A stretch of DNA of 64,000 nucleotides. It comes from Cellulomonas sp. NS3 (GTDB taxonomy: Bacteria; Actinomycetota; Actinomycetes; Actinomycetales; Cellulomonadaceae). The stretch covers positions 4,588,001 through 4,652,000 of the forward strand of contig NZ_CP103289.1 of assembly GCF_024757985.1 (NCBI RefSeq). Reading direction: 5' to 3'. How positions within the stretch are numbered: position 1 is the stretch's first letter; each line of letters begins with the position of its first letter. Below, piece after piece: positions 1 to 64,000 of the stretch. The notes under the pieces are model-generated. The model saw nothing but the letters and a program-made list of their open reading frames with translations. It was not told where the DNA came from and ran no database searches. The translations under genes and the position numbers were made by a program.

Positions 1-687
1 AGCACGGTCCGTGGCGAGCGGGTCCCGAAGGTTGTCGTCTTCGACGTGAACGAGACGCTGAGCGACATGTCGCCGATGTCGGCCCGTTGGAAGAGTGTCG
101 GCGCGCCGGCCTACCTCGCGCGGCAGTGGTTCGTCGAGGTGCTTCGTGACGGCTTCGCTCTGGCCGCCGCGGGTGCGTCGCAACCCTTCGCAGAGATCGC
201 CGCTGCCACCGCCGAGCGGCTCCTCATGCCCGTCGGAATCGAGGACGTGCCGGCGGCGGTGAAGCACGTGATGGCGGGTTTCGGTGACCTCGACGTCCAC
301 CCGGACGTGCCGGACGGCGTGCGCGGCCTTCGCGCCGCCGGGATCCGGTTGGTCACGCTCTCAAACGGTAGTGCCAAGGTGGCAGATGGCCTGCTGACGC
401 GGGCGGGCCTGCGGGGCGACCTCGAGGCTCTCCTCAGCGTCGACGACGCGCCACGGTGGAAGCCTGCGCCTGAGGCGTACGCGCACGCGGTCCGCTGGGG
501 CGGGGTGGCGGCGGCCGAGATGCTACTCGTCGCGGTGCACCCCTGGGACATCGACGGCGCAGGACGGGTCGGGATGCGCACCGCCTGGATCAACCGGGAC
601 GCAGCCCACTACCCCGCATTCTTCCGGCAGCCGGATATCGCAGTGGCGTCACTGACGGACCTCGCAGCGCGGTGGTCCCGGCGATGA
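1..687 (+). CDS. Haloacid dehalogenase type II (HAD), 5' end outside window
   Basis: HAD-superfamily hydrolase of the 2-haloacid dehalogenase type. Motif I VVVFDVNET lies at about 31-57, motif II LSNGS at about 358-372, the motif III lysine in RWKPAPEAY, and motif IV as HPWDIDGAGRVGM near the C-terminus. The GTG at 46 sits inside motif I and cannot be the true start. The frame is open to base 1 with no start codon, so the N-terminus is upstream of the window. The predicted role is hydrolytic dehalogenation or dephosphorylation of a small acid through an aspartyl intermediate; the substrate is unknown. The stop is 16 bp before palindromic site R1, so this is the first gene seen in the cassette-like array. 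Confidence 0.85.
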   Translation, partial: STVRGERVPKVVVFDVNETLSDMSPMSARWKSVGAPAYLARQWFVEVLRDGFALAAAGASQPFAEIAAATAERLLMPVGIEDVPAAVKHVMAGFGDLDVHPDVPDGVRGLRAAGIRLVTLSNGSAKVADGLLTRAGLRGDLEALLSVDDAPRWKPAPEAYAHAVRWGGVAAAEMLLVAVHPWDIDGAGRVGMRTAWINRDAAHYPAFFRQPDIAVASLTDLAARWSRR

Positions 688-702
688 AGCCGCTGCTGGC
701 CC

Positions 703-727
703 GTACCTGAACGGACGTTTAGGTGCA
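703..727. repeat. Palindromic intergenic site R1
   Basis: First seen copy of the family with half-site CGTTYRRGTACATG. Arms CCTGAACG and CGTTTAGG face each other across a 2-nt centre (GA). The outer TACATG part is degenerate on both sides. It lies 16 bp after the HAD stop codon and 15 bp beyond the stop of the small minus-strand ORF 743-904, so it sits between two converging gene ends. Confidence 0.8.
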
Positions 728-742
728 CCGTCATACGACGCC

Positions 743-904
743 TCAGGTGCTCGGCGGGGTCTCCGAAAACCCTGCGCGGGCGATCGGCTCGCGGAGCCAA
801 GGCCAGTCGTCCTCGGCCCAGATCGTGAAGCGGTCTACAGCGCCACCCTCGCCCAAAGACAGCTCGACCAGCCACTCGACGTCGGAGTGCTGAACCACCT
901 CCAC
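743..904 (-). CDS. Small ORF, possible gene remnant (53 aa)
   Basis: A 53-codon minus-strand frame from a GTG at 904. Its composition looks like protein (VEWLVELSLGEGG, FTIWAEDDWPWLREPIARAG), unlike the other frames here. No clear ribosome binding site is seen. Upstream in the same frame an open stretch without a start reaches a stop near 993, so the ORF may be the 3' part of a broken gene. No family recognised. It occupies the R1-R2 interval, where another minus-strand coding-like tail (stop at 1007-1009) runs up to R2. Confidence 0.3.
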   Translation of the reverse strand: MEVVQHSDVEWLVELSLGEGGAVDRFTIWAEDDWPWLREPIARAGFSETPPST

Positions 905-1049
905 CGGGACGAGGTCTGGTGGTGGATGTGGGCCGCGAGGGCGCGCGCCCGCGGCTCGCTCATCACGGGCGCCCCCGCGCGTCGTCGTTCACCCGGACAC
1001 TGTGCGTCACGGCCGCTTCTCGCGGAAGTAGCCGGCGCCTTCGCAGGTG

Positions 1050-1080
1050 CATGTAATCAAACGATCGTTTAGGTACATGT
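1050..1080. repeat. Palindromic intergenic site R2
   Basis: Copy of the same family, centred on AAACGATCGTTT (1059-1070) with outer arms ACATG on both sides. The centre dinucleotide is AT. Three positions between core and outer arm mismatch between the two halves. The stop codon of the minus-strand remnant that follows overlaps its right edge (1080-1082). Confidence 0.85.
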
Positions 1081-1391
1081 CACGCTGTCGTGCGTTGATC
1101 ATGGCGTCGCAGCGGCTTGGTCAGCCATCGCCGCCACCGGGGCACGATCAGCACCGTCAGCGCCGGTGTGGCGTAGGCGAGGGCTGCCCAGGGGTGCGAT
1201 CGACCCGCGGCGAGGGCTGCCCGGGCATCGCGAACGGCCATCACGACGCCCGGATCGGCCGGGTCGTGCACTAGCTCGAGTGGAGCGGTGTACCGGGAGT
1301 CGGCCGGGGCTTGCTCCCAGTACTGGTACGGGCCCCGCGTGGTCCACCCTGCTTCACGTACAACCGAGCGGAGGTTGGTCGACGCTCCATG
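1080..1391 (-). pseudogene. 5'-truncated gene for a small membrane protein, cut at site R3
   Basis: On the minus strand a coding-like frame of about 100 codons fills the whole R2-R3 interval (…GWTTRGPYQYWEQAPADSRY…, then PWAALAYATPALTVLIVPRW, a probable membrane segment, then a basic tail). The only possible start is a GTG at 1271, well inside the good-looking region. Upstream the frame runs without a start straight through R3 to a stop at 1440-1442. The simplest reading is a gene whose 5' end was removed at R3. The stop codon touches R2. No family recognised. Confidence 0.5.
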
Positions 1392-1392
1392 C

Positions 1393-1427
1393 CATGTGCA
1401 CTTGAACGAACGTTCGAGTACATGTAC
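1393..1427. repeat. Palindromic intergenic site R3
   Basis: Family member with arms CTTGAACG and CGTTCGAG around centre AA, followed on the right by GTACATGTAC and mirrored on the left by CATGTGCA. The coding-like minus-strand frame of the R2-R3 interval reads through it without interruption. Confidence 0.85.
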
Positions 1428-1491
1428 CGGCGTCCGCGCTCACGGGGTCACTCCGGCGTCGCCGAGGGTTGAGGGATCGAGCGTGGAGCGT

Positions 1492-1842
1492 TCAGCGGCG
1501 GGGATCGACCGGAACGTACCCGCCCTCGGCATCTCGGACGAGCAGCGTCGCGACGTCGCCCGCGACGCGGACGAGGCCTTCGCGCCAGACGCCGTCGACG
1601 AGCATCCGAACCTGGCCCTGACCGTCGCCCGTGGGGAGGGTGTACTCGTCGAGCAGCACGTCGGCGTGTTGCGCCTGCTGCTCGACCTGCCGGGCCAGGC
1701 CCGGATCTGTGCGCGCATCGACGACGAACCAGGCTCCGATGCCCACCGCCGCCACGGTCAGCACGACCAGCAGGGGGACCCACAGCCGCTCGAGCGAGTC
1801 GCTGCGCCCGCGAGGCATGTCTTTCGCCATTTCGAGGAACAC
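1492..1842 (-). CDS. Single-pass membrane protein, unknown (116 aa)
   Basis: Starts at GTG 1842, five bases after a perfect AAGGAG (complement of 1848-1853); longer starts lack such a site. A short basic cytoplasmic N-terminus is followed by one membrane segment (LWVPLLVVLTVAAVGIGAWFVV, about residues 20-41) and an extracytoplasmic part of about 75 residues ending GGYVPVDPRR. No domain recognised; the outer part looks like a small beta-rich domain (inference). It is the only gene between R3 and R4 and points away from R4. 1843-2030 holds nothing I can identify. Confidence 0.6.
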   Translation of the reverse strand: MFLEMAKDMPRGRSDSLERLWVPLLVVLTVAAVGIGAWFVVDARTDPGLARQVEQQAQHADVLLDEYTLPTGDGQGQVRMLVDGVWREGLVRVAGDVATLLVRDAEGGYVPVDPRR

Positions 1843-2030
1843 GTCCGCTCCTTCCCGCCGGCCGGGCCGGCTGCCCAACACCGGCGTCTGGTGCGCCGCC
1901 GCGACGCGGAACGCGCAAGCCAGGGTTCATGCCATCGTCACACGACGGTCAAGCCAGCACCAGGCCACGCTCGTTTGAGCCAAACCGTCGAGACTGCCTC
2001 ATCGCGAACTCGACCGCGCTCTGCTCGAGT

Positions 2031-2062
2031 GCATGTACTCAAACGATCGTTTGAGTACATGC
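2031..2062. repeat. Palindromic site R4, perfect 32-bp palindrome
   Basis: The most symmetrical copy: 16 bases (GCATGTACTCAAACGA) followed by their exact reverse complement, centre AT. It lies between divergent genes, about 190 bp before the minus-strand membrane protein and 54 bp before the HEAT-repeat gene. Confidence 0.9.
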
Positions 2063-2116
2063 CGTCAGAGCGGGCAGCGGCCCACGGGCGCCTCCGCCGC
2101 GCGGCAAACTGGGGCG

Positions 2117-2920
2117 GTGACGCCGGCTGAGATCCACCTGACGCGACTGGTCGAGGCGGACGATCCCAACGCAGTAGCCGCGGAGCTGCGAGCCGCCGTG
2201 GGTGAGCGAGGAGCCCTCGACCTCGCAGTGTCGTGGAGCCGAGCGATCGACCCAGACATACGGAGCGCCGCGCTGGATCTGCTCGTCGCCGTCCTCGACG
2301 CGGCCTGGGAAGCGTCGCCGGAGGTCGGCCCCGCACCCGAGATGGTCCGCCTGGTCATCGAGCAGGCCGGCTCCGTCTCGGTAGACCACGAGAACGAGTA
2401 CCTGCGTTGGATCGCCGCGCGAGCCCTGCGGCTGGTGGCAGGTCTCGACGAGGACGGACAAGCGACCGAGCTGTTGATGCGCTTCGCCGACGACGAGGAC
2501 GGCGACGTTCGCCTCCAGGTGTCGTTCCAGCTGGCCTTCTCCCTTGAGGACGACGCCGCACCTGACGACCCGGACGTGGAACTGCTCGTGCGGCTGCTCA
2601 GCGACCCCGACCCCGATGTCCGCGACTACGCGTCCTTCGCCTTCACCATCAACTCTGTCGACTCCCCGACCATCCGAGACGAGCTCCTGACCCTGAGCGC
2701 GACCTCCGAGGAGCCGGCCGCAGGGCAGGCGGGGGCCGCCCTCGCCGAGCGCGGCGACACCCGGGTGCTCCCGATCGCCGTCGTTTACGTACATGCACGA
2801 ACAGGCGATGGCCGACCGGCTGCGGGTCAGCGGTCGCGTCGAAAGCCGGCGCCAGCGTGCTCGCCGCTGCTCCCGGTGCCGCTCGTGCCGCTCGTCCCGC
2901 TCGTGCGTCGAACTCGCTGA
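2117..2920 (+). CDS. HEAT-repeat protein with a probably non-native C-terminus
   Basis: GTG 2117 (VTPAEIHLTRLVEADDPNAV) is the best start; the frame upstream runs through R4 and is non-native. Residues 1-220 form repeated helical pairs of HEAT type, with recurring acidic turns (DPDPDVRDYASFAF, EDGDVRLQVSFQLAF), as in small bacterial scaffold proteins. At about residue 222 the frame enters half-site R5 and continues as a Pro/Val-rich tail (PLVPLVPLV) encoded by a 9-nt tandem repeat. The native 3' end was probably lost at R5. Partner and function are unknown. Confidence 0.6.
   Translation: MTPAEIHLTRLVEADDPNAVAAELRAAVGERGALDLAVSWSRAIDPDIRSAALDLLVAVLDAAWEASPEVGPAPEMVRLVIEQAGSVSVDHENEYLRWIAARALRLVAGLDEDGQATELLMRFADDEDGDVRLQVSFQLAFSLEDDAAPDDPDVELLVRLLSDPDPDVRDYASFAFTINSVDSPTIRDELLTLSATSEEPAAGQAGAALAERGDTRVLPIAVVYVHARTGDGRPAAGQRSRRKPAPACSPLLPVPLVPLVPLVRRTR
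2782..2797. repeat. Half-site R5 of the palindrome family
   Basis: CGTTTACGTACATGCA matches one arm of the family. The expected left arm is not recognisable. It lies inside the 3' part of the HEAT-repeat reading frame, and the sequence after it (2798-3022) has no clear gene, only a 9-nt tandem repeat based on GTGCCGCTC at about 2876-2905. Confidence 0.6.
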
Positions 2921-3022
2921 CCGGCTGCAGGCGCGCGACGCCCTCGAGTCGTCTGGCGAGGGCGAAGATGCTTGTCCGCGCGACAAGATGGCGGAGTTCG
3001 GCATCCGACGGAGGAGGACGAC

Positions 3023-3409
3023 GTGGAACGCGTGACCGGGGTCGGTGGCATCTTCGTGGCGGCGCGCGATCCGGAACGGCTGGCCCGGTGGTACAGCCTC
3101 CAGCTCGGGGTCGACCCCGCGCCCGACTCCTACGAGGTGTCCTCGTGGTGGCAGGACGCGGGCCCGACCGTCTTCGCCCCCATTGCCCACGACGGGGAGC
3201 ACGTCGCCGGCCCCGCGCACTCGTGGTCGTTGAACTTCCGCGTCGCGGACCTCGACGCGATGGTCGAGCAGCTGCGCCGCAACGGTGTCGCCGTTGAGGT
3301 CGACCCCGAGGTCTACCCCAACGGCCGGTTCGCCTCTCTGCAGGACCCCGAGGGCAACCCGCTGCAGCTATGGCAGCCCGAGGGCGCCGATCGGCGTGGA
3401 CCGGTCTGA
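3023..3409 (+). CDS. VOC-family (glyoxalase/bleomycin-resistance fold) protein
   Basis: Start GTG 3023 follows GAGGAGG with good spacing; upstream starts lack it. The 128-residue protein has the two half-modules of a VOC protein: GGIFVAARDPERLARWYS at the N-terminus, then FRVADLDAMVEQL, and the typical end FASLQDPEGNPLQLWQPE. Such proteins bind a metal and small ligands and include lyases, dioxygenases and antibiotic-binding proteins; the substrate cannot be read here. The stop overlaps the next small membrane ORF by 4 bases. It belongs to the R5-R6 interval. Confidence 0.85.
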   Translation: MERVTGVGGIFVAARDPERLARWYSLQLGVDPAPDSYEVSSWWQDAGPTVFAPIAHDGEHVAGPAHSWSLNFRVADLDAMVEQLRRNGVAVEVDPEVYPNGRFASLQDPEGNPLQLWQPEGADRRGPV

Positions 3410-3549
3410 GCGTCGCCTCTTGGGATAAGCCCGATCCCGACACCGGGTCCTGGCTGCTCGCCCATGGGTGTTTTGCGGTCGTGCTCGTGCTGGTGCTGGT
3501 CGCCATCGGTGGCGTCATCGCCGTCCGCTGGCTCGTCAGCCTGTGGTGA
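3406..3549 (+). CDS. Small single-membrane-segment ORF (about 47 aa)
   Basis: In the frame ending at 3547-3549 a convincing peptide is seen: SWDKPDPDTGSWLLAHG followed by a strong membrane segment of Val/Leu/Ile and the end RWLVSLW. The only in-frame start close by is a CTG at 3406 overlapping the VOC stop codon, so the start is uncertain and the gene may be translationally coupled or 5'-truncated. No known family. The rest of the way to R6 (3550-3619) is empty. Confidence 0.4.
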   Translation: MSVASWDKPDPDTGSWLLAHGCFAVVLVLVLVAIGGVIAVRWLVSLW

Positions 3550-3619
3550 CGGGCCGACGTCCGCACCACCACACGCCACGACTTCATCAGCACCAAGCCC
3601 TCGCCGGCCGGCGAAGCAC

Positions 3620-3655
3620 GTACATGTACTCAAACGAACGTTTGGGTACATGTAC
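3620..3655. repeat. Palindromic intergenic site R6
   Basis: Longest copy: GTACATGTACTCAAACG, centre AA, then CGTTTGGGTACATGTAC. One mismatch between 17-nt arms. Both ends carry GTACATGTAC, itself a palindrome. It lies between the VOC/small-membrane ORFs and a converging minus-strand gene. Confidence 0.9.
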
Positions 3656-3743
3656 GCAGGCTCCCCTGCGGGCGGTGCCTGTCCCGCTCCGTGGTCGGCA
3701 CGTCTGCGCAGAGCCAGCGGCACGTCCGTGTGGAGTCAGGCCC

Positions 3744-4379
3744 TCAGTCGAGCCAGCTCGGCAGAGGCGTGCCTGGATGGACGACCGCGATGTTGTCCGA
3801 GGACGGGACGAGTACGCCGTCCAGGGAATCACCCAGCACGACGTCGACACGGTCTCCCTCACCGCGGATGGTGATCCGGGGGCACCAGAAGCTGCCGAGG
3901 GCTTCGTCCCACGGGACGTAGTGGAGATCCACACCCGTGACGCGCCCGCCGACCATCGGCGCCCAGCTCGGGGCATGCTCCCCCACGTCCCAGATCGCCA
4001 CGTCCGCGTCGCTTCTGACGCCGCTGCCGAGCATCGGGGTGGGCTGCAGGCCGATTCCCTCGCGTTCGCCGGGGGGATCCCACGTGAGCGAGAACACCGC
4101 GCCCCCGTCAGTCGCCACCTCGAACCCGTGGTCCACGGCGTCGAACCCGTCGAAGAGCCATGTCGGGTCGTTCCACTCCAGCTCCGCGTCGATGTTCCGA
4201 GGGCCGTCGTCAACTAGTCCGGGGTGCAGCTCGTGGCGGCGGTAGTCGAGAGTGAAGTAGCGGACAGCTCGGATGCGCGCGCCGACCAGCTCGTCGGCAT
4301 CGCGGCGGCGCGCCTCCACCTCGGCGGCCGAGCCGGCCCAAGACCACACCCGCCCTTCTCCACGTGCCCCGACCTCCAT
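3744..4379 (-). CDS. Orphan cytoplasmic protein, unknown (211 aa)
   Basis: A full-length acidic soluble protein with no signal peptide or membrane segment. Notable stretches are LDYRRHELHPGLVDDGPRNI, EWNDPTWLFDGFDAVDHGFE and WDEALGSFWCPRITIRGEGD; its many Trp, Asp and Gly residues suggest a beta-rich fold. I do not recognise the family. ATG 4379 is used; a GTG 11 codons further in, after GGAGAAGGG, is an alternative. It is the only gene between R6 and R7. Cargo-type functions such as immunity protein are possible but unsupported. Confidence 0.7.
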   Translation of the reverse strand: MEVGARGEGRVWSWAGSAAEVEARRRDADELVGARIRAVRYFTLDYRRHELHPGLVDDGPRNIDAELEWNDPTWLFDGFDAVDHGFEVATDGGAVFSLTWDPPGEREGIGLQPTPMLGSGVRSDADVAIWDVGEHAPSWAPMVGGRVTGVDLHYVPWDEALGSFWCPRITIRGEGDRVDVVLGDSLDGVLVPSSDNIAVVHPGTPLPSWLD

Positions 4380-4448
4380 GGCGCGAGTCTTGCAGGTCCT
4401 CTACCCATCGAAGCTCTGCCAGGTCCCCTCGGCGGCAGGTGCAACGAC

Positions 4449-4479
4449 ACGTACCTAAACGATCGTTTAGGTACATGTC
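4449..4479. repeat. Palindromic site R7, last copy of the array
   Basis: GTACCTAAACGA followed by its exact reverse complement gives a perfect 24-bp palindrome at 4451-4474, centre AT, with a further ATG on the right arm. It lies 70 bp before the start of the minus-strand orphan gene. No further copy was found from here to 64000, so this marks the right end of the array. Confidence 0.9.
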
Positions 4480-4649
4480 TCACCGGGCTGACACCAGGGC
4501 TGTACGCCAGCGTGCCTCCACTCGCCACTGGCAGTGGCTCACTGTGGCCTCGGTTCCACCAGCGGTGACCGCAGCGCCGGGAGTCGGGCCTGGTCTCGTC
4601 GTGGTCGGTGTCCCGGGCTCATGGCGGCTCGCGCTGTCGACGGGTTCGG

Positions 4650-4859
4650 TCAGCTGTCGATGTCCTCGGTGGAGCAGCCGCCCTGCTCATCAGGTGCGTC
4701 CGTCCGCAGGGAGCAGTCGCTGGCCTGGTGGGCGTCGAGACCGCTGCGGATCCTCCGGGTGATGGCGTCGAGGGCCGTCCGTCCGGGCCCAGGGCTGAAG
4801 ACCTGGCGGCACGGGTGGTGCGTTGACCGGTTGAGCCCGCCCTCGTTTCCGGCCACCAC
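4650..4859 (-). CDS. Possible small gene in the R7-chemoreceptor gap (69 aa)
   Basis: The 4480-5011 stretch has no obvious gene. This minus-strand frame has the strong G/C third-position bias of real genes here and a protein-like sequence ([20 protein letters not shown], ending [12 protein letters not shown]). Tandem GTG codons at 4859/4856 could start it; no good ribosome binding site is seen. No family is recognised and it may be a remnant. The opposite strand is also open, so confidence is limited. Confidence 0.35.
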
Positions 4860-5011
4860 GGGGAACGTCGCCTGGAGGTGCGGGGTGCGGGTCGGCCAGG
4901 CGGTGGCGGGTCACGACACTCGGGCTCGCGCGACGACTCAGCGGGTGGCGATGCGGACCGATGAGACTGGCACCGGCTCTCACCGGTGCCGCCCCCGCCC
5001 TGGAGTCCTTG

Positions 5012-6610
5012 ATGCTGCTGAAGAACCTCTCGATCGGTCGTCGTCTCGCGATCGGGTTCCTCGTGGTCGTCCTCGCGATGATCACCGTGACCGCGGTGGG
5101 GGTCACGCGGGTCGAGCAGATCCAGACGCGCCTGAGCACGATCAACGACCTGAACAGCGTCAAGCAGCGCTACGCCATCAACTTCCGCGGGAGCGTGCAC
5201 GACCGTGCGATCGCCCTGCGCGACGTGGTGCTGGCGGGGTCGCCGGCCGACGTCGACCGCGAGGTCGCGCTGATCGAGAGCCTCGAGGCGGACTACGCCG
5301 ACTCCGCGGTGCTCATGGCCGAGGTGTTCGCCGACCCGGCGAACGTCGGCGAGAAGGAGGTCGAGGCGCTCGCGCAGATCGAGCGCATCGAGGCGGAGAC
5401 GATGCCGCTCGTCGACGAGGTCGTCGGGCTCCAGCGCGCGGGCGAGGGCGAGGCCGCCCTGGCGCTGCTCACCGAGGAGGCCAAGCCGCGGTTCGTCGAG
5501 TGGCTCGCGGCCATCAACGTGCTGATCGACCTCGAGGAGTCGATGAACCAGGCGGAGTCCGCGCAGGCCCGCAGCATCGCCGGCAGCTTCCTCATGACGA
5601 TGGTGCTGCTGGCCGCGCTGGCCGCGCTGGCGGCGAGCGTCGTCGCGTGGCGGCTCACGCGAGGGATCACGCGACCGCTCGCCGCGGCCGTCGACGTGCT
5701 CGCGCACGTGGCCGACGGCGACCTGACACAACGGCTCGACGTGACGTCGAACGATGAGGTCGGCCGCCTCGCGCGCTCCCTGAACACCGCACTGGCCGCG
5801 GTAGGTGGTGCGCTCGGCTCGGTCGCCGGCAGCACGCAAGGGCTGTCCGCTCTCAGCGGGCGCATCGGTGAGCTCTCCGGACGGATCGCCGAGGGCGCGC
5901 AGGAGTCCGCGGCGCAGGCCGACGTCGTGGCGTCCGCCGCGAACGAGGTCTCCTCGAACGTGCACGCCGTCGCCTCCGGCTCCGAGCAGATGGGCGCGTC
6001 GATCCGCGAGATCGCTCAGAGCGCCAACGAGGCAGCCGGCGTCGCCCAGCGCGCCGTGGACGTCGTCGAGATCACCAGCGCGACGGTCTCTCGGCTCGGG
6101 GACTCCAGCCGCGAGATCGACGCGGTCGTCAAGACCATCACGACCATCGCCGAGCAGACCAACCTCCTCGCGCTCAATGCCACGATCGAGGCCGCACGCG
6201 CCGGTGAGGCGGGCAAGGGCTTCGCCGTCGTGGCCGGGGAGGTCAAGGAGCTCTCGCAGGAGACCGCGCGGGCGACCGAGGACATCTCCCGGCGGGTCGA
6301 GGCGATCCAGGCGGACACGCGCAGCGCCGTCGCGGCGATCGCGGAGGTCGCGTCCGTCATCGCCCGCATGAACGACCACCAGATGACGGTCGCCTCGGCA
6401 GTCGAGGAGCAGAACGCCACGACGACCGAGATGAACCGCGGGGTCGCCGAGGCGGCTGCCGGCTCGGAGCAGATCGCCGCGAACATCACCCGGGTCGCCG
6501 ACGTGGCGCGCGCGACGACCGACTCGGTGGCCGAGTCCCAGCGCGCGGCGGACGAGCTCGCCAGTGTCTCGGAGGAGCTTCGCGGGCTCGTGCAGCAGTT
6601 CCGCTTCTGA
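5012..6610 (+). CDS. Methyl-accepting chemotaxis protein
   Basis: Transmembrane chemoreceptor of 532 residues that would pass ligand signals to CheA/CheW. ATG 5012 follows GGAG by 6 bases and gives [12 protein letters not shown] just before TM1 (about 11-33). A four-helix-bundle type sensor follows to TM2 (about 190-213), then HAMP, then the methyl-accepting signalling domain with its conserved tip [19 protein letters not shown] around residue 380. No C-terminal CheR-binding pentapeptide is present. No che or flagellar genes are nearby, so this is an orphan receptor. It is the first ordinary chromosomal gene after the palindrome array. Confidence 0.95.
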
Positions 6611-6627
6611 CCGCGTCTCAGCGACCT

Positions 6628-6685
6628 GGCCGAAAGCGAGCCAAAGCGGCCCCCTTCCCGCCGTCGCAGCCACCCGACAGCGGAC
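6628..6685. repeat. Imperfect direct repeat, copy A
   Basis: The core 6640-6685 matches 7242-7287 without gaps at 35 of 46 positions; shared parts include AGCCAC, CGACA and CGGAC at the right end. The preceding GGCCGAAAGC stretch also resembles the other copy. The two copies flank the minus-strand gene 6688-7029. Confidence 0.45.
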
Positions 6686-6687
6686 AC

Positions 6688-7029
6688 CTACGGTCGGTCG
6701 GCCAGCCGTAGGCGCAAACGCTCTGCGACGCGAGTGGCCTCATCGCGCTCGTCGAGCATTCCAACCTGTTCGCTGACGGCCGCCCACCGGACAAGCTCCG
6801 CCAGGATGAACGACCAGTCCGTCGTGAGCAGGTCAGGAGTGATGTCGGCGGTGACCGGTGGCCACCCCGCTGGTCCTTCCTCCCGGTTCGGGTGTGACGC
6901 GGCAGCCGCCCACCCGGCTTTGCGAATACGACGGCCGGTCTCGACGCGTGGGTCATCGCCGTCCACGGCTGCGTCAGATACGGAGTTGTCGATCGTGGCG
7001 TCGACCAGCAGCCAGTCGCTGACGGGCAT
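6688..7029 (-). CDS. Hypothetical protein (113 aa)
   Basis: Start ATG 7029 (MPVSDWLLVDATIDNSV); the frame continues upstream but loses coding character. Soluble protein with a helical C-terminal half (TTDWSFILAELVRWAAVSEQ, then ERDEATRVAERLRLRL). No family recognised. It stands alone between the two copies of an imperfect direct repeat (6628-6685, 7231-7287), which may mean it arrived or moved as a unit (inference). 7030-7339 has no gene beyond the right repeat copy. Confidence 0.6.
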   Translation of the reverse strand: MPVSDWLLVDATIDNSVSDAAVDGDDPRVETGRRIRKAGWAAAASHPNREEGPAGWPPVTADITPDLLTTDWSFILAELVRWAAVSEQVGMLDERDEATRVAERLRLRLADRP

Positions 7030-7230
7030 GGCGATCTCTCGGGCGTCGTTCACGGCGGAAGTGTCGCCCCGCGGACACCGACTACGCCAGCCGCTCCCAG
7101 TCACGTCGTGGACAGCCCGCCCTACCTCGACGAAGCGGGCCCTATCCCGTGGCCGGGGCAGGCCTCGACCGGAACGACGGCGATCGCGACCAACGGTTTC
7201 GACCGCCGTTTGGCGTAGACCGGCGTCGGT

Positions 7231-7287
7231 GGCCGGAAACAGCGAAAGTGGCCTCCGTCGCGCTGCTGTAGCCACTCGACAACGGAC
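7231..7287. repeat. Imperfect direct repeat, copy B
   Basis: Partner of 6628-6685, same orientation, about 600 bp away; core 7242-7287 begins GCGAAAGTGGCC and ends CGACAACGGAC. It lies upstream of the minus-strand gene 6688-7029. Shared bases may derive from an old duplicated gene end or an insertion target. Confidence 0.45.
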
Positions 7288-7339
7288 GTGTTCCGATGAG
7301 AGACGCAAAGGCGGTTGCGAACGGACCGCGCTGAGCGGG

Positions 7340-7882
7340 TCAGCGGAGGTTGAGGACGGCTTCGTGCAGCACGCGCCGCAGCTCGAAGTGGGCCTCGACC
7401 ATGCGCCCGAGGATGATCAGGTGGCGCACCTGCTGAGGGGTCCACTCCCGGGCGCTGGTGTCCATGATCTCCAGGGCGCCCAGCGGTTCGTCGCCGATCG
7501 AGCTGAGCGTCGTTCCCATGTAGGCCCGCATCTTCACCGCGCCGGTGACGTACGGGTTGGCTGCGAAGCGGACGTCGCGCGTCATGTCCGGGACCACCGT
7601 GGGTTCCAGGCGGTCCTGGATCGTGACCGCGGTGAAGGACTCCGCCTGCTGGAACGTCGCGATGAAGTCGCCCACACATGCCTTCACGACGCCTTCGTCC
7701 GGCAGCACCAGACCGATCGACACGTACGGGGCGCCTGTCACGTCGCGCGCCAGCTCGACGAGGTCGTCGTACTCCGGACCGTCGAACGAGTGCACCAGCC
7801 CGTACCGGTCCAGCGCCTGCAGCGAACGAGGCTCCTCGGCAAGCAGGGCGTCGGCCGGTGCGACGGTCACGTTGGCATTCAT
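7340..7882 (-). CDS. GAF-domain protein
   Basis: Cytoplasmic protein of about 180 residues. After MNANVTVAPADALLA it follows the GAF pattern used in bacterial sensor modules: DDLVELARDVTGAPYVSIGLVL, DFIATFQQAESFTAVTIQD, PYVTGAVKMRAYMGTTL, PLGALEIMDTSAREWTPQQ. There is no output domain, so it would act as a ligand-binding partner or as a remnant of a larger sensor. ATG 7882 and the GTG just before it are both behind GGAAGGGA. The adjacent 7883-8181 stretch holds only the hairpin element at 8051-8092. Confidence 0.8.
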   Translation of the reverse strand: MNANVTVAPADALLAEEPRSLQALDRYGLVHSFDGPEYDDLVELARDVTGAPYVSIGLVLPDEGVVKACVGDFIATFQQAESFTAVTIQDRLEPTVVPDMTRDVRFAANPYVTGAVKMRAYMGTTLSSIGDEPLGALEIMDTSAREWTPQQVRHLIILGRMVEAHFELRRVLHEAVLNLR

Positions 7883-8050
7883 CACGGGTCCCTTCCACGG
7901 TCGCCGACCCCCGACGACCTACCAGCCCACCCATCGGCCCCGCACCCCGCCCATCCAGCATTCGCAACAGAACCGGCCGACATCACACCCTCGCGGCGAG
8001 CACACGTGGCCGAGCCGGCGCCGACGGCACGGCGAGCACACGGACGCGAA

Positions 8051-8092
8051 GGAGGCCCCGCTGCTGCAGGGGGCTAGAGCAGCGGGGCCTCC
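8051..8092. repeat. GC-rich hairpin element, copy 1
   Basis: Perfect 15-bp stem (GGAGGCCCCGCTGCT and its complement) with a 12-nt loop GCAGGGGGCTAG. The 40-bp core is the exact reverse complement of 11934-11973, and similarity extends into the flank (GGTCGATA near 8100-8108 on the minus strand). There is no T-run, so it would be a non-canonical terminator, a small RNA or a repeated element. Confidence 0.75.
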
Positions 8093-8181
8093 ACGTCAGC
8101 GTATCGACCACATCTGGACGCCGGTCCAGTGGCGGACGGATGAACCCACGTCGGCAGGGCGCGGCATACCCCCTCCCCTAG

Positions 8182-8586
8182 TCAGCTCGGAGGTAGCCAC
8201 AGCGACCACACGCCGGCCACAACGCCGCACACCGCCCCGAGCACGACGAAACCAGGCATCGGCGCGGAGCCCGTCGAGCACGCTCGACAGGATCGTGGCC
8301 TGCACACGCGTGCCGGACGGGTCCCACGACCCGGTCGTAGTGAACGGGAGTCCCTCGGCTTCGTGGATCCGCCGGTGCTTCTCCGTCAGCCGGTTGATCG
8401 CCTCGTGGTCCGTGCCTGCTCCGCCCGCTCCCGTCCGTGCACCTCGCTGAGCTCGTCGAGCCGCCACGTCACGTGCAGGGCGCGCGCCGTTCTCTTCCGG
8501 GCCGTGGCGAGCCCGTGGCCGATGCCCCACAGCGTCAGCAGGCGCGACGCGACGGTCAGAAGGGTCAGGACGACCCGCACATCCAT
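8182..8586 (-). pseudogene. Two-membrane-segment protein gene with two compensating frameshifts
   Basis: The minus strand starts well (ATG 8586, MDVRVVLTLLTVASRLLTLWGIG, then a helical region) but this frame stops at 8386-8388. The coding signal changes frame near 8412 (DHEAINRLTEKHRRIHEAEG) and returns near 8275 to the first frame, ending in a clear membrane segment PGFVVLGAVCGVVAGVWSLW and stop at 8182-8184. The total length is a multiple of three, so the shifts cancel. Either the gene is decayed or two base errors are present. The intact protein would be about 134 residues with membrane segments at both ends. Confidence 0.5.
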
Positions 8587-8594
8587 GGCCGGGG

Positions 8595-8723
8595 TCAGCG
8601 TTCGACGCGGATGCGGGGGTGTTGTCCGGCGGGGTAGACGTCGGCGGTCCGGTCCTCGTCGCCGCGCGCGCTGCCGCCGCCGTAGGTGTCAGCAGCAAGC
8701 ACGCCGGCACCGACGTGGTCCAC
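8595..8723 (-). CDS. Small ORF, likely C-terminal remnant (42 aa)
   Basis: Minus-strand frame with a protein-like sequence (VDHVGAGVLAADTYGGG, then AGQHPRIRVER). It stops 9 bp before the start of the frameshifted gene 8182-8586. The frame is open upstream to about 8818 without any start, so only GTG 8723 is available and it lacks a ribosome binding site. It is probably the 3' end of a gene that was lost. No family recognised. A plus-strand frame is open over the same bases. Confidence 0.3.
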   Translation of the reverse strand: MDHVGAGVLAADTYGGGSARGDEDRTADVYPAGQHPRIRVER

Positions 8724-8853
8724 CGCGACGAGTCCGACACGCTCTGGCTCGACGGCGTGGCGACGAAGCCGAGCTGACGCGAGCTCGTGGTCAGAGCCCT
8801 GGCCGGGCCGGGCCGGTCATCGTTTCGGACGTTGACCGGGCCGCGGCGTGGGC

Positions 8854-9507
8854 TCAGCCGAGCAGGCGGGTCATCTCGGAGATCTCGGCGGTCTGGTCCT
8901 CGATGATCGTCTCCGCGAGCGCGACCGCGTCGGCGTTCTCGCCGCCGTCGACCTCGTCCTGCGACATCGTGATCGCGCCCTGGTGGTGCTCGATCATCAT
9001 CGTGAGGAACGCCTCGTCGAACGCGGCGCCCTCGGTCTCCTCGAGCCGCTCCATCTGCTCGTCGGTCATCATCCCGGGCATCGAGCCGTGGTCCATGTCG
9101 CCGTGGTCCATCCCGGCCATGGCGTCGTCCGCGGGGACCTCGGCGTCCCAGGCCTCGAGCCACGCGGTCATCGTCTCGATCTCGGGCCCCTGGGCGGCGG
9201 CGATGCGCTCCGCGAGGTCGAGGACCTCGGGGGTCTGCGTGCGGTCGGCGGCGAGCTCGGCCATCTCGACCGCGCCCCGGTGGTGCACGATCATCCCCTG
9301 CGCGAACTGCACGTCCGCGTCGTTGTGCTCGGCGGGCGCCTCGCTCGTCGACGCGGGTTCCGAGGCGGACGACGTGGCCGCGCCCGGGTCCGCCCCGGGG
9401 TCGCCGGAACAGCCGGTCAGGGTCAGCAGCAGCGCGACGCCCGCGGCGGCCGCACCGGGCAGCGTGGCGGTGCGGCGGGCCGGGGTCGGGCGGGTGCGTG
9501 CGGTCAT
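8854..9507 (-). CDS. DUF305 lipoprotein
   Basis: Start ATG 9507 behind GGGAG. A signal peptide with lipobox LTLTGCSG marks an anchored extracytoplasmic lipoprotein (217 aa). The mature part is a DUF305 (ferritin-like four-helix) domain with its paired motifs FAQGMIVHHRGAVEMAELA and FLTMMIEHHQGAITMSQDEV, and a Met/His/Asp-rich linker (MAGMDHGDMDHGSMPGM). Such Met/His clusters bind metals, often copper, in related proteins, so a metal-stress role is likely (inference). The next gene upstream is another lipoprotein on the same strand, 276 bp away; that gap shows nothing clear. Confidence 0.9.
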   Translation of the reverse strand: MTARTRPTPARRTATLPGAAAAGVALLLTLTGCSGDPGADPGAATSSASEPASTSEAPAEHNDADVQFAQGMIVHHRGAVEMAELAADRTQTPEVLDLAERIAAAQGPEIETMTAWLEAWDAEVPADDAMAGMDHGDMDHGSMPGMMTDEQMERLEETEGAAFDEAFLTMMIEHHQGAITMSQDEVDGGENADAVALAETIIEDQTAEISEMTRLLG

Positions 9508-9783
9508 GGTGGAGCTCCCTCGGTCTGTGGTCGGGTGGTCGAGGTGGTGGCGCGGCGCACGGGCCGGCCCCTGGACCCGGAGACGCACAGAGCGGTGCGC
9601 GGCGACCCGCATCCCCGGGACGGCACCGGCCGCGGGTCGACCGGGTCGCGACGGGTCGCGCGGCCTCCCTGCATCTCCGCATCATGACGCGGCGACGGAC
9701 GCGGCTCCAACCGCTGCACCGGTTCGCGACCGCCCGCCGGCGCTGCCGCGCGCCCCGCACCGAGGCCCGCGGCAGCGGCGACG

Positions 9784-11154
9784 TCAGCGGCCGAACGTGT
9801 CGACGAGCTCGGTCCCGGGGCGCGCCACGGTCAGGTAGCCGCCGCCGTCGAGGGCGGTCGGCACGGTGATGGTGCCGGTCACCGTGCCCGCGCGGGTGTC
9901 GAGGACGTCCACGATGCCGTCGCCTCCCCGGGAGACGTAGCCGGTGTCGCCGGCGGCCGTGATCGCCGTGATGGGCCTCCCCGGCGACGCCCACACCTCC
10001 TCGAGGTCGTCCTCGCGTGCGGGGGCGCGGCTGGGCGTCGGCAGCGGCACGGCGTGCAGGGTCTCGAGGAACGTGGGCGAGCCCGGGTCGGCGTCGACGA
10101 CGTGCGCGACGTACCCGTCGGGGTGCATGCGGGCGAACAGCACCCGGTCGTCGGCCACGGAGAAGCGGAAGGCCAGTCCGTCCCCAAGGGGCCGGCGCTG
10201 CGCCTCGTCCTCCCCCGGCGGGACGACGAACAGGTCGTTGCGCCACTCGCCCCACGTCTCGCTCGACTGGTCGCGCACGTAGCTCCACACGTGCGGCGCC
10301 TCGGCGCCCAGGACGCGGAGGTAGTAGCCGCGGCCCCAGTCCCGGTCGCCCGCCGTCCAGCTCAGCACGCCCTCGGGCGCGAGCTCGCCGCCGTCGACGT
10401 GGACGCGCTCGAGCCCGGCGTCCGTCGCGAGGAGCAGGTGACCGTCGACGACGGCCTCGCCGTGCCCGTACGCGCCGACGTCGGTCGTGCTGGTGGCCTC
10501 CGCGGGCCCGTCGAGCACGTCCTCGAGCGGGAAGGCCTCGACCCGCCCGGCCTCGGCACCGTCCCGGTGCAGGAGCGTGTCGCCGACGAGCGCGATCCCG
10601 GGCTCCTCGGTCGCCACCGGCAGGGTCGCCACGGACTCGAAGGTCTCGAGGTCGACCACGGTGAGGGCACCCGTGCCGGTCTGCGGGTCGGCGGAGGTGC
10701 TCACGACGGCACGCGCGCCCTCCGGGTCGACCGCGATGTGGACGGCCGAGCCGGGGAGGTCGACGCGGTCGGTGATCACGGGCTCGTCGCGCGTGACGTC
10801 CAGGGCGAGCAGCTCGGGCGTGTCGATGTCGGCGAGCAGCAGGCGGCCGTCCTCGAGCTGCACGAACCCGGCGTGGTCCTGGACCTTGACGCCTTCCAGC
10901 GTGCCGAGCAGCTCGTGCTCCGGCACGGAGTACGTGTGGATCGCTCCGGCGGCAGGGTCGGCGACGACGAGGCGCTCCTCGGCCGTCCGCACCGCCTCGG
11001 CGTCGGCGGTGCTCTCGGGGGCCCGCGGCGCGGCCCCGCTGCACGCGCTCAGGGTCAGCACCCCGGCGAGCCCGGCGGCGAGGGCGCCGCCCGCGCGCCG
11101 TCGGCCGAGCGCAGGACGAGGGCCCGTCGGACCGGGTACGGATGGGGTGGGCAT
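9784..11154 (-). CDS. Beta-propeller lipoprotein
   Basis: Secreted lipoprotein of 456 residues (lipobox LTLSACSG; start ATG 11154 behind AGGAGG). The mature part is made of repeated propeller blades (ALDVTRDEPVITDRV, LTVVDLETFESVATLPV, DGIVDVLDTRAGTVTGTI), like YVTN/quinoprotein-amine-dehydrogenase-type repeats and the periplasmic zinc chaperone AztD. The zinc connection is only a resemblance: no metal-importer genes are in view. It lies upstream of the DUF305 lipoprotein on the same strand, which supports a shared envelope or metal-handling role. Confidence 0.75.
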   Translation of the reverse strand: MPTPSVPGPTGPRPALGRRRAGGALAAGLAGVLTLSACSGAAPRAPESTADAEAVRTAEERLVVADPAAGAIHTYSVPEHELLGTLEGVKVQDHAGFVQLEDGRLLLADIDTPELLALDVTRDEPVITDRVDLPGSAVHIAVDPEGARAVVSTSADPQTGTGALTVVDLETFESVATLPVATEEPGIALVGDTLLHRDGAEAGRVEAFPLEDVLDGPAEATSTTDVGAYGHGEAVVDGHLLLATDAGLERVHVDGGELAPEGVLSWTAGDRDWGRGYYLRVLGAEAPHVWSYVRDQSSETWGEWRNDLFVVPPGEDEAQRRPLGDGLAFRFSVADDRVLFARMHPDGYVAHVVDADPGSPTFLETLHAVPLPTPSRAPAREDDLEEVWASPGRPITAITAAGDTGYVSRGGDGIVDVLDTRAGTVTGTITVPTALDGGGYLTVARPGTELVDTFGR

Positions 11155-11274
11155 GCGGCCTCCTGGCCTCGGGCGTCAGCGACGCGACGGGTGAGCGCGC
11201 CGAACGTAACGCTAGTGCGACTCTTTATCAACAAGCGCCCCGAAGAGGCAGCGCCGCGCGACGCCGGGCCGCCC

Positions 11275-11280
11275 TAGGCT
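11275..11280 (+). promoter_or_regulatory. -10 element TAGGCT for a leaderless start
   Basis: TAGGCT ends 6 bases before ATG 11287 and there is no ribosome binding site, so transcription would begin at or next to the start codon. The same arrangement recurs at other genes in this window. No convincing -35 element. Confidence 0.5.
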
Positions 11281-11286
11281 CGCCGC

Positions 11287-11649
11287 ATGACCGCCGCCGA
11301 CCCCGCCGAGCCCGCCCAGCCCGGGCCAGCCGACACCTTCGCCGCGGTCCGCGAGCGCGTCCTCGCCCTGCACCCCGGCGACGAGGAGGGCCGCATGCTG
11401 CACTCGCTCGGCCTGCGGACCGCCGGGAAGTTCTACGCCTTCGCCACCGGCGCCGACGTCATCGTCAAGCTCCCCGCCGCACGCGTCGCCGAGCTCGTCG
11501 CGAGCGGCGCCGGGAGCCCGTGCGAGACGAAGCCGGGCCGTCCGATGCGGGAGTGGGTGCAGCTCCCGGTCCGCGACGCCGACTCGTGCCTGACCTCGGT
11601 GCTCGAGGCGCGCGCGTTCGTGCTGTCGGTCCTCGGCGCCCGGGCCTGA
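11287..11649 (+). CDS. Small conserved protein, YjbR/TfoX-like fold suspected
   Basis: Cytoplasmic 120-residue protein with the sequence GKFYAFATGADVIVKLPAARV followed by GRPMREWVQLP, a layout seen in small MmcQ/YjbR- or TfoX-like proteins of actinobacteria. The assignment is by resemblance only. ATG 11287 has TAGGCT six bases upstream and no Shine-Dalgarno, which suggests a leaderless mRNA. It is divergent from the propeller lipoprotein. Confidence 0.65.
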   Translation: MTAADPAEPAQPGPADTFAAVRERVLALHPGDEEGRMLHSLGLRTAGKFYAFATGADVIVKLPAARVAELVASGAGSPCETKPGRPMREWVQLPVRDADSCLTSVLEARAFVLSVLGARA

Positions 11650-11688
11650 GCCGCGCACCGACGCACGGGCCGGCCGGGGCGGGCCCGA

Positions 11689-11832
11689 GTGGTCCGGCGC
11701 GTCCGGGATGCGGATGGCCAGGTCGTCGCGGTCGTCATCGCGTATCGCGACCAGGACGGCGGGCTCGTGAGCGAGGTCCTCGAGCTCGAGGACGGGCTCG
11801 TGGTGCGCGGGCACGGGACCTACCTCGTCTGA
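11689..11832 (+). CDS. Small ORF, possible gene remnant (47 aa)
   Basis: A plus-strand frame from GTG 11689 reads RVRDADGQVVAVVIAYRDQD then SEVLELEDGLVVRGHGTYLV, a pattern like the end of an NTF2/SnoaL-type small domain. There is no ribosome binding site. It is too short for a complete domain, so it is probably a 3' remnant. It lies between the YjbR-like gene and hairpin copy 2. Confidence 0.35.
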   Translation: MVRRVRDADGQVVAVVIAYRDQDGGLVSEVLELEDGLVVRGHGTYLV

Positions 11833-11933
11833 CGGGCCTAGGCGGGACGGCCCGCATCTCACCCGCACCCCGCGCCGGCTTCATCCCGCCCGCCGCTCCA
11901 CCTCGCACGCACCCCGGTCGATAGACTGAGGCA

Positions 11934-11973
11934 GAGGCCCCGCTGCTCTAGCCCCCTGCAGCAGCGGGGCCTC
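11934..11973. repeat. GC-rich hairpin element, copy 2 (inverted relative to copy 1)
   Basis: Stem GAGGCCCCGCTGCT with its complement and loop CTAGCCCCCTGC. It is the exact reverse complement of the 8051-8092 core. Upstream GGTCGATAGACTGA contains TAGACT, a good -10 hexamer that would start transcription just before the hairpin, which is compatible with a short RNA gene. Similar bases (GGTCGATA..CTGA) flank copy 1 in mirror orientation. Confidence 0.75.
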
Positions 11974-12099
11974 CTCCATGCCCGGGACCGGGCCGCCGCT
12001 CCGCGGGTGGTCCGGACCGCCCCGATGACCGGGCGCCTCGGGCGCCGCACCGGACGACGGGCGGACGGTGAGCCCGAGCGGTGCGGCAGGGTGGTCGGC

Positions 12100-12795
12100 A
12101 TGCCCGAGCACCACGACGCCGAGCCTGCCGCCCCGACCCCGGACCGGGTCGGGCCACGCCTGCGCACGCTGTGGCTGGTGACCCACGCCGAGGCGACGCA
12201 CCACGCCGACGGCCTCGTCGGCGGGTGGTTCGACTCGGCGCTCACGCCCCGCGGGGCGCAGGACGCAGCACTCGGCGGGCAGGAGCTGCGGCGACGGGTG
12301 CCGCCCGACGCCGACGTCGAGCTCGTCTCGTCCGACCTGCGGCGCGCCCAGCAGACCGCGGCCGCCGTCGGGGCCGCGCTCGGGACGACGTCCTCGCTCG
12401 ACGCCCGGCTGCGGGAGAAGTCGTACGGCGTCGCCGGTGGGCGCCCGCAGGCCTGGCTCGACGCGCGCTTCGTGGCGCCCCCGGCGTCGGGCGACCGGCT
12501 CCGGCACGACGAGGGGATCGACGGCGCCGAGCCGTGGCTGACGTTCGCCCGTCGCGTCTACGCGGGGGTGTCCGACCTGCTGAGCCGCCCGCGCGACCAC
12601 CAGGTCGTGGTCGCGCACGGCGGCTCTGGCCAGCTCGTCGTCGCCGCGTGGCTCGGGGTGCCGGTCTCGGCGACCGGGTACGCGCGGTTCCGCCTGCCGG
12701 CGGGGAGCCTCACCGTGCTGCGCGAGGACGGTCGCTTCCACAACCGCGAGGTCACCGAGCTCGGGTCGACCGCGCACCTCGGGCTCAGGGCGTGA
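12100..12795 (+). CDS. Histidine phosphatase family protein with altered RHG motif
   Basis: About 230 residues; ATG 12100 chosen because upstream codons are non-conserved. The phosphoglycerate-mutase-like pattern is present: start motif LWLVTHAEA, LTPRGAQDA, SSDLRRAQQTAAAVG, and second histidine motif VVVAHGGSG. In catalytically active members the first motif is RHG; here it is THA, so the catalytic His is kept but the phosphate-binding Arg is replaced. Activity is therefore uncertain. The 3' end overlaps the converging oxidoreductase gene by 11 bases. Confidence 0.85.
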   Translation: MPEHHDAEPAAPTPDRVGPRLRTLWLVTHAEATHHADGLVGGWFDSALTPRGAQDAALGGQELRRRVPPDADVELVSSDLRRAQQTAAAVGAALGTTSSLDARLREKSYGVAGGRPQAWLDARFVAPPASGDRLRHDEGIDGAEPWLTFARRVYAGVSDLLSRPRDHQVVVAHGGSGQLVVAAWLGVPVSATGYARFRLPAGSLTVLREDGRFHNREVTELGSTAHLGLRA

Positions 12796-15085
12796 GCAGC
12801 GACCGGTCCTCCCGTGCCGCCCCGCGCAGCGTCGCGGTCACCGGGAGGTTGTGCCGGAAGACGTCGTCCGGGTCGTAGCGCTCCTTGAGGGCGAGGAGGC
12901 GGGCCAGGGTCGCCGGCGGGAAGGCGTCCTCGACGCGCTCGGGCCGCGGGTCGGTGTCGAAGCTGCCGTACAGCCCGGACCAGTGGTGGGCCATCGCGTC
13001 CCACAGGCGGTCCACCCGGTCCCGCTCGGACCCCATGGCGACGAGCGAGAACCCGGCGCTGCGGTGCGCGTAGGCCGTGGCGTCGGCCGGGACGTCGTTG
13101 ACGGCGCCGCCCGCCGAGCGGATCTGGAAGAAGTGCACCGCCCCGCTGCGGACCAGGCGCTCGAGGTCCGTCGCGAGCCCGGGCGTCACGTGCTCGACGA
13201 GCGAGGAGCGGGACACCGGCTCGCCGTGTCCCCCGTGCACGTCGGCGGTCCGGCGCACGACACCCGTGTACGGGAGCACGTGCACGGACTGCTGCACCAG
13301 CGGGGCGAGCATCGCGAACGGCTGGAGGCGCTCGACGATCGTCTCGGGCACGTCGGAGTCGACGACCGCGAGCACGTGCGCGACGACCTGCCCGCCGCGC
13401 GGGGCGCCGACGATGAGGAACGGCGTCACGTCGCGCGGCGCGGCCTCGACGAGCGCGCCGAAGTCGTGCAGGTAGCCGGCGACGTCGTCGACCGCGAACG
13501 ACAGCTGCGCGAACCCGACGTCGCCGACCTCGTCGACCTCGAACTCGAACGAGGTGACGACCCCGAGGTTGCCGCCCGCGCCGCGCAGGCCCCAGAAGAG
13601 CTCGGGGTGGTGCTCGGCGTCGGCGCGCACGACCGACCCGTCGGCCAGCACGACGTCGGCCGCGCGCACGTGGTCGATCGTCAGCCCGTGCTCGCGCGCG
13701 AGGAACCCGAGACCGCCCGCGGTGGCCAGCCCGCCGACGCCGACGCCGCCGTAGTCGCCCGACGTGAGCGCCCACCCGTGCGGCTGGAGCGCCTCGGCGA
13801 CCGCTCCCCACCGCGCCCCGGCACCGATCCGCACGCGCCGCGTCGCGACGTCGAGCACCTCGATCCCGTCGAGGTGGCGCAGGTCCAGCACGATGCCGCC
13901 GTCGTTGGTCGACCGGCCGCTGATGCCGTGGCCGCCGCTTCGCACGGCGAGGGCGACCGGCTGGGTCCGCGCCCAGGTCAGGGCCACGGCGACCTGCGCG
14001 GTGTCACGGGGCAGCAGCACCAGGCCGGGCCGTCCGGCGCGGAGGTAGTTGGAGCGCATCGCGGGGTACCGGGTGTCGCCGGGCTCGACGGTCTCGACGC
14101 CCGCCGGGACGGTGTCGTACGCGATGCCGGCGCGGCGCGCGGTCCGGACGCGAGCGCTGCGGGTCGGCGCCGGGGCGGTGCCCCGCGCGGTGCGGGTCGC
14201 GGCGACCGCGGACCGGACGGCCGGGGCGACCTCGGTGGCCCACCGGTCGAGCGCCCCGGCGTCCTGGGTCGCGAGGAGGACCGTGTCGACGCCGTCGTCG
14301 ACCACGAGCCCGACGACCTCCTCGACCGTGGGCACACCTGCCGCCCCGGCGAGCGTGAGCACGCGTCGCACGTCCCCCGGCTCCCGGCCGTGCCGGGCTG
14401 CGGCACGGTCGAGCTGCTGCTGCAGGCGACCGACGTCCGCGAGCGCGTCGCCCGCCGCGCCGAGGTCGAGCCACCAGGCGTCGGCCGTGCGCGCCGCGAG
14501 GTCGATCGACGCGTCGTCGGCACCGGAGACCCCGACGGGGACGTCATGGGCCGGCGCGGGGCCGCGCGCCGCACCCGGGACGGGGTGCGCCGGACCCGGA
14601 GCGACCAACGGGGTCCCGTCCGGCGTCCACATGCCCCGGACGACAGCCACGACCTCGCCGAGCGCGTCCGCCGCGCCGTCCGCTCCTTCGTCCGCCGCGC
14701 CGTCCGCTCCCTCGTCCGCCGCGGTCGTCAGCGCGAGCTCGACGCGGCCCCCGGTGAGCAGGTCGAGGCTCGCCACCGCCTGCGCGAGCACGGCCGGGGG
14801 GCCGTCGACCCCGAGCCCGTCGGCGACGAGCGTGATCCGTCGCGTGACCCCCGCGACCCACCCGAGCGCCGTCCAGGCGTCGAGCCCGACGGCGACGTCC
14901 GCGCCGGCCCCGTCGTCCGCGACGCGCGCGCGACCGCCACCTGCGCCAGGGCCGACCGCGAGCACGTCCAGCCCGCCGGCCTCCGCGACGGCGGCGAGCC
15001 GGGTCAGTGCCGCGGGGTCGCGCGCGTCGCCCCGGACCGCCGCGCCGAGCCGCAGCGCGTGCCCGGCGTCCCCGCGCCCGCTCAC
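12785..15085 (-). CDS. Fusion: luciferase-like flavin monooxygenase plus BBE-type FAD oxidoreductase
   Basis: One 766-residue frame carries two enzymes. Residues 1 to about 325 are a luciferase-like (LLM) flavin-dependent domain: LTRLAAVAEAGGLDVLAVGP, AVASLDLLTGGRVELAL, DAWWLDLGAAG. It contains a tandem ADEGADGA insert. From about 350 a PCMH FAD-binding domain follows with RSGGHGISGRST (the His that commonly carries covalent FAD in the berberine-bridge family) and the BBE C-terminus (KERYDPDDVFRHNLPV). GTG 15085 overlaps the stop of the upstream LLM gene (GTGA), so translation is probably coupled. It would couple two oxidations of an unknown, perhaps aromatic or terpenoid, substrate (inference). 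Confidence 0.85.
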   Translation of the reverse strand: MSGRGDAGHALRLGAAVRGDARDPAALTRLAAVAEAGGLDVLAVGPGAGGGRARVADDGAGADVAVGLDAWTALGWVAGVTRRITLVADGLGVDGPPAVLAQAVASLDLLTGGRVELALTTAADEGADGAADEGADGAADALGEVVAVVRGMWTPDGTPLVAPGPAHPVPGAARGPAPAHDVPVGVSGADDASIDLAARTADAWWLDLGAAGDALADVGRLQQQLDRAAARHGREPGDVRRVLTLAGAAGVPTVEEVVGLVVDDGVDTVLLATQDAGALDRWATEVAPAVRSAVAATRTARGTAPAPTRSARVRTARRAGIAYDTVPAGVETVEPGDTRYPAMRSNYLRAGRPGLVLLPRDTAQVAVALTWARTQPVALAVRSGGHGISGRSTNDGGIVLDLRHLDGIEVLDVATRRVRIGAGARWGAVAEALQPHGWALTSGDYGGVGVGGLATAGGLGFLAREHGLTIDHVRAADVVLADGSVVRADAEHHPELFWGLRGAGGNLGVVTSFEFEVDEVGDVGFAQLSFAVDDVAGYLHDFGALVEAAPRDVTPFLIVGAPRGGQVVAHVLAVVDSDVPETIVERLQPFAMLAPLVQQSVHVLPYTGVVRRTADVHGGHGEPVSRSSLVEHVTPGLATDLERLVRSGAVHFFQIRSAGGAVNDVPADATAYAHRSAGFSLVAMGSERDRVDRLWDAMAHHWSGLYGSFDTDPRPERVEDAFPPATLARLLALKERYDPDDVFRHNLPVTATLRGAAREDRSLLTP

Positions 15086-15996
15086 GCGCCCACCCCGGAC
15101 GTCCGACGGTGCGCGGCCACGAGCTCCCGCAGCGCCGGGCCGACCTCGCCGCCGAACAGCCGCAGCGCGCGCTCGTCGTCCCCGGCCAGGACGAGCGTGC
15201 TGAACCCGTGCTCGAGCACGAGCTCCCCGAGCTGCTCGACCCACTGCGAGACGGGCCCCTGGAGCAGGCCGCCGTCCGACCGGTCGGTGAACGTGCCGCC
15301 GATGTTGAGCAGGCGCCGGACGTCCGCGGGGCGACGACCGGCGGCGAGCGCGGCGTCGTCGATCCGCGCGTTCGCGTCGCGCATGTCCTGCGGCGAGCCG
15401 AGGTAGGACAGCGACGGCAGCCAGCCGTCGGCCTTCTGCCCGGTGAGCGCGAGCATGCGCGGCTTGTACGCGCCGAGCCAGATCTCCATCGGGTGCGCCG
15501 GCGACGGTCCGCGCTTGGCGCCGTGGACGGCGTAGAAGGTGCCGTCGACGCGCAGCGGCTGGCGGGTCGAGTCGTCCCACACGCCGCGGATCACGTCGAT
15601 CGCCTCGCTGAGCGCCGTGACGGCCTGGCCGGGTGTGAGCCGGCGCCCGCCCATCGCCTCGATCGCGTCCCAGAACGCCCCGGCGCCGAGGCCGAGCTCC
15701 ACGCGCCCACCCGAGAGCCGGTCGAGGCTCGCGGCGGCGCGGGCGAGCACCGCGGGCGGCCGGAGCGGGAGGTTGAGCACGTTGCCCGCGAGGCGGACGC
15801 GCTCGGTGCGCGCGGTGGCGTAGGACATCAGCGTCCAGGTGTCGAGGAACGCCGGCTGGTAGGGGTGGTCCTGGAACGTCACGAGGTCGAGACCGGCGGC
15901 CTCGCTCGCGACGGCGAGCCGGACGGGCGCCTGCGGGTCGGCGTGCGTCGGGGTGAGGAACGACCCGAGCAGCAGGTCGTGGCCGTGGTCAGCCAT
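15082..15996 (-). CDS. LLM-class flavin-dependent oxidoreductase
   Basis: Complete 304-residue luciferase-like monooxygenase/F420- or FMN-dependent oxidoreductase: HDLLLGSFLTP, AGLDLVTFQDHPYQPAFLDTW, RLAGNVLNLPLRPPAVLARA, GGRVELGLGAGAFWDAIEAM, GYKP-like AYKPRMLALTGQKADGWLPS. The HPYQP form is typical of F420-dependent members, but the cofactor is not certain. Start ATG 15996 is preceded by GAAGGGA. It is first in a two-gene operon with the fused oxidoreductase, and divergent from a MarR gene that probably controls it. Confidence 0.9.
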   Translation of the reverse strand: MADHGHDLLLGSFLTPTHADPQAPVRLAVASEAAGLDLVTFQDHPYQPAFLDTWTLMSYATARTERVRLAGNVLNLPLRPPAVLARAAASLDRLSGGRVELGLGAGAFWDAIEAMGGRRLTPGQAVTALSEAIDVIRGVWDDSTRQPLRVDGTFYAVHGAKRGPSPAHPMEIWLGAYKPRMLALTGQKADGWLPSLSYLGSPQDMRDANARIDDAALAAGRRPADVRRLLNIGGTFTDRSDGGLLQGPVSQWVEQLGELVLEHGFSTLVLAGDDERALRLFGGEVGPALRELVAAHRRTSGVGA

Positions 15997-16079
15997 GGCG
16001 GGCGGTCCCTTCGACGGATTCGCGTTGTCGTGCAGAACGTATGCCTGACAGACGATCTGCGCAAGCGACGTCCCCGGCG

Positions 16080-16085
16080 TATGCT
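16080..16085 (+). promoter_or_regulatory. -10 element TATGCT for leaderless MarR gene
   Basis: TATGCT ends 6 bases before GTG 16092; no Shine-Dalgarno is present. The 95-bp divergent region (15997-16091) must hold promoters for both directions and the MarR operator. I see GCGTATGC/GCAT-type short repeats but no clean palindrome. Confidence 0.45.
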
Positions 16086-16091
16086 GCGGGC

Positions 16092-16604
16092 GTGGAGACG
16101 ACGACGGCAGCCGACGGCGGACGCCTGGGGCACGACGAGCTCGGGTGGAGCCTCGGCGTGCTGCTGCGGCACTACCAGGAGCAGGTCGGGCCCGTGCTCG
16201 ACACCGTCCCGCACGGGCACCGCGGCTTCCAGGTCCTCGCCTCGGTGGTGCACGGCGACCAGCGCAGCCAGCTCGCGCTCGCCGGGCACCTCGGCATCGA
16301 CCGGACCGTGATGACGTACCTCGTCGACGACCTCGTCGCCGCCGGGCTCGTCGAGCGCCAGGTCGACCCGGCCGACCGCCGCCAGCGCCGGCTCGTCCCG
16401 ACCCCCGAGGGGCGCACGACGCTCGCCCGGCTCGAGGACGACGTCCGCGCCGCCGAGGACGCCGCGCTGCAGGTCCTCCCGCCCGCCGACCGCGCGGCGC
16501 TGCGCCACCTGCTCTCGGCCGCGGCGTGCGCGCTGCGGGGCATCACCCCGGCGCGCGACGTGTGCGCGGCCGTCGAGGACGAGCTGGGGCTGACCGCGGG
16601 CTGA
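16092..16604 (+). CDS. MarR-family regulator
   Basis: Winged-helix regulator of 170 residues: LGVLLRHYQEQVGPVL, then the DNA-binding part LALAGHLGIDRTVMTYLVDDL, wing VERQVDPADRRQRRLVPTPEG, and dimerising helices at the end. Start GTG 16092 is supported by a TATGCT six bases upstream. It is divergent from the two flavin-dependent oxidoreductase genes and likely represses them in response to their substrate (inference from layout). Confidence 0.9.
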   Translation: METTTAADGGRLGHDELGWSLGVLLRHYQEQVGPVLDTVPHGHRGFQVLASVVHGDQRSQLALAGHLGIDRTVMTYLVDDLVAAGLVERQVDPADRRQRRLVPTPEGRTTLARLEDDVRAAEDAALQVLPPADRAALRHLLSAAACALRGITPARDVCAAVEDELGLTAG

Positions 16605-16745
16605 CGTCGTGCGTCGGCCCGTATGGCCCGTCCCGGCGCGCCCCATCGGGCACGCACCGTGCCCTCCCCGGCCGTATCCCCCGGCCCCGCACCGCCTCCA
16701 CCCAGGAGACCGCCGACCCCCGGCGGCCCGACCAGGAGGCACCCC

Positions 16746-17834
16746 ATGACCACGACACCCGAGAAGGTCGACGCCCCGGTGACCGCGCGCTCCCTGCGCC
16801 GGCGCCGCGAGGAGGAGGCCACCGAGGCCCCTCCGGGCGGCGAGTTCTCGCTCTACGAGTTCGCCCTGCCCGACGGCGACGACGTCGAGCTCGTGCGGGA
16901 CGAGCGCGGCACCTACCGCGTCGTCGCCCGGACGCGCGGCGACGGCGTCCGTGTCGAGCCGCCGTACCCGACGCTCGACGTCCAGCGGCTCGACCGCGGG
17001 CTCGTCGAGCAGCTCGGCGACGTCCGGGAGCTCGACGGCTACCGCCCGCCGTTCGCGGCGCTGCGCTCGTGGCCGCACGTGCTCGAGCGCGCCGGGAAGC
17101 TCGGCGAGGACGAGGACCGGCCCGCGAACGTCTTCCAGCCCGACTCGCGGTACGTCTACCAGGACACGTCGTTCCCGTGGCGCATCGTCGGCCGCGTCTG
17201 GGGCGCCGGCGGGACGGGCAGCGGCGCGGTCGTCGGCCCGCGGCACGTGCTCACCGCGAGCCACATGATCGACTGGCACGACGACGGCGGCGCCGGGTGG
17301 GTCACGTTCTCGCCCGGGTACTACAACACCAACGGCCCGTGGGGCGAGTACCACGCGACCACGATCCTGTCGTGGAACAAGGCCGAGGGCGGGCTCACCG
17401 ACCTCGAGACCGCGTTCGACTACGTGGTGCTCGTCATGGACCGGCCCGTCGGCGACCACGTCGGCTACGCGGGCTACCGTGCGTACGACGACGGCTGGAA
17501 CGGCGGCGCGTACTGGCAGCACATGGGCTACCCCGGCGACCTCACCGGGACCCAGCGGCCCGCGTTCGTCGGCAGCGCGGTCGTGTCGTCGACGTCCGAC
17601 GAGTCGGTCTCCGGCCAGGACGGCCTCGTGATGGGCCACTTCAACGACATTACGGGCGGTCACTCCGGCGGCCCGGTGTGGGGCTGGTGGGGCTCGGAGC
17701 CGTGGCCGCGGGTCGTCGGCGTGCAGTCCGCCGAGGCCGGCACCCCGGGCCCGACGACGTCCGGCGACAACGAGTTCGGCGGCGGGTCGGCGCTCAGCGC
17801 GCTGATCACGTACGCGCGGTCGACCTTCCCCTGA
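16746..17834 (+). CDS. Trypsin-like serine protease without signal peptide
   Basis: 362 residues; ATG 16746 follows AGGAGG by 6 bases. Residues from about 140 form a chymotrypsin-fold protease: His in VLTASHM (about 173), Asp in ETAFDYVVLV (about 224), Ser in GGHSGGPVWGW (about 305), all present. The N-terminal 130 residues start with MTTTPEKVDAPVTARSLRRRREEEA and contain no signal peptide or membrane helix; they look like a pro-region or adaptor (FSLYEFALPDGDDVELV). The enzyme is therefore either cytoplasmic or exported by an unusual route. No neighbouring substrate gene is evident. Confidence 0.85.
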   Translation: MTTTPEKVDAPVTARSLRRRREEEATEAPPGGEFSLYEFALPDGDDVELVRDERGTYRVVARTRGDGVRVEPPYPTLDVQRLDRGLVEQLGDVRELDGYRPPFAALRSWPHVLERAGKLGEDEDRPANVFQPDSRYVYQDTSFPWRIVGRVWGAGGTGSGAVVGPRHVLTASHMIDWHDDGGAGWVTFSPGYYNTNGPWGEYHATTILSWNKAEGGLTDLETAFDYVVLVMDRPVGDHVGYAGYRAYDDGWNGGAYWQHMGYPGDLTGTQRPAFVGSAVVSSTSDESVSGQDGLVMGHFNDITGGHSGGPVWGWWGSEPWPRVVGVQSAEAGTPGPTTSGDNEFGGGSALSALITYARSTFP

Positions 17835-17910
17835 CCGGTGGTGGGCGGCGCGTCGCGGGTGCGGCGCGCCGTCCGGCCGGGTCGTGCGCCCTCCGGCGCT
17901 CACGCGACGA

Positions 17911-17941
17911 GCGGCGCTGCCGATAGGGCGGGCAGCGCCGC
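17911..17941. terminator. Hairpin after the protease gene
   Basis: GCGGCGCTGCC and its exact complement (11-bp stem) around a 9-nt loop. It lies 77 bp after the protease stop and 34 bp before the small ORF 17975-18112. It lacks a T-run, as is common in high-GC actinobacteria; it could also act as a leader hairpin for the small ORF. Confidence 0.45.
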
Positions 17942-17974
17942 AGGACGGACCTGCGCCCTGCCCCGGGAGTCACC

Positions 17975-18112
17975 GTGCCCCTCGTCGCCTGCACGTGCAT
18001 CCGCTTCGTCGACCTGCGCACCATCGCGCTGCGCGACCCCGCCTGCCCCGCCGACGCCGTGCACGCACGCGCGGCGGCCGACGCGCGTGCCGCGGCCGAC
18101 GCCACCGCCTGA
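17975..18112 (+). CDS. Small cysteine-containing protein (45 aa)
   Basis: GTG 17975 follows CGGGAG with 5-base spacing. The product reads VPLVACTCIRFVDLRTIALR then DPACPADAVHARAAADARAA; three Cys (CTC and a later C) precede an Ala/Asp-rich helical tail. No membrane segment. No family recognised. The good ribosome binding site and codon bias support it as a real small gene. It converges on the methyltransferase gene. Confidence 0.5.
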   Translation: MPLVACTCIRFVDLRTIALRDPACPADAVHARAAADARAAADATA

Positions 18113-18143
18113 CGAGACCCCGGCGTCCGCGCGCTGACGCCCG

Positions 18144-18890
18144 TCACCCCGGCCGGCGGGCGTCCACGCGGTGCGCCAGGCCCGCCGTGCCCACCTGGTC
18201 GGCGTGCTCGATCACGAACCCGGCGCCGGCCGCGAACCGGCGCGGCTCGCGCAGCAGGTGGTCCGCCTGGAACCGCACGGCCAGCGGGTCGAGCACGCGC
18301 TGGAGCGCCCGGACCCAGGGCGACGACGCCGGCCCGTGCTCGACCAGCACGAGGCGCCCGCCGGGGCGCAGCACGCGCCGGGCCTCCAGCAGCGCGGCAC
18401 CGGGGTCCGGCACGGTGCACAGCGCGTAGGTCGCGACGACGGTGTCCACCGAGCCGTCAGGCAGGTCGAGGTGCTGCGCGTCGCCCGCGCGCAGCTCGAC
18501 GCGCTCCCCCAGCCCGAGGTCACGCACCCGGGCCCGCGCCCGGTCGAGCATCGCCGTCGACAGGTCGATCCCGAGGACGTGCGTCGCCGCCGCCGGGTAC
18601 AGCGGGAGGTTGAGGCCGGTGCCCACCGCGAGCTCGAGCACGGCGCCGGTCGCCCGCGACGTCGCCCACGTCCGCTGCTCGCCGAGCAGCCGCCGCTCCG
18701 CGACGCGCATCTCGTCGTCGTAGCCGTCGGCGTGCGTGTCGAAGTACCGCCGCGCACGCTCGGTCGCGGGGTCGGTCGCACGCTCCGTCGCGCGCTCGGC
18801 CTCCTGGTCGGCTGCATCCCCCGGTGCGCGGTCCCGCGCACGCGCGGTCCGGCGCTCCGTCGCACCGCCCTCGTCGCTCGCGTCGGCCAT
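18144..18890 (-). CDS. Class I SAM-dependent methyltransferase
   Basis: 248 residues. After a charged N-terminal extension of about 45 residues rich in Ala/Glu/Arg, the methyltransferase core follows: ARRYFDTHADGYDDEM, motif I VLELAVGTGLNLPLYP, acidic loop VLGIDLSTAML, motif II GDAQHLDLPDGSVDTVV, LRPGGRLVLVEHG. This is the UbiE/Methyltransf_11 type that methylates small molecules. The acceptor is unknown. The 5' region 18891-19097 is shared with the divergent ricin/beta-helix gene. Confidence 0.9.
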   Translation of the reverse strand: MADASDEGGATERRTARARDRAPGDAADQEAERATERATDPATERARRYFDTHADGYDDEMRVAERRLLGEQRTWATSRATGAVLELAVGTGLNLPLYPAAATHVLGIDLSTAMLDRARARVRDLGLGERVELRAGDAQHLDLPDGSVDTVVATYALCTVPDPGAALLEARRVLRPGGRLVLVEHGPASSPWVRALQRVLDPLAVRFQADHLLREPRRFAAGAGFVIEHADQVGTAGLAHRVDARRPG

Positions 18891-18931
18891 CCGACGAGTG
18901 TGGCACCGGCCGTCGGGCCGGCGGTTGCCGT

Positions 18932-18943
18932 CTGAACCGTTTC
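18932..18943. promoter_or_regulatory. LacI-type half-palindrome operator candidate
   Basis: TGAACCGTTTCA is close to the LacI-family consensus pattern TGAAACGTTTCA, with one mismatched base pair. It lies in the divergent region before the secreted ricin/beta-helix gene; LacI-family repressors commonly control glycan-degrading genes in actinobacteria. No LacI gene is in the window. Confidence 0.35.
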
Positions 18944-18960
18944 ATCGGGGCCGCAGGTCG

Positions 18961-18989
18961 TTGTGCCGCCTACAACGTTGTCCTACGGT
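18961..18989 (+). promoter_or_regulatory. Promoter with palindrome in the spacer
   Basis: TTGTGC (18961-18966), a 17-nt spacer and TACGGT (18984-18989) make a plausible promoter for the ricin/beta-helix gene. The spacer contains the perfect palindrome ACAACGTTGT (18972-18981), well placed for repressor binding. Confidence 0.4.
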
Positions 18990-19097
18990 CGGCGCACTCC
19001 CCGCACCCGTCCCGCGTCCGGCGCCCCCACGTCGTCGGACCCGCCGCAGCGCGGCCGGGCGACCCGCGGGACACCCCGACCGGAAGGGCCCGACGAC

Positions 19098-20735
19098 GTG
19101 CACCTGACCGAGAACCGCCCACCCGCCCGCCGCCGACCGGCGGCGCTCCTCACGGCCGTCGCCGCGGTCGCCTCCGCACTGGCTGCGGTCGGTGCGGTCG
19201 CCGTCGCACCCGCGGCGAGCGCGGCCACCGTCGACCCGACCGCCTGGTACCAGCTCGTGAACCGGCAGAGCGGCAAGGCCCTCGACGTCGACGCGCGCTC
19301 GACCGCCGACGGCGCGCAGGTCCTCCAGTGGACCCGCGGCGACGGGTGGAACCAGCACTTCCAGTTCGTCCCCACGGGTGACGGCGCGTACCGGCTCAAG
19401 GCCCGCCACTCGGGCAAGGTCCTCGACGTCTGGGAGTGGAACGCGAACGACGGCGCCCAGATCCGCCAGTGGACGGACCTGAACGCCCAGAACCAGCAGT
19501 TCACGCTCTCGGACTCGGAGGGCGGACGGATCCGCCTGGTGAACCGGTTCTCCGGGAAGGTCGTCCAGGTCCAGGACCGCTCGACCGCCGACGGCGCCCT
19601 CGTCGTCCAGGGCACCAACACGAACTCCTACCACCAGCAGTGGGAGCTCGTGCCGGTCGGCTCCGGGAGCGGCGGGGGCGGCACCGGTGCGTGCGGCGGC
19701 GCGTACCAGGCGGAGGTCGTGCAGAGCGGCAGCACCTGGACGGCCCGCCGCGGCGGCAGCCAGGTCTACAGCGGGACCGACCTGCGCGCCGCGGTCCAGG
19801 CCGGCATCGACAGCCTGACGCCGGGCCGCACGAGCAAGGAGCGCGTCGTCGTCCGCGGGTCCGGGACCATGAGCGCGAACAGCCGCATCTCGCTGCGCAG
19901 CTACACGACCGTCGAGGTGTGCGGCACGATCCACGTGACCGGCAGCGGCACGGGCGACCAGGCGATCTTCTACGGCCGCGGCGTCACCGACGTCGAGATC
20001 ACGCGCCTCACGGGCACCGGGACCCCGAACTACGGAATCTTCATCCGCAACGGCGTCAACATCACGCTCGGCCAGATCGACCTCCGGTTCGACCGGGTCG
20101 GCCTCGGCATCCGGATCGACAACCACGGCGACCGCTCCCAGCGGACCCGCAACGTGCGCATCGACAACGTGTACGTCGAGAGCACCGGCGCCGAGGGCGT
20201 CGAGACCTACGGCGTCGACGGCCTGACGATCGGGACGGTCACCGGGCGCAACACCGGGTACTCCGCGCTGCTGCTCAACGACACGAACCAGGCCACGGTG
20301 GGGACCGTCGACGCGCAGGGCGCCGGGACCGGCACGGGGTACGCGGCGTTCCGGATGGCCAACCGCAACGGCGCGAACGGCGGCTCCTACGCGACGAACA
20401 TCCGCGTCGGGACGGTCAAGGCATCCGGCGGCGGCCGCGGGATCTTCTGCGTCTCCGAGAGCGGCGGCGCCGTGATCGACCGTGTCGAGATCTCCGGGAC
20501 CGGCAACAACCCGATCCTCATCGAGAACTGCTACAACGTCACGATCGCGACCCAGAGCGGCACCGTCTCAGGCGGGGAGGTCCGCCTCGCGGCGCGCACG
20601 GAGTTCGCCGGGAACCGCGACATCACGCTGCAGAACCTCACGCTCACGAACGGCGCCCGGCTCCGCGAGAGCCCCTGCACCGCGAACCTGACGATCCGCA
20701 ACGTGACGCCGACGAGCGCCATCACGCGCTGCTGA
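19098..20735 (+). CDS. Secreted ricin-type (CBM13) and right-handed beta-helix protein
   Basis: 545 residues; GTG 19098 gives a twin-Arg-free signal peptide (basic start, hydrophobic Ala/Val core, APAASAATV cleavage region). Residues about 48-190 form a ricin-type lectin domain with QxW-like repeats (YQLVNRQSGKALDV, NQHFQFVPTG, HQQWELVP). After a Gly/Ser linker, residues about 205-545 form a parallel beta-helix (VTDVEITRLTG, NVRIDNVYVEST, DGLTIGTVTGRN) as in pectate lyases and related polysaccharide-active enzymes. It probably binds and cleaves a plant or microbial polysaccharide outside the cell; the exact activity is not readable. A strong terminator follows. Confidence 0.85.
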   Translation: MHLTENRPPARRRPAALLTAVAAVASALAAVGAVAVAPAASAATVDPTAWYQLVNRQSGKALDVDARSTADGAQVLQWTRGDGWNQHFQFVPTGDGAYRLKARHSGKVLDVWEWNANDGAQIRQWTDLNAQNQQFTLSDSEGGRIRLVNRFSGKVVQVQDRSTADGALVVQGTNTNSYHQQWELVPVGSGSGGGGTGACGGAYQAEVVQSGSTWTARRGGSQVYSGTDLRAAVQAGIDSLTPGRTSKERVVVRGSGTMSANSRISLRSYTTVEVCGTIHVTGSGTGDQAIFYGRGVTDVEITRLTGTGTPNYGIFIRNGVNITLGQIDLRFDRVGLGIRIDNHGDRSQRTRNVRIDNVYVESTGAEGVETYGVDGLTIGTVTGRNTGYSALLLNDTNQATVGTVDAQGAGTGTGYAAFRMANRNGANGGSYATNIRVGTVKASGGGRGIFCVSESGGAVIDRVEISGTGNNPILIENCYNVTIATQSGTVSGGEVRLAARTEFAGNRDITLQNLTLTNGARLRESPCTANLTIRNVTPTSAITRC

Positions 20736-20764
20736 CCGCATCGCCGCGCACGGAGCGCAAGGTC

Positions 20765-20803
20765 CGACGAGGGGTGGTCACCGACGGTGGCCACCCCTCG
20801 TCG
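20765..20803. terminator. Strong bidirectional hairpin terminator
   Basis: 18-bp stem beginning CGACGAGGGGTGG, one G-T type mismatch, loop GAC. It lies between the converging beta-helix gene and the FBP-domain gene. Confidence 0.85.
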
Positions 20804-20857
20804 CGCTCCCGTGCGCGGCGTCCGGCCGCGGGGCTGGCGCCGGCACCGCGTCGCTCG

Positions 20858-21364
20858 TCACCGCGTCCGCAGCACCTCCGCGACGAAGCGTGCGGAGCGC
20901 TCGCGCAGCCCGGCGACGCGCCGCTCGACGATCTGCTCGCGCACCGACTCCAGGTCGCTGCCCGCCTCGGCGCGCGTCGGCGTGCGTCGCACGTTCCGCG
21001 AGCACCGGAACTCGGTGCAGATCAGCGTCCCGATGGTGTCGCCGCGGCGGCCCAGCGCACCGCCGCGGCGCGCGACGTAGAGCGACACGTCCTCGGTCTC
21101 GACGACGTCCTCGCACCACGCGCACACCGCCCGGCGGCGCTTGCCCTTCGTGGCGTCGCCCGAGCGGAGCAGGACCCCGACGGGCTCGTCGTCGAGCTCG
21201 ACGACGACGTACGCGGCGAGCGGCGCCTTGCGGTCGCGCCACCCCAGGTACTCGAGGCGGTCCCAGCGCAGTGCGTCGAGGTCGGGGAGGGTCGCCTGGG
21301 CCGCCTCGCGGCGGGAGGCGTTGACGAAGCAGGCACGGACCTGCTTCTCGGTCAGGGGGTTCAT
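20858..21364 (-). CDS. FBP-domain (FusB-like, EF-G-binding type) zinc protein
   Basis: 168 residues from ATG 21364 (MNPLTEKQVRACFVNASRRE). It matches the FBP domain of actinobacteria, related to the C-terminal treble-clef zinc finger of FusB-type elongation-factor-G-binding proteins: the WDRLEYLGWRDRKAPLAAYVV stretch, then CAWCEDVV and FRCSRNVRR giving a four-Cys zinc site. Members bind the ribosome or EF-G; whether this one confers fusidate resistance is unknown. The first 75 bases before the start have little Shine-Dalgarno character. Confidence 0.8.
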   Translation of the reverse strand: MNPLTEKQVRACFVNASRREAAQATLPDLDALRWDRLEYLGWRDRKAPLAAYVVVELDDEPVGVLLRSGDATKGKRRRAVCAWCEDVVETEDVSLYVARRGGALGRRGDTIGTLICTEFRCSRNVRRTPTRAEAGSDLESVREQIVERRVAGLRERSARFVAEVLRTR

Positions 21365-21910
21365 GGGGGGTTCTCGGCTTCCGGCGGGTCGGGGCCACCG
21401 GCCGGCGCACCGGACGGTGCACGACGACGCGTCCGCCACCCGGGGGTCCGGGCGGCGGGTGGCTGGTGGCGGGGCAGAGGGTCAGCCCCGCCCGCACGCT
21501 CACCGGGGCACGGCGCGCACGGGTCGACCGCCCGGGTGGACGGTGGTCCGGCGTGCTGCCGTGCTCGGGGTCAGAGGTGCGTGACGAGGCTCCCGGGTGC
21601 GCCTGAGCAGGCCAGGGCGGCCACCCCGCATCCCGCGATGCCCAGCATCCGCTCGCTCCCCGTTCCTCCGACGACGCGGCCGCCGCTCAGCACGCGGCGC
21701 CCGACCCTCGATGGTGCACCGCGCGGGGCGCCTGGGGCAACCGGGTTCCCCCGCGACGGTCCCGCGAGGAGCAGGTCAGCGGTAGTCGCCGACCTGGCGC
21801 TCGACCGGCACGGTGCGCTCGGCGAGCACGACCTCAGACGGCCGCGTGAAGTCCCCAGCGATGCAGGCCCACCGTTGTAGGCCCTGAACAGCGGCCTCTC
21901 CGCGTCGCCC
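21365..21910. other. Gene-poor stretch with coding-like fragments
   Basis: No full gene seen in 546 bases. Two minus-strand fragments look like protein: a 25-codon ORF from ATG 21648 (MLGIAGCGVAALACSGAPGS, behind GGGGAG) and an open frame that continues directly after the anti-sigma stop codon to a stop at 21780-21782, reading FTRPSEVVLAERTVPVERQV. The latter has only a late GTG as start. Both may be remnants of degraded genes. Confidence 0.35.
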
Positions 21911-22669
21911 TCAGACGTCGGACGTGACCTCCGCCGACGCGAGCGGCACGTCGAGCCCGACGACGCCGAGCTCGACCCGGCTGATGCCGTCGAGCGGGAC
22001 CGCAGACGAGGCGCCGAGCCCCGCCGCGGCGCGCGAGCCCGTGCTCGTCCACGTCGCGACGACCGTCCGCTCCCCCGCCTCGTCGACCAGCACGAGCTCG
22101 TAGACCCCGACGGCCAGCTCGGCCGCCTCGTACTCGCACGACCAGTCCAGCCGCGTGCCCCAACGGGCCGGGACGAGCGTCAGGTCCGCGCTGACGCCGG
22201 ACTGCCCGACGGGCGTCAGCGTCACGGTCCGCGCCTCCGCCTCGGCAACGACCGCGGGTGCGCGCTCGTCGTCCCCGAGCCGGGCGGTCGCCGCACCGCC
22301 GAGGCCGCTCGCCGCGACGAGCCCCGCGGCGGCGACCGCGAGGAGCGTGCGCCTGCGGCGGGTGCGCCGCTGCGCGGCGTGCGCGAGCGAGGCGATCGGC
22401 ACGAGCGCCGCCGACGGCTCGTCCGCCGCGCCGGACGCACCCGGCCCGGCCACGCCGAGGTCCCCGCCGGAACCGCGCGCGGGCACGGCCGGCATCGCCA
22501 CGTCCGCGGGCACCATGCCGAGCAGCGCCGGCATCCCCGCGAGGTCGCCCACCCCCTCCCGGCACGCCGGGCAGCCCGCGAGGTGCTGCTCGAACTCGCG
22601 CCGCTCGTCGGGCGCGAGCGCTCCGAGCACGTACGCGGCGTCCCACTCGCGGTACGGGTCGGCGGTCAT
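21911..22669 (-). CDS. Zinc-type anti-sigma factor (ZAS family)
   Basis: Membrane anti-sigma factor of 252 residues. The cytoplasmic N-terminus has the ZAS zinc signature H29-x3-C33-x2-C36 (QHLAGCPACREG). After a basic linker, one membrane segment (about 109-128, LLAVAAAGLVAASGL) leads to an extracytoplasmic domain ending VELGVVGLDVPLASAEV. Start ATG 22669 overlaps the sigma-factor stop (ATGA), so the pair is co-translated. It should hold the ECF factor inactive until an envelope or redox signal. The C-terminal domain resembles RskA-type anti-sigma domains. Confidence 0.9.
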   Translation of the reverse strand: MTADPYREWDAAYVLGALAPDERREFEQHLAGCPACREGVGDLAGMPALLGMVPADVAMPAVPARGSGGDLGVAGPGASGAADEPSAALVPIASLAHAAQRRTRRRRTLLAVAAAGLVAASGLGGAATARLGDDERAPAVVAEAEARTVTLTPVGQSGVSADLTLVPARWGTRLDWSCEYEAAELAVGVYELVLVDEAGERTVVATWTSTGSRAAAGLGASSAVPLDGISRVELGVVGLDVPLASAEVTSDV

Positions 22670-23175
22670 GAGGTCACCCCTCTCTCCTGGAGCGCGAGCC
22701 GCAGGGCGCGCAGCGCGTAGTGCAGCCGGGACTTGACGGTGCCGGGCGGGATCCCGAGCTCCGCGGCGAGCTCGGCGACCGAGCGGCCGCCGTAGTACGC
22801 CCCGACGACGACCGCGCGGTGCTCGGCGGACAGCCCGTCGAGCGCGTCGCCGACGAGCCACGCGTCGAGCACGGCCTGCGTGCCGTCACCGGTGGGCGCG
22901 TCAGGCACGGCGTCCGTCGTGAGCTCGCGCCGCCGGTGGGCGCTGCGCACGTCGTCGACCACGAGGTTGCGCGCGACCGTGAACAGCCACGCGCGCACCG
23001 ACGCCTCGGGGCGGGTCAGCACCTCGGGGTTCCGCCACGCGCGCAGCAGCGTCTCCTGCACCACGTCCTGCGCGCGGGCGGGGTCCGTGAGGCGCACGAC
23101 GTACCGGTGCAGCGCGGCGCCGTGCGCGGCGTGCACGGCACGCAGCAGCTCGTCGGCGTCGGCGTCGGGGGTCAT
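22666..23175 (-). CDS. ECF sigma factor
   Basis: 169-residue ECF sigma-70 factor: region 2 (LHRYVVRLTDPARAQDVVQE, TLLRAWRNPE, SVRAWLFTVARN) and region 4 (SAEHRAVVVGAYYGGRSVAE, LGIPPGTVKSRLHYALRALR). The layout and partner resemble actinobacterial SigL/SigK-type factors that control envelope and redox genes. It lies 20 bp after the YceI lipid-binding gene and overlaps its anti-sigma partner. A GGAAC/CGTC-like promoter before the YceI gene could be its own target (autoregulation). Confidence 0.92.
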   Translation of the reverse strand: MTPDADADELLRAVHAAHGAALHRYVVRLTDPARAQDVVQETLLRAWRNPEVLTRPEASVRAWLFTVARNLVVDDVRSAHRRRELTTDAVPDAPTGDGTQAVLDAWLVGDALDGLSAEHRAVVVGAYYGGRSVAELAAELGIPPGTVKSRLHYALRALRLALQERGVTS

Positions 23176-23195
23176 CGGTGCTCGTCAGGCTGCCG

Positions 23196-23870
23196 TCAAC
23201 CGGCGGTCAGGCGCAGGTCGAACTCGACGGCGCCGGTGTCCTCGACGCTGACGAAGCCGAGGTTCGGGGCCTCGACGCCGTAGTCGGCGAACGTCACGGG
23301 CACCGAGCCGACGACCTGGACCGCGTCGCCGGACGCCGCGATCTGCGCGTCGACCGTGACGGGCTGCGTGACGTCGCGGATCGTGAGCTCGCCGACGAGC
23401 TGGGCGCTCGTCGCGCCCTCCTCGAGCTCGACCGGCTCCGTGAGCTCGAACGTCGCCGTCGGGTACGTGTCGACCTGGAGCGCCGTGCCGCGGAAGTAGT
23501 CGTCCCGCCGCGCCTCGTCGGTCGCGATGCTCGCCATGTCGACCTCGACGGTCGCCTCGGTGAGCGAGCCCTCGGCGACGGTCAGCGTCCCGGTCACCTC
23601 GTCGGTGCGCCCGGTCACCGTGATGTCGTTGCCGCTGAGCACCTCGTCGACCCGGTACCCGGCGAACGAGCCCTCGCCGATCGTCCACGTGCCGTCGGTC
23701 GCGGCCGGCGCCGCCGTGCTGCCGGCCTCGGCCGCCGCGGTCAGCGTGGGCGCCGCGTCGACCCGGCTGTTCTCGGCGTCCGCGTACAGCCGCGGACCCA
23801 CGATGAGCCCCGCCGCGAGCACCACCACACCGACCCCCGCACCCGTGATCACCTTCGTGCGCTTGTCCAT
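23196..23870 (-). CDS. YceI-like protein, membrane anchored
   Basis: 224 residues; ATG 23870 follows AGGAGG by 7. An N-terminal signal-anchor (VITGAGVGVVVLAAGLIVGP) precedes a YceI-like lipocalin fold: DGTWTIGEGSFAGYRVDEVL, DVDMAS-type VEVDMASIATDEARRDDYFRG, TYPTATFELTEPV, GELTIRDVTQPV. YceI proteins bind isoprenoids or other amphiphiles in the envelope. It is the first gene of the operon with the ECF sigma factor and anti-sigma factor, and may be an envelope-stress effector under its control (inference). Confidence 0.9.
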   Translation of the reverse strand: MDKRTKVITGAGVGVVVLAAGLIVGPRLYADAENSRVDAAPTLTAAAEAGSTAAPAATDGTWTIGEGSFAGYRVDEVLSGNDITVTGRTDEVTGTLTVAEGSLTEATVEVDMASIATDEARRDDYFRGTALQVDTYPTATFELTEPVELEEGATSAQLVGELTIRDVTQPVTVDAQIAASGDAVQVVGSVPVTFADYGVEAPNLGFVSVEDTGAVEFDLRLTAG

Positions 23871-23930
23871 CGTCCTGCCTCCTGCCGCCGTCCGCCCCCG
23901 TCGCGACCCGGTCGAGGCCGCCACCCGGTA

Positions 23931-23956
23931 GACGAGACGCAGGGCCCGATGGTTCA
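23931..23956 (-). promoter_or_regulatory. ECF-type promoter for the YceI-sigma-anti-sigma operon
   Basis: On the minus strand TGAACC (23956-23951), a 16-nt spacer, then CGTC (23934-23931). This matches the general ECF pattern GGAAC-N16-18-CGTC with one deviation. The start of transcription would be about 55 bases before ATG 23870. Confidence 0.4.
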
Positions 23957-24074
23957 CCACGTGTCTGTGAGCCTGCCGTGGGACGGGGTCACGCGACGCC
24001 CGAACGCGTGCTCACCCCACCGTGAGCGTCACCCGCCCGTGGCAGGGTCGAGACGTCCGACGGAGAGGGAACCC

Positions 24075-24815
24075 ATGACCGCGTTCAGCAGGCTGCCGGT
24101 GCGCCGGGTCGAGCGCGACCCGGGGTTCGACCTCTCCTCGGCGCCGCGGACCCGGTGGCCCTGGACCGTGCGGGCCGTCGCGCAGCTCGTCGACGACGGG
24201 CTCGACCTCGGGCCGCTGACGGTGCTCGTCGGGGAGAACGGCGCGGGCAAGTCGACGGTGGTCGAGGCCGTGGCCCTCGCGTTCGGTCTCAGCCCGGAAG
24301 GTGGCGGGACCGGAGCCCGGCACACCACGCGCAGCAGCGAGCCGGGGATGCAGGAGGTGCTGCGCGTGATCCGCGGCGTCGGGGGCGCGCGGTGGGGCTA
24401 CTTCGTGCGGGCCGAGACGATGCACGGGCTGTTCACGTACCTCGAGGACAACCCCCGTGCGTACGACGGCGAACCGGCGTTCCACGAGCGGTCCCACGGT
24501 GAGGCGTTCCAGGCCATCACCGCGGACCCGTGGCGCTTCGGCAAGCCCGGGTTCTACGTGTTCGACGAGCCGGAGGCCGGCCTGTCGCTCCGCTCGCAGC
24601 TGCTCTTCGTCGAGCAGGTCGAGGACATGGTCGCGAACGGTGCGCAGGTGCTCGTCGCGACCCACTCCCCCGTCGTGGCCGCGCTGCGCGGGGCGACGCT
24701 GCTGCAGGTCGACGACGCGGGCCTGCGGCTCGTCCGCTGGGACGAGCTCGCACTCGTCGACCAGCACCGTCGCTTCGTCGCCGACCCGGAGGCGTACCGC
24801 CGCGGGGACTGGTGA
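24075..24815 (+). CDS. AAA/ABC-type predicted ATPase (COG3910-like)
   Basis: 246-residue soluble ATPase: Walker A LVGENGAGKST (about residue 55), a Q-loop region, Walker B with signature-like FYVFDEPEAGLSLRSQ (about 160) and H-loop VATHSPVVAAL. The short middle part without a full coiled-coil fits the solitary predicted ATPases of the COG3910 type, which resemble SMC/RecF heads. ATG 24075 follows GAGAGGGA. It stands alone, with no nuclease, TOPRIM or reverse-transcriptase partner, so a defence role is not indicated. Confidence 0.85.
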   Translation: MTAFSRLPVRRVERDPGFDLSSAPRTRWPWTVRAVAQLVDDGLDLGPLTVLVGENGAGKSTVVEAVALAFGLSPEGGGTGARHTTRSSEPGMQEVLRVIRGVGGARWGYFVRAETMHGLFTYLEDNPRAYDGEPAFHERSHGEAFQAITADPWRFGKPGFYVFDEPEAGLSLRSQLLFVEQVEDMVANGAQVLVATHSPVVAALRGATLLQVDDAGLRLVRWDELALVDQHRRFVADPEAYRRGDW

Positions 24816-24846
24816 GCGCGTCACCTGACGGCTCGGCGCGCACCCC

Positions 24847-24877
24847 TTGCACCTCACGTGACGTGAGGGCCTAGCGT
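24847..24877 (+). promoter_or_regulatory. MerR-type promoter with 19-bp spacer
   Basis: TTGCAC (24847-24852), exactly 19 bases, then TAGCGT (24872-24877). The spacer holds the dyad CCTCAC-GTGAC-GTGAGG. Over-long 19-bp spacers with a central dyad are the hallmark of promoters twisted open by MerR-family activators. It drives the VOC gene and, 3 bp further on, the MerR gene itself. Confidence 0.8.
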
Positions 24878-24937
24878 CACGAGGAGCGGCGGCAACCGCC
24901 GCCGCCGCTCAGGGCACCGCACGCGAAGGAGCGGACG

Positions 24938-25321
24938 ATGACACGGATGGTCCCGTACCTGACGGTGCACGACGGCGCTGCGGCGATCGCGTTCTACGCC
25001 GCCGCGTTCGGCGCGAAGGAGACCGGCGAGCGGTACGACGAGGAGGACGGCCGGATCGGCTTCGCCGGCCTGGAGATCGACGGCGAGCCGCTGTACCTGT
25101 CCGACGAGAACCACCAGTACGGCGCGTACGCACCCCGGACGCTCGGCCACGGCACGTCGTCGGTCGTGCTCCACGTGGACGACGCCGACGCGTCCTACGC
25201 ACGCGCGGTCGCGGCCGGGGCGACGGTGGACCGGGAGCCGCGCGACCAGGGGGACGAGCGGCGCGGCTGGCTATTCGACCCGTTCGGGCACCACTGGGCG
25301 ATCTGCTCGCCGCTCGGCTGA
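24938..25321 (+). CDS. VOC-family protein, PhnB/glyoxalase-like
   Basis: 127-residue VOC protein: MVPYLTVHDGAAAIAFYAAA, GARLEI-like FAGLEIDGEPLYLSDE, VVLHVDDADASYARAVAAGA, and C-terminal FDPFGHHWAICSPLG. It is of the PhnB-like type, often annotated as glyoxalase or resistance protein. Start ATG 24938 behind GAAGGAG. It sits in an operon with a MerR regulator that itself carries a VOC-like domain, so the enzyme and its sensor may bind the same ligand (inference). Confidence 0.88.
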   Translation: MTRMVPYLTVHDGAAAIAFYAAAFGAKETGERYDEEDGRIGFAGLEIDGEPLYLSDENHQYGAYAPRTLGHGTSSVVLHVDDADASYARAVAAGATVDREPRDQGDERRGWLFDPFGHHWAICSPLG

Positions 25322-25324
25322 GCG

Positions 25325-26230
25325 GTGGGTGTGGCGGTGGACGACGACGGCGCGTCGTGGCGGGTGGGCGACCTCGCGCACGCGTCCGGGCTGACCGTGC
25401 GGACGCTGCACCACTACGACGACGTCGGCCTGCTGCGGCCCGAGCGGACCTCCGCCGGGCACCGGGTCTACCGCCGCGCGCACGTGGAGCGGCTGTACCG
25501 GATCAGCGTGCTGCGCCGGTTCGGGGTGTCGCTCGACGACATCGCCGCGGCGCTCGACGACCCGGGCTGGACCCTCGACGGCGCGCTGCGCGGGCAGCTC
25601 GCGGCGCTCGAGGACCAGGTGCTGCGCACGGAGCGGCTGCTGCACCGGCTCACGGACGTGACGTCCGGGCTGGCGGGGCCGCCGCGGGGCGAGGACGGCG
25701 AGGCCGAGGTGAAGCGGGGCGAGGACCCCGACGCCGGATCGGAGCCGCCAGCGACGCCCCGCGGCAGCGACGTCGACGTGTGCCGCCGGCTGCTGGCCGT
25801 CCTCGAGGACACCGCGGTCGTCGCGACCGAGCCCCTGCGCCGCATCGCGGTGCTCGTCTACGCCGACCTCGCGGCCGCGCACCGGCATCTCGTCGACGTC
25901 TTCGGGCTCACGCCCGGGGCGCTGCACCGGGACGACGACGGGGCGGTGGTGCACGCCGAGGTCCGCACCGCCGACGGCGTCGTGATGCTGCACCGCGTCG
26001 CCCCCGAGTGGCGGCTCGCGTCACCCGCGACCCTCGGGGCGGCCACGGGGATGCTGGTCGTGACGGTGCAGGACGTCGACGCGCACCACGCGGCCGTCGT
26101 CGCGCGCGGCGGCACGGTCACCTACCCGCCGACCGACCAGCCGTACGGGGTCCGCGAGTACGGCGCCCTCGGCCCGGAGGGCGAGCCGTGGTCGTTCTGG
26201 TCGCCGCGGGCCGAGCCGCCCCCGGCGTAG
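25325..26230 (+). CDS. MerR regulator fused to a C-terminal VOC domain
   Basis: 301 residues. The N-terminus is a MerR winged helix (WRVGDLAHASGLTVRTLHHY, DVGLLRPERTSAGHRVYR) followed by the dimerisation helix (LEDQVLRTERLLHRLTD). After an acidic linker, residues about 190-295 repeat the VOC pattern (GMLVVTVQDVDAHHAAVVARG, YGALGPEGEPWSFWSPR). The VOC module presumably senses the inducer. GTG 25325 starts 3 bases after the VOC gene stop; GTG 25337 is an alternative. It probably activates the 19-bp-spacer promoter at 24847. Confidence 0.85.
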   Translation: MGVAVDDDGASWRVGDLAHASGLTVRTLHHYDDVGLLRPERTSAGHRVYRRAHVERLYRISVLRRFGVSLDDIAAALDDPGWTLDGALRGQLAALEDQVLRTERLLHRLTDVTSGLAGPPRGEDGEAEVKRGEDPDAGSEPPATPRGSDVDVCRRLLAVLEDTAVVATEPLRRIAVLVYADLAAAHRHLVDVFGLTPGALHRDDDGAVVHAEVRTADGVVMLHRVAPEWRLASPATLGAATGMLVVTVQDVDAHHAAVVARGGTVTYPPTDQPYGVREYGALGPEGEPWSFWSPRAEPPPA

Positions 26231-26248
26231 CCCATCCGGGTGCCGCGG

Positions 26249-26281
26249 GCGGAGGCCCGATCGTCGCGCCCGGGTCTCCGC
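26249..26281. terminator. Hairpin between converging genes
   Basis: GCGGAGGCCCG and its near-complement (one mismatch) around an 11-nt loop, between the MerR stop at 26230 and the quinone-reductase stop at 26293. Confidence 0.65.
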
Positions 26282-26292
26282 ACGGCGCGGGC

Positions 26293-27273
26293 TCACAGCA
26301 CGACGACGCCCTTGCCCCCGACCACCCCGGCCTCCATGTCGCGGTGCGCGTCCGCGATGTCGTCGAGCCGGTACGTGCGCCCGAGCGGCACGCGTGCCCG
26401 GCCGGCGGCGACGGCGTCGAGGAAGTCCTGCAGCACGTCAGCGGGCAGGTCGGCGGCGGTGCCCGAGTACGCGGTCAGCCGCACGCCGTTCGCCAGCCAG
26501 TCCATCGGGTAGAAGTCGGGGATCGTCCACTCGTCGGAGAGCATCCCGGTGAAGCACGCGGTGCCGCCGGTCCGGACGGCCCGGAGCGTGTCGCGCAGGG
26601 TGGCGACGCCGACGAGCTCGACCGCGCCGTCGACTCCTCCGGGCACGAGCTCGCGCACCCGGGCGGCGAGCGACCCGTCGTCGACGAGGGCGTGGTGCGC
26701 GCCGACGTCCTCGAGCGGCCCGAGCCGGTCCGCGGAGCGCGTGGTCGAGAGCACGGTGAGCCCGCGCAGGCGACCGAGCACGGCGAGCGCGAGCCCGACG
26801 GACGACGTCCCCCCGCGCACCAGCACGGTGTCGCCCGCACGTGCCTGGAGCCCGACCGCGAGCGACCCGTGCGCGGTCTGCAGCATCTCCGGGACGGCCC
26901 CGAGCACCTCCCAGGGCAGGTCGCTGCGGAACGGGACCACCTGCGCGGCGGGCACCGCGACGAGCTCCGCGTAGCCGCCGTCGCGCTCGCGGCCCATCCC
27001 GCCCATGAGCGTCACGACCTGCGTCCCGACCGCGAGCTCGCCGCCGGGCGCCGCCTCGACGACTCCCGTCGCCTCGATGCCGGGGATGCGCGGGAACGAC
27101 CCGGAGTACGCCTGCCCGCGGCGGAAGTGCAGCTCGGAGCGGTTGAGACCGAACGCCCGCACGCGGATGAGCACCTCGCCCGGTGCGACCTCGGGGACGG
27201 GCACGTCGCGGACCTGCAGCACCTCCGGGCCGCCCGGCGCGTCGACCACGACGGCGCGCATCCGGGCGGTCAC
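26293..27273 (-). CDS. Quinone oxidoreductase / MDR-type zinc-free dehydrogenase
   Basis: NADPH-dependent medium-chain reductase of about 326 residues: MRAVVVDAPGGPEVLQVRDV, FGLNRSELHFRRGQ, PRIPGIEATGVVE, nucleotide motif VRGGTSSVGLALAVLGRL, and the tail LGRTYRLDDIADAHRDMEAG. Structural zinc cysteines are absent, as in quinone reductases. GTG 27273 overlaps the stop of the MarR gene (GTGA); ATG 27261 is the alternative. The MarR regulator upstream in the same operon suggests induction by quinones or electrophiles (inference). Confidence 0.9.
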   Translation of the reverse strand: MTARMRAVVVDAPGGPEVLQVRDVPVPEVAPGEVLIRVRAFGLNRSELHFRRGQAYSGSFPRIPGIEATGVVEAAPGGELAVGTQVVTLMGGMGRERDGGYAELVAVPAAQVVPFRSDLPWEVLGAVPEMLQTAHGSLAVGLQARAGDTVLVRGGTSSVGLALAVLGRLRGLTVLSTTRSADRLGPLEDVGAHHALVDDGSLAARVRELVPGGVDGAVELVGVATLRDTLRAVRTGGTACFTGMLSDEWTIPDFYPMDWLANGVRLTAYSGTAADLPADVLQDFLDAVAAGRARVPLGRTYRLDDIADAHRDMEAGVVGGKGVVVL

Positions 27274-27701
27274 GCGGTCACCGCGCTGGTGAGGAGACGG
27301 GCGTCGAGACGCGCGAGCACCTCGGTGGCGGCCGCGAGCGCGTCCGCGGGCTCGTCGGCGAGGTGCTCGCGCATCGCCTCGTCGAGCACCGCCGTCCCCG
27401 TGGCGAGCGCGTCCCGCCCCGCGGGCGTCAGGTCGACGAGCGACGAGCGGCGGTCGTCCGGGTGCGGACGCCGGGTCGCGAGCCCGTCGCGCTCGAGGCG
27501 GTCGACGAGCTTGCTCGCGGCGCCCACGGTGATCCGCAGGTCCGCGCGGACGTCCTGCACGCGGGCACGGCGGTCGTGCTGGTCGACGACGCGGAGCGCC
27601 GACAGCGTCGAGAGCGACGCGGCGCCCCCCTCGCGCAGCCGGTCCTCGAGGTGGTTCCAGAGCTCGGTCTCGTACCGGACGAGCAGGTCGAAGAAGTCCA
27701 T
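27270..27701 (-). CDS. MarR-family regulator
   Basis: 143 residues from ATG 27701 (MDFFDLLVRYETELWNHLED). The MarR winged helix is clear: LSTLSALRVVDQHDRRARVQ, RITVGAASKLVDRLERDGLA, wing TRRPHPDDRRSSLVDLTPAG. It leads an operon with the quinone oxidoreductase, with which it overlaps by 4 bases. Palindromes GGAACTATATTCC and TTCCGGAA lie 20-50 bp upstream and overlap a TATAGT -10 hexamer, so autorepression is likely. Confidence 0.9.
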   Translation of the reverse strand: MDFFDLLVRYETELWNHLEDRLREGGAASLSTLSALRVVDQHDRRARVQDVRADLRITVGAASKLVDRLERDGLATRRPHPDDRRSSLVDLTPAGRDALATGTAVLDEAMREHLADEPADALAAATEVLARLDARLLTSAVTA

Positions 27702-27723
27702 GCGGGCCAGAACTGGATGCACC

Positions 27724-27753
27724 GGAACTATATTCCTGGTGATCTTTCCGGAA
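27724..27753. promoter_or_regulatory. MarR operator region
   Basis: GGAACTATATTCC (27724-27736) and TTCCGGAA (27746-27753) are two palindromes sharing the GGAA/TTCC core. On the minus strand TATAGT (27732-27727) is a good -10 within the first one. Placed directly before the MarR gene. Confidence 0.45.
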
Positions 27754-27848
27754 CCTGCGCTGTAGGCGTCCGCCACGCGCCACACTCGGGACATGACGCA
27801 CCGCGGGCCCTCGCGCCGCCTCCACCCCTCTCGCCCCGGACCGCGCCC

Positions 27849-28343
27849 GTGACCGCCGACGACGCGCTCGCCCACGTCGTGCGCGAGCTGTGGGCGCTGG
27901 GCGCGAGCCTCGGCCGCACCCCGGAGCCGACGCCCGAGATCGACCCGTGGGAGGAGGCCGACCCCTATCCGGTCGACGACGTCGCCGCGGTCGTGGCGTT
28001 CGGCGGCACCCCGTCGGTCGTCGTGCGGCTCGACCGGCTCGGAGAGGACGTGGTCACGCTCGAGGACGTCCTCGACGTCGACGTCCCGCGGCGCGACACG
28101 GTCGCCGTCGTGGAGTCGGTGCTCACCGGGCAGGCGTGGGTCGAGCAGCCACGGATCCCCGCGCTGCTGCGGTGGGTCGGGGTCATGTTCGGGTCGGCGT
28201 TCCCCGGGACCGTGCGGATCCCCGGCGGCGACGGGCGCACGTACGCCGCGCCGCTGCCCGCGGCCGTGTCGAGCGGGTGGCTCTCCCGGTTGCCCGTCGT
28301 CGAGGAACCCGGACGGGAGAGGCGACGGCGCGAGCGGCCCTGA
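27849..28343 (+). CDS. Hypothetical protein (164 aa)
   Basis: Soluble acidic protein from GTG 27849 (VTADDALAHVVRELWALGAS). Features: DPWEEADPYPVDDVAAVVAF, VVVRLDRLGEDVVTLEDVLD, and a C-terminal part RWVGVMFGSAFPGTVRIPGG ending in Arg-rich RERRRRERP. No family recognised. The start codon overlaps the stop of a 19-codon upstream ORF (ATG 27793), a possible coupled leader or chance. Confidence 0.55.
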   Translation: MTADDALAHVVRELWALGASLGRTPEPTPEIDPWEEADPYPVDDVAAVVAFGGTPSVVVRLDRLGEDVVTLEDVLDVDVPRRDTVAVVESVLTGQAWVEQPRIPALLRWVGVMFGSAFPGTVRIPGGDGRTYAAPLPAAVSSGWLSRLPVVEEPGRERRRRERP

Positions 28344-28381
28344 ACCCCCGGCACAGGGAGAGGCTCACCGCGCGCGGCGGC

Positions 28382-29575
28382 TCAGGACACGTGCCCCGTC
28401 AGCAGCCGGTGCCAGTACACCTGCGGCTCGACGTACCGGTCGAAGAGGAACGTGCTGCGGCGCGGGCGCACGAGGTCGGGGAAGGCGACGGTCGGCTCGG
28501 GGCGGCGGTCGCGGTCGAACTCGGCGAGCAACAGGTGCGTGCGCGACGTGGTGACCGGCCCGATCGAGTACCCGTCGTAGCGGCGCACCGGCTTCCCGGT
28601 CCGGCGCGCCGCGATGTTGTGCGCGACGACGGGGGCCTGCTTGCGCAGCGCACCGCCCGACGGCAGCGCGTCGACCGTCGCGACGTCGCCGAGCCCCCAG
28701 ACCGTCGGGTAGGCGACGTGCTGCAGCGTGTGCGGGTCGACCGCCACGAACCCGTCGCTGCCGGGGGCGTCGAGGCCGCTCTCGGCGACCCAGCCGGGCG
28801 CGCGGTGCGGCGGCGCGAGGTAGAGGGCGTCGTAGTGCAGGTCCTCCGACCCGCCCGCGGAGCGCACCCGCAGCGTCCGCGACGACGCGTCGACGGACTC
28901 GACGGTCGTCGCGGTGCGCACCCGGACCCCGAAGTCCTCGGCGGCGGCGCGGAGCTCGCGGTCGGCGCGGTCGAGGTCGACGAGGCGGTCGGCCTCGACG
29001 AGCAGCTCGATCTCGACGTCCCCGAGCACGCCGGTGGCGCGCCAGTGGTCGGCGGCGAGGAAGAGGGGCTTGAGCCCGACGGGCGCGCACGGGACGTGCC
29101 GGTCCGAGATCGCGAAGACGGCGCGCCCGGAGGTCAGCGACGACAGCATCGTCCAGGTGTCGGGCGCGTGCTCCGGCAGGTAGCTCGTCGATGCGTACGG
29201 GGTCGCGACGGCCGCCTCGGAGCCCGGGATCGCGTCCCAGTCGACCTGCGAGCCGGGGCAGACCACGAGGTCGGTGCAGGTGATCTCCTCGCCGCCCGCG
29301 AGCCGGACGAGCGAGCGCTCGGGCTCGATCGCGACGACGCGGTCCGGGTACCAGCGGACGCCGTCGGGGATCACGTCGGCCTGCGGGCGGCGCAGGTCGT
29401 CGAGCGTCGCGAACCCGCCGGCGACCCAGGACAGCAGCGGCCGGTACTCGTGGGTCTGCTTCGGGTCGACGACCGCGACGTCGCGGCACCGGTCGCGGCG
29501 CAGCTTGGCGGCGAGCGAGATGCCGGCGTTGCCGCCGCCGACGATCAGGACGTCGTGGTGGCGGTGGGAGCTCAT
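28382..29575 (-). CDS. Sulfide:quinone oxidoreductase-like FAD protein
   Basis: 397 residues. N-terminal FAD-binding motif VLIVGGGNAGISLAAKLRR, a second cysteine-containing region VVCPGSQVDWD, and ISDRHVPCAPVGLKPLFLAA, where SQR enzymes place a redox Cys. The C-terminus has the membrane-associating end of SQR/FCSD proteins (LFDRYVEPQVYWHRLLTG). It would oxidise sulfide or persulfide and pass electrons to quinone. ATG 29575 is chosen; an upstream in-frame start has no conservation. No persulfide dioxygenase or rhodanese is adjacent. Confidence 0.82.
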   Translation of the reverse strand: MSSHRHHDVLIVGGGNAGISLAAKLRRDRCRDVAVVDPKQTHEYRPLLSWVAGGFATLDDLRRPQADVIPDGVRWYPDRVVAIEPERSLVRLAGGEEITCTDLVVCPGSQVDWDAIPGSEAAVATPYASTSYLPEHAPDTWTMLSSLTSGRAVFAISDRHVPCAPVGLKPLFLAADHWRATGVLGDVEIELLVEADRLVDLDRADRELRAAAEDFGVRVRTATTVESVDASSRTLRVRSAGGSEDLHYDALYLAPPHRAPGWVAESGLDAPGSDGFVAVDPHTLQHVAYPTVWGLGDVATVDALPSGGALRKQAPVVAHNIAARRTGKPVRRYDGYSIGPVTTSRTHLLLAEFDRDRRPEPTVAFPDLVRPRRSTFLFDRYVEPQVYWHRLLTGHVS

Positions 29576-29812
29576 GCCGGACACGCTCCGGGGATCGAGG
29601 ACGGGGACGCGAGCCACGCTAGGAGACGCGGGGGCAGAGCGCGCGCTGGGGCCTTCGCCCTCGGATGTCGGGTATGTACTTTCCGGTCAGTAACCCATAG
29701 CCTCGCTCCGCCGGGACGACGACGCCCCGGCCTTCCCGTGCGACGACGCACCGCGGACGGCGCGCGGGTGGACGATCCGACCGGTCCCGTGCGGACCTGA
29801 AGGAGACGGACG

Positions 29813-31108
29813 ATGCAGCTCGCGCCCCCCGAACCCCGAACGACCCGACGCCGCTGGCTCACCGCCGCGCTCGCCACCGTCGCCGCCGGCGCCGCGACCC
29901 TCGCCGGCACGCTGCCCGCAGCAGCCGGCCCCGCCCCCGCCCTCGGAGCCGCCCCCTCGGCCGTCGGCGACGTCATCTGGTCGCAGGAGTTCAACGGCGC
30001 GGCCGGCTCGGCGCCCGACGGCTCGGTGTGGAACTACGACACCGGCGCCGGCGGCTGGGGCAACGCCGAGCTGCAGAACTACACGACGTCGCGCGCCAAC
30101 TCCGCGCTCGACGGCGCGGGCAACCTCGTGATCACGGCACGGCGCGAGGGCGACGGCTCCTACACGTCGGCCCGCCTGCAGAGCAACGACAAGTTCGAGG
30201 TCAGGTACGGCCGGGTCGAGGCGCGCATCCAGGTCGCGCGCGGCCAGGGCATCTGGCCCGCGTTCTGGATGCTCGGCGCCGACTTCCCGGCCGTGTCCTG
30301 GCCGAGCTCGGGCGAGATCGACATCATGGAGATCGTCGGCAAGGAGCCGCACCGGGCGCACGGCACGGTGCACGGCCCGGGGTACTCGGGCGGTGCCGGG
30401 ATCACCGGCACCTACCAGCACCCGCAGGGCTGGGCGTTCGCCGACGACTTCCACACCTTCGCGGTCGACTGGGCCCCCGGCACGATCACCTGGTACGTCG
30501 ACGGCCAGCGCTACCACCAGGTCACGCGCGCCAGCGTCGGCGCCAACCAGTGGGTCTTCGACAAGGCGTACTTCCTCATCCTCAACCTCGCGGTCGGCGG
30601 CCAGTGGCCCGGCTACCCCGACGCGACGACGCAGTTCCCGCAGCAGATGAAGGTCGACTACGTCCGCGTCTACGACAACGGCGCCAACGGCGGCGGCGGT
30701 GGCGGGGGCGGCGCGCTGCCGACCGGGACCGGGACGATCCGCGTGGCGAGCTCGCTCTGCCTCGACGTGCCGTGGGGCCAGACCCACAACGGCAACCCGG
30801 CGCAGGTCGTGAGCTGCAACGGCAACGTCGCGCAGCAGTGGACGCGCGGCTCGGACGGCACCATCCGCGCCCTCGGCAAGTGCCTCGACGTCGCGGGCGG
30901 CGCGACCGCCAACGGCACCGCGGTCCAGCTCTGGGACTGCAACAACACGAACGCGCAGAAGTGGACGTACGACTCCGCGGCACGCACGCTGCGCAACCCG
31001 CAGTCCGGCCGGTGCCTCGACGCCAAGGGCGGGAACCCCGTCTTCGAGGGCCAGAAGCTGAACATCTGGGACTGCCACGGCGCGGCGAACCAGCAGTGGA
31101 CGTTCTGA
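29813..31108 (+). CDS. Secreted GH16 beta-glucanase with CBM13
   Basis: 431 residues; ATG 29813 behind GAAGGAG. A signal peptide (TTRRRWLTAALATVAAGAAT, cleavage near LPAAAG) leads to a GH16 laminarinase-type domain: VWNYDTGAGGWGNAELQNYT, WPAFWMLG, and the catalytic box SSGEIDIMEIVG with both Glu and the middle Asp (about residues 167-172). After a Gly linker a ricin-type CBM13 domain follows, with Cys pairs and QQW repeats (VAQQWTRG, AQKWTYD, NQQWTF). It likely hydrolyses beta-1,3(-1,4)-glucan outside the cell. A strong terminator follows. Confidence 0.95.
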   Translation: MQLAPPEPRTTRRRWLTAALATVAAGAATLAGTLPAAAGPAPALGAAPSAVGDVIWSQEFNGAAGSAPDGSVWNYDTGAGGWGNAELQNYTTSRANSALDGAGNLVITARREGDGSYTSARLQSNDKFEVRYGRVEARIQVARGQGIWPAFWMLGADFPAVSWPSSGEIDIMEIVGKEPHRAHGTVHGPGYSGGAGITGTYQHPQGWAFADDFHTFAVDWAPGTITWYVDGQRYHQVTRASVGANQWVFDKAYFLILNLAVGGQWPGYPDATTQFPQQMKVDYVRVYDNGANGGGGGGGGALPTGTGTIRVASSLCLDVPWGQTHNGNPAQVVSCNGNVAQQWTRGSDGTIRALGKCLDVAGGATANGTAVQLWDCNNTNAQKWTYDSAARTLRNPQSGRCLDAKGGNPVFEGQKLNIWDCHGAANQQWTF

Positions 31109-31160
31109 CCGTCCGCACCGCACCCACCGGCGCGTCGCGCACCTGACGCCCGGGACGACT

Positions 31161-31207
31161 CCTGACCGGACGGCCCTCCTCCCCCCCGTGAGGGCCGTCC
31201 GGTCAGG
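31161..31207. terminator. Strong hairpin terminator
   Basis: Perfect 18-bp stem starting CCTGACCGGACGG, with an 11-nt C-rich loop, 52 bp after the GH16 stop. Confidence 0.9.
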
Positions 31208-31264
31208 GCTTCCCGCATCCGGGTCCCGGCCCCCCGCACGGGGGCGACGGTGCAGGATGCAGCC

Positions 31265-32008
31265 ATGACGCAGACGGCGCGAACGAGGACCACGACCACC
31301 GCTTCCCGGCTGCAGGGAGCGGTGGTCGCACTGCTCCTGGCCGCGACCACGGTCGCGTGCACACCGGACGACACCGCGGACGGCGGCGCGACCCCGACCG
31401 ACCCCAGCGCGTCCGGGGCGCCCGTCGCGTCGCCCTCCCCCACCAGCACCACCGCGGCGCCCGCGACGCCCACGGACGTCCCCGCCGACGTCCTGCTCCC
31501 GGCCGAGGTGTTCGAGGCGTCGACCGACGCGTTCACGGAGACGACGGCCGTCGAGCCGTGGCGCATCCCGGACTCGTGCGGCGACGTCGGGGCGCCGGCG
31601 GCGGCCACCGCCATGCGCACGCACGCGCACGGCGACGGGATGGAGGAGACCGTGGTCGGGGTCCAGCAGGTCGCGGCGTTCGCGACGGCCGACGAGGCGG
31701 TCGCGGCGGCCACGGCGCTCGTCGAGGCGCTGGGTGCGTGCATCGACGAGAGCGGCTCGGGCGGCGGTTTCGCGGTCGAGCCCGTCGCCGTCGGCGCACA
31801 GGGCCACGGGCTCGCGACCTGGTACTACGAGCCGGGCGACGACGCCGGGCTCGGCACCTACCTCGCCGTGACCCGCCGGGGCAGCGCGGTGACGCTCGTC
31901 TCGGGCGAGGGCGGGGAGCGCACGGTCGGGAACGCCCGCACGGCGACCGTGGCGCAGACCCAGCGGGCGTGGGAGCGGCTGTGCGGGTACGAGGTCGCGG
32001 GCTGCTGA
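31265..32008 (+). CDS. Lipoprotein, unknown
   Basis: 247 residues with a lipobox (LLLAATTVACTPD) and a Thr/Pro/Ser-rich linker. The mature domain has Cys pairs (PDSCGDVG, ALGACIDES, LCGYEVAGC) and a pattern like PknH/LpqH-type sensor lipoproteins of actinobacteria (AAFATADEAVAAATALVEAL). A PknH-like ligand-binding fold is possible but unproven. ATG 31265 has CAGGAT six bases upstream and no clear Shine-Dalgarno, so it could be leaderless. It stands alone. Confidence 0.7.
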   Translation: MTQTARTRTTTTASRLQGAVVALLLAATTVACTPDDTADGGATPTDPSASGAPVASPSPTSTTAAPATPTDVPADVLLPAEVFEASTDAFTETTAVEPWRIPDSCGDVGAPAAATAMRTHAHGDGMEETVVGVQQVAAFATADEAVAAATALVEALGACIDESGSGGGFAVEPVAVGAQGHGLATWYYEPGDDAGLGTYLAVTRRGSAVTLVSGEGGERTVGNARTATVAQTQRAWERLCGYEVAGC

Positions 32009-32132
32009 CGGGGCGGCCCGCGCGGCGGCCCGGCGGCGACGGCGCCCGGAGCCACTCCTGACCCGCCCCCGCAGCGGCCCCGCGGGAGGGCGCCGGGCCT
32101 TCCCCCGACCGGCAGCCGGTGCGGTAGGGTCA

Positions 32133-32156
32133 CACATACCGGGCAGTCGGTATGTG
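32133..32156. promoter_or_regulatory. TetR-type operator, first copy of a shared site
   Basis: CACATACCG, 6-nt centre, CGGTATGTG: a near-perfect palindrome 38 bp before the ADH start. Its reverse complement (core CATACCGACTGCCCGGTATG) differs at one of 20 positions from the site at 43915-43934 before the phosphotransferase-ACAD-ligase operon. Confidence 0.75.
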
Positions 32157-32193
32157 TCGAGGCGTCGATGGCGACGCCGACGGGAGGTCACGC

Positions 32194-33336
32194 GTGCAGA
32201 TCGTCGGAGCCGTGCTCGAGCGCTCGGGCAGCACCCCGCCGTTCGCCGCGTCGCGCCCGTTCACGGTCTCGCGCCTGGACCTCGACGAGCCCGGACCCGG
32301 CGAGGTCCTCGTCCGGATCGAGGCCGCGGGCGTGTGCCACTCGGACCTGTCCGTCGTCGACGGCAGCCGCGTCCGCCCGGTGCCGATGCTGCTCGGCCAC
32401 GAGGCCGCCGGGGTCGTCGCCGCGCTCGGCGACAGCCCCGGCGCCGCGCTCGGCACGGGCGTCGACGACCTCGCTCTCGGCGACCGCGTCGTGCTCACGT
32501 TCCTGCCCCGCTGCGGTGCGTGCCCCGCGTGCGCGACCGACGGCCGCCTCCCGTGCGGCCCGGGCAGCGCGGCCAACGCCGCCGGGACCCTCGTCGGCGG
32601 CGGCACGCGGCTGCACCGCGACGGCTCCCCCGTGCACCACCACCTCGGCGTCTCGGCGTTCGCGTCGCACGCCGTCGTCAGCCGCACGTCGGTCGTACGC
32701 GTCGACCCCGACGTCCCGCCCGACGTCGCGGCCCTGCTCGGCTGCGCGGTGCTCACCGGCGGCGGCGCGGTCGTCAACGCCGGACGGCCCCGGCCCGGGG
32801 AGACGGTCGTCGTCGTCGGGCTCGGCGGTGTCGGCATGGCCGCGCTGCTCGTGGCCGTGGCGCTCGGGCACGACGTCGTCGGCGTCGACCCGGTGCCGGA
32901 GAAGCTCGCGACGGCCGTGGAGCTAGGAGCCGCCGCCGCGCACACCCCCGCCGACGCGCTCGACCGCGGCGTGCGCGCGCCCGTCGTCGTCGAGGCCGCC
33001 GGGTCCGTGCGCGCGTTCGAGACCGCGCTCGCCCTGACCTCCCCGGGCGGCACCACCGTGACCGTCGGGCTGCCGTCCCCCGACGCGCGCGCTGCCGTCT
33101 CGCCGCTCACGCTCACCGCCGAGGCCCGCACGGTCATCGGCTCCTACCTCGGGTCTGCCGTGCCCGCGCGCGACATCCCCGCGTACGTCGACCTGTGGCG
33201 CGCGGGCCGCCTCCCGCTCGAGCGGCTCGTGTCCTCCCGGGTCACGCTCGACGGCCTCGACTCCGCCATGGACCGCCTCGCGGCCGGTGGCGAGCTCCGC
33301 CAGCTCCTCACGTTCGACGAAGGGACCACCCCGTGA
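32194..33336 (+). CDS. Zinc-dependent alcohol dehydrogenase (MDR family)
   Basis: 380 residues from GTG 32194 behind GGGAGG. Catalytic zinc ligands in GVCHSDLS and GHEAAGVV; structural zinc cysteines CGACPAC and later C; NAD(P) motif VVVVGLGGVGMAALLVAV. It resembles class-III-like and Rxyl3153-type alcohol dehydrogenases next to acyl-CoA genes. It would oxidise an alcohol to aldehyde (or the reverse) at the head of a side-chain degradation pathway. First gene of a three-gene operon whose stop-start overlaps (GTGA, ATGA) suggest tight coupling. Confidence 0.92.
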   Translation: MQIVGAVLERSGSTPPFAASRPFTVSRLDLDEPGPGEVLVRIEAAGVCHSDLSVVDGSRVRPVPMLLGHEAAGVVAALGDSPGAALGTGVDDLALGDRVVLTFLPRCGACPACATDGRLPCGPGSAANAAGTLVGGGTRLHRDGSPVHHHLGVSAFASHAVVSRTSVVRVDPDVPPDVAALLGCAVLTGGGAVVNAGRPRPGETVVVVGLGGVGMAALLVAVALGHDVVGVDPVPEKLATAVELGAAAAHTPADALDRGVRAPVVVEAAGSVRAFETALALTSPGGTTVTVGLPSPDARAAVSPLTLTAEARTVIGSYLGSAVPARDIPAYVDLWRAGRLPLERLVSSRVTLDGLDSAMDRLAAGGELRQLLTFDEGTTP

Positions 33337-34088
33337 CGACTGCCCGCACCGCCCTCGTGACCGGCGCCGCCCGCGGCATCGGCGCCGCGACCGCCCGCCG
33401 GCTCGCCGCCGACGGGTACGGGGTCGCCGTGCTCGACCTGCGCGAGGCCGACGCGGAGGCCACCGCAGCCGCGATCCGGGAGTCGGGCGGCACCGCGCTC
33501 GCCGTGGGCGCCGACGTGGCCGACGAGGACGCGGTCACCGCCGCCGTCGCGCGCGTCGCCGACGAGCTCGGGCCGCCGACCGTCCTGGTCAACAACGCGG
33601 GGATCCTCCGCGACAACCTGCTGTTCAAGATGTCGGCCGACGACTGGGACGCCGTCCTCTCGGTGCACCTGCGCGGCGCGTTCCTCGTGAGCCGCGCGGT
33701 GCAGCAGCACCAGGTCGCGGCGCGCTGGGGACGGGTCGTCAACCTCTCGAGCACGTCGGCGCTCGGCAACCGCGGCCAGGCGAACTACGCCGCCGCGAAG
33801 GCCGGGATGCAGGGGTTCACCAAGACGCTCGCGATCGAGCTCGGGCCGTTCGGCGTCACGGTGAACGCCGTGGCGCCGGGCGTCATCGAGACCGACATGA
33901 TGCGCGCCGTGGCCGACCGCACCGGGGTGCCGTACGCCGACCTGCTCGCCGCGGCCGCGAAGGACGTCCCGGTGCGCCGGGTCGGGCAGCCCGAGGACGT
34001 GGCCGCCGCCGTCTCGTTCTTCTGCTCCGAGGGCGCGTCGTACGTGTCCGGCCAGGTCCTCTACGTCGCCGGGGGGCCGCGCGCATGA
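33333..34088 (+). CDS. SDR, 3-oxoacyl-ACP/CoA reductase-like
   Basis: 251 residues; GTG 33333 overlaps the ADH stop. Classical SDR: TGAARGIGAATARRLA for NAD(P), NNAGILRDN, catalytic Ser in VVNLSSTS and Tyr/Lys in YAAAKAGMQG. FabG/hydroxyacyl-CoA dehydrogenase type with tail EGASYVSGQVLYVAGGP. It probably acts on a 3-hydroxyacyl-CoA together with the MaoC hydratase that follows. Confidence 0.93.
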   Translation: MTTARTALVTGAARGIGAATARRLAADGYGVAVLDLREADAEATAAAIRESGGTALAVGADVADEDAVTAAVARVADELGPPTVLVNNAGILRDNLLFKMSADDWDAVLSVHLRGAFLVSRAVQQHQVAARWGRVVNLSSTSALGNRGQANYAAAKAGMQGFTKTLAIELGPFGVTVNAVAPGVIETDMMRAVADRTGVPYADLLAAAAKDVPVRRVGQPEDVAAAVSFFCSEGASYVSGQVLYVAGGPRA

Positions 34089-34546
34089 CCGCCATCACCG
34101 TCGCCTCGCCCGCGTCCCTCGGCAGCGCCGTGGGGCGGTCCGCCACCGGGGAGTGGCGGGTCGTGGACCAGGGGCGCATCGACCTGTTCGCCGACGCGAC
34201 CGACGACCACCAGTGGATCCACGTCGACCCCGAGCGCGCCGCCGCCGAGTCGCCGTTCGGCGGGCCCGTCGCGCACGGCTTCCTCACGCTCGCGCTGGTC
34301 CCCGCGCTCACCGCCGGGCTGCTCGACGTGGGCGGGACCGCGATGGTCGTCAACTACGGGCTCGACCGCGTGCGGTTCCTGCAGCCCGTGCTCGCGGGGT
34401 CGCGCGTCCGGGCGACGACGGTGGTCGAGAGCGCCGAGCCGACCGCGCAGGGCGTGCGCGTGTCGTCGACCGTGACCGTCGAGATCGAGGGTGCACAGCG
34501 GCCGGCGCTCGTGGCGCGGACCATCGCGCTGTTCGTGCCGGCCTGA
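34085..34546 (+). CDS. MaoC-type (R)-enoyl-CoA hydratase
   Basis: 153-residue hot-dog hydratase with the MaoC motif: FADATDDHQWIHVDPERAAA, then SPFGGPVAHGFLTLALV, containing the catalytic Asp/His. The later VNYGLDRVRFLQPVLAGSRV is typical. ATG 34085 overlaps the SDR stop (ATGA). With the SDR it forms a hydration and reduction pair of beta-oxidation. Confidence 0.94.
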   Translation: MTAITVASPASLGSAVGRSATGEWRVVDQGRIDLFADATDDHQWIHVDPERAAAESPFGGPVAHGFLTLALVPALTAGLLDVGGTAMVVNYGLDRVRFLQPVLAGSRVRATTVVESAEPTAQGVRVSSTVTVEIEGAQRPALVARTIALFVPA

Positions 34547-34592
34547 CTCGCGCGCCGCGCGCCCGGTCCGGCACACGGTCCGGGGAGCGAGG

Positions 34593-34982
34593 ATGGCGGG
34601 CATGGAGCTCACGGACTTCCTGCTCGCGCGGCTCGACGAGGACGAGGACGACGCCCGGGGACGTCGCGCGGCCGGCGCCTCTGCCCGCGCCGGCGCGCCG
34701 GTCCTGGCCGGCCCGTCCGGATCGGCCGGCTCGCCGGAGCGGGTGCTCGCCGGCTGCGCCGCGCAGCGGCACGTCGTGGACGCCTACCGCGCGGTCACGG
34801 CCGAGAGCGCCGCGGCGGTCGCGGCGGGGATCCCGTTCGTCGGCGTCGACACGCTCGCGGCGGCCGAGTCGACGATGGCGTCGATGCAGCTCGTCGCCGC
34901 CTCGACCTACGACCGCGTGCTGCGCTGGTACGCCGAGGTGCACGCCGACCACCCGGACTACCGGGAGGAGTGGCGTCCGTGA
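34593..34982 (+). CDS. DUF6221-type actinobacterial protein
   Basis: 129 residues. The N-terminus MELTDFLLARLDEDEDDARG, the RVLAGCAAQRHVVDAYRAV stretch, and the Tyr/Trp-rich end (RVLRWYAEVHADHPDYREEW) match the small DUF6221-type proteins found only in actinobacteria. Function unknown. ATG 34593 follows GGGGAG; ATG 34602 is an alternative. Confidence 0.75.
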   Translation: MAGMELTDFLLARLDEDEDDARGRRAAGASARAGAPVLAGPSGSAGSPERVLAGCAAQRHVVDAYRAVTAESAAAVAAGIPFVGVDTLAAAESTMASMQLVAASTYDRVLRWYAEVHADHPDYREEWRP

Positions 34983-35123
34983 CGCACCGCCCGGAGAGCG
35001 GTCGACCGGGCCGTCGAGGGTCGCCGCCTGGTCCGCTGCGCACGGGAGCGCCGTCCCGTCATCGGCACGCCGGCCGCCCGCGTCGAGGCCCGGACGGCCG
35101 CCGCTCCGGCGACCCGCGGCCGC

Positions 35124-36347
35124 TCAGGAGAGTCGCTCGACCACCATCGCCATGCCCTGCCCTCCGCCGACGCACATCGTCTCGAGCCCGAGCGTCCCGT
35201 CACGCTCCTGCAGGCCGTGCAGCAGCGTGCTCGTGAGCCGGGCGCCGGTCATGCCGAACGGGTGGCCGACGGCGATCGCGCCGCCGTGCACGTTGAGCCG
35301 GTCGAGATCGATGCCGAGCTCGCGTGCGGACGGCAGGACCTGCGCGGCGAACGCCTCGTTGAGCTCGACGAGGTCGATGTCGCCGATCGAGAGTCCGGCG
35401 AGCGCGAGCGCCCGCCGGCTGGCCTCGACCGGGCCCAGGCCCATGACCTCGGGCGACAGCGCGCTCACGCCGGTCGAGACGATGCGCGCGAGCGGCGTCA
35501 GGCTGAGCTCGTCGACGACCCGGTCGCTGACCACGACGACCGCGGCGGCGCCGTCGTTGAGCGGGCAGCAGTTGCCGGCGGTGACGGTGCCGTCGGGCCG
35601 GAACACGGGGTCCAGGGCGGAGAGCGCCTCGACGGTGACGCCCGCGCGGGGACCGTCGTCGCGCGACACGACCGTGCCGTCCGCGAGCGTGACCGGCGTG
35701 ATGTCCCGCTCCCAGAAGCCGCTCGCGATCGCCGCCTCCGCGCGGTTCTGGCTCGACGCGGCGTACTCGTCCTGGTCGCGGCGGGTGGTGCCGGTGCGCT
35801 GGGCGACGTTCTCGGCCGTCTGACCCATCGCGACGTAGACGTCGGGCAGCTCGCCGTCGTCCCGCGGGTCGTGCCACGTGCTGCCGCCCTTCGCGGACCG
35901 GGCGGTGCGCTCGACGGCCTCCGCGAACACCGGGTTGGTCAGGTCCTCGCCGGGGACGAAGTCGCTCGACCCGCGGGCCGCGTGGCTGACCGACTCGACG
36001 CCCGCGGACACGAACACGTCACCCTCGCCGGCCTTGATCGCGTGGAACGCCATGCGCGTGGTCTGCAGGCTCGACGAGCAGTACCGGTTCACGGTCGTGC
36101 CGGGCACGGTGTCGAGCCCGAGCAGCACCGCGACGACCCGCGCCATGTTCATGCCCTGCTCGCCGCCGGGCATGCCGCAGCCGAGCAGGAGGTCGTCGAC
36201 GCGTGCGGGGTCGAGCCCCGGCACCTGGTCGAGCGCGGCGCGGACCATCGCCGCGGCGAGGTCGTCGGGGCGCAGGCTGCGCAGCGAGCCCTTGAACGCG
36301 CGGCCGATGGGTGAGCGGGCGGTGGCGACGACGTAGGCCTCGGGCAT
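35124..36347 (-). CDS. fadA: Thiolase (acetyl-CoA acyltransferase)
   Basis: 407 residues. Catalytic Cys at about residue 90 in VNRYCSSSLQT, the His box AVGHPFGMTG (about 360), and second Cys in MCVGGGQGMAM (about 391). It fits the degradative acyl-CoA thiolases that cleave 3-ketoacyl-CoA to acetyl-CoA and a shortened acyl-CoA. Start ATG 36347 behind GAGAGGA. It follows an acyl-CoA dehydrogenase on the same strand, 64 bp away, so the two form a beta-oxidation operon. The symbol rests on family only. Confidence 0.93.
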   Translation of the reverse strand: MPEAYVVATARSPIGRAFKGSLRSLRPDDLAAAMVRAALDQVPGLDPARVDDLLLGCGMPGGEQGMNMARVVAVLLGLDTVPGTTVNRYCSSSLQTTRMAFHAIKAGEGDVFVSAGVESVSHAARGSSDFVPGEDLTNPVFAEAVERTARSAKGGSTWHDPRDDGELPDVYVAMGQTAENVAQRTGTTRRDQDEYAASSQNRAEAAIASGFWERDITPVTLADGTVVSRDDGPRAGVTVEALSALDPVFRPDGTVTAGNCCPLNDGAAAVVVVSDRVVDELSLTPLARIVSTGVSALSPEVMGLGPVEASRRALALAGLSIGDIDLVELNEAFAAQVLPSARELGIDLDRLNVHGGAIAVGHPFGMTGARLTSTLLHGLQERDGTLGLETMCVGGGQGMAMVVERLS

Positions 36348-36411
36348 GGCGGGCGGTCCTCTCGTGGACGACGACGGGACGGACGGGCGGTCTCTCAGGG
36401 GGCGGTGGCGG

Positions 36412-37761
36412 TCAGACGAACGCGCTGACCCCGGTGATCGCGCGGCCGACGATGAGGTTGTTCATGTCGCGGGTGCCCTCGAAGGAGTAGACGGCCTCCG
36501 CGTCGGCGAAGAACTTGGCGACCCCGTGGTCGAGCACGATGCCGTTGCCGCCGAGCAGCTCGCGGCACCACGCGACGGTCTCGCGCATGCGGCTCGTCGC
36601 GAACCCCTTGGCGAGCGCGGCGTGCTCGTCGCCCTGGCGGCCCTGGTCCTGCAGGCGCGAGACCTGCAGGCACAGCGCGATGCTCGCGGTGATGTTGCCG
36701 AGGCACTGCGCGAGCCGGTCCTGCACGAGCTGGAACGAGGCGAGCGGCCGGCCGAACTGCCGGCGCTCGGCGACGTACCGGACCGCGGCCTCGTACGCGC
36801 CGACGGAGACGCCGACGGCCTGCCAGGCGACCTCGGCGCGCGTGAGCCGCAGCACGAGCGCCACCTCGCGGAACGAGTGGATGTTCGGCAGGCGGTCCGC
36901 CTCGTCGACCCGGACGCCGTCGAGCGTGATGTCGGCGTTCTGCACGATCCGCAGCGCCTGCTTGCGCTCGATCTTCGTGGTCGTGAACCCGGGGGTCCCG
37001 CGGCGGACGAGGAAGCCCTTGACCTGGTTGTCGGCGACGTCGCGCGCCCAGATGACGACGACGTCGGCGAACGTCGCGTTGCCGATCCAGCGCTTGGCGC
37101 CGTTCAGCACCCACGTGTCGCCGTGGCGCTCGGCGGTCGTGCGCAGGCCCTTCGAGGAGTCGGAGCCGGACAGCGGCTCGGTCAGGCCGAACGCGCCGAT
37201 GAGCTCCCCGCGGCCCATGGGCGGCAGCCACTGCGCGCGCTGCTCGGGCGAGCCGCCGATCGCGATCGAGCTCATCGACAGCCCGCTCTGCACGCCGACG
37301 AACGTCGCCGTCGACGGGTCGACCCGCCCGAGCTCGAGCGCCGCCCAGCCGCGCCACACGGCGCTGTTCTCGAAGCGCTGGGTCTCGGGCCAGCTCGCGC
37401 CGAACATCCCGAGCTCGGCGAGCCCGGGGATGATCTGCGTCGGGAACTCGGCGCGGTCCCAGTAGTCGGTCGCGATGGGCCGGACCTCGCGCTCCATGAA
37501 GTCGCGCAGGCGCAGCGACGCGTCGAGCTCGACCGGGGTGAGCTCGTCCTGGAACGCGTAGAAGTCGGCGGCGAGACGGTCGGTGCCGGGCACGGTGGGT
37601 GCTCCGGCGGCCGGGCCGGCCGTCGCGGTCGCTGCGGCGCTCGTCGTGGCGGTCCCGGCCTCGGCGCCGTGGACGACGGCCCCTTCGACGGTGGCGCCGT
37701 CGGCCTCGGGCGCGGCGGTGCTCTCCGTGGCGGCGTGGTGCGTCGTGGCGGTGTCGGTCAT
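36412..37761 (-). CDS. Acyl-CoA dehydrogenase, glutaryl-CoA type, with long N-terminal extension
   Basis: 449 residues from ATG 37761. The first 60 residues are an Ala/Thr-rich extension unusual for the family. The ACAD core follows: LRDFMEREVRPIATDYWDRA, FGLTEPLSGSDSSKGLRTTA, WIGNATFADVVVIWARD, RQFGRPLASFQLVQDRLAQ, and the catalytic Glu region YSFEGTRDMNNLIVGRAITG. The sequence is like glutaryl-CoA dehydrogenases. It oxidises a short acyl-CoA with FAD as first step before the thiolase that follows. Divergent from a QsdR-type regulator. Confidence 0.92.
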   Translation of the reverse strand: MTDTATTHHAATESTAAPEADGATVEGAVVHGAEAGTATTSAAATATAGPAAGAPTVPGTDRLAADFYAFQDELTPVELDASLRLRDFMEREVRPIATDYWDRAEFPTQIIPGLAELGMFGASWPETQRFENSAVWRGWAALELGRVDPSTATFVGVQSGLSMSSIAIGGSPEQRAQWLPPMGRGELIGAFGLTEPLSGSDSSKGLRTTAERHGDTWVLNGAKRWIGNATFADVVVIWARDVADNQVKGFLVRRGTPGFTTTKIERKQALRIVQNADITLDGVRVDEADRLPNIHSFREVALVLRLTRAEVAWQAVGVSVGAYEAAVRYVAERRQFGRPLASFQLVQDRLAQCLGNITASIALCLQVSRLQDQGRQGDEHAALAKGFATSRMRETVAWCRELLGGNGIVLDHGVAKFFADAEAVYSFEGTRDMNNLIVGRAITGVSAFV

Positions 37762-37823
37762 CTCGGCCCTCGATCGTCGTCGATCGGCGCGCTGCGCCCC
37801 GGTGCGCACGCGTCCCCTCGCCA

Positions 37824-37855
37824 GGGTTGCATCATTCGCGAGACTGTTGCAACCC
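37824..37855. promoter_or_regulatory. Operator for the divergent QsdR-type regulator
   Basis: GGGTTGCA, 16 bases, TGCAACCC: perfect 8-bp inverted repeats in the 123-bp region between the acyl-CoA dehydrogenase and the TetR-like gene. Confidence 0.6.
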
Positions 37856-37884
37856 CCTCCACGACCGGGGTTAGAGTGCGGCGC

Positions 37885-38535
37885 ATGACGGTCCCCACGC
37901 ACCGGAGCACGCTCGCGCGGGTCGGCACCGCGGTCGCGCCGTCCTGGCTGTCCGAGCGCCTCGAGGACGGCGCGCACGAGGACGCCGTCCGGGCGTTCCG
38001 GTTCGCCCGCGAGACGTTCATCGCCGGTGAGCGCATCGACATGGGCCGGCTCGCGGCCCGGCTCGGGGTCGACCGCACGTCGCTGTTCCGCTGGGTCGGC
38101 AACCGCGACGCGCTGCTGTCCGAGGTGCTGTGGTCGCTCGCCGTCCCGACCCTCGAGCAGGCCGACGTCGCGACGCACGGGCGCTCCGGCGCCGACCGGG
38201 TCGTCGCGATCCTCACCTCGTTCGCGCACGACCTCATCACCGCCGACTACTTCCGCTCGTTCCTGCGCCGTGAGCCCGCGCGGGCCCTGCGCCTGCTCAC
38301 GACCGACGGCAGCGAGATCCAGCGCCGTTACGTCGCGGTCGTCGAGCAGCTCGTGCGCCAGGAGCTCGGCGACCGACCGTTCGGGCGCGACATCGCCCCG
38401 GCCGACCTCGCCTACCTGCTCGTGCGCGTCTCGGAGTCGTTCACGTACGCCGACCTCATCACGGGCGACGCGCCGAGCGCCGAGCGCGCCCGCGCCGCGT
38501 TCGACCTCGTCCTGCGCCCCGAGGAGCCCCGATGA
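37885..38535 (+). CDS. TetR-like regulator, QsdR type
   Basis: 216 residues with helix-turn-helix ERIDMGRLAARLGVDRTSLF RWVGNRD at about residues 50-75 and an all-helical ligand domain (RYVAVVEQLVRQELGDRPFG, YLLVRVSESFTYADLITGDA). It resembles QsdR-family regulators of actinobacteria. The start ATG 37885 has TAGAGT seven bases upstream, so it may be leaderless. It is divergent from the acyl-CoA dehydrogenase/thiolase operon and followed by an overlapping thioesterase (ATGA), which fits a repressor relieved by an acyl-CoA or acyl compound (inference). Confidence 0.88.
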   Translation: MTVPTHRSTLARVGTAVAPSWLSERLEDGAHEDAVRAFRFARETFIAGERIDMGRLAARLGVDRTSLFRWVGNRDALLSEVLWSLAVPTLEQADVATHGRSGADRVVAILTSFAHDLITADYFRSFLRREPARALRLLTTDGSEIQRRYVAVVEQLVRQELGDRPFGRDIAPADLAYLLVRVSESFTYADLITGDAPSAERARAAFDLVLRPEEPR

Positions 38536-38939
38536 CCTACGGCCACCACGCACCGTTCCCGACGCGCTGGAACGACAACGACCAGTACGGCCACGTCAAC
38601 AACACCGTCTACTACGAGGCGATGGACACGACGGTGAACGTCTGGATGATCGGCGCCGGGCTCGACCCGCTGGACGGCGACCGCATCGCGTTCTGCGTCT
38701 CGTCGTCGTGCGACTTCCGGGCCCCCGCGTCGTTCCCGGAGCCGCTCGCGGTCGGCCTGCGCGCGGGGCGCGTGGGGACGACGAGCGTCACGTGGGAGCT
38801 CGGCATCCTGCGCGCGGACGACCCCGAGCCGATCGCGACCGGGCGGTTCGTGCACGTGTTCGTCGACCGGGACTCGCGCCGCCCCGCACCGATCCCTGAG
38901 CCGATCCGCGCGGCGATCGAGCGGGACCTCGTGGTCTGA
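38532..38939 (+). CDS. Acyl-CoA thioesterase (4HBT hot-dog)
   Basis: 135 residues. The 4-hydroxybenzoyl-CoA-thioesterase pattern is clear: TRWNDNDQYGHVNNTVYYEA with the catalytic Asp, then FPEPLAVGLRAGRVGTTSV. ATG 38532 overlaps the QsdR stop (ATGA). It would release CoA from intermediates of the neighbouring acyl-CoA pathway. Confidence 0.9.
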   Translation: MTYGHHAPFPTRWNDNDQYGHVNNTVYYEAMDTTVNVWMIGAGLDPLDGDRIAFCVSSSCDFRAPASFPEPLAVGLRAGRVGTTSVTWELGILRADDPEPIATGRFVHVFVDRDSRRPAPIPEPIRAAIERDLVV

Positions 38940-39044
38940 CGCGCAGCCCGGGACCCGCACGTCGGGCAGCTCGGCGTCGGACCACCGACACGCCGACGTC
39001 TCGTGGCTGTGGCACCCGGCAGGAGTCCTCGACAGACTGGCGCC

Positions 39045-39986
39045 GTGACCACGGGACCCAGGACGGTCGAGCGGGAGCAGGGCACCAGGCCGTCCGGACG
39101 CGACCCGCGGCGTCGCTGGTGGGTCCTCGTGGGCGTCGGGACCGCGGTGCTCCTCGCCTCGTACGTCGGGTTCGTGCTGACCGCGCCGGGGCAGGCGCTG
39201 GAGAACGCGGCGCTGCGCGGGGCCGACCAGGTCCCCGAACGGAGCCTCGCCGAGTCCGACCAGGCGCTCGCCGGGATCACGGTCGTCTCGCTGGGGCTCG
39301 CGTGCGTGCTCGTCGCGGTCGTGGGGCTCGCGCGGCGCTCGGTGCCGCTGGCGGCTGCGGCGGTCGGGACGATCGTCGCCGGGCAGGTCGTCACCCAGGG
39401 CCTCAAGCGCGTCGTGCTGCCGCGCCCGGCGCTCGTCGAGGCCTCCGAGGCCTACACCGGCAACAGCTTCCCGAGCGGACACACCACGATCGCGCTCACC
39501 GTGCTCGCCGCGGCGCTGCTGCTCGCGACGTGGCGCACACGCGGCGTGGTGATGTTCGTCGTGGCGTCCTGGGCGGTCGCGATCGCCGGGTACACGTTGG
39601 AGTCGAAGTGGCACCGCCTCAGCGACACGCTCGGCTCGGCCGGGGTGACGCTCGTGATCGCGTCGCTCGCAGCGCTGTGGCTGCACCGGCGCGGGCTCGT
39701 GCGTGCGGTCGAGCTGCCGCGCCACCGCGCCCGGATCGTTCTCGTGGTCGCCCCGCTCGCTCTCGGCGCGGTCGTGTCGCTCGCGCTCGGCGTGCTCCTG
39801 CTGGTGGCGTCGAGCGACGTGCTCGGGCGCGACCCGGTCGTGGAGTACAACGTGTACCTCGCGCTGCAGTCGCTCGCCGCCTTCGGGTCCGGCGCGACCG
39901 TCCTGCTGCTGTGGTGGAGCTGGCACCGGCTCGAGGTCGTGGCGCCCTCACGCCGGGCAACCGCCGTGCCGGGCGACGGTGCATGA
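39045..39986 (+). CDS. PAP2-type membrane phosphatase
   Basis: 313 residues, about 7 membrane segments. The three PAP2 motifs are present: KRVVLPRP (KxxxxxxRP), YTGNSFPSGHTTIA (PSGH), and SKWHRLSD (SR-like with His). It hydrolyses a membrane diphosphate or phospholipid such as undecaprenyl diphosphate or phosphatidate. GTG 39045 has CAGACT six bases upstream and no Shine-Dalgarno: probable leaderless start. It is followed by an unrelated membrane gene 37 bp away. Confidence 0.9.
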   Translation: MTTGPRTVEREQGTRPSGRDPRRRWWVLVGVGTAVLLASYVGFVLTAPGQALENAALRGADQVPERSLAESDQALAGITVVSLGLACVLVAVVGLARRSVPLAAAAVGTIVAGQVVTQGLKRVVLPRPALVEASEAYTGNSFPSGHTTIALTVLAAALLLATWRTRGVVMFVVASWAVAIAGYTLESKWHRLSDTLGSAGVTLVIASLAALWLHRRGLVRAVELPRHRARIVLVVAPLALGAVVSLALGVLLLVASSDVLGRDPVVEYNVYLALQSLAAFGSGATVLLLWWSWHRLEVVAPSRRATAVPGDGA

Positions 39987-40023
39987 GACGCCGTCCTCCA
40001 CCGCCCCGGGGCGGTGAGCGCGC

Positions 40024-40731
40024 GTGCTGGACAGCCTGATCCTCGGGGTCCTCGGCATGGACGTGTTCGCCGTGGTGCTCGTCGTCGCCCGGTCACGGGC
40101 CTTCCGCACGCGGCTGTACCGCCCCATGCTGCTGAACGTCGTCCTGTGCGCGGCGCCGCTGGTGGTCCTGGTGCTCGGCTGGGGCGCGGCACTCGTCGTG
40201 CGCGTCGCGGGGGGCCCGGACTGGGCGATGTGGGCGGTCGCCGGTGTCACGACGCTCGTCTGGCTGCTCCTCCTGCCGAACGCCGGGTACCTCGTGACCG
40301 AGCTCAACCTCAGCCACCGCCGCGAGGGCGACGGCGTGCCGATGTGGTTCGACATCGCGCTCGTCATCAGCCTGGCGATGGCCGGCGTGCTCACCACGGT
40401 GCTCAACGTGTTCACCCTGCACGCCGGCTACGCGATCCTCCGGCACGGTGACCACGCGGCCGGGCTGCAGACGGCCGACGGGCGCGTCGTGGTCGGGGTC
40501 CTGCTGCTCCTGGTGTCGCTCGGGATGTACCTGGGCCGGTACCTGCGCCTGAACAGCTGGGACGTGACCCACCCGCGCGCGCTGGTCCGCAGGCTGTACG
40601 GCCACGTGGTGACCGAGCGGCACGCGGGTGCGCTCGTCGGGTTCTGCGTCACGCACACCGTGTTCTTCGCGCTCATGTACCTCGTCGTCGTCGGGCCGGT
40701 CGTCGCCGGGCTCGTCGCGGTGGAGCGGTGA
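40024..40731 (+). CDS. DUF1361 membrane protein
   Basis: 235 residues with about seven hydrophobic segments. DUF1361 signatures: LLLPNAGYLVTELNLSHRRE, MWFDIALVISLAM, YLGRYLRLNSWDVTHPRA. Function unknown. GTG 40024 is used. Confidence 0.88.
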   Translation: MLDSLILGVLGMDVFAVVLVVARSRAFRTRLYRPMLLNVVLCAAPLVVLVLGWGAALVVRVAGGPDWAMWAVAGVTTLVWLLLLPNAGYLVTELNLSHRREGDGVPMWFDIALVISLAMAGVLTTVLNVFTLHAGYAILRHGDHAAGLQTADGRVVVGVLLLLVSLGMYLGRYLRLNSWDVTHPRALVRRLYGHVVTERHAGALVGFCVTHTVFFALMYLVVVGPVVAGLVAVER

Positions 40732-40781
40732 GCACGGACGGCGGATCGCCCCGCGCGAGGACCCGCGCCTAGCCTGCTCGC

Positions 40782-41207
40782 ATGGCCCAGGAGCTCAGGT
40801 TCAGTCCCACCGTGACGCTGCTGACGGTCGGCAGGGTCTGGGATGCGGCCCTCGCCGAGGCGCTGAAGCCGCTGGGCCTGACGACCCGCAAGTACGGGCT
40901 CCTCGGCCACATCCGCGGGACGCCCGGGATCTCGTTCAGCGAGCTCGCGCGGCGCTCCCGGATCACGGTGCAGAGCGCGCACACCGCCGTCGCGGCGTTC
41001 ACCGCGGCGGGGCTCGTCGAGGACGCCACGGCGCACGCCGGGAGCGCGTCGAGCCTGCGCGTCACCGAGGCGGGCGAGCGGCTGCTCGCGGACGCCGGCG
41101 CGCGGGTCGCGGCGCTCGACGCCCGGATGGCCGAGGCGCACCCGAGCCTCGTGGACGCGCTGCGCGACGACTTCGAGGCGACGGTGAGGCGCGCCACCTT
41201 CAGTTAG
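40782..41207 (+). CDS. MarR-family regulator
   Basis: 141 residues with the MarR fold: FSPTVTLLTVGRVWDAALAE, recognition region ISFSELARRSRITVQSAHTA, wing VEDATAHAGSASSLRVTEAG. ATG 40782 has TAGCCT six bases upstream and no ribosome binding site (leaderless). Its 3' end contains an inverted repeat that reaches the next gene's start, so it probably controls the following membrane gene and possibly itself. Confidence 0.88.
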   Translation: MAQELRFSPTVTLLTVGRVWDAALAEALKPLGLTTRKYGLLGHIRGTPGISFSELARRSRITVQSAHTAVAAFTAAGLVEDATAHAGSASSLRVTEAGERLLADAGARVAALDARMAEAHPSLVDALRDDFEATVRRATFS

Positions 41208-41216
41208 ACTGAAGGT
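41196..41216 (+). promoter_or_regulatory. Operator and -10 overlapping the MarR stop codon
   Basis: ACCTTCAG, TTAGA, CTGAAGGT: perfect 8-bp inverted repeat ending just before ATG 41217. It contains the MarR stop TAG and the -10 hexamer TAGACT (41205-41210), six bases before ATG, so the downstream gene has a leaderless start inside the operator. Confidence 0.65.
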
Positions 41217-41684
41217 ATGGAACGCTTCCTCCTGGCGGCGCACGTCGTCGCGGGCATCCTCTTCGTCGGGCCCGTGGCCGTCACCACGAGCCTCTTCCCG
41301 CGCTACGCCCCGGTGCCGGCCGGCGCCCACGCCGCCGCCGACGACGGCCCACCCCACGACGGTCGCAGCGCCGCCGTCGCGCACGTCCTGCACCGCGTGA
41401 CCCGGCTGTACGGGACGCTCGCGCTCGCGGTCCCGCTCGTCGGGCTCGTGCTCGCGGCGGTGCAGGGCCGCCTGACCGAGGTCTGGATCGTCGCGGCGAT
41501 GGTGCTCACGGCGCTCGCCGGCGGCCTGCTCGCCCTGCGCATCACGCCGATGCAGCAGGACGCGCTGCGGACCCCGGACGACGGCACGCGCCTGCGATCG
41601 CTGCGCGGGCTCGCCGGGGCGTTCAACGTGGTCTGGGTCGTCGTCGTGGTGCTCATGGTCGTTCGGCCGGGACACGACGCGTGA
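41217..41684 (+). CDS. Small multi-pass membrane protein, DUF2269-like
   Basis: 155 residues, four hydrophobic segments (ERFLLAAHVVAGILFVGPVA, TLALAVPLVGLVLAAV, EVWIVAAMVLTALAGGLLAL, VVWVVVVVLMVV). It resembles DUF2269-type membrane proteins that often neighbour MarR genes. Function unknown. It starts directly at the presumed transcript start within an inverted repeat. It overlaps the next gene by 4 bases. Confidence 0.75.
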   Translation: MERFLLAAHVVAGILFVGPVAVTTSLFPRYAPVPAGAHAAADDGPPHDGRSAAVAHVLHRVTRLYGTLALAVPLVGLVLAAVQGRLTEVWIVAAMVLTALAGGLLALRITPMQQDALRTPDDGTRLRSLRGLAGAFNVVWVVVVVLMVVRPGHDA

Positions 41685-41944
41685 GGCCGCTGCTGCGCGC
41701 GCTCGAGGTGCTGTCCGCGCTCGAGACCGTGACCGTGCTCGTGCTGCTGGGCAACCTCGCGACGGTGCACGCGGACGCGGTGACGTCGACGCTCGGCCCG
41801 GTGCACGGCTCGCTCTATCTCGCGGTGGCGACCACCGCGCTGCTCGGCCGGGACCTCCTGCCGCGCACGCGCGTCCTGGCGCTGGTGCCGGCGGTCGGTG
41901 GTGTGCTGACGCTCGTCAACGTCCGGCGCGAGGCGCGCCGGTGA
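41681..41944 (+). CDS. Small membrane protein, DUF3817-like
   Basis: 87 residues, three hydrophobic segments, from GTG 41681 that overlaps the previous stop (GTGA). The layout RALEVLSALETVTVLVLLGN, then GPVHGSLYLAVATTALLG, resembles DUF3817 proteins. Co-translated with the preceding membrane gene, so probably part of the same MarR-controlled unit. Confidence 0.7.
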   Translation: MRPLLRALEVLSALETVTVLVLLGNLATVHADAVTSTLGPVHGSLYLAVATTALLGRDLLPRTRVLALVPAVGGVLTLVNVRREARR

Positions 41945-42021
41945 CCTCGGCGCGGGACCCTGGCGAAGCGGCGCCCGTGCTCGGCACGATGGGACGCACA
42001 CCCTCGCAGGGAGAGGCAGCC

Positions 42022-42378
42022 ATGACGACGCCCGCCGACCACGACGCCTACATCGCCGCGGCGCCCGAGCCGTTCCGGCCCGCGCTGACTCGGCTGCGCG
42101 CGCTCCTGGCCCGCGCCCTGCCGGACGCGGAGGAGATCGTGGCCTACGACATGCCCGGGTTCCGGGTCGACGGCTCGGTCGTCGCGAGCTACGCGGCGTT
42201 CAGCAAGCAGTGCGGGCTGTACGTCCTCCCGGGGGCCGTCTCGGCGCTCGCGGACGAGATCGCGGCCGCCGGCCTGAAGGCGACCAAGACCGGCATCACG
42301 TTCACGCCGCGCAAGCCGATCCCGGACGACCTCGTCGAGCGGCTCGCGCGGACGTCGCGGGAGGACGTCGGGGCCTGA
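42022..42378 (+). CDS. DUF1801 (YdhG-like) protein
   Basis: 118 residues. ATG 42022 follows GGGAGAGG; an earlier GTG 41941 is in frame but the extra residues are poorly conserved in type. DUF1801 pattern: YIAAAPEPFRPALTRLRALL, DAEEIVAYDMPGFRV, FSKQCGLYVLPGAV, KATKTGITFTPRKPIPDDLV. A frataxin-like fold of unknown function. Confidence 0.88.
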   Translation: MTTPADHDAYIAAAPEPFRPALTRLRALLARALPDAEEIVAYDMPGFRVDGSVVASYAAFSKQCGLYVLPGAVSALADEIAAAGLKATKTGITFTPRKPIPDDLVERLARTSREDVGA

Positions 42379-42536
42379 CGGCCGGCCACACGAGGCTCCA
42401 CGCCCGGCCCCCGCCCGGCTCACGCCCTCGGCAGCACCACGACCGCGTGCGAGGGGGTAGCGCGGGCGGCACAACTGCGTCTACCGTAAACCGTATCCGG
42501 CGGACGCAGAGGTCCGCCCCACGGAGAGGGCCACCC

Positions 42537-43094
42537 ATGCGCACGACCGTCGCCACCGTGTACGCCTCGCTCGACGGGGTCATCGACCACCCCGAGAAGT
42601 GGTCGCTCCCGTACTTCAACGAGCAGGCCGCCGCCTACCAGACCGAGCTGCTGAGCCGCAGCGACGTCCTGCTGCAGGGCCGGCGGACGTACGAGGGCTT
42701 CACCCCGTACTGGAACAGCCCGTCGGACGACGCCTACAACCACCGGATGTACGAGATCCCCAAGCTCCTGGTGTCGCGGACGCTGACCGAGGGGACCTGG
42801 CACAACACCGTCACCGTCACCGACGACCCGGTCGCGGCGGTCGAGAAGCTCCGGATCGACGGCGACGGCCACATCCTGACCTACGGGTTCGGGTCGATCG
42901 CGTACGCGCTGGCGGAGGCGGGGCTGCTCGACGAGGTGCACGTCTGGGTGCACCCCGTCCTGGCCCGGACCGCCGACCCGGAGGACCTGCTCTTCAGCCC
43001 GGGGGACCAGCTCCTCCGCTTCACGCACGCCGGGGCGACGACCCTCGACACCGGCGTCACGATCCTGCGGCTCGTCGCGGAGCCACGTGCCTGA
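42537..43094 (+). CDS. Dihydrofolate reductase-family protein (RibD C-terminal fold)
   Basis: 185 residues: VATVYASLDGVIDHPEKW, DVLLQGRRTYEGFTPYW, KLLVSRTLTEGTWHN, GFGSIAYALAEAGLLDEVHV. This fold covers dihydrofolate reductases, the RibD reductase domain and many actinobacterial homologues of unknown substrate. ATG 42537 follows GGAGAGGG. Its 3' end overlaps a TetR gene by 8 bases, so the two are one transcript. Upstream the repeated ACCGTA (ACCGTAAACCGTA near 42483) could be the TetR site. Confidence 0.88.
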   Translation: MRTTVATVYASLDGVIDHPEKWSLPYFNEQAAAYQTELLSRSDVLLQGRRTYEGFTPYWNSPSDDAYNHRMYEIPKLLVSRTLTEGTWHNTVTVTDDPVAAVEKLRIDGDGHILTYGFGSIAYALAEAGLLDEVHVWVHPVLARTADPEDLLFSPGDQLLRFTHAGATTLDTGVTILRLVAEPRA

Positions 43095-43815
43095 CCGTCC
43101 CGACGACGCCCGCACCGCCCCGCACGAGGGCCTCGCCCGGCTGCTCTGGGGCGAGCCCGTCCTCCCGGCGCGCGGGCCGCGCCCCTCGCTCGACCTCGCG
43201 CGCATCGCCGCGGAGACCATCACCGTGGCGGACGCCGACGGTCTGCACGCCGTGTCGATGCAGAAGGTCGCGGACCGCCTCGGCGTCTCGAAGATGGCGC
43301 TGTACCGGTACGTCGGGAGCAAGGACGAGCTCGTCGCCGTCGCGGTCGAGCAGGCCGTCGGCGTGCCGCCCGAGGTGGGGGCGGACGACGACTGGCGGGC
43401 CGCGACGGCGGCGTGGGGGGCCGAGCTCCGGGAGACCTGGCTCGCGCACCCGTGGCTCCCGGCAGCGACGATCGGCAACCGCGTGATGGGGCCGCGCGAG
43501 ATCGCGTGGAGCGAGGCCGCCGCAGCGGCGCTCGCGAGCAGCGGGCTGACGGGGGACGCGCTCCGGGCGGTCATCACCCTGCTCTTCTCGCACACGCGGT
43601 CGACGCTGTCGCGCGAGCTCACGGGGACGCAGTACTGGACGACCGCCGACGACGTCGGGGCGGAGATGCGCGTGCTGCTGCGCGAGAGCGGCTCGGCGTT
43701 CCCGCGGATCCGCGCGGCGGAGGCCGCCGGCGTCGCCGGGTTCGACACGTGGCGCTTCGGCCTCGACGTGATCCTCGACGGCGTCGCGGCTCGGGTGCCC
43801 GACGCACGGGGGTAG
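43087..43815 (+). CDS. TetR-family regulator
   Basis: 242 residues. The helix-turn-helix is VSMQKVADRLGVSKMALYRY, after an N-terminal extension; the C-terminus is of the TetR_C_1-like class (DDVGAEMRVLLRESGSAFPR). GTG 43087 starts inside the previous reading frame. It should repress the DHFR-family gene; it is also a candidate for binding the palindrome at 43914, 100 bp further on (not shown). Confidence 0.87.
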   Translation: MPDRPDDARTAPHEGLARLLWGEPVLPARGPRPSLDLARIAAETITVADADGLHAVSMQKVADRLGVSKMALYRYVGSKDELVAVAVEQAVGVPPEVGADDDWRAATAAWGAELRETWLAHPWLPAATIGNRVMGPREIAWSEAAAAALASSGLTGDALRAVITLLFSHTRSTLSRELTGTQYWTTADDVGAEMRVLLRESGSAFPRIRAAEAAGVAGFDTWRFGLDVILDGVAARVPDARG

Positions 43816-43913
43816 CCCCCGCGTCGCTGAGCCGCTCGGCCCCGCGGCACACCGCACCGCACCGCGCTGCCCTCACCGCGCGGAGCAGAGCGAGCAGGGC
43901 CGAGCGTCACCAG

Positions 43914-43935
43914 GCATACCGACTGTCCGGTATGC
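43914..43935. promoter_or_regulatory. TetR-type operator, second copy of the shared site
   Basis: GCATACCG, ACTGTC, CGGTATGC: near-perfect palindrome 50 bp before the phosphotransferase start. In reverse orientation it matches the site at 32133-32156 at 19 of 20 core positions. Confidence 0.75.
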
Positions 43936-43984
43936 TGCTCGGGACGGGCGCCGGCGCCCGTCCCGAGCACGGAGGTGGCAGCGC

Positions 43985-45118
43985 ATGACGCAGCCGGTCC
44001 CGGACACCGCCGCCGCGGCCGTCCCCGCGCTGCCCCAGCCGCCCGCGCTGCGCACCCCGGACCGCTCCCGGCCCGCCGACCCGCCCGGCCTCGACGTCGC
44101 CCGCCTCGACGCCTGGCTCCGCCGCACGCACCCCGACCTCGCGACCGGCGAGCCCCTGCGCGCGACCCTGTTCGCGGGCGGCCGCAGCAACCTCACGTAC
44201 CGGGTCGACGGAGCGCGCGTCCCGCTCGTGCTGCGCCGACCCCCGCTGGGCCACGTGCAGGAGACCGCGCACGACATGGCCCGCGAGCACCGCGTGATCC
44301 ACGCGCTCGGCGGCACCCGCGTCCCCGTCCCCGCGACCGTGGACCTCGTCGACGACACGGACGGCAGCGCCGGGACGGGGACGCCGTTCTTCGTCATGGA
44401 GCGGGTCGAGGGCGAGGCGATCTCCGACCCCGCGCAGAACGCCGCCTACTCCCCCGCCGAGCTCCGGGCCGTGAGCCTCGAGCTCGGGGAGCTGCTCGCC
44501 GAGCTGCACACCCTCGACCCCGCGTCCGTCGGGCTCGCGGACCTCGGCCGCCCCGACGGCTACCTGGGCCGGCAGCTGCACCGCTGGGGCCGGCAGTACG
44601 ACGGCTCCCGGTCGCGTGACCTCCCCGCGCTCGACGCGCTGCAGGAGCGCCTGCGCGAGCACGTGCCCGAGACGGTGCGGACGGGACTCGTGCACGGGGA
44701 CTACCGCCTCGACAACGCGCTCGTCTCCCGGGCGGGCGGCGTGCACGTCGCCGCCGTGCTCGACTGGGAGATGGCCACGCTCGGGGACGCCGCCGTCGAC
44801 CTCGGCATGCTCGGCCTGTACTGGGACATCCGCCGGATCGCGCCGCCCGACGGCCTGACCGCGAGCGCCGTCGACCCCGCCGCGGGGTACCCGGACTTCG
44901 CCGAGCTCGCCGACGCGTACGCCGCCCGGCTGGGCTCGCCGGTCCCCGACCTGTCCTGGTACCGCGCGTTCGCCGCGTACAAGCTCGCGGTGATCCTCGA
45001 GGGCGTGCACTTCCGGTTCAGGGCGGGCGAGACCGTGGGCGAGGGCTTCGACGCGATCGGCGCGATGGTCCTCCCGCTGGCCGACGAGGGCCTCGCGCGC
45101 CTCGACGGCGCGAGCTGA
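43985..45118 (+). CDS. Phosphotransferase-family protein of acyl-CoA operons
   Basis: 377 residues of the aminoglycoside phosphotransferase/ACAD10-like kinase fold: FAGGRSNLTYRVDGARVPLV, catalytic loop LVHGDYRLDNALV, metal site VLDWEMATLGDAAVDLGML. Such proteins next to acyl-CoA dehydrogenases are thought to phosphorylate a hydroxyacyl-CoA (as in ACAD10/11-type 4-hydroxy acid catabolism). First gene of a three-gene operon, with the acyl-CoA dehydrogenase 11 bp behind. Confidence 0.9.
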   Translation: MTQPVPDTAAAAVPALPQPPALRTPDRSRPADPPGLDVARLDAWLRRTHPDLATGEPLRATLFAGGRSNLTYRVDGARVPLVLRRPPLGHVQETAHDMAREHRVIHALGGTRVPVPATVDLVDDTDGSAGTGTPFFVMERVEGEAISDPAQNAAYSPAELRAVSLELGELLAELHTLDPASVGLADLGRPDGYLGRQLHRWGRQYDGSRSRDLPALDALQERLREHVPETVRTGLVHGDYRLDNALVSRAGGVHVAAVLDWEMATLGDAAVDLGMLGLYWDIRRIAPPDGLTASAVDPAAGYPDFAELADAYAARLGSPVPDLSWYRAFAAYKLAVILEGVHFRFRAGETVGEGFDAIGAMVLPLADEGLARLDGAS

Positions 45119-45129
45119 AAGGGGCGGGC

Positions 45130-46341
45130 GTGGACTTCGCGTACGACGAGCGGACCCGGGACGTCCTCGCGCGCACGCGCCCGTTCCTCGACGAGCACGT
45201 CCTGCCCGCCGAGCCGGTGCTCGACGCGCAGGTGGCCGCCACGCCGGACGAGTGGGGCCCGCGCCCGGTGGTCCGCGAGCTGCAGGAGGTCGCGCGGGCG
45301 CAGGGCCTGTGGAACCTGTTCCTGCCCGGGCCGCGCGGCGCGGGGCTGACGAACCTGCAGTACGCGCCGGTGGCGGAGGCGCTCGGTCGCAGCCCGCGCC
45401 TGGGTCCCGTCGCGACGAACTGCGCGGCGCCCGACACCGGCAACATGGAGCTCCTCGCGGAGTTCGGCACCCCCGAGCAGCAGGAGCGCTGGCTCGAGCC
45501 GCTGCTCGCCGCCGAGACCCGCTCGGCGTTCTGCATGACCGAGCCCGGCGCCGCGTCGTCGGACGCCACGCAGATCGCGACCCGCATCCGCCGCGACGGC
45601 GACCACCTCGTCGTCACGGGCCGCAAGTGGTGGTCGACGGGCGCGATGAACCCCGGCGCGACGCTGCTCGTCGTCATGGGCGCCACCGACCCCGACGCGC
45701 CGCGGCACCGGCAGCAGAGCATGGTGCTCGTCCCGCGCGACACCCCGGGCGTGCGGGTCGTGCGCCCGCTCACCGTGCTCGGCTACGACGACCGGGACCA
45801 CGGCGGGCACGCCGAGATCGCGTTCGAGGACGTGCGCGTGCCCGCGTCGGCGCTGCTCGGCGGCGAGGGCGACGGGTTCGCGATCGCGCAGGCCCGGCTC
45901 GGACCGGGCCGCATCCACCACTGCATGCGCGCGCTCGGCATGGCGGAGCGCGCGCTCGACCTCGTCCGCGAGCGCGCCGCGTCCCGCTCGCCGTTCGGCC
46001 GCCCGCTCGCCGAGCAGGGCGTCGTCCGGGAGTGGGCCGCGGAGTCGCGCATCCAGGTCGAGGCGCTGCGGCTGCTCGTGCTCAAGACGGCCTGGCTCAT
46101 GGACACGGTCGGCAACCGCGCGGCGATGACCGAGATCCAGGCGATCAAGATCGCGGTCCCGCGCGCGGTGCAGCAGGTCGTGGACCGCGCGATCCAGGTG
46201 TTCGGCGCGGCCGGGCTCTCCGACGACCAGCCCCTCGCCGCGATGTACGCCGCGGCGCGGTCGCTGCGGATCGCCGACGGGCCCGACGAGGTCCACCTCT
46301 CCTCGCTCGGGAAGGCGGAGCTCCGACCACGCCCGACGTGA
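45130..46341 (+). CDS. Acyl-CoA dehydrogenase
   Basis: 403 residues from GTG 45130 behind AAAGGGG. ACAD pattern: MTEPGAASSDATQIATRIRR, GRKWWSTGAMNPGATLLVVM, GGEGDGFAIAQARLGPGRIH, RSPFGRPLAEQGVVREWAAE, AAGLSDDQPLA near the end. This is the ACAD11-like type that accompanies the phosphotransferase. The neighbour pair suggests oxidation of hydroxylated or branched acyl-CoA (inference from human ACAD10/11 literature). Confidence 0.93.
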   Translation: MDFAYDERTRDVLARTRPFLDEHVLPAEPVLDAQVAATPDEWGPRPVVRELQEVARAQGLWNLFLPGPRGAGLTNLQYAPVAEALGRSPRLGPVATNCAAPDTGNMELLAEFGTPEQQERWLEPLLAAETRSAFCMTEPGAASSDATQIATRIRRDGDHLVVTGRKWWSTGAMNPGATLLVVMGATDPDAPRHRQQSMVLVPRDTPGVRVVRPLTVLGYDDRDHGGHAEIAFEDVRVPASALLGGEGDGFAIAQARLGPGRIHHCMRALGMAERALDLVRERAASRSPFGRPLAEQGVVREWAAESRIQVEALRLLVLKTAWLMDTVGNRAAMTEIQAIKIAVPRAVQQVVDRAIQVFGAAGLSDDQPLAAMYAAARSLRIADGPDEVHLSSLGKAELRPRPT

Positions 46342-46434
46342 CGGACCCCGCTCGACACGACCGCACCGCACCGCTCGCCCCGCACTCCCCCGCCGAAGTC
46401 ACGCCGAAGTCACCGCACGCGAAGGGACCCCGAG

Positions 46435-48039
46435 ATGACCGCCGAGCTCGACCCGATCCTCACCGGCCCCGGCCACGGCACGCTGTCCGTCGCCGCGATC
46501 CTCGCCGAGACCGCCCGCCGCCACCCGGACCGGGTCGCGTTCCACGTCGGCGACGCGGCGCTGGCGTACGGCCCGCTGTGGGACCGCACGCGCGCGTACG
46601 CCGGCGCGCTGCGGGACCGCGGCGTCGGCCCGGGCGACCGCGTCGCGATGCTCGTGCCGAACGTGCCCGACTTCGCGCGCGTCTACTACGCGGTCCTGTC
46701 GCTCGGCGCGGTCGTCGTGCCCGTGCACCTGCTGTTCAAGGCGCAGGAGATCGAGTACGTGCTGGGCGACAGCGACGCGACGCTGCTCGTCGCGGCGGCC
46801 CCGATGCTCGGTGAGGCGCTGCCCGCCGCGGCGGCGGCCGGCGTCCCCGTCGTGACCGTCCTGGTCCCCGACGCGCACGTCGCCGCGGTCCCTGCGCCCC
46901 GCCTGGAGGACGAGGCCGACGCCGCCGAGCCGGTCCGCACGTACGCGTCGGTGAACCCGCTCGCCCCGGCGACGGTCCTGTACACGAGCGGCACGACGGG
47001 CCGTCCCAAGGGCGCGGTCGCCTCGCACCTGGCCCTCGTCGAGCAGGTGCACGTCACGCTCCTCGACACCGCGGACGTCCAGCCGGACGACGTGGTCTTC
47101 GGCGGGCTGCCGTTCTTCCACACCTTCGGCCAGTCGGCGGTGCTCAACACCGCGTTCCGCCGCGGCGCCGCGATCGTGCTGCTCCCCCGGTTCGACGCCG
47201 ACGAGGCGCTCGCGCTGCTCGTCAAGCACCGCGCGACCGTGTTCACGGCCGTCCCGACGATGTTCCTCGGCATGGTCCAGGCCGCCGCGCGCACGCCGGA
47301 CCGGCCGCCGCTCAAGTACGCGGTCTCGGGCGGCGCCGCGCTGCCGGTCGCGCTGCTCGAGGCGTTCGCGGCGGCGTTCGGCGCCGAGGTGCACGAGGGC
47401 TACGGCCTCACGGAGACGGCGCCGACCGTGTCGTTCAACTACGTCGGCGAGCCGATCCGGCCGGGCACCGTCGGGCGACCGCTGTGGGGCGTCGACGTGG
47501 AGATCGCGGACTCCGAGGTCGAGGGCCGGATCGAGCTGCTCGGGCCGGGCGAGCTCGGCGAGGTCGTCGTGCGCGGGCACAACCTGTTCAAGGGCTACCT
47601 GGGCAACCCGGAGGCGACCGCGGCCGCCGTCGTCGACGGCTGGTTCCGGACCGGCGACCTCGGCACCGTCGACGCCGAGGGCATCGTCACGATCGTCGAC
47701 CGCAAGAAGGACATGATCGTCCGCAACGGCTACAACGTGTACCCGAGCGAGGTCGAGGACGCGATGGTGCGCCACCCGGCAGTCGCGCAGGCCGCGGTGT
47801 TCGGCGTCGCGGACGAGGCGCACGGCCAGGAGGTCCACGCCGCCGTCGTCCTCATGCCGGGCCGCACCGCGACCGCGCAGGAGATCGTCGACTTCACGCG
47901 CGAGCGGATCGCCGCCTACAAGTACCCGCGCGTCGTGCACCTCGTCGAGACGCTGCCGCTCGGCGGCTCCGGCAAGGTGCTGAAGCGCGAGCTCGTCGCG
48001 CAGTACTCGACGCCGACCGGCGAGCGCGTCCCGGGCTGA
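46435..48039 (+). CDS. Long-chain-type acyl-CoA synthetase
   Basis: 534 residues of the ANL adenylating superfamily. AMP-binding motif TVLYTSGTTGRPKGAVASHL (about 182), YGLTETAPTVSFN (about 322), GWFRTGDLG, and hinge DRKKDMIVRNGYNVYPSEVE, with the catalytic Lys in LGGSGKVLKREL. It activates a fatty or aromatic acid as its CoA ester. It lies 93 bp after the acyl-CoA dehydrogenase on the same strand and presumably supplies its substrate. Confidence 0.95.
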   Translation: MTAELDPILTGPGHGTLSVAAILAETARRHPDRVAFHVGDAALAYGPLWDRTRAYAGALRDRGVGPGDRVAMLVPNVPDFARVYYAVLSLGAVVVPVHLLFKAQEIEYVLGDSDATLLVAAAPMLGEALPAAAAAGVPVVTVLVPDAHVAAVPAPRLEDEADAAEPVRTYASVNPLAPATVLYTSGTTGRPKGAVASHLALVEQVHVTLLDTADVQPDDVVFGGLPFFHTFGQSAVLNTAFRRGAAIVLLPRFDADEALALLVKHRATVFTAVPTMFLGMVQAAARTPDRPPLKYAVSGGAALPVALLEAFAAAFGAEVHEGYGLTETAPTVSFNYVGEPIRPGTVGRPLWGVDVEIADSEVEGRIELLGPGELGEVVVRGHNLFKGYLGNPEATAAAVVDGWFRTGDLGTVDAEGIVTIVDRKKDMIVRNGYNVYPSEVEDAMVRHPAVAQAAVFGVADEAHGQEVHAAVVLMPGRTATAQEIVDFTRERIAAYKYPRVVHLVETLPLGGSGKVLKRELVAQYSTPTGERVPG

Positions 48040-48062
48040 CCGGCGCCCGCTGAAGGGGCGCA

Positions 48063-48102
48063 CCGACAGGGCCTGTCGGCGTCGCGGCGCGCGCCGTAGC
48101 GT
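48063..48102 (+). promoter_or_regulatory. Palindrome and promoter before the decayed cupin gene
   Basis: CCGACAGG-G-CCTGTCGG (48063-48079) is a perfect palindrome; its right arm overlaps TGTCGG, 17 bases before TAGCGT (48097-48102). This is a complete operator/promoter arrangement in front of a gene that is no longer intact. Confidence 0.5.
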
Positions 48103-48169
48103 CGTCGCGAGCCGGCCGCACGCGCACCACCCCGGCGCGGCCGGCACCCGTACCGCGAAGGAGTGCCCG

Positions 48170-48342
48170 ATGAAGATCGTCCCCAGCTCGGCCGGCGACC
48201 CGACCGCGACCGGCAGAGGTCCCGCCGAGTGGTTCACCCGCAGCGTGTACATCGACGCTGTCGCCACCCCCAGCCCGCCGTCGCGGTCTGGGGCGAGCAC
48301 GTGACCGACGCGGAGTACGCGGCGGAGCCGGAGGGGCGCTGA
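48170..48342 (+). pseudogene. Cupin-domain gene with internal deletion
   Basis: ATG 48170 behind AAGGAG starts a typical cupin N-terminus (MKIVPSSAGDPTATGRGPAE, WFTRSVYIDAVATP). About 35 codons later the cupin end appears in another frame (VAVWGEHVTDAEYAAEPEGR, stop at 48340-48342). The metal-binding middle of the barrel (HTHP-type motifs) is missing and the frame is shifted at the junction near 48275, so an internal deletion of roughly 200 bp is likely. The promoter and ribosome binding site are intact. Confidence 0.7.
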
Positions 48343-48355
48343 ACGCCAACGCGGG

Positions 48356-48907
48356 TCAAGGCCCGAGGTGAGGCACGCTCGCACGGCCGGGCTGGTCGCG
48401 CGGGCTCCCCCGGAGCGCGGACACCACGCCACCCGCCGCGGCGGTCAGCCACCCGACGAGCCCGCCGGCGAGCAGCATCCCCGGCAGGAAGGTCTGCGGC
48501 CGGTACGGGGAGTCGGTGCCCGGTTCAGGCAGTGCCGTGGTGTGGGCGTAGACCACGAGCCACGCGCAGGTCAGGACCGTGCCGGCGACGAGAGCGGTTC
48601 GTGTCGCCCTCTGCACGCGAGTGCGCGGTTCCCGCCACACGGGGCGCAGCAGCGATCGCCGGGTGCGGACCCGGTCGACCGCGGAGACGGCCATCAGCAC
48701 GAGCCCCGCGACCAGGAGCGCTTCTCCCGAGCGGTCCAGCAGCGTGTCGACCACGCTCGACCTGAGCCCACCGCCGGCCGCTCGCAGGTCCCCGCCGTAG
48801 ACGAGAGCCGTCTGCACCCTCGTCAGTCGACCGAGCACCCACGCGCTCAGCGCGCCTCCCAGGCAGGTGAGTCCGAGGCCCAGAGCCCGGCTGTCGACGG
48901 CCTTCAC
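48356..48907 (-). CDS. Four-segment membrane protein, unknown (183 aa)
   Basis: GTG 48907 (VKAVDSRALGLGLTCLGGAL) is used; upstream frame is out of character. Four hydrophobic segments (about 8-25, 65-83, 113-130, 153-175) and a short cytoplasmic loop with an Arg-rich stretch (RVRTRRSLLRPVWREPRTRV). No family recognised. It converges with the decayed cupin gene. Confidence 0.65.
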   Translation of the reverse strand: MKAVDSRALGLGLTCLGGALSAWVLGRLTRVQTALVYGGDLRAAGGGLRSSVVDTLLDRSGEALLVAGLVLMAVSAVDRVRTRRSLLRPVWREPRTRVQRATRTALVAGTVLTCAWLVVYAHTTALPEPGTDSPYRPQTFLPGMLLAGGLVGWLTAAAGGVVSALRGSPRDQPGRASVPHLGP

Positions 48908-49098
48908 CCCCACCCCCTGGCGACCTCGTGGACCGGCGAGCGACCACCGTCTCACGTCGGCCGAGCACGGGGGCGGCGTCCGTCGACCTGGGTACGGCGC
49001 GCCGCACACGTCATCAGAACGACCGACGACGGTGGGCGACCCACCGCGCCAGGGTCGTCGTCGTGCCCGACGCCCCGCTCCCCGGAGGTGCTCCGACG

Positions 49099-50295
49099 AT
49101 GCCCACCGCCCTCGCCGCGCCCACGACCACACCCGCCCGGATCACGTCCCTGGACGTCCTGCGCGGCGTCGCGATCCTGGGCACGTTCGCCTCGAACGCG
49201 TGGCTGTTCGCCCACCCGGGCGGGCCCACCGCCTGGTTCGCCGGCGGCGGGCCGGCGCCGGACGTCGTCGAGACGGCGCTCCGGACGCTGGCCAACGGCA
49301 AGTTCCTCGCCCTGCTCACGCTCCTGTTCGGCGTCGGCATCGAGCTGCAGTACCGCTCGGCGGTGCGTCGCGGCGCGCGGTGGCCGGGCCGGTACCCGGT
49401 GCGGGCGGGGATCCTGTTCGTCGAGGGGCTCGTGCACTACGTGCTCGTCTTCGAGTTCGACGTCCTCATGGGGTACGCGGTCGCGTCGCTCCTGGTGGCC
49501 TACCTCGTGGGGCGCAGCGACCGGGTGGTGCGCGCGTGGATGGCGGTGGTCGGCGGCCTCTACCTCCTCGGCATCGGGGCCGTCACGGCGCTGCTGCTCG
49601 TGCTGCCGGGTGGGCCGGAGGTGCCGGAGCCGGCCACGGCGTCCACGGCGAGCTGGTGGGCGCAGGTGCTCGTGCGGCTCGACAGCGCCGGGCTCTACCG
49701 GATCGAGCTCGTCCTGATCGTGCCGTCCGCCACCGTGCTGTTCCTCCTGGGGTCGCGGCTGGTGCGCGCGGGTGCCCTCGCCGACACCCCGGACGGCGAG
49801 CGCATCCGCCGCCGGCTCATGGTGCTCGGCTTCGGGGTCGGGGCGCCGCTGAACCTGCTGACCGCGTTCGCCGGCCCGGCCTGGCTGCTCGTCGACCGGT
49901 ACGTGCTCCCGCCGCTGATCGCCCTCGGCCTGCTCGGGCTGATCACCGGCATCGTCCTGCGCAGCCGCGGCGGTGCACCACGGCGCGCGGTCGCCGCCGT
50001 CGGCCGGACCGCGCTGTCCTGCTACGTGCTCCAGAACGTGCTCGCGAGCGTCCTCTGCTACGACTGGGGCCTCGGGCTCGCCACCCGGTTCGCCGACGCG
50101 CGGCCCTGGTGGGTGGTGGGTCTGTGGGCCGCGGTCTCGCTGGCGCTCGTGCTGTTCGCGACCCTCTGGCTGCGTCGCTTCGAGCGCGGACCGCTCGAGC
50201 TGGTCGTGCAGCGGGTCTACGCCCGGCCCGCGCGGCCTGCGCCGTCACCCACCGGAGCCGGGCTCGCGGACGCGGTCCGGCAGGAGCACCACTGA
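49099..50295 (+). CDS. DUF418 membrane protein
   Basis: 398 residues with about ten membrane segments. DUF418 signatures: ITSLDVLRGVAILGTFASNA at the N-terminus, FLALLTLLFGVGIELQYRSA, and VGRTALSCYVLQNVLASVLC toward the end, as in putative acyltransferase-like membrane proteins of the YeiB type. ATG 49099 follows GGAGG at 10 bases. Function unknown. Confidence 0.88.
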   Translation: MPTALAAPTTTPARITSLDVLRGVAILGTFASNAWLFAHPGGPTAWFAGGGPAPDVVETALRTLANGKFLALLTLLFGVGIELQYRSAVRRGARWPGRYPVRAGILFVEGLVHYVLVFEFDVLMGYAVASLLVAYLVGRSDRVVRAWMAVVGGLYLLGIGAVTALLLVLPGGPEVPEPATASTASWWAQVLVRLDSAGLYRIELVLIVPSATVLFLLGSRLVRAGALADTPDGERIRRRLMVLGFGVGAPLNLLTAFAGPAWLLVDRYVLPPLIALGLLGLITGIVLRSRGGAPRRAVAAVGRTALSCYVLQNVLASVLCYDWGLGLATRFADARPWWVVGLWAAVSLALVLFATLWLRRFERGPLELVVQRVYARPARPAPSPTGAGLADAVRQEHH

Positions 50296-50395
50296 CCGGT
50301 CGCCGCGCGGGCCCGCAGGTCGCTCCGGGGTGATGCGCGACGGTCCGGCACCGCTACGTTGGGTCCGATTCGTCCCGATCCCCCCGAGGAAGACG

Positions 50396-51649
50396 GTGAC
50401 CCGGATGGTCGAGGCAACGGCGCAGTCCGGCTGGTCGAGGTTCGCCCGGGTCCGCGGGACCGGCCCGGGCCACGGTGTCACGACGCTCGAGCTGTTCTTC
50501 GACCTGGTGTTCGTGTTCGGGTTCGTCCAGGTCACGCAGCTGCTGAGCGACGAGCCGACGGCGACGGGCGCCCTGCGCGGGCTCGTCGTGTTCGCGCTGC
50601 TGTGGTGGGTGTGGTGCTCGTACGCGTGGCTTGGCAACCAGGCGCAGGCCGACGAGGGCACCGTGCGGCTGACGATGCTGCTCGCGACCGGCGTCATGTT
50701 CGTCATGGCGCTGACCATCCCCGAGTCGTTCGTCGACCTGCCCGGCGGGCTCTTCGGACCGCTCGTCTTCGCGGGCTGCTTCGCCGCCGTCCGGCTGCTC
50801 CACCTCGCGAGCTACCTCGTCGCGGCCGGGGACGACGCCGTCCTGCGGCGGCAGATCCTCACGACGGCGGTCCCGGTCGTCCTCGCGAGCGGGCTGCTCG
50901 CCCTCGGTGCGGTGCTCGGGCCGCCCGCGCAGACCTGGGTGTGGGCGCTGGCCCTCGTCGTCGACTACGTCGGGATCTGGGTGACGAACACCGCCGGCTG
51001 GCGGCTGCACAGCGCCCGGCACTTCGCGGAGCGCTTCGGCCTCGTCGTCATCGTCGCGCTCGGGGAGTCGATCGTGTCCGTCGGGGTGGGCGTCGCCGAG
51101 CACGCCGTCTCGTGGCCGGTGATCGTCGGCTCCGCGTTCGGCATCACGACCGTCGTCGCGATGTGGTGGCTCTACTTCGACGTCGCGACCCACGTGGGCG
51201 AGCACGCGCTCGCGCAGGCCGACGACGCGGGGCGCAGCCGGCTGGCGGCGGACGCCTACACGTACCTGCACTTCCCGATCGTCGGCTCCGTGCTGTTCGT
51301 CGCGCTCGGCCTCAAGAAGGCGATGAGCTACGTCTCGGACCCCGAGCACCACACGCTCAGCGAGCCGTTGAGCGGCATGCCGCTGCTCAGCCTCTACGTC
51401 GGGGCCGCCGTCTACGTCGTCGGCCACGCGGCCTTCCTGCGCCGCACCGGTGGCCGCTGGGCGGTCCGGCACCTCGTCGCCGCCGGGGTCGTGCTCGCGC
51501 TGCTCCCGCTCGCCGCGCGCCTGCCGGCGCTCGCGGCGATGGCGCTCGTCGCGGCGGTCCTCGCCGGCCTGGTCGTGCTCGACCTCTCGAGCCTCGGGCA
51601 GCGACGCGACCAGATCCGCCACGGCCACACGCCGGCCCCGGCGGAGTGA
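50396..51649 (+). CDS. Low-temperature-requirement protein A (LtrA) family
   Basis: 417 residues; GTG 50396 follows GAGGA at 5 bases (ATG 50405 is also possible). About eleven membrane segments with the LtrA starting motif TTLELFFDLVFVFGFVQVTQ, and FGLVVIVALGESIVSVGVG, YTYLHFPIVGSVLFVALG. The molecular role of LtrA proteins is not established. It overlaps the following gene by 4 bases. Confidence 0.92.
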   Translation: MTRMVEATAQSGWSRFARVRGTGPGHGVTTLELFFDLVFVFGFVQVTQLLSDEPTATGALRGLVVFALLWWVWCSYAWLGNQAQADEGTVRLTMLLATGVMFVMALTIPESFVDLPGGLFGPLVFAGCFAAVRLLHLASYLVAAGDDAVLRRQILTTAVPVVLASGLLALGAVLGPPAQTWVWALALVVDYVGIWVTNTAGWRLHSARHFAERFGLVVIVALGESIVSVGVGVAEHAVSWPVIVGSAFGITTVVAMWWLYFDVATHVGEHALAQADDAGRSRLAADAYTYLHFPIVGSVLFVALGLKKAMSYVSDPEHHTLSEPLSGMPLLSLYVGAAVYVVGHAAFLRRTGGRWAVRHLVAAGVVLALLPLAARLPALAAMALVAAVLAGLVVLDLSSLGQRRDQIRHGHTPAPAE

Positions 51650-52020
51650 TCCCGGTGCCCGCGCCGAGGTCTCCCTCGCCCGCCGACGTCGGTGCCCTCG
51701 CGGTGGCGGCGTTCGCGGGTGAGCTCGTCCTGCTCGTGCTCGTCGCCGTGTCGGGCTGGCGCGCGGGCGGCGGTGGGCTGCCGTCGGTTCTGCTCTCCGT
51801 GGCGCTCGTCGCAGCCGTCGTGACGGTCTGGGGGCGGTGGGTCGCGCCCCGCAGCCCGCGTCGGCTCGGCCGGTGGGGACGCTGGCGGGTCGTCAGCGCC
51901 CTCGTGCTCGCGAACGTGGTGCTCGCCGCCGCGACGGAGGGGCCGGTCGTCCCGGCCGTCCTCCTCGCCGGACCGATGTCGTGGCTCTTCAGCCGCCCGG
52001 AGCGCGCAGAGCCCGCCTGA
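51646..52020 (+). CDS. YrdB/DUF2568-like membrane protein
   Basis: 124 residues, four membrane segments. The pattern VWGRWVAPRSPRRLGRWGRW between segments 2 and 3 matches DUF2568 (YrdB). GTG 51646 overlaps the LtrA stop (GTGA), so it is co-translated. Function unknown. Confidence 0.8.
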   Translation: MIPVPAPRSPSPADVGALAVAAFAGELVLLVLVAVSGWRAGGGGLPSVLLSVALVAAVVTVWGRWVAPRSPRRLGRWGRWRVVSALVLANVVLAAATEGPVVPAVLLAGPMSWLFSRPERAEPA

Positions 52021-52048
52021 CCCGGCGGCGGGGTGCGTCCGCGGCGCG

Positions 52049-55000
52049 CTAGTCGCGCACCGCAGCCACGGCGTCCGGCGTCGCCGACTCGTCCGCGGCC
52101 GCCGCCGGGGCAGCGTGCCGCCCCGCCCGCCGAGCCGTCCGCCGGTCCGCGCGCCGCTCCTTGCGCCGCTCGACCAGCACGTACAGCGCGGGGACGACCA
52201 GCAGCGTGAGCAGCGTCGACGAGATCAGGCCGCCGATCACGACGAGCGCGAGCGGCTTGCTGATGAACGCCCCGCCGCCCGTGAGCCCGAGGGCCATGGG
52301 CGTCAGCGCGAACACCGTCGCGAGCGCCGTCATGACGATCGGGCGCAGGCGCTTGCGGGCACCCTCGCGCACGGCGTCGTCGAGCGACCGGCCGCGCTCG
52401 CGGTACTGGTTGATGAGGTCGATGAGCACGATCGCGTTCGACACGACGATGCCGACCAGCATCAGCGCCCCGATCAGCGCCGGGACCCCGAGCGGCGTCC
52501 CGCTGACGAGCAGCGCGGCGATCGCACCGGTCGCGGCGAACGGCACCGAGACGAGCAGGATGAGCGGCTGCACGAGCGAGCCGAACGTCGCCACCATGAC
52601 GACGTAGACGATCGCGATCGCGACGAGCAGCGCCAGGCCGAGGTCCGCGAACGCGTCCTGCTGCTGGCTCGCGACGCCGCCGACCTCGACGTCGACACCG
52701 GCCGGGAGGTCGAGCCCGTCGACCGCAGCCTGGAGCTCAGCCGTGAGGGAGCCGACGTCCTGGGTCGCCGGGGTGACCCGGACCGTCGCGGACCGCTCGC
52801 CGTCGACGCGCGTCACCGACGTCGGCACCTGCACGGCCTCGACCGCGGCGACGTCGGTCAGCGGCACGAGGCCCTGCGCCGACGGGACGACGAGCGCCTC
52901 GATCCCGGCGCGCGTCGCGGGCGCGGCGCCCGAGGACACGACGACCTCGAGCGGGCCGTCGCCCAGGTCGAGCTCGCCGATCGTGCGGGCGGGGTTCATC
53001 GCCGCGGCGACGACACCCGAGACGACGGTCTCGGAGAGGCCGAGCGCGGCGGCCGCCTCACGGTCGACCGTGACCTGCAGGACCTCCTGCTCGCCCGCGA
53101 GGTCGTTCGCGACCTCCGCGGCTCCCTCGACGTCGCGGACCGCGTCGTGCACGGACTCGGCGGCCGCCGCGAGGTCGTCGCGGTCGGTGGCCCGGACGGC
53201 GATGTCGACCGTCGAGGAGCCGAAGCCGCCCTCGCTGCCCGCGACGTTGATCGCGGTGACGGGCGCCGCGACGAGCGGCTCGACCGCCTCGCGGACATCG
53301 TCCTGCGCGGCCACCCCGTCGGCGTCGCCGTCGAGCGTGATCGCGAACGACGCCGAGGGCGTGCTGCCGCCGCCGCTGAACGCCGCCGCGGCCGCGTCGC
53401 CGGTGCCGACGGTCGTCTGCACGCTCTCGACCGCGTCGACCCCTGCCAGGGCGTCCTCGACCTCGCGCGCGGCCGCGTCCTGCGCCGCGAGCGACGTGCC
53501 GACCTCGAACCGCTGCGTCACCGTGACGGTGTTCTGTCCGCTGTCGCCGATGAAGTTCGTCTCGAGGCGCGGCACGAGGCCGAGGGTCCCGACGAGCACG
53601 ACGACGGCGACGCCGATCGTGACCCAGGGGCGCCGCAGCGCCGCGGCGAGCGACGGCACGTACGCGCGCTGCCACAGGCCACGCCGCTCCTTCGCCTCGG
53701 CCGCCTCCCGCGCGCTCGCAGCGCCGTCCTCGGTGCCGTCGGCGCTGCGCGGCGAGCGCACGAACCAGTACGCCAGCACCGGCACGATCGTCAGCGCGAC
53801 GAGCAGCGACGCGAGCATGGCGATGGCCACGGTCACGGCGAACGGCCGGAACAGCTCGCCGACCATGCCGCCGACGAGCGCGATGGGCAGGAACACCGCG
53901 ACGGTCGAGATGGTCGAGGCGGCGATGGCCCCGCCGACCTCGCGCACCGCGGTCAGGATCGCGGCGGTCTTCTCCTCGCCGTAGGACAGGTGCCGCTTGA
54001 TGTTCTCGATGACGACGATCGCGTCGTCGACCACGCGCCCGATCGAGATCGTCAGGGCGCCGAGCGTGAGGATGTTGAGCGTGTACCCGGTCGCGTTCAT
54101 GACGATGAACGTCACCGCGAGCGACAGCGGGATCGACACCGCGGAGACGAGCGTCGAGCGCAGCGACGCCAGGAACACGAGGATCACGACGACCGCGAAC
54201 ACGAGCCCGAGGCCGCCCTCGGTCGCGAGCCCCTCGATGGACTCCTCGATGAACGGCGCCTGGTCGAACACGACCGCGGTGCGCGCGCCCTCGGCCTCGA
54301 GCGCGGGGCCGAGGTCCGCGAGCACGTCCTGCACGGCGTGCGAGACGTCGACGGTGTTGCCGTCGGGGGTCTTGGTGATCGCGACGCCGAGCGCCGGGGA
54401 GCCGTCGAGCCGCGAGTACGACGTCGGGTCCTCGGGGGTGACCGTGACGGTCGCGACGTCGCCGAGCGTGCCGGCGCCGAGCGGGAGGGCCGCGAGGTCC
54501 TCGACGGACCCGAGGCGCGAGCCGGCCTGCACCGAGTAGGTCCGGTCGCCCTCGGTGAGCGTGCCGACGGGCAGCACGACGCCGTAGTCGGCGAGCAGGT
54601 CGGGGACGGCGGTCGGGTCGACGCCCGCGACGGCCACGCGCGCGGCGTCGAGCTCGACGAGCACCTGGTCGGCGGTCCCGCCGGTCACGGCGACCGTGCG
54701 GACGCCCTCGATGTCCTCGAGCGCGGGCACCACGACGGTCTCGATGGTCGCGGCGAGCGCGCTCGTGCCGGAGTCGCCGCCCTCGTCGGACGCCGCCGCG
54801 AGCTGGATCACGGGCAGGTCGTCGAGCGAGCCGGTGATGACGGTCGGCTCGACGTCCTCGGGCAGCTGGGTCTGCAGGCGCGAGATCGCGGTCTGCAGGC
54901 GCTGCGTCGCGGCGTCCAGGTCGGTGCCGTACTCGAGCTCGATGGTGGTCAGGCCGAGCCCCGTCGAGGCGGTCGACGTGATCGCCTCGATGTCCGGGAT

Positions 55001-55222
55001 CGAACGGACCGCGGCCTCCACGGGCTCGACGACCCCCTGCTCGACGACCTCGGGCGAGGACCCCGGGTAGACGGAGACGACGACCGCGACGGGCAGCTGC
55101 AGCGACGGGATGAGCTCCTGCTTGAGCTGGCCGACGCCGAGGACCCCGAAGACGGCGATGGCGAGCGTCGCGAGCGCGACGACGGCGCGGTTCGCCAGGG
55201 ACAGTCGGGCGAGTCGGAACAC
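52049..55222 (-). CDS. RND-family efflux permease (AcrB/SwrC-like)
   Basis: 1057 residues; GTG 55222 behind GGAGG. Full RND architecture: TM1 at the N-terminus (RAVVALATLAIAVFGVLGVG), two large outside loops, TM2-6 with the proton-relay motif SIGRVVDDAIVVIENIKRHL, and a second half with MLVGIVVSNAIVLIDLINQY. It belongs to the HAE-type subgroup that in Gram-positives (SwrC) works without a clear outer-membrane factor. No membrane-fusion partner gene is adjacent. It is divergent from a MarR gene with an operator between them, so it is probably a regulated drug or surfactant exporter. Confidence 0.93.
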   Translation of the reverse strand: MFRLARLSLANRAVVALATLAIAVFGVLGVGQLKQELIPSLQLPVAVVVSVYPGSSPEVVEQGVVEPVEAAVRSIPDIEAITSTASTGLGLTTIELEYGTDLDAATQRLQTAISRLQTQLPEDVEPTVITGSLDDLPVIQLAAASDEGGDSGTSALAATIETVVVPALEDIEGVRTVAVTGGTADQVLVELDAARVAVAGVDPTAVPDLLADYGVVLPVGTLTEGDRTYSVQAGSRLGSVEDLAALPLGAGTLGDVATVTVTPEDPTSYSRLDGSPALGVAITKTPDGNTVDVSHAVQDVLADLGPALEAEGARTAVVFDQAPFIEESIEGLATEGGLGLVFAVVVILVFLASLRSTLVSAVSIPLSLAVTFIVMNATGYTLNILTLGALTISIGRVVDDAIVVIENIKRHLSYGEEKTAAILTAVREVGGAIAASTISTVAVFLPIALVGGMVGELFRPFAVTVAIAMLASLLVALTIVPVLAYWFVRSPRSADGTEDGAASAREAAEAKERRGLWQRAYVPSLAAALRRPWVTIGVAVVVLVGTLGLVPRLETNFIGDSGQNTVTVTQRFEVGTSLAAQDAAAREVEDALAGVDAVESVQTTVGTGDAAAAAFSGGGSTPSASFAITLDGDADGVAAQDDVREAVEPLVAAPVTAINVAGSEGGFGSSTVDIAVRATDRDDLAAAAESVHDAVRDVEGAAEVANDLAGEQEVLQVTVDREAAAALGLSETVVSGVVAAAMNPARTIGELDLGDGPLEVVVSSGAAPATRAGIEALVVPSAQGLVPLTDVAAVEAVQVPTSVTRVDGERSATVRVTPATQDVGSLTAELQAAVDGLDLPAGVDVEVGGVASQQQDAFADLGLALLVAIAIVYVVMVATFGSLVQPLILLVSVPFAATGAIAALLVSGTPLGVPALIGALMLVGIVVSNAIVLIDLINQYRERGRSLDDAVREGARKRLRPIVMTALATVFALTPMALGLTGGGAFISKPLALVVIGGLISSTLLTLLVVPALYVLVERRKERRADRRTARRAGRHAAPAAAADESATPDAVAAVRD

Positions 55223-55265
55223 GGGAGGCCTCCAGGGGCACGACGGCGCACGGGACGTGCCGGCA

Positions 55266-55298
55266 GACGACGGGCGGACGACGGGCGGACGACGGGCA
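55266..55298. repeat. Short tandem repeat, 11-nt unit
   Basis: Three copies of GACGACGGGCG (the last ends CA) lie between the RND start and the MarR operator. This is likely slippage-prone; the copy number may vary between strains. Confidence 0.7.
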
Positions 55299-55339
55299 GG
55301 GCGGACGGGGCGGTCGACGCGCGGCATCCTCGGCGCAGT

Positions 55340-55352
55340 CGTTAGCCTAACG
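55340..55352. promoter_or_regulatory. MarR operator between RND exporter and MarR gene
   Basis: CGTTAG-C-CTAACG, a perfect 13-bp palindrome, placed 25 bases before the TAGCCT -10 (55377-55382) of the MarR gene. In this position it can control both directions. Confidence 0.6.
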
Positions 55353-55388
55353 CGAAGCATCCCGCCGGTGTTCCCGTAGCCTCGCCCC

Positions 55389-55856
55389 ATGACCGACGAT
55401 CCGCGCGCCGACCTCGTCGCCCAGTTCGCCGAGGCGCACGCGGCCCTGGACGACGCGTTCCTCACGTCCCGGCTGCGCCCGCTGCTCGAGACCACGCTGA
55501 CCGTCCAGCAGCTCCGCGCGCTCGGGCTCGTCGCGACCGGCGGCGCGACCACGACGCACGCGCTCGCCGAGGCCCTCGACGTCTCGGCGGCCACCGTCTC
55601 CGGGATCGTCGACCGGCTCGTCGGCGCCGGCATGGTCGAGCGGCACACCGACCCGCACGACGGCCGCGTGCGCCCGCTCGCCCCGACCGACGCCGGCACC
55701 GCGACCCTGCGCCACCTGCTCACCTCGCCCATGGACGACGAGATCCAGGTGCTCGCCGCGCTCGACGTCGACGACCTGCGGGCGCTCGTGCGCGGCATGT
55801 GGGCGCTGGCCGAGGCGGCCCGCCGGCTCGTGCCGCAGGCCCCGCCCACCGCCTGA
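55389..55856 (+). CDS. MarR-family regulator of the RND exporter
   Basis: 155 residues: LVAQFAEAHAALDDAFLTSR, LTVQQLRALGLVATGGATTT, recognition region ALDVSAATVSGIVDRLVGAG, wing VERHTDPHDGRVRPLAPTDA. ATG 55389 has TAGCCT six bases upstream without Shine-Dalgarno (leaderless). Divergent from the RND permease; the shared palindrome at 55340 suggests mutual control. Confidence 0.9.
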   Translation: MTDDPRADLVAQFAEAHAALDDAFLTSRLRPLLETTLTVQQLRALGLVATGGATTTHALAEALDVSAATVSGIVDRLVGAGMVERHTDPHDGRVRPLAPTDAGTATLRHLLTSPMDDEIQVLAALDVDDLRALVRGMWALAEAARRLVPQAPPTA

Positions 55857-55932
55857 CGAGCCCGTCCGACCGGGGCGGGCGAAGCCTCGCCTCCGACTTG
55901 CTCAGCCGCCCGGGGCAGGCAGCCGCGGGCCG

Positions 55933-56785
55933 CTACCCCGAGCCGCCCGCGAACTCCTGGGTCCCGAGCACCCGCAGCAGGCGTAGCTTGCCCTCGGCCT
56001 CGCTGCGCGGCGCGGCGGTGAGCACGAGCAGCGTCTGCGAGCCGTCCTCGGTGAAGAGCGCCTGGCAGTCCACCTCGACCGGCCCGACCTCCGCGTGGAC
56101 CAGCACCTTGTGGTCCTCGAACCGGCGCGCGACCTCGTGCGCGTCCCACAGCCGCTCGAACTCCGGGCTCCGGCGCAGCAGCTCGCGCACGAGCTCGCCG
56201 GCCGGGGAGTCGGCCCCGCTCACCCCGTACGTCACCCCGCAGCGACGCGACCTGCGCGCGGCTCTGCCGGTCCCGGTCGTCCTCGGGGTAGTGCAGTCGC
56301 TCGGTGTCCGGGTGCACGAACCAGCGGTAGATGCTGCTGCGCTCCCAGCCGGTCAGGCCGTCGACGTCGCCGAGCAGGGCCCGCGCGAGGTCGTTCTGCA
56401 CGAGCGTGCGGCCGAGCGCGTCGAGCACGAGGGCCGGGGTGTCGGTGAGCCGGTCGAGCACGCGCAGCAGGCCCGGCGCCACGTAGTCCTCGGTCGCCGC
56501 GCGGTCCGGCGGGCTGTGCCCCGCGACCCGGTACAGGTAGTCGCGCTCGTCCGGCGTGAGGCGCAGCGCCCGCGCGAGCGCGGCGAGGATCTGCGTGCTG
56601 GGCTGCGGTGCGCGCCGCTGCTCGAGGCGGGCGTAGTAGTCGGTCGACATGACCGCGAGCTGCGCGACCTCCTCGCGGCGCAGACCGGGGGCCCGCCGGC
56701 GCACGCCGGGGCCGAGGCCGACGTCACCGGGCCGGAGCGCCTCCCGGTGCCGCAGCAGGAAGTCGGCCAGGGCGTCGCGGTCCAT
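55933..56785 (-). pseudogene. MmyB-type XRE regulator with a frameshift
   Basis: ATG 56785 opens a helix-turn-helix XRE protein with MmyB-like ligand domain: HREALRPGDVGLGPGVRRRA, VAQLAVMSTDYYARLEQRRA, LTPDERDYLYRVAGHSPPDR, ALVLDALGRTLVQNDLARAL. After DRQSRAQVASLR the reading continues one base shifted (TYGVSGADSPAGELVRELLR to the stop at 55933). An extra G in the G-run near 56247 explains the shift. The two halves together give a normal-length protein of about 280 residues. Either a recent loss of function or a homopolymer error. Divergent from an SDR gene that MmyB-type regulators often control. Confidence 0.75.
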
Positions 56786-56886
56786 CCGTGCAGTATCGAC
56801 GCGGCGGCGCGGCCCGAGCCAGGGATCGCCGGTCCCCCGATGAGCGCTCCCTGGTGGGCCCGGCGCGCCCGGCCAAGACTCGGAGC

Positions 56887-57669
56887 ATGGACATCACCGG
56901 AAACACCGTCTTCATCCCCGGCGCCACCAGCGGGATCGGCCTCGCCCTCGCGCTCGCCCTGCACGCCCGGGGCAACGAGGTGATCATCGGGGGCCGCCGC
57001 ACCGAGCTGCTCGCCGAGATCACGGCCGAGCACCCCGGCCTGCACGCCTACGCGATCGACACCACGGACCCGGTGAGCATCGCGACCGTCGCCCGGCAGG
57101 TCGTCGCCGCGCACCCCGACCTCAACGTGCTGATCCCGATGGCGGGGGTCATGCGCGTGGAGGACTGGACGCACCCGGCGGGCTTCCTCGCCTCGGCGGA
57201 GCAGACCGTCACCACCAACCTGCTCGGCCCGGTCCGGTTGATCGCCGCGTTCGTCGAGCACCTGCTCACGCGCCCCGCCGCGACGATCATGACCGTCTCC
57301 TCGGGCCTCGCGTTCACCCCGCTGCGGGCGACCCCGAGCTACAACGCCAGCAAGGCCGCGATCCACATGCTCAGCGAGTCGCTGCGGCTCCAGCTCGCCG
57401 GCACGAGCGTCCAGGTGCTCGAGCTCGAGCCGCCGTCGGTCGCGACCGACCTGATGCCCGGCCAGCGGGACAGCGCGATCGCGATGCCGCTCGACGACTT
57501 CGTCGCGGAGGTGCTCCAGCTCGTCGAGACGCAGCCCGACGCGACCGAGATCCAGGTCGAGAACGTCAAGTTCCTCCGCTACGGGGAGGCCCGCGGCGAC
57601 TACGACCAGGTCGTCGCGACGATCAACGCCCACGACCCGCACGGCACGGCGGACGCCGGGGCGGCGTGA
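56887..57669 (+). CDS. Short-chain dehydrogenase/reductase
   Basis: 260 residues. Nucleotide motif VFIPGATSGIGLALALALHA; catalytic Ser in TVSSGLAFT and YNASKAAIHMLSESLRLQL. It resembles DltE-type/uncharacterised SDRs. ATG 56887 has AAGACT six bases upstream and no Shine-Dalgarno (leaderless). It is divergent from the frameshifted MmyB-type regulator, the usual partner in actinobacteria. Confidence 0.92.
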   Translation: MDITGNTVFIPGATSGIGLALALALHARGNEVIIGGRRTELLAEITAEHPGLHAYAIDTTDPVSIATVARQVVAAHPDLNVLIPMAGVMRVEDWTHPAGFLASAEQTVTTNLLGPVRLIAAFVEHLLTRPAATIMTVSSGLAFTPLRATPSYNASKAAIHMLSESLRLQLAGTSVQVLELEPPSVATDLMPGQRDSAIAMPLDDFVAEVLQLVETQPDATEIQVENVKFLRYGEARGDYDQVVATINAHDPHGTADAGAA

Positions 57670-57689
57670 CGCGGCGGCCGAGCGCACGA

Positions 57690-57741
57690 CGGCTCGGCCG
57701 GGTGTGCGTGCACGACCGGCCGAACCGTGCGGTCCGAGCCG
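57690..57741. terminator. Nested inverted repeat after the SDR gene
   Basis: Outer arms CGGCTCGG and CCGAGCCG enclose CCGG-type inner arms. It lies between converging genes and may serve as a terminator in both directions; the loop is long, so confidence is limited. Confidence 0.35.
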
Positions 57742-57814
57742 TTCGCCCCGGAGCCGCCCCCGCTCCGGCGTCCTGTCCGCGGCCCGCGCGCCCCGGGCCG
57801 GCTCGGCGCGCCTC

Positions 57815-58423
57815 TCAGCCCTCCGCGCCGCCCGAGTCCGCCGTCTCGTCCGGCGCGGCGGGCAGCTCGGCGGGCGCGTAGACCAGCCGCACGACGCCCG
57901 TCGGGTAGACGTCCGAGCTCACCAGGCGCAGCGGGTAGATCGCGTCGCCCTCGTCGAACAGCCGCTCGCCCTTGCGGGCCGCGACCGGGTGCACGAGCAG
58001 GCGGAGCTCGTCGACCAGATTCGCCGCGAGGAGCTGCCGCACGACCGAGACCGACCCCGGGACCACGATCTTGCCGAGGCCCGGCTCGGCCTTGAGCGCC
58101 GTCACCGCCTCGACCAGGTCGCCCTGGGCCTTCTCGACGTTGCGCCACCCGAGGTCGTGGCTCCCGCGCGTGGCGACGACCTTGCGGGTGTCGCCGAGCG
58201 TCTTGGCAAACTCGGCATCCTCCCCGCCGGCGGCCTCCCGGTCGGGCCACGCGCCCGCGAAGCTGTCGTACGTGACCCGGCCGAGCAGCAGCACGTCGGC
58301 ACCCTCGTAGTCCTCCCCCACGGCGGCGCCCATGCGCTCGTCGAAGTACGGGAAGTGCCACGCCGGGTCGATCTCGACGACGCCGTCGAGCGAGCTGAAC
58401 AGGGTCGAGACGATGGTTGCCAT
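57815..58423 (-). CDS. Dihydrofolate reductase-family protein (RibD-like)
   Basis: 202 residues: IVSTLFSSLDGVVEIDPAWH, DVLLLGRVTYDSFAGAWPDR, KIVVPGSVSVVRQLLAANLV, DELRLLVHPVAARKGERLF. The same fold as the gene at 42537 but a distinct branch. Substrate unknown. ATG 58423 is used. 58424-58606 upstream holds nothing clear. Confidence 0.9.
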   Translation of the reverse strand: MATIVSTLFSSLDGVVEIDPAWHFPYFDERMGAAVGEDYEGADVLLLGRVTYDSFAGAWPDREAAGGEDAEFAKTLGDTRKVVATRGSHDLGWRNVEKAQGDLVEAVTALKAEPGLGKIVVPGSVSVVRQLLAANLVDELRLLVHPVAARKGERLFDEGDAIYPLRLVSSDVYPTGVVRLVYAPAELPAAPDETADSGGAEG

Positions 58424-58606
58424 CCGGCGTTCCTCCAGGTCCTCGCGCCCGCACCGTGCGGACGCTCCCGCATGAGACCGTACGGGGCGGCGGTCCTCAT
58501 CGGTCCGCCACGATCCACGTCGGCCGACCGTGTCGGCGGCCGGTCTCGACGGGCTCGTCCCGGACGCCTCCCGACCCCGCGCGGCACCCGTCCGCTCGGA
58601 CCGTCC

Positions 58607-60640
58607 TCACCCCGCCGCGCGGTACGCCCGCCCGGCCTCGGTCGGCGTCGCGGCGTCGGTGTACAGCCCGAACGCGGCGCTGTCCCCGACCGCCGGCAAC
58701 CCGAACCACGCGTACCGCTCGACGTAGGGCCGCGCCTCCATGCCGGCCGTCGAGCCCTCGATGAACGCGGCGAGCTGCGGCCCGGTCGGGTACCGCGGGC
58801 TCCCGCCGAAGTTCATCAGCCCGTACTCGGTGACCCAGACCGGCAGCCCGTAGCGCTCGTGCACCGCGTCGACGTACCCGAGGAAGTGCCCGACGGCGGC
58901 GTCGCTGAAGTCGGAGCCGTACCAGTGCAGCGTGATGAAGTCGACGCGCCGGCCCTCCGCCCGCGCGCCGGTCATGAACCGGTCGAGCCAGCCGCCCGGG
59001 GTGTCGCCGCCCCACGCGACCGCGGGGCTGCCGAGCCGCATCCCGGTGGCCTCGAGCCGGGGCCAGGCCGCGAGCGCCTCCTCGACGCTCATGCCGGACT
59101 GCTCGGCGAGGTCGGGCTCGTTGAAGCCCAGCAGCGTCGTGCCCTCGGCGGCGGCCCGCGCGAGCGTCGCGTCGGTCACGGAGTCGCGCCCCCAGATCAT
59201 CGGCACGAACTCGACGCCGTCCGGCCCGGGCATGCTCGCGTTCGAGTCCGACCAGTTGTAGTACCAGCCCGCGCCGACGTCGCCGAGCGCCCCGCTGATG
59301 CCGTCGAACTGCCAGGTCGCGACGCCCTTCTTGGCCGACGCCGCGGCGACGGGCGCCGGTTCCGGGGCGGGCGGCGCGGGCTGCTCGACGGGCGGCGCCG
59401 GGGTCTCGACGGGCGGCTCGAGGACCGCGGGCGGGACGAGCGCGGGGTCGGGCGCGGGTGCTGTCGGCGTCGGCGCCGGCTCGCTCGGGGCCGGGGACGA
59501 CGTCGCCGCGACCACGGTCTCGGGTGCCGGCTCTCGCTCGCCGACGGCCACCGCGGTCCCGACCCCGGCGACCGCGGACGTGGTCAGCGCCGCGACGAGC
59601 ACGCCGCGCCCGACCCGCGTGCCCGCGGCGACCGCGAGCTTGGCCGCGAGCCCGTGCCCCGGCGCCGCGTGCGTCCCCGCGTGCCCGAGCGCGCCTCCCA
59701 CGGACTGCCCGGGCGCCTGCGCGAGCGCCGCGGCGTCGACCGGCGTCGAGCCCGGCGGGACGACCGACGCGTCGAGCGGCGTCGAGCCCGGCGGGACCAC
59801 CGACGCGTCGACCGTCGGCGCGGGCGATCCACCCGGCGCGACGGCGGGCAGGCCCGGGACCAGCCCGTCCCGCAGCACCGCCAGCGTGAGCGGCACCGGC
59901 ACGAGCCCGAGGCCGACGAGCAGCCGGTCGGCCGCGACGAGCCCGTGCCACGCGGGCGCGCACTGCAGGCACTCGCGGGTGTGCCGCGCGACGCGCTTGC
60001 GCCACAGCGGCGCCGGGCGCCCGTCCCACCCGGCGGTGACCGCGAGCAGCTCGGCGCACGGCGGGGTCGCGGCGAGGGCCCGGACCACGACGCGCGCGGT
60101 CTCGAGCTGGCCCTTCATGCGCTGCACCCGGACCGCCGCGTGCGCGCGCGTGACGTCGAGCGCGTCGACGATCTCGTCGCGGGTGAGCTCGCCCGACGCC
60201 TCGAGCCACCACAGCGCGAGCAGCTCGCGGTCGTCCTGGTCGAGCCAGCGCGTCGCCTCCGCGGTCTCGCGCCGCTGGCCGGAGAGCTCGAGGCGGACGA
60301 TCGCGAGGTCGGTGAAGTCCGCACCGGGGTCGCCGTCGACCCCGTCGTCGGGCAGCGCGTCCGGGGCCGCCCCCCGCGCGCGGTGCCGGTCGCGCACCTG
60401 CCGGACGGCGATCGCGACGAGCCAGGACCGGAACGCCTCGGGGTCGCGCAGGTCGCCGAGACCCCGCAGCGCGCGCAGCATCGTCTCCTGCACCACGTCG
60501 TCGACGTCGGCGTGCCCGCGCAGCGCCCGACCGACGACCGAGTACACGAGCGGCAGGTACCCGGCGACGAGCCGGTCGACCGCCTCCGGGTCGCCGGCGC
60601 GCGCGGCGACGACCGTCCCGGTGTCCGGGGTGGGCTGCAT
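58607..60640 (-). CDS. ECF sigma factor fused to zinc motif, membrane segment and GH128-like domain
   Basis: 677 residues in one frame; ATG 60640 behind GAGAGG. Residues 20-90 are sigma region 2 (HADVDDVVQETMLRALRGLG), 110-185 region 4 (LTRDEIVDALDVTRAHAAVR). H220-x3-C224-x2-C227 is the ZAS-type zinc signature of anti-sigma factors. A Pro-rich linker contains a tandem DASVVPPGSTP. One membrane segment follows (about 335-358), then a Pro-rich wall-spanning region, and residues about 425-677 form a GH128-like glycosidase fold: TTLLGFNEPDLAEQSGM (acid Glu about 503) and WVTEYGLMNFGGSPRYPTG (nucleophile Glu about 600). Sigma factor, own anti-sigma-like clamp and extracellular glycan domain in one chain suggest a self-contained glycan-sensing switch (inference). 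Confidence 0.85.
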   Translation of the reverse strand: MQPTPDTGTVVAARAGDPEAVDRLVAGYLPLVYSVVGRALRGHADVDDVVQETMLRALRGLGDLRDPEAFRSWLVAIAVRQVRDRHRARGAAPDALPDDGVDGDPGADFTDLAIVRLELSGQRRETAEATRWLDQDDRELLALWWLEASGELTRDEIVDALDVTRAHAAVRVQRMKGQLETARVVVRALAATPPCAELLAVTAGWDGRPAPLWRKRVARHTRECLQCAPAWHGLVAADRLLVGLGLVPVPLTLAVLRDGLVPGLPAVAPGGSPAPTVDASVVPPGSTPLDASVVPPGSTPVDAAALAQAPGQSVGGALGHAGTHAAPGHGLAAKLAVAAGTRVGRGVLVAALTTSAVAGVGTAVAVGEREPAPETVVAATSSPAPSEPAPTPTAPAPDPALVPPAVLEPPVETPAPPVEQPAPPAPEPAPVAAASAKKGVATWQFDGISGALGDVGAGWYYNWSDSNASMPGPDGVEFVPMIWGRDSVTDATLARAAAEGTTLLGFNEPDLAEQSGMSVEEALAAWPRLEATGMRLGSPAVAWGGDTPGGWLDRFMTGARAEGRRVDFITLHWYGSDFSDAAVGHFLGYVDAVHERYGLPVWVTEYGLMNFGGSPRYPTGPQLAAFIEGSTAGMEARPYVERYAWFGLPAVGDSAAFGLYTDAATPTEAGRAYRAAG

Positions 60641-60751
60641 GGTGGGACCTCTCCGTGGGGCATCGATCATCGCGCGGTCCGGGGCGTGCACCGGCCACAC
60701 GGAGGGAGACCACCCGGACGGGGGCGGATAACGGAAACGTCCGCCGCGCGG

Positions 60752-61042
60752 TCAGCCCTCCTGCGGCACGGTCCCGTCGTCGTCCGCCCGCCCGTCCGAC
60801 GCGTGCCGCTGCTGCCACGCCCACGCGAGCAGCCACGCCCCGCCGGCCACCGCTGCCCAGGACACGAGGCGCACGCCGCCCCACGTGAGGAACCCGAGCA
60901 GGTCGTGACCCCACTGCCCCTGCTGCGGCCGCCAGTACGCCAGCACGAGCGCGAGGAGCACCAGCAGCACGCCCCCGGCTCCCGCACCCACAGCCCGAAA
61001 CCCCGTCCGTCCCCTGGTCATGCGGGTGAGTATGCCGGTCAC
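60752..61042 (-). CDS. Small membrane protein (96 aa)
   Basis: GTG 61042 overlaps the stop of the PAS-GGDEF-EAL gene (GTGA); ATG 61021 is an alternative. Two hydrophobic segments (GVLLVLLALVLAYW, VSWAAVAGGAWLLAWAWQQR) and a charged C-terminus. No family recognised. Coupled translation suggests that it works with the cyclic-di-GMP protein. Confidence 0.6.
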   Translation of the reverse strand: MTGILTRMTRGRTGFRAVGAGAGGVLLVLLALVLAYWRPQQGQWGHDLLGFLTWGGVRLVSWAAVAGGAWLLAWAWQQRHASDGRADDDGTVPQEG

Positions 61043-63186
61043 CACGGCCCCTTGAGCGCGAACCGGCTCTCCCACGCGACCGCCTCGGCGGGCTCAGGCC
61101 GGGCGAGCAGGAACCCCGTCGCCGCGTCGGCCCCGACGGCGGAGATCGCGTCGAGCTGCTCGGGCGTCTCGATGCCCTCCGCGATGACGTGCGCGCCGAT
61201 CGAGTGCGCGAGGCGGACGATGCCGTCGACGACGGCCCGGCCCTTGGGCGTCCCGGTCGCGAGCACGAACGAGCGGTCGACCTTGATGACGTCGACGGGG
61301 GCCTGCGCGAGGCGCGAGAGCGAGCTGTAGCCCGTCCCGAAGTCGTCGATCGCGACGGCGACCCCGAGGCGCCGCACGGCCTCGAGGTGCGCGACCAGCC
61401 GGCCGTCGTCCATCGCCTGCTCGGTGACCTCGATGCCGAGCCGGTCGGCGGCGACGCCCGCCTCGTCGAGCCGGCGCGCGAGGAGGTCCGCCAGGCCGGG
61501 CAGCGCGAGCTGGCGCGGCGAGACGTTGACCCACACGCGCACACCGGGCCGGTCGGACCACCGCGCGATCTGCTCGACCGCACGAGCCACGACCTGCGCC
61601 CCGAGCGCCACGATGAGCCCGGACTCCTCGGCGACCGGGATGAACTCCGCCGGCGGCACGAGCCCGGGACCGCGGCCGCTCCACCGGGCGAGCGCCTCGA
61701 CGTGCGCGACGCCGGGGCGGCGCCCGAGGCCGAACGCCGGCTGGTAGTGCAGCACGAGGCCGTCGCCGGCGGTGAGCCCTCGCCGCAGCTCGAGCTCGGT
61801 CGCGACGCGCTGGACGGTCTGCTGGTGGAGGACCTCGTCGAACCACGTGAACCCGTCGCGCCCGCCGGCCTTGACCCGGTGCAGGGCCGCGTCGGCCTCG
61901 CGCAGCAGCGTGTCGATCTCGTCGGCCCCGTGCGCGTGCGCGAGGCCGATGCTCGCCGTGACGGGGAGCAGCGTGCTGCCGATGACCACGGGCTCGTCGC
62001 CGGAGTCGACGATGCGCCGCGCGAGCGCCTCGGCCGCGGTGGCGGACGCCCCCGGCAGGACGACGACGAACTCGTCGCCGCCGAACCGCGCGAGCAGGTC
62101 CCGCGGCCCGATGAGCTCGCGCAGCCGCTCCGCGACGGCGCTGAGCACCTGGTCCCCGGCGACGTGGCCCAGGGTGTCGTTGACGAGCTTGAACCGGTCC
62201 AGGTCGATGAACAGCAGGACCAGGCCGGGGGCGGACGCCTCGCCGTCGCCGAGCCGGCGGACCTCGCGCAGCAGACCCCAGCGGTTGAGGAGCCCGGTCA
62301 CGGTGTCGTGCGTGGCGTGCTCGGTGAGCACGCGCTGCGCCTCCTCGGCCGCCGCGCGGGCCTCCTCCGCGGCGGCGCGGGCCGCCTGCTGCCGGGCGAG
62401 CAGTTCCTCGCGCTCCCGCTGCGCGGCGTGCCGCTCGACGATGTCCCGGAAGTACACGCACATGCCGCCGCTCGGGAGCCGGTGGGCGCGAACCTCGCAG
62501 CGGATCCGCTCCGGCCCGTAGGAGCCCTCGAACTCGACGGGCTCGCCGGTCGCCAGGACGTGCCGGTACGACACCTCGAGCCGGGAGCCGAGGAGCTGCG
62601 GGAAGACCTCCCAGAAGACGCGGCCGAGCACGTCGCCGCGCTCGACGCCCATGATCCGCTCGCCCTGCCGGTTGACGTACGAGAACCGCCAGTCGTCGTC
62701 GAGCGCGAAGTAGCCCTCGCTGATGGTCTCGAGCAGGTCGATGACGGTGGCCGCAGCACGCCGCGCGTCCTCCGCGCGCTCGACGGCCTCGGCGACGTGG
62801 GTCAGGTCCCGGAACAGCACGATCGCGGTGTCCGCGGTGACCACGGCGGAGGACAGGTCGACCGGGAACGTCGACCCGTCGGCCCGGCGGGCCCGCAGCT
62901 CGCCCTGGAACCAGCCCTCGGCGTTGCGGACCGCCACGGCGCGCTCCCAGCGCTCGTCGGCTGGGTCGATCACCCCGACCCGGCCGAGCCCGCGGAGCTC
63001 GGGCTCCGAGCGCCCGAGCATCCGGCAGGCGGCGGGGTTGGCGGCGAGGATGTCGCCCCTCGGGCTCGTGAGGACGAGCCCGTCGGTGCTGCGCTCGAAC
63101 AGCGCGGCGTACGCCTCCGCGTGCACGTGCCACGCGGGTGGCGAGCCCGCTCGCTCGTCGCCCTCGTCCGCGGCAGCGCCGGACAT
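61039..63186 (-). CDS. PAS-PAS-GGDEF-EAL cyclic-di-GMP protein
   Basis: 715 residues, no membrane segment. Two PAS domains (YAALFERSTDGLVLTSPRGD; ISEGYFALDDDWRFSYVNRQ) and a short coiled coil lead to GGDEF (ARFGGDEFVVVL, intact active-site loop) and EAL (HVEALARWSG with the EAL signature, IDDFGTGYSSLSRL). Both catalytic motifs are kept, so it may make and degrade c-di-GMP, or regulate one through the other. ATG 63186 follows GGGGGG. It is followed by the overlapping small membrane protein. Confidence 0.94.
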   Translation of the reverse strand: MSGAAADEGDERAGSPPAWHVHAEAYAALFERSTDGLVLTSPRGDILAANPAACRMLGRSEPELRGLGRVGVIDPADERWERAVAVRNAEGWFQGELRARRADGSTFPVDLSSAVVTADTAIVLFRDLTHVAEAVERAEDARRAAATVIDLLETISEGYFALDDDWRFSYVNRQGERIMGVERGDVLGRVFWEVFPQLLGSRLEVSYRHVLATGEPVEFEGSYGPERIRCEVRAHRLPSGGMCVYFRDIVERHAAQREREELLARQQAARAAAEEARAAAEEAQRVLTEHATHDTVTGLLNRWGLLREVRRLGDGEASAPGLVLLFIDLDRFKLVNDTLGHVAGDQVLSAVAERLRELIGPRDLLARFGGDEFVVVLPGASATAAEALARRIVDSGDEPVVIGSTLLPVTASIGLAHAHGADEIDTLLREADAALHRVKAGGRDGFTWFDEVLHQQTVQRVATELELRRGLTAGDGLVLHYQPAFGLGRRPGVAHVEALARWSGRGPGLVPPAEFIPVAEESGLIVALGAQVVARAVEQIARWSDRPGVRVWVNVSPRQLALPGLADLLARRLDEAGVAADRLGIEVTEQAMDDGRLVAHLEAVRRLGVAVAIDDFGTGYSSLSRLAQAPVDVIKVDRSFVLATGTPKGRAVVDGIVRLAHSIGAHVIAEGIETPEQLDAISAVGADAATGFLLARPEPAEAVAWESRFALKGPW

Positions 63187-63333
63187 GTGACCCCCCAGTC
63201 ATGTCCCCGGCGCGCACGAGCTCCCCGCGACCGCGCCCCCCGGAAGCGCCCGAGGACGCCCCGCGGCCAGGGGCGGGACGCCCACGGCCTGCCTCAAGGA
63301 TGCCGCACGCGGGCACGACCGTCCGCCGGTGCG

Positions 63334-63355
63334 GGGTCGCGGGCAGCCGCGACCC
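63334..63355. terminator. Hairpin after the solute-binding protein gene
   Basis: GGGTCGCGG, tetraloop GCAG, CCGCGACCC: perfect 9-bp stem 69 bp after the minus-strand stop at 63424. The rest of 63187-63423 is empty. Confidence 0.5.
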
Positions 63356-63423
63356 GGCACGGGAGGTGCGCCGCAGGGGTCCGGGGAAGCGCAGCGACCG
63401 AGCGCGACGGCCGCCCGCGCTGC

Positions 63424-64000
63424 TCACGGCTGGGGCACGCCCTCGTCCTCGAGCGGCACCGGCTCGCCGTCGAACGGGGTGACCGGCCCGTCGCCCCGGT
63501 CGGTCGTCCACGTGCTGCCGACGTAGTCCTGCACGCCGTCGTCGACCACGGTGATGCCCACGCCGCCGAACGCCGCGTGGCTGTCCGCCGAGAACTGCAG
63601 CGGCACGATCCCGTTCCCCACGACGTCGCCGGACTCGAGCGCCTCGACGAGGCTCTCGCGCGTCGGGTCCTCCCCGGCCCGGGCGAGCGCCTCCGCGAAC
63701 GTGTACGCCACGGACATCCCGTAGACCGTGTTGCCCGTGAAGGGGGCGCCGTCGTTGTACTCGTCGTTGACGCGGCGGAACAGCTCGACCCAGGGGTCGT
63801 CGGGGCTGAACGGCAGGTAGTTGGTGCTCACGAAGCCCTGCAGCAGGGCCGGGCCGACCTCCTCGCCGAGGTAGCCGACGAGCGTCGGGTAGTCGCCGCC
63901 CGACGACGACGAGACCCACTGCGCGCGGTAGCCCATCTTCGCGGCGGTGCCGAGAGCGAGCGCCGTGAAGCCGTTGACGGTCGCGAGGAAGTTCACGGTG
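63424..64000 (-). CDS. Branched-chain amino-acid-type ABC solute-binding protein, 3' part
   Basis: The C-terminal about 190 residues of a periplasmic-binding-protein type I (Peripla_BP_6, LivJ-like): AQWVSSSSGGDYPTLVGYLG, GFVSTNYLPFSPDDPWVELF, NTVYGMSVAYTFAEALARAG, and the end of the second lobe ESLVEALESGDVVGNGIVPL. The gene continues past base 64000, so the signal peptide and first lobe are not visible. It would deliver amino acids, amides or aromatic acids to an ABC importer encoded further right. Confidence 0.85.
   Translation of the reverse strand, partial: TVNFLATVNGFTALALGTAAKMGYRAQWVSSSSGGDYPTLVGYLGEEVGPALLQGFVSTNYLPFSPDDPWVELFRRVNDEYNDGAPFTGNTVYGMSVAYTFAEALARAGEDPTRESLVEALESGDVVGNGIVPLQFSADSHAAFGGVGITVVDDGVQDYVGSTWTTDRGDGPVTPFDGEPVPLEDEGVPQP

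Follow-up and report, generated by a model that had tools for sequence, protein, structure and literature searches.

Palindromic sites with alternating two-base cores bound probable gene cassettes in Cellulomonas sp. NS3

Introduction

Integrons, the best-known gene-cassette arrays, depend on a single family of tyrosine recombinases. The left end of a 64-kb stretch of DNA from Cellulomonas sp. NS3, a relative of Cellulomonas cellasea, carries repeated palindromes along a string of small, unrelated genes (this whole stretch, contig NZ_CP103289.1, positions 4,588,001 to 4,652,000, is referred to as the window). The locus raises the question of whether these palindromes delimit cassettes that move and, if so, what kind of enzyme moves them. 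An earlier note on the same DNA had inferred mobile cassettes with a site type that it did not recognise.

Results

Sites in the window and arrays across the chromosome

Read directly from the sequence, the window holds six full sites and one half-site, which form the right part of a longer array, D (Table 1). A full site is 30 bases long, with a 14-base arm on either side of a 2-base core; the sites are near-perfect palindromes, and their weight-matrix consensus is directional. Together with the lone arm at 2782-2795, the six full sites give thirteen half-sites, the number counted in the earlier note. The positions given there are off by 0-3 bases.

Scores come from a weight matrix of 36 positions, for which 55 of the 58 listed sites were used (825544, 838546 and 4590766 were omitted). 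The full window sites score 27.7-61.0 bits and the rest of the 64-kb window contains no other match above 9 bits; a permissive mismatch scan added three weak hits to the right of 4480, whose cores differ in length and which were taken as chance. Shuffled loci scored 10.3 at most, followed by 0.5, and 280 kb of the same chromosome away from the arrays, scored without the core, gave two matches above 4 bits (8.6 and 6.7).

Table 1. Features of the right part of array D (window positions) and extent of all arrays (chromosome positions in kb)
Feature	Position	Strand	Remarks
HAD-type hydrolase gene	46-687	+	Pfam Hydrolase/HAD_2; unit from genome 4586891 (left of window) to window 700
Site 1 (R1)	700-729	-	degenerate arms; + strand core GA; 27.7 bits
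Site 2 (R2)	1050-1079	.	core AT; 55.5 bits
Site 3 (R3)	1395-1424	+	core AA; 53.5 bits
129-residue open frame, unit 1395-2032	1492-1881	-	without Pfam match
Site 4 (R4)	2032-2061	.	perfect palindrome; core AT; 57.6 bits
HEAT-repeat gene	2117-2920	+	HEAT match; compared with C. cellasea
Half-site (R5)	2782-2795	+	single arm; HEAT-gene sequence on other side
Glyoxalase-like gene, unit 2782-3623	3023-3409	+	Pfam Glyoxalase_6, Glyoxalase
59-residue open frame	3370-3549	+	DNA 78% like C. cellasea over 138 bases
Site 6 (R6)	3623-3652	+	core AA; 61.0 bits
211-residue open frame, unit 3623-4448	3744-4379	-	without Pfam match
Site 7 (R7), right end of array D	4448-4477	.	core AT; 53.3 bits
Array A	810.8-843.3 kb		25 sites
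Array B	938.5-947.8 kb		11 sites
Array C	2762.7-2771.8 kb		11 sites
Array D	4586.5-4592.5 kb		9 sites including half-site
Array E	2537.3-2538.1 kb		2 sites, one unit
Array F, decayed	3140.1-3145.2 kb		three sites score 24.6-39.1 bits, a further one 17.0

The chromosome (4.78 Mb) holds five clear arrays, A-E, which contain the 58 listed sites, and the decayed array F. Array D begins before the window, with sites at genome 4586452 and 4586891 (1.1-1.6 kb left of window base 1), and the site is not peculiar to this locus, as it recurs in arrays A, B, C, E and F. A 23-base site pattern matched 81 times genome-wide (45+36), and all 81 matches fall inside the six arrays; the genome-wide scatter that the earlier note had set against its own reading was not found. 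Array genes face both ways, the units are mostly single-gene and mostly of unknown function, and the sites are mostly intergenic. Some of the array cargo carries immunity-type domains. An Rfam scan of the 100 kb holding arrays A-C returned a single tRNA only.

Units in two copies

Each unit is here taken to extend between the central points of two successive 30-base palindromic sites. Seven such single site-to-site units occur in two copies with different neighbours; the copies lie within one array or in separate arrays, at distances of up to 1.9 Mb, and they share 78.5-99.9% identity core to core, and identity switches at the site. The closest pair, in arrays A and C, has 1 difference in 803 bases between cores, and the window contributes the unit at 700-1050, which is 78.5% identical core to core to 2764044-2764396 in array C; of the unit copy at Site 1, the right part is what array C shares. 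An eighth common stretch (A 828409-828800, B 939255-940076) has one boundary only and was excluded from the seven. Outside the flanking arms, ungapped alignment gave 0.22-0.41 for 13 of the 14 flanks, against 0.15-0.43 for random 46-base array pairs, and the fourteenth reached 0.48; with gapped alignment two of the 14 (0.67 and 0.70) exceed 97.5% of controls, and 0.70 exceeds all 996.

One pair of units is found both with and without a third placed between them at the core. Units W and Y are adjacent at 833119, and the order W-Z-Y is found at 840862/842580; the exchange that placed Z between them maps within 7 bases including the core. The core of Z is AA with C after it, and the AA at which Z entered has G after it; from this the core overlap looks like two bases.

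On this sequence evidence the strings of genes are very probably mobile single-unit cassettes; single units common to different arrays, with breaks at the site and with pattern matches confined to arrays, support the earlier inference of mobility. If the palindromes were instead operators belonging to one regulon, or binding sites of another kind in an ordinary variable region, their perfect dyad and mostly intergenic placement would be accounted for, but this is highly improbable, as pattern matches stay within the arrays and unit copies break at site centres. The regulon reading itself is contradicted by the array confinement and by the exchange of units.

Several details count against the explanation preferred below. 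Among the three closest pairs, the arms belonging to the unit itself differ at 4 of 84 bases, against 11 of 2049 elsewhere, an excess that exact exchange at the core does not predict. The two flanks with high gapped scores are a further such detail, and so are the unlike left cores of pair B/E (AA and TT) and the unlike right cores of pair C/D (TT and TC). One unit has an end that joins a non-site within the HEAT gene. Homology of that gene to a 334-residue frame of C. cellasea ends at about window 2772, ten bases short of the lone arm, and the frame continues past this point into unrelated sequence; the C. cellasea counterpart of the 59-residue frame DNA adjoins the HEAT gene there. The variable arms and the fusion to a non-site, like the near-perfect palindromes, would suit a process with no dedicated enzyme, in which long palindromes extrude or break and short-homology repair joins units at sites. 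Such a process is unlikely, however, as it leaves unexplained both the directional site consensus and the alternation described next.

Alternation of core types

Most cores are either AA or AT, and these two types alternate along the arrays, which is a new regularity. Neighbouring cores differ in 38 of 46 pairs, against a shuffle mean of 24.8, and this number was reached in none of 20,000 shuffles; with second copies removed they differ in 31 of 36. Inside single arrays the alternation is weak (A 0.04, B 0.015, C 0.024, D 0.07), which counts against the explanation preferred below. The half-site at window 2782 was omitted, which leaves one of the 46 pairs spanning it; sites whose core is not AA, TT or AT (940558, 941749, 4586891 and 4588700) were skipped, and array F was excluded. 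Gene orientation was considered as the cause, and inspection of the gene list by eye gave no pattern.

The alternation also bears on whether the units are small transposons with 14-base inverted ends, the two central bases being a target duplication. Half-sites would then be unit ends, as the lone arm at the R5 junction could illustrate, but a duplication needs the same two bases on both sides and these differ in the same 38 of 46 intervals (31 of 36 without second copies), which contradicts transposon units of this kind and leaves them improbable. The genome was searched for the Y1 family, and it contains no HUH Y1 transposase.

Candidate recombinase

A core of two bases is suggestive of a small serine recombinase. 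Sites of these enzymes are imperfect palindromes with a two-base core that must match between partners; the anatomy and the alternation seen here would fit such sites, and matching of the cores is a prediction. The genome has four serine recombinases. One of them, found in a genome-wide PF00239 search, is a Gin-like gene (genome 845054-845632) 1.7 kb outside array A, whose product carries PF00239 and HTH_7 and has DNA invertase 4m6f as its best solved relative. C. cellasea has a broken relative of it (93% over 117 residues) 0.7 kb from the one convincing site of that genome. The expectation of a recombinase gene that accompanies the arrays is borne out only in part: one candidate lies beside sites in two species, and arrays B, C, D and E have no such gene alongside in the PF00239 search.

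Five relatives at 78-81% identity occur in three genomes, and their DNA-binding end is nearly the same as that of the candidate (in an alignment of four of them, the fifth being out of frame). Those genomes contain no array sites except stray 3-mismatch matches, there are no arrays around the genes, and the candidate and its relatives have a common upstream repeat, TCTCASAAGTCGR, which is unlike the array arm. The lack of array sites and the different upstream repeat lower belief in this gene as the array enzyme. A search for arrays with a different site sequence beside related recombinases found no cluster of at least 3 similar palindromes across 20 family neighbourhoods (3.9-20 kb). Of the control stretches, the arrays of this genome yielded clusters of 7, 4 and 3, and GC-rich clusters of 3-4 turned up in three of the five others. 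At laxer settings GC-rich clusters of up to 9 appeared beside relatives (seven in the order, four plasmid, one phage), against 15 for array A, and none was judged an array. The best plasmid relative is at 57% and the best phage relative at 56%, and no relative was found in the viral contigs. Judged from sequence, the array enzyme probably belongs to the invertase/resolvase family of small serine recombinases. The leading candidate is the 845054-845632 gene, which has somewhat less than an even chance of being that enzyme.

A tyrosine recombinase, whether a far IntI relative, Xer or a lost or distant integrase, would give an integron-like array with the central 6-8 bases as overlap. Arms of 11-12 bases around 6-8 bases would suit such an enzyme; the function is as in integrons and the genome has seven PF00589 matches. 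None of the seven lies within 35 kb of any array, however, and none of the eight TIGR02249 matches is over the cut-off, the best reaching 72.7 of 265 bits. The attC boxes are RYYYAAC and GTTRRRY; either occurs in 1 of the 58 sites and both in none. An integron or orphan attC cluster was rejected on the IntI and attC-box results. A 6-8-base overlap would also disfavour recombination between AA-C and AA-G sites, as seen in the entry of Z. A tyrosine enzyme is rather unlikely.

Occurrence in other genomes

The site pattern is present in 8 of 221 family genomes, with 1-3 matches in each of the seven others against 81 here. An array order identical across distant species, the other outcome that had been set against cassettes, was not seen, as arrays were found in no other genome searched. 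An exact 21-base pattern matched eight stretches in a genome collection of 84,980 species (from which the genome of the window may be absent); the only convincing site was in C. cellasea, four stretches had no arm pair with at most 8 mismatches in all, and three had weak arm pairs only. Viral contigs gave one match to the site pattern, a weak one.

Discussion

The best explanation as a whole, cassette arrays with core-matched serine recombination, seems slightly better than an even prospect. A site-specific recombinase would cut at the 2-base core, and AA would join AA while AT would join AT. A unit flanked by two AA cores, such as Z or 831550-831866, could enter or leave as a one-site circle. 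One with an AA and an AT core would have no exit alone; two exchanges could replace it with another such unit (cassette exchange), or it could exit with a neighbour. As AA/AT units could not exit alone, alternation would guard single units against loss. We tentatively propose the name 'serine integron' for a system in which a small serine recombinase may drive chromosomal cassettes, and in which alternating incompatible AA/AT cores may lock genes yet allow exchange between arrays, a natural recombinase-mediated cassette exchange. This fuller reading is somewhat less likely than not.

If true, this would be a second, unrelated solution, in an actinobacterium, and cassette arrays would have evolved more than once. 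Alternating cores would be the natural form of a trick used by engineers, who place two incompatible sites around a payload, and the system could yield a tool for swapping single genes. Among the matches listed for the open-access papers searched, judged by title and the start of the abstract, none described actinobacterial cassette arrays or any that involve serine recombinases.

Integrons, as described in PMC8618304, are arrays of mostly single-gene units with one site each, a species-specific site sequence and gain of single units, and to that extent the arrays here are the same: they are tandem and single units have moved at sites (the seven two-copy units, and Z between W and Y). They differ in lacking an IntI over the cut-off and attC boxes, and in having near-perfect 30-base palindromes with a two-base core, two alternating core types and genes facing both ways.

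The rAID arrays of Bacteroidales, as described in PMC12247911 and PMC3482391, are recombinase-linked arrays of short genes with conserved intergenic motifs, and the former gives them a predicted tyrosine recombinase and co-oriented genes. From those descriptions the short genes with a repeated motif between them, and some immunity-type cargo, are shared. Here, however, genes lie in both orientations and the linked candidate enzyme is a serine recombinase; no PF00589 match lies within 35 kb of an array in the manner of a tyrosine recombinase beside co-oriented orphan immunity genes.

The hix and gix sites are imperfect palindromes with a two-base core, and the Hin/Gin inversion systems and multi-site inverters resemble the arrays in this and in the Gin-like candidate; they flip parts of one or two genes, whereas in the present arrays entire unrelated units move over long distances from array to array. 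Another comparison is with the Xer-dependent pdif modules of Acinetobacter plasmids, which also have short recombination sites at their ends and whose enzyme is encoded elsewhere. In pdif sites, unlike XerC and XerD arms enclose 6 bases and it is the orientation that alternates; the present sites have like arms and a two-base core, and it is the core sequence that alternates. The gene shuffling in this chromosome looks integron-like in effect, with different parts.

Sites and arrays

The source genome is a single contig of 4.776 Mb, and six full sites and one half-site were located within the first 4.5 kb of the window (4588001-4652000), where the earlier note had placed a family of palindromes. 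Its statement that sites are absent further right was also borne out, as no site scoring above 9 bits by weight matrix was present in the rest of the window. The same site builds four more arrays and one decayed array elsewhere on the chromosome. The note had read the sites as bounding mobile cassettes, and in agreement with this a whole-genome search (23-base pattern, up to two mismatches) gave 45 forward and 36 reverse matches, restricted to arrays A-F. The 611 kb of this genome examined in detail contained exactly the same 45 and 36 matches, every one within these arrays; at this stringency the sites therefore occur solely as arrays.

In one orientation the consensus is about GGTGYACYYRAACG-A(A/T)-(C/G)GTTYRRGTRCATGTAC, with 14-base arms flanking two central bases. 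One end is GGTG-like and the other CATGTAC-like, so the site has a direction, which is mostly one way in array A, mostly the opposite in C, and mixed or symmetric in B and D. The 53 listed intervals have a median of 804 bases (range 316-8592), and 47 of them are below 1300. The G+C content of arrays A-D is 0.69-0.71, below the 0.75 of the remaining window.

Coordinates of the arrays and associated features (own, chromosome of strain NS3; L numbers, individual sequence stretches)
Feature	Own position	Other position
Array A	810.8-843.3 kb	
Array B	938.5-947.8 kb	
Array C	2762.7-2771.8 kb	
Array D, partly in window	4586.5-4592.5 kb	
Array E	2537.3-2538.1 kb	
Array F, decayed	3140.1-3145.2 kb	L022, L136
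Half-site R5		window 2782-2795
W-Y junction	833119	
Arm-difference sites, array A	832488/840231, 833119/842580, 833822/843283	
Candidate recombinase gene	845054-845632	
Inverted repeat upstream of candidate	845.64-845.70 kb	
Same repeat, five relatives		L146, L149, L150, L152, L153
Similar repeat pair, no recombinase gene	126.2 kb	L134 8184/8230
tRNA gene and short frame	2761.5-2762.0 kb	L015 6483-6990
IstB gene (IS21), right flank of array A		L011 11705-12293
IstB copy at array E		L014 6634-7222
C. cellasea cassette-gene homologs		G103:C9 324.5-360.5 kb (L051-L053)

Array C starts about 1.2 kb past the tRNA gene and short frame; the frame has no Pfam match, and resembles the start of an integrase. 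The IstB copy (93.7% over 589 bases) lies immediately to the left of the only unit in array E.

Units present in two copies

Genome self-comparison identified seven site-to-site units present twice, with 78.5-99.9% identity from core to core. Ungapped, the 46-base flanks past the flanking arm match at 0.22-0.48, and 13 of 14 fall inside the 95% range of random pairs from the arrays (0.15-0.43). With gaps, two of 14 (0.67 and 0.70) lie above the control 95% range of 0.43-0.63, the latter above all 996 controls. The most similar pair is shared by arrays A and C; it has one difference in 803 bases, and its members are inverted and 1.93 Mb apart. Judged from these sequences, units move singly between arrays.

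Units W and Y of array A are adjacent, and a second copy, about 99% identical, has unit Z between them, the arm of W being joined to an arm of Z and an arm of Z to that of Y. W-Y and W-Z-Y are thus the empty and filled site within one genome, and the exchange maps to seven bases that include the core. A complication comes from the three closest unit pairs: 4 of 84 bases differ within the units' own arms, against 11 of 2049 in the remainder, suggesting that exchange or repair may extend into the arms; this excess perhaps reflects self-correction of the palindrome or repeated exchange.

Neighbouring cores, AA or AT, differ in 38 of 46 cases (shuffle mean 24.8; none of 20,000 shuffles reached 38), and in 31 of 36 once second copies are excluded. 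Taken per single array the evidence is weaker (0.015-0.07), and array E is uninformative. Among the exceptions is Z (AA-AA), the very unit that was inserted whole between W and Y. At AA sites the base following the core is C or G, and since this difference was no bar to the entry of Z, the stretch required to match may be limited to the two core bases, which suggests a serine recombinase.

Distribution and C. cellasea

Any pattern match was found in eight of 221 family genomes, the seven others having 1-3 hits versus 81 here. An exact-pattern search of an 84,980-species collection, which may omit the source genome itself, returned C. cellasea along with seven stretches that do not convince. 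With this site, the system is thus seen in a single species and as one relic.

In C. cellasea, homologs of cassette genes that here belong to three different arrays (D, A and C) are at most 36 kb away from one another and from a recombinase relic (324.5-360.5 kb), and they have no recognisable sites. The stretch may be a source region or a decayed array. The HEAT-repeat gene of the R5 unit is there a 334-residue frame without sites, adjoining a homolog of a 59-residue frame. In the source genome this homology breaks off ten bases short of the lone arm of R5, and the next gene is the glyoxalase gene. One end of the unit was thus attached within a gene, at a place that is no site, which is what an off-target event would be expected to leave. 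Immediately to the left of array F is a gene resembling the one in the same position beside the site in C. cellasea (83% across 261 bases).

Candidate recombinase

The resolvase/invertase domain PF00239 has four matches in the genome, three of which lie to the right of array A, at 1.7, 11.7 and 14.1 kb from its end. The nearest of them encodes Resolvase and HTH_7 domains, and among solved structures its best match is 4m6f, the DNA invertase Gin. In C. cellasea, a member of the same genus, the one convincing site and a broken relative of the candidate gene (93% identity over 117 residues of the product) are 0.7 kb apart, and this linkage in two species makes the case for it.

Five relatives with 78-81% identity occur in three genomes of other families, and in the four that can be aligned there the DNA-binding end is nearly unchanged. 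No arrays were found near them, and their genomes have stray three-mismatch pattern hits only, about equal to the reversed control. An inverted repeat, TCTCASAAGTCGR, with its two copies separated by about 34 bases, is conserved upstream of the candidate and all five relatives; it is unlike the array arm and is possibly the recombinase's own resolution site. These findings on the relatives speak against the gene, which therefore stays a candidate for the enzyme of the arrays.

Cargo

Scanned singly, 19 of 30 array proteins have no Pfam match. The matches include SUFU, DUF6368, DUF7660, HEAT, LRV, PQQ, glyoxalase, HAD and S66 peptidase, and a joint scan found ankyrin repeats. The left units of array A carry operons, one with a luciferase-like monooxygenase, flavin reductase, MFS and TetR, and another with a glycosidase, sulfatase, PadR and MFS. 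The polymorphic toxin immunity proteins described in PMC3482391 include SuFu, ankyrin, HEAT and leucine-rich repeat proteins; part of the cargo may therefore protect the host against rivals' toxins.
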